NCBI GenBank assembly: GCA_016287975.1
Contig: JAEEXV010000239.1
Location: 1 to 6,515 of the forward strand
DNA: 6,515 nucleotides
Reading direction: 5' to 3'
Source: Lentisphaeria bacterium
GTDB taxonomy: Bacteria; Verrucomicrobiota; Lentisphaeria; Oligosphaerales; Oligosphaeraceae
Below, in pieces: positions 1 through 6,515 of this stretch (its first letter is position 1; every line of letters starts with the position of its first letter). Both the position numbers and the translations under genes were made by a program. The notes beneath the pieces were generated by a model. That model was not told the origin of the DNA. It did no database searches and was given only the letters and a program-made list of their open reading frames with translations.

Positions 1-1380
1 GAAGTAGTCGGTGGATTCGGAGAGGTGGAGGGTGTATTCGAAGGTGTGGGATTTGCGGGCGGGGAAGCCGAGGTGGGAGGAGCCGAACTGCTGGCAGACG
101 AGGCCGTCGGCTAGGGGGATGGTGCGGGCGTGGAGGTGGCAACGGAGGAGGTCATCCTCGACGGCCCAGCCGAGGGAGCCGCCGGCGCCTGCGAGGAAGC
201 CGGTGGGGTTCATGGGGGCGAGGCGGGCGTCGTCGGAGGAGGTGCCCTGTTCGAGGCCGTGCAGCGACCAGTTGGTCAGTTTATGGGTGGGCTGGAGGAC
301 ATGTCGGATGATGACGCCCTGGTCGGTGTCGGTGAGGTTCTCGATGCGCTCGGTGACGCGGATCTTGGCGGGGGATTCGAGGGTGATGAGGCGCTCTACG
401 GCATAGTTCTTGCCGCGTGCGGCGATGCGGAGGCGCCGGGCGTCCTGCGGCAGTACGGTGACGCGCCACTGCGGCTCGGCCTCCGGGACGGGGGAGGCGG
501 CGAGGGCGTTGTTGCGGAGGCGCGGGGTGGCGGGGTAGCTGTAGAAGGAGTGGAGGAGGTAATGCTGGCCTTTGAAGGAGATGCGGTAGCCGCCGGCGGC
601 GAAGGCGGTGATGGAGGTGGGGCCGTCGGTGATGGAGGCGGCGGTCTTGCCGGGGGCGGGGAGGGTTTCGGTGTGGTTCTCGTGGAAGAGGTCCTCCTCC
701 TTGAAGAGGGCGGCGACTTCGGCGGGGTCGAGCGGGCGGTTGTAGAGGTGGAGGTTGTAGAGGAGCCCTGCGTAGGCGTCGCCGCGTCCGGTTTTGGAGC
801 CGAGGTAGATGGGGGAGTCCTCCTGGGGATATTCGGTGGGCGTGTGATGGGTGTGTTCGGAGTCGAGCTGCCCGTCGATGTAGATGCGCATGGTCTTTCC
901 GGGATCGAAGGTGACGACGACATGATACCAGCGCCGCGCGTCGAGGATGCGCTTGCTGTAGAGGTGGGTCGCGCGGCGGACGCCCTTCTGGTGCACGAGG
1001 AAATGGAGCTGTCCGGGATTCGAGGCGTTGTTGCGGAGGCCGAAAGTGGCGTCGCTACGGTAGACAATGGGCGCCCAGTTGTTTTTCCACCAGTAGGCGC
1101 GCACCCAGATCGCGATGGTGAAGGGGCCGGTGATCGGGACGGGCGGCAGGGTGACGCGCGCGCCGCGCGAGTTCTTCATGCCCCCGAAGTCCAGGAGGGT
1201 GAGACCGTTGCTCTGCGGTACCCAGAACGAGTCTTTCGGCGTGAGATCCGGCAGACGCCGCGCCGCTTCGTGCAGCGCAGTGCCTTTCCCTTCGGCCAAG
1301 GTGTAGTGGGCGACTTCGCCGGGAATGGCGGCGAATGCGGCGACGGAGAGGAACAGAAGTGCTGAGAGGAGGGGTTTCAT
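1..1380 (-). CDS. Secreted LamG-domain protein, N-terminal 460 residues (C-terminus beyond window)
   Basis: I translated the minus strand by hand from the ATG at 1380. It stays open for 460 codons to the window edge, so the gene is real but cut at its 3' end. Residues 1-18 (MKPLLSALLFLSVAAFAA) form a signal peptide: Lys, hydrophobic core, then an AFA/AA cleavage region. Residues about 45-225 match a LamG/concanavalin-A-like lectin fold, with DFGGMKNSR, FTIAIWVRAYWW, FGLRNN, RRWYHVVVTFDP and NLHLYNRPLDPAEV. Residues about 255-460 are a further beta-rich region. The protein aligns along its whole visible length with the 891-aa protein at 2381-5056 (shared DFGGMKNSR, NLHLYNR, and PARKS-TFE-TL near the cut), so about 430 residues including the GH-like region are probably missing. 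Role inferred: exported glycan binding or degradation. The start is fixed by the signal peptide and by the paralogue. There is no Shine-Dalgarno: the base before the ATG is the last base of a tandem repeat array. Confidence 0.9.
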   Translation of the reverse strand, partial: MKPLLSALLFLSVAAFAAIPGEVAHYTLAEGKGTALHEAARRLPDLTPKDSFWVPQSNGLTLLDFGGMKNSRGARVTLPPVPITGPFTIAIWVRAYWWKNNWAPIVYRSDATFGLRNNASNPGQLHFLVHQKGVRRATHLYSKRILDARRWYHVVVTFDPGKTMRIYIDGQLDSEHTHHTPTEYPQEDSPIYLGSKTGRGDAYAGLLYNLHLYNRPLDPAEVAALFKEEDLFHENHTETLPAPGKTAASITDGPTSITAFAAGGYRISFKGQHYLLHSFYSYPATPRLRNNALAASPVPEAEPQWRVTVLPQDARRLRIAARGKNYAVERLITLESPAKIRVTERIENLTDTDQGVIIRHVLQPTHKLTNWSLHGLEQGTSSDDARLAPMNPTGFLAGAGGSLGWAVEDDLLRCHLHARTIPLADGLVCQQFGSSHLGFPARKSHTFEYTLHLSESTDYF

Positions 1381-1529
1381 GGGATTTAAGGGATCGAAGG
1401 GATTTAAGGGATCGAAGGGATTTAAGGGATCGAAGGGATTTAAGGGATCGAAGGGATTTAAGGGATCGAAGGGATTTAAGGGACTTAAGGGATTTAAGGG
1501 ATCGAAGGGATCAAAGGGATCGAAGGGAT
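1381..1529. repeat. Tandem repeat array A: 9-bp unit GGGAT(TT/CG)AA, 16 full copies plus 5 bases
   Basis: Perfectly phased 9-mers run from 1381. GGGATTTAA and GGGATCGAA alternate strictly from 1381 to 1479, making an 18-bp higher-order unit. Variants then appear: GGGACTTAA at 1480 and GGGATCAAA at 1507, with a partial GGGAT at 1525. Eight units contain GATC. On the minus strand the array reads TTC-GAT-CCC-TTA-AAT-CCC, that is Phe-Asp-Pro-Leu-Asn-Pro, open and in frame with the LamG gene whose ATG follows directly at 1380. The in-frame opening extends up to a TAA at 1590-1588. The only upstream in-frame candidate start I saw is a TTG at 1572, so the array is more likely an untranslated leader than part of the protein. 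On the plus strand it reads Gly-Phe-Lys/Gly-Ser-Lys in one frame, with no sign of a real gene. Confidence 0.97.
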
Positions 1530-1566
1530 GGTGAAGATAAAAGGCAAGAAAAGTGCTAATTCTTGG

Positions 1567-1594
1567 TTGCAATGATGAAGAATTGGCTTATATT
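1567..1594 (+). promoter_or_regulatory. Candidate sigma70-like promoter towards the four-helix gene
   Basis: TTGCAA (1567-1572), 16 nt, then TATATT (1589-1594). The -10 matches the consensus at 5 of 6 positions and the -35 at 4 of 6. The -10 overlaps that of the candidate minus-strand promoter, so the two would be back to back. The spacer 1530-1623 has 37 G/C of 94 bases, far below the coding flanks, which fits a promoter region. A start near 1601 would place the repeat-encoded TTG codons about 30 nt downstream. No other signal was seen in this spacer. Confidence 0.3.
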
Positions 1595-1614
1595 GCCGCA
1601 AAAGCCGAAAGCAA
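1587..1614 (-). promoter_or_regulatory. Candidate sigma70-like promoter towards the LamG gene
   Basis: On the minus strand, TTGCTT (1614-1609) and TATAAG (1592-1587) are separated by 16 nt. The -10 element matches the consensus at 5 of 6 positions and the -35 at 3 of 6. It lies in the AT-rich spacer between the two repeat arrays. Transcription would start near 1580 and give a leader of about 200 nt that includes all of array A. The match is weak and the host consensus is unknown. The gene could instead have been served by read-through from the upstream operon before the block was inserted. Confidence 0.25.
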
Positions 1615-1623
1615 AGAATCTGC

Positions 1624-1674
1624 AATCCCTTGAATCCCTTGAATCCCTTGAATCCCTTGAATCCCTTGAATCCC
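1624..1674. repeat. Tandem repeat array B: 9-bp unit AATCCCTTG, 5 full copies plus AATCCC
   Basis: Identical 9-mers start at 1624, 1633, 1642, 1651 and 1660, followed by a partial AATCCC at 1669-1674. Read on the minus strand the unit is GGGATTCAA in another register, so array B is an inverted relative of array A (consensus GGGATNNAA). On the plus strand it encodes Leu-Asn-Pro repeats in frame with the four-helix gene and provides TTG codons at 1630, 1639, 1648, 1657 and 1666. In RNA, AAUCCCUUG-type units could pair with GGGAUUUAA units of array A, with one G-U wobble per unit. Confidence 0.97.
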
Positions 1675-2364
1675 AATCGTGAAAGCAGCAAGATCATTCT
1701 GCCGCATTCTGGCTATCGCAAATTGATTGCGTTTCAGAAAAGCGAGGTGATTTATCAAGGGACAGTGGTGTTTTGCCGCCGATTCCTGCCTGCATACGGA
1801 GATCGGACAGTCGATCAGATGACGCAGGCGGCGCGTTCCTGCAAGCAGAACATCGCGGAGGGGAGCGCGGCGGCGGGGACAAGCCTGGAGACGCAGTTGA
1901 AGTTGACGAATGTGGCGCGTGCCTCGCTGGATGAACTGCTGGAGGACTATGTGGACTATCTGAAGTCGCACGGGGCGGCCGAGTGGGCGCAGGGAAGCGA
2001 AGTAAAGGAGCGCGTGCGCGCCTACGCCAAGCGGCATCCCACGTGGGATGGTTGGCAAAGCGCTTTCGAGACGCGGTCGGCGGCGACACTGGGAAATGTG
2101 ATGATCGTGCTGATCCAGCAGTGCCGTTTCCTTTTGGAACGGTTGCTCCATTGGCAGGAAGCAGACTTTCTGGAACACGGTGGTGTCCGCGAACGGATGC
2201 ACGCGGCTCGGACGGAAACGCGCGCGGAATCGTGGGACAAAGGGGTCTATTCGGTGCTGGATGCGGCGCCAGATGCCGCCGAGGTGGATCGGCGACTGGC
2301 CGAAATGGTCGCGGAGATTCAACGGATGGCGTTTGGGATTTGCAAACGGAAGGGGTGGAGGTGA
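1630..2364 (+). CDS. Four-helix-bundle protein (S23/Avd-like superfamily, 'four helix bundle suffix' type)
   Basis: The 244-aa frame runs from a TTG at 1630 to a TGA at 2362-2364. Residues 1-15 are five Leu-Asn-Pro triplets from repeat array B. The conserved domain begins near residue 22 (IILPHSGYRKL). Residues 66-78 carry the family signature Q-A-A-R-S-C-K-Q-N-I-A-E-G, followed by ETQLKLTNVARASLDELLEDY and a late EADFLEHGGVRERM segment, all predicted amphipathic helices. This is my recognition of the family related to the proteins encoded in 23S rRNA intervening sequences and to the Avd accessory protein of diversity-generating retroelements. The biochemical function of most stand-alone members is unknown; nucleic-acid binding is plausible. 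The start is uncertain: any of five TTG codons could serve, none has a Shine-Dalgarno, and the first in-frame ATG (residue 64) lies inside the domain. The gene opposes all others here, looks less G/C-rich than its neighbours, and ends 16 nt from the convergent stop at 2381. No reverse transcriptase or rRNA was seen nearby. Confidence 0.87.
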   Translation: MNPLNPLNPLNPLNPNRESSKIILPHSGYRKLIAFQKSEVIYQGTVVFCRRFLPAYGDRTVDQMTQAARSCKQNIAEGSAAAGTSLETQLKLTNVARASLDELLEDYVDYLKSHGAAEWAQGSEVKERVRAYAKRHPTWDGWQSAFETRSAATLGNVMIVLIQQCRFLLERLLHWQEADFLEHGGVRERMHAARTETRAESWDKGVYSVLDAAPDAAEVDRRLAEMVAEIQRMAFGICKRKGWR

Positions 2365-2380
2365 AAAGGGATAACGGGGG

Positions 2381-5056
2381 TTATTCGAGGATCAGGAATT
2401 CCTGCCAGTCGGCGATTTTCACGGTGATGGACCAGTTGCCAGGGGCGCCGGTGATGGCGGCGGCGTCGCCGACGGGGATGGGATGTCCGACGGCGTCGAA
2501 GCGCAGCACGGCGGGTTTTCCTGGCTTGCCCCAGGTGGTCGTGTAGGAGACACAGGAGACGATGCGCTCCCTGCCCTTGATCCAGCCTCGGTGGAGTTCG
2601 ACGGGGGTGATGGGGAACGAGTGGTTGATGGGGCCGTAGCCGCCTTTTTCCTCGGGGAAGAAGTTGCGGACGGAGGTGTGGACATAGAGGCAGCCGTGGC
2701 GCAGATAGGCGCGGACGCGCTTCATGAGGCGTACGGGGTCGATTTCCTCGGTGCGGTGGGGGCCGTAGGCGAGGGGGGTGGAGAGCTGGTTCATGGTGCA
2801 GCCTGAGGCCTCTGGTGGGATGGCGTCGAGATTCTGGTGGCCGATGCCGTTTCCTGCGGCTTCGCAGAAGTTCATGTAGGGGATGGTCTGGAGGTTCCGC
2901 GTGGTGGGGGCGCCGAAGTTGGTGAGGGCGATCTTGCCGCGGCGCAGGATGTCCTTGAGCCAGATTTCGCGGGCGGGGGCGGTGAGGGGGCCGAGGTGGG
3001 CGAAGCGCGACGCGATGCGGCCGTTGGGGAGGACGGAGACGGAGAAGCCGTCCCAGCGGTCGTGGAGCACGGAGGGTGCTCCTGCGAATCCGAACATGTC
3101 CTGGTAGACGCCGTCGAGGCCGACCTCGTCGAGGAGGAAGGCGTATTCGTCGAGGCGCCGCTGGAAGAAGTGGTTTCCGACGAGGGGGTGGACGATCAGA
3201 TAGAGCGCGGGGTGCGGGTTTCCTGCGACGGGGGTGTCTGGATAGAGGTCGATATTGCCGTTCCTGTGGAGGGTGGCGGAGTCGCGCCACGGGGATTCGA
3301 GGACGCGTCGGCGGGTGGCGGGGGTGGCCTTCTTCCAGGAGAAGCCAGGGGCGGCGGGGGTGGTGAAGTCGGATTCGGCGAGGCAATAGACGATGGTCTC
3401 CAGGCCAGCGAGGAAGATGGCGTCGGGGACGGCTTCGCGGATGACGCGCATGGCCTCCTGGATGTGGCGCTTGTATTCGTCGCGGGTACTGAAGATGGTG
3501 CCGTCCCAGTAGTTGAAGCAGGGGCTGAGGTTGAAGACGCGGGCGTTGCGGCGCTGGAAGAACGCTTTCATGGCGGCGGGGTCGGCGGCGAAGCGTCGGT
3601 AGGTCTCGGAGCGCTGGGCGGCGGTTCGGAAGCCGACGATGGGGCCAGGGATGGTGACGACGGGGATCTGCCAGTCGCGACGGAGGCGGTTGAGGAAGTC
3701 GAAGTAGTCGCCGCGCACGGGATAGAGGGTGAACTCGAAGGTGCGGGACTTGCGGGCGGGGATGCCGATGCGGCGGCTGCCGAAGAGGCAGGTGGCGGGG
3801 GCGTCCTTCGGCGCGCGGACGGCGGATTCGAGGTGGCATCGGAAGGCGTCGTCCTCGACGACCCAGGCCAGGGCGTCCTCGCCGCACGAGAACCATCCCG
3901 TGGGGTTGCAGCCCGGGACGCCGCTGGGGGAGCGCGCGTTTTCCTCGCCGTGGAGGACCCATTCGCGCAGGGGCGTCTCGCTCTGGAGGAAGTGGGTGAA
4001 GACGAAGGCCTGGTCCTCGTCGGTGAGGTTGGTCACGCGGTCGGAGACGCGGATGCGCCCGTCAGGCAGATGGCGGATGCGTCGGTCGAGGCGGTAGAAG
4101 GCGCCGTGGGCGGAGACGGCGGCCTCGCCCTGGCTGAGGTCGAGTACGGCGGGCTTCCAGGTGGGCTCGCCGCCTGGGACGGGGGTGGCGGCGAGGAGGT
4201 TGGTGCCCATGTAGGGCTCGGCGGGATAGGCGCAGGACGTGCTCAGGAGGAAGGCGGCCTTGCCTGCGCGGATCCGCAGCGCGCCGCCTGAAAGCACCTC
4301 GGCGCCTGGGAGGGCGGCGGCGGCGGGGCCGCTGCGCGGGAGGCGCGCTTCCTCGGGGACGGGGAGGCTGAAGCGGTTCTCGCTCTGGTAGAGGCCGAGG
4401 ATCTCCTGTGGGGAGAGGGCGCGGTTATAGAGATGCAAATTGGAGAGGACGCCCGCATAGCCTGGATTTTTGCCCGCGCGCCCCATGGTGAAGCAGTCCT
4501 GGTCGTGCGCGAGGTGGACGGGGACTTTTCCGGTGCGCTCGGCGTCAAGGCGGCCGTTGACGTAGAGGCGGAGATACTGGCCTGGCTTGAAGACGGCGGC
4601 GAGGTGGTACCAGGTGCTGCGGTCCAGGACGGTGGAGCTGAAGAGGTTGGCGCCGCGCTTGGCGTCCCTGTCCTTGACGCGGAAGAGGATCTGGCCTGGC
4701 TTGTTCTGGTTGTTGCGGAGGCCGTAGGTGGTGTCGCCGCGCGAGCAGATGGGGCCCCAGTTCTCGTGCCACCAGTAGGCGGAGACCCAGATGGCGATGG
4801 TGAATTCGCCGTCGAACTCGATGTGCGGCAGGGTGGCCTGGGCCAGGCGGGAGTTCTTCATCCCGCCGAAGTCGATGAGGGTGAGCCCGTCGCGCGTCAT
4901 CCAGAAGGAATCGGTGATGCGGATGGGCGGCAGGCGCCCGTGCGCCTCCTTCGCCTCGGTGCCCGCCCCGTCATGCAGCGGATACCAGGCGATTTCACCA
5001 GGGATGGTGGCGGCATGCAGGGCGATGCCAAGGAGGAGCAGGATGGCGTATTTCAT
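2381..5056 (-). CDS. Secreted LamG-domain protein with GH-like barrel region, 891 aa
   Basis: Complete gene. Residues 1-16 (MKYAILLLLGIALHAA) are a signal peptide. Residues about 45-225 form a LamG/concanavalin-A-like domain (FTIAIWVSAYWW, STWYHLAAVFKPGQYLRLYVNGRL, NLHLYNRALSPQEI). Residues about 240-455 are a beta-rich region (YRLDRRIRHLPDGRIRVSDR, then VTNLTDEDQ). Residues about 460-800 resemble a TIM-barrel glycoside-hydrolase-like domain: LDEVGLDGVYQDMFGF (641-656) is like the 'G-x-D-G-x-Y-x-D' strand of several GH-like families, making Asp653 a candidate active-site acid, with Glu553 and Glu732 other acidic candidates. Residues about 815-891 look like a small C-terminal beta domain. Inferred role: exported binding and perhaps cleavage of a polysaccharide; substrate unknown. 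It lies 45 nt after the prepilin gene with no clear Shine-Dalgarno (CCGCCCTCCC before the ATG). A paralogue lies downstream beyond the four-helix block. LamG assignment is firm; the enzymatic assignment is tentative. Confidence 0.92.
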   Translation of the reverse strand: MKYAILLLLGIALHAATIPGEIAWYPLHDGAGTEAKEAHGRLPPIRITDSFWMTRDGLTLIDFGGMKNSRLAQATLPHIEFDGEFTIAIWVSAYWWHENWGPICSRGDTTYGLRNNQNKPGQILFRVKDRDAKRGANLFSSTVLDRSTWYHLAAVFKPGQYLRLYVNGRLDAERTGKVPVHLAHDQDCFTMGRAGKNPGYAGVLSNLHLYNRALSPQEILGLYQSENRFSLPVPEEARLPRSGPAAAALPGAEVLSGGALRIRAGKAAFLLSTSCAYPAEPYMGTNLLAATPVPGGEPTWKPAVLDLSQGEAAVSAHGAFYRLDRRIRHLPDGRIRVSDRVTNLTDEDQAFVFTHFLQSETPLREWVLHGEENARSPSGVPGCNPTGWFSCGEDALAWVVEDDAFRCHLESAVRAPKDAPATCLFGSRRIGIPARKSRTFEFTLYPVRGDYFDFLNRLRRDWQIPVVTIPGPIVGFRTAAQRSETYRRFAADPAAMKAFFQRRNARVFNLSPCFNYWDGTIFSTRDEYKRHIQEAMRVIREAVPDAIFLAGLETIVYCLAESDFTTPAAPGFSWKKATPATRRRVLESPWRDSATLHRNGNIDLYPDTPVAGNPHPALYLIVHPLVGNHFFQRRLDEYAFLLDEVGLDGVYQDMFGFAGAPSVLHDRWDGFSVSVLPNGRIASRFAHLGPLTAPAREIWLKDILRRGKIALTNFGAPTTRNLQTIPYMNFCEAAGNGIGHQNLDAIPPEASGCTMNQLSTPLAYGPHRTEEIDPVRLMKRVRAYLRHGCLYVHTSVRNFFPEEKGGYGPINHSFPITPVELHRGWIKGRERIVSCVSYTTTWGKPGKPAVLRFDAVGHPIPVGDAAAITGAPGNWSITVKIADWQEFLILE

Positions 5057-5101
5057 GGGAGGGCGGTCTTTTCTACAATGCGGTCAGGTGGCGGAAGCGG
5101 C

Positions 5102-5902
5102 TCACTCGTCGAACATGAGGGGGAGGCGGCACCAGCTGGTCTTGGAGTACCAGGCGTCGGCGTCGGAGAGCGGGCGGATGAATTTGGAACTGGCGTGTCC
5201 GTCGACCATGAGGGCGTTGAACTGGCCGTTCGGGTGGTTGGGCTTGGAAGTGCCCTGGCTGTGGACGTCGCGGCAGGAGACGCCGTTGCCGTTGGAGAAC
5301 ATGTCGGCGTACATGATGGAGCCGCCGTGGTCGCGGCCGACGCGGGCGCGGAGGCTCTTGTTCTCCTTCCAGTTCCTGTAGTAGTCGGCGGTGCAGCGGG
5401 AGGAGCCTGCCACGGCACTCTTCTCGGGGATTTCATCGAGGGAGGCGTAGTTCCAGAAGATATAGGACATGGGTGCGGAGCCGTTGGTGGCGGTGGGAAC
5501 CTCGAAGTTGAAGGAGTCGGAGGGGCAGCGGAAGAGCTGGCGGACGGCCTTGGAGAAGGACTTGGAGTCCGAGGGGATGCCGCTGCCGAGGAGGCCTTCG
5601 CTGAAGAGGAGGTTGGCGGGGGAGGAGTTGGGGGTGGTGGAGAGTTTGTAGTAGGCGCAGGCGGCCAGGTGGACGGTGCCGTTGCTGGTGCCGTAGTTGA
5701 GGGTGTAGGGGAGCCAGTCGTTGTTACTGGAGGCGTAGATGTGGCTGGCGATGCCGATCTGCTTGAGGTTGTTGATGCAGGAGATGGAGCGCGCCTTCTC
5801 GCGGGCCTTGGAGAGGGCGGGCAGGAGCATCGAGGCGAGGATCGCGATGATGGCGATGACGACGAGGAGTTCGATCAGGGTGAACGGGCGGGGCTTTTTC
5901 AT
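5102..5902 (-). CDS. Type IV prepilin/pseudopilin-like protein (N-methylation domain), 266 aa
   Basis: The ATG at 5902 begins [23 protein letters not shown], a class III prepilin signal: short basic leader, predicted cleavage before Phe7, Glu11 as the fifth mature residue, and a hydrophobic helix at about 12-30. [30 protein letters not shown] follows, typical of the abundant PVC-group prepilin-like proteins (DUF1559/H-X9-DG related). CPSD at 126-129 also fits. The C-terminal H...DG element is His223 to Asp234-Gly235, ten residues between instead of the usual nine. Position -1 is Pro6, not the Gly of classical prepilins; relaxed -1 residues are, from general knowledge, common in this group. 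It would be an inner-membrane-anchored, periplasm-facing subunit of a pseudopilus or envelope structure. The start is chosen because the frame stays open upstream but only this ATG gives the prepilin signal. It begins 7 nt after the upstream stop, with at best a weak GGATGA ribosome site, so translational coupling is likely. Confidence 0.93.
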
Positions 5903-5909
5903 GGTTGTT

Positions 5910-6515
5910 TCATCCGATGGCTTGGGTGAGTTTCTGCCAGCACTCGATGCCGGCGTTGTCTTCGTTGATTTCAAGAAAAATGGGTGCGTGGGGGAGTTGT
6001 CCTTCGCGGAGGGCGAGGAGGAATCCCGAGAGGGAGATGAGTTTGTCGTGGAGGCCGTTGAGGCGGCGGTGGTTGGAGAAGGTTCCGTCGTGGTTCTGGC
6101 GGACCTGGTGGAAGTGGTAGCCGTTGACGATGGAGCCGAGGCGGCGGTAGTAGTCGCTGAGGTTTTCGGTGGCGGAGAAGGGGGCGTTGTTGCGGGCGTG
6201 GCCGAGGTCGAGGTGGAAGCCGATGCGGTCGGGCGCGGCGGAGACGGCGCGCAGATCCTCGATCCAGGCACGGCATTCCTCGATGGTGCAGCCGTAGTTG
6301 CGGTGGGCGTCGTCGGTGGCGCCTGGCGTGGTGTGGAGGTTCTCGATGCCGATCTCGACGCCTGCGGCGGGGAGGTGGTCGGCGATGGCGCGGAAGCGGT
6401 CGATGAGGTCGGCGCGCGCGGCGGGGAAGGCGGCGGCGGTGACCTTGGGGACGTGCAGGGTGGCGCGCGCGCAGCCGAGGTCCAGGGTCAACTGGACGGC
6501 GGCGGCGAGGCCGCC
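5910..6515 (-). CDS. Xylose-isomerase-like TIM-barrel protein (sugar phosphate isomerase/epimerase family), C-terminal part
   Basis: Open from the window edge for 201 codons to the TGA at 5912-5910; the 5' end lies outside. An apparent start at 6491 is a TTG inside a continuous frame ([24 protein letters not shown]), so it is not taken as the start. Motifs of the xylose-isomerase-like/AP-endonuclease-2 barrel appear in order, counted from the first visible residue: VEIGIENL (Glu58), GFHLDLGHA (His101, Asp103, His106), YHFHQ (His134, His136) and IFLEIN (Glu182). These are the usual metal-binding or catalytic positions of the fold. Family members are commonly about 270-290 aa, so roughly 70-90 residues are missing. 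Probable role: cytoplasmic isomerisation or epimerisation of a sugar or cyclitol. The exact reaction cannot be read from the sequence, because the family is broad and includes proteins of unknown substrate. It is the first visible gene of the operon that includes the prepilin and the LamG protein. Confidence 0.88.

Follow-up and report, generated by a model that had tools for sequence, protein, structure and literature searches.

A probable transposase-free mobile unit of an S23-family four-helix gene and tandem 9-bp arrays in a Lentisphaeria bacterium

In the window, which is the whole 6,515-nucleotide stretch of DNA analysed here from a Lentisphaeria bacterium, the block at positions 1381-2380 is probably a mobile guest unit without a transposase, in which the gene of an S23-family protein is bracketed by arrays of the protein's own recognition word. 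The gene and its arrays appear to travel together and both the word and its period follow the protein, for which direct recognition would be the simplest cause. The phenomenon is wider than described in the sequence-only reading of this DNA, as plain S23 genes were found with 7-bp arrays too.

The block in the window and its protein

The four-helix gene and the two inverted 9-bp arrays described at 1381-2380 by the sequence-only reading were confirmed, together with the edges of the block. Position 1381 directly follows the reversed start codon CAT of LamG gene 1 (1-1380, minus strand, extending beyond the window), and position 2380 is the last base ahead of the reversed stop codon of LamG gene 2 (2381-5056, minus strand). 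The two LamG genes are indeed paralogues (41% identity over 446 columns, Laminin_G_3 in both), and with the next two genes, one DUF1559/pilin-like and one encoding a xylose-isomerase-like TIM barrel, they make up the row of four minus-strand genes to which the plus-strand gene of the block is opposed, as had been noted. No transposase or integrase was found among the genes of the window, in agreement with the earlier statement on the block, and likewise no reverse transcriptase. When the DNA of 2300-6515 was compared with 288 genomes of the class, 114 of them gave any match, mainly to the conserved start of pilin-like genes, and no orthologous copy of the block's flanks was found. A LamG-domain gene adjoins the unit in three relatives as well (L061, L064 and L079), with Laminin_G_3 detected in the cluster representative.

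The forward array (1381-1533, plus strand) consists of 17 units of GGGATNNAA, read as AAGGGATNN, which corresponds to XYGNGAYNN with AA as XY. Its final unit is a degenerate one, GGGATGGTG, another unit reads GGGACTTAA, and the trailing NN alternates between TT and CG in most units. The two arms of this upstream array pair are separated by an AT-rich spacer (1534-1623); taken as 1530-1623, the spacer has 94 nt and a G/C count of 37, exactly the values given before. The reverse array (1624-1676, minus strand) has approximately six units of GGGATTCAA. One extra unit, AAGGGATAA (2366-2374, plus strand), lies downstream of the gene, where many relatives have a second array pair of forward arm, spacer and reverse arm. 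A three-unit pattern allowing at most one mismatch had 18 matches in the window and none in 200 dinucleotide-preserving shuffles. No rRNA was detected in 1300-2500 with Rfam; two microRNA families scored far below their cut-offs and were set aside as chance matches arising from the paired arrays.

The gene (1630-2364, plus strand, conserved part 1675-2361) has an uncertain start codon. Ahead of the conserved start its reading frame holds no ATG or GTG and just the TTGs at 1630, 1639, 1648, 1657 and 1666, all inside the reverse array, and therefore the array and the N-terminus of the protein probably overlap, as in the 85% identical relative P0001 with its array-encoded N-terminus MNPLNPLNPG. 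The array is also translated into the protein ends of several other relatives (P0062, P0085, P0105, P0106 and P0111, with SPGSPG, GQPGQTG and TGTNGT leaders).

The encoded protein, P0121, scored above the curated cut-offs of TIGR04258 (four helix bundle suffix domain, 66.4 vs 40 bits) and TIGR02436 (four helix bundle protein, 28.4 vs 24 bits) and slightly below that of PF05635 (29.0 vs 33.8 bits). Its fold is a four-helix bundle of the 2gsc/2rld type, and a sequence search of the PDB gave nothing under E 0.5. At least 7720 proteins matched at E 0.001 or better among 7999 scored. No Y1/HuH transposase domain was found in P0121 at E 0.001 or better, PADLOC had no match for the protein, and PHROGs gave a single match at E 0.06. 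The S23p of Xanthomonas is described as a pentamer (PMC4990558).

Avd (8ub7) ranks third among the solved folds for P0121, PF05635 is noted as Avd-like in PMC10053308, and P0121 and Avd may have a fold in common. This likeness would suit an Avd-like accessory of a diversity-generating retroelement with the reverse transcriptase encoded elsewhere, which we consider very improbable. The unit differs from the Avd systems in that no reverse transcriptase lies near it and in an extra C-terminal part of approximately 60 residues; none of the 15 reverse transcriptase matches in 12 genomes was on a gene-bearing contig, and four of the 12 genomes were without any such match.

Arrays beside related genes and their link to the protein

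A genome scan gave 209 relatives of the window gene, judged by genome names mostly from Kiritimatiellae and other Verrucomicrobiota of the rumen and gut, with some from Bacteroidota and others. At E 1e-20 or better the family was present in 191 of the 288 genomes of the class. In the best 80 of the 209 relatives, arrays with a period of 9 or a multiple of it were found within 400 bp upstream at 54 of 75 loci and within 400 bp downstream at 51 of 76, giving 105 of 151 gene sides as compared to 14 of 663 random windows from the same loci. TRF found no array at eight of the 71 loci having both flanks; by eye, weaker 9-bp arrays were seen at L003, L028, L040 and L046 and a 10-bp array at L076, and L059 has 8-bp arrays. 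Among suffix members scoring 150-260 bits, 61 of 100 sides had no array at TRF score 40. The full layout of a side is forward arm, spacer and reverse arm, and the order forward to reverse (G-rich to C-rich) was kept in all 65 two-armed sides out of the 160 sides of 80 genes, the remaining sides having a single arm or none. A direct array match of at least 60 nt was common to both flanks in 28 of 113 genes. Viral contigs and phages yielded no relative of the window gene, and among plasmids one record carried a suffix protein (Prevotella nigrescens) and 38 were found with a plain S23 query.

The usual unit is XYGNGAYNN, in which N is mostly G, A or C, the XY and the pyrimidine are typical of the locus, and the trailing NN is free and varies from unit to unit. 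Over 1026 units the second base of GNGAY was G in 656, A in 197, C in 154 and T in 19; as it is often A or C, a G-quadruplex was set aside as the common principle. With the core finder, which required GNGAY or NGGAY, words were obtained at 87 of the 125 unique genes. When words were found with TRF independently of the core, the core was present at 56 of 66 loci; the rest had other words, several of them from Bacteroidota, and the words of Prevotella and some others differ from the usual core.

The period of the array goes with the architecture of the protein, being 7-8 bp for plain S23 proteins and 9 bp for those with the suffix domain. Period 9 was found on 117 of the 133 array-bearing sides of suffix proteins above 150 bits. 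As a control, 12 genomes of the class provided 22 genes of plain S23 proteins (TIGR02436), most of them 114-147 aa long; close arrays of 7 or 8 bp were present on 22 of the 43 sides, often as an inverted pair. By eye, three plain S23 genes of one type (L282, L300 and L303) have both opposed 7-bp arms upstream, while most others show one arm per side. Plain S23 genes of cyanobacterial plasmids carried period 7 or 8 on 20 of 28 sides and at 13 of 14 loci; the plasmid background was 11 of 495 overlapping windows, coming from one stretch in each of three such plasmids. Over 71 sides beside plain S23 genes, period 7 or 8 occurred on 42 and period 9 on none. Three distant relatives (L101-L103, 111-113 bits) had period 7-8 on all six sides despite their length of 246-261 aa.

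The plasmid loci comprised 14 hand-picked from the 38 plain S23 records and the Prevotella record; as some share a site (L312/L313), the number of independent cases is below 15. Settings included nrdB-S23-nrdA, cas10-S23-cmr3 and cas6-S23-cas4. In all 15 the two neighbouring genes had the same orientation, which the guest shared in ten; in the other five it was opposed to them, as in the window.

These figures bear on the possibility of chance company, in which the arrays would be slippage products in tolerant spacers that also hold four-helix genes. Arrays are widespread in some genomes and some gene-less arrays lie inside reading frames (L135), and slippage or phase variation has been proposed as the cause of bacterial heptamers (PMC4679880, PMC6344855). 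Slippage, however, predicts neither the enrichment beside the genes, nor the constant polarity of the arms, nor the tie between period and architecture, and we therefore regard mere chance company as extremely improbable.

Another explanation would place the element at the RNA level, as an IVS-like insertion whose array pairs form transcript hairpins; these would be cleaved by RNase III, and the four-helix protein would bind them as RNA. The 23S rRNA IVS resembles the present unit in its S23p protein, which belongs to the same family, in being a guest with paired borders and in its sporadic distribution, and it is bordered by a stem and cut by RNase III (PMC4990558). The arms of the present arrays could pair in a transcript at up to seven of nine positions. 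However, in the hairpin register the free NN had an identity of 0.399 between the arms as compared to 0.417 when shuffled (63 pairs), and as they are not complementary, there is no selection for a perfect RNA stem. An opposed unit, as in the window and at five of the 15 plasmid loci, would also not be released from the sense transcript of its neighbours. Whereas IVS are located in rRNA helices, the present units lie between protein genes and have period-matched tandem arrays, the unit of the window being outside rRNA and between LamG genes. On these grounds an IVS-like RNA element is improbable.

The type of the array word tracks the protein tree, which was built from 66 of the 125 genes (period 9, above 240 bits, at least four units). 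The genes with the GGGAT type, including that of the window, form one clade of ten rows with an SH-aLRT of 97. T versus C in the word required one change on the tree, as compared to a mean of 9.5 and a least value of 7 in 300 shuffles, and XY required 15 changes (shuffles: mean 36.5, least 32). Any sequence inherited with the gene would cluster on the gene tree, so co-variation of word and clade alone is no demonstration of recognition. Residue 111 of P0121 is among the best of all columns and varies with the word's second base: A is paired with K in 23 of 23 cases, C with R in 14 of 15, T with A, S, T, V, M or N in 22 of 22, and G with G in five of six. Within the GGGAT clade, L062 has T together with N111. 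This residue was chosen after the fact and its association comprises two independent contrasts on well-supported branches and three on all branches, too few for a test, which makes it a lead and no proof.

Filled and empty sites and arrays without the gene

The sequence-only reading had suggested a non-autonomous or repeat-guided mobile cassette, and this is supported by the recurrent units described above and by filled and empty sites in relatives; both the further gene-plus-array copies and the empty sites that it had proposed to look for were found there, the latter at mfd and cas6-cas4. The site upstream of mfd was studied in seven of 16 genomes. G004, G203 and G292 have the unit, whereas G221 and G006 have none at this site; in G279 the same neighbours occur at 93% and 95% identity with approximately 1.35 kb absent, and in G284 the contig ends too near to show either state. 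A 94% identical unit was located straight after the gltX stop codon in G007 and between another gene and guaA in G219. No unit was found in the gltX regions of G219, G003, G295, G268, G188, G284 and G006, nor in the guaA regions of G007, G003, G295, G268, G188 and G006. L004 and L038 have four syntenic blocks in common, with the unit in different gaps.

Between cas6 and cas4, Pseudanabaena galeata has 712 bp with an S23 gene and arrays, and strain ABRG5-3, with flanks 89.7% and 88.5% identical to those of P. galeata, has 50 bp with four AATTACG-like heptamers. Anabaena sp. 90 has an S23 gene with arrays (849 bp) at this site, and Dolichospermum UHCC 0315A another stretch of 273 bp (L325, 1227-1499) with inverted ends GTAGGTTGGGTTGACG and flanks of 98.7% and 99.6% identity. 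The cas6-cas4 spacer of Dolichospermum and Anabaena thus appears as a shared landing place.

Presence or absence by itself cannot separate insertion from loss. Several sets of related genomes have a unit at a common site (L007/L009/L014, L026/L027 and L034/L037/L005), which indicates that inheritance in place is the rule for the units and counts against rapid movement. By eye, the junctions of the few filled and empty sites had no consistent short target duplication. At L165 (G018:C100) a 66-nt stretch from the 3' end of hsdM has a 94% identical copy beyond the unit, as if the insertion had duplicated or restored the end of the target gene. L039 and L043, considered as a one-sided rearrangement, proved to be one 98% identical locus. 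A dispersed repeat of 65-105 bp (TGTGATAATCATGTGATG type) is directly upstream of the unit in L027 (approximately 5683-5790); its copies also occur in G011, G243, G203, G279, G004 and elsewhere in the genus, and it is perhaps another small repeat family.

The commonest neighbour families among 589 frames were hsdM (9 loci), SLFN_AlbA_2 (7) and a YhcG-type PDDEXK nuclease (4). The hsdM-like genes adjoin suffix-type units at L016, L019, L100, L165, L172, L177, L180, L184 and L195; with the schlafen-AlbA_2 and YhcG-type nuclease genes, identified in tested representatives, they may reflect a preference for defence loci. Eleven neighbour families occurred in at least three loci, seven with Pfam matches and four without, and none of their representatives matched a transposase, an integrase or a reverse transcriptase. 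As no enzyme was found that travels with the unit, it is probably moved by host or trans-acting enzymes or by recombination between arrays.

Arrays of this type also occur without the gene. The three-unit pattern with two mismatches was present in all of 12 hand-picked genomes, with one match across all 12 for the reversed control, and 18 of 20 hand-picked stretches around such arrays had no four-helix gene. These gene-less arrays are dispersed and differ between relatives. One was located in a conserved spacer in three of 31 related genomes (the spacer could be read in 31 of 58 searched); two of them have GGGAT and the third, at 91% identity, has GGGAC in the same place. A different tandem repeat (aaaggttg type) was seen at L264 (G278:C18) in a spacer that is empty or array-bearing in relatives, and several repeat families therefore use that gap. 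In G008:C135 an orphan array of the AA type lies approximately 1 kb from a reverse transcriptase match (2729-2791 and 3763-4311).

With a stricter AA-type pattern, arrays were detected in 36 of the 288 genomes and none with the control. The family was present in 34 of these 36 genomes as compared to 157 of the 252 others, the gene's own arrays being counted in this. Some mismatches between gene and array count against the simple story: G009 combines AA-type arrays with a close family member whose own arrays are of the CC type, G290 contains many AA-type arrays and a distant family member only, and G177 and G271 have AA-type arrays and no family member at E 1e-20. All four may be draft assemblies.

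The orphan arrays could also be taken as dispersed targets of a stationary regulatory pair, in which the four-helix protein is a local regulator acting on operator arrays next to its gene as well as on these dispersed ones, and the genome differences are ordinary gain and loss. They are mostly between genes and near starts or ends by eye, they differ between relatives, and the units keep the same site in several related genomes, all of which would fit. The unit is, however, found in unrelated settings (a LamG cluster, mfd, gltX, hsdM, cas6-cas4 and nrd genes), and gene and arrays come and go as one block. This indicates travelling and is compatible with a regulatory use of the orphan arrays, and we consider a purely stationary pair unlikely.

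Relation to known systems and possible significance

The unit lacks a testable defining feature of each of the REPIN-RAYT, IVS and Avd systems. In REPIN-RAYT a gene is accompanied by cognate inverted repeats, copies of which are found between genes, and the repeats are thought to co-evolve with the protein (PMC3116915); here, too, inverted repeats of a single type flank the gene and occur in dispersed copies. However, RAYT is a Y1 transposase (PMC3116915), whereas the present protein has just PF05635/TIGR02436 and TIGR04258, and REP is a palindrome of 20-40 bp (PMC3733652), whereas the present arrays are made of tandem units of 7-9 bp.

Tandem heptanucleotide repeats of bacteria, known as STRR, have an older literature. 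Those of Nostoc, Xanthomonas and Beggiatoaceae are likewise intergenic tandem 7-mers near genes, and their function is described as open (PMC4692102, PMC6344855, PMC4679880). No partner protein is named in the available parts of these papers, and term counts gave no mention of S23 or four-helix proteins in PMC4679880 and PMC4692102, whereas here S23 genes carry 7- or 8-mers (on the 20 of 28 plasmid sides). A search of one full-text library by title and abstract gave no paper that ties S23 or four-helix proteins to tandem arrays.

For the guest unit with its own recognition word, we suggest that one protein subunit would bind one repeat unit, and that the suffix domain would widen the packing of adjacent subunits by approximately 2 bp, corresponding to the free NN. 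The opposed arms could be held together by the protein on them, after which an enzyme of the host, or one acting in trans, might copy or move the unit or the array alone. As with Avd, this helper could be a reverse transcriptase, although nothing here shows a role for one.

In a broader form, S23/Avd-fold proteins would be the partners of intergenic 7-, 8- and 9-mers, including the heptamers of cyanobacteria and Xanthomonas, with one unit per protein and the period as a packing distance (9 for bundles that have the suffix and 7 for those without it), and gene and arrays would be a new transposase-free mobile class that seeds gene-less arrays. To this general proposal we give about even chances of being right. 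The S23 proteins would then be a testable partner for the published heptamers of bacteria such as Nostoc and Xanthomonas, which have no known function, and two old puzzles would merge into one testable question. A relation between protein and word, with a period tied to architecture, predicts the array to be bound by each protein. If the unit moves without an enzyme of its own, it would be a kind of mobile element undescribed in the literature searched, and it may hint at the purpose of many unexplained short repeats in bacterial genomes.
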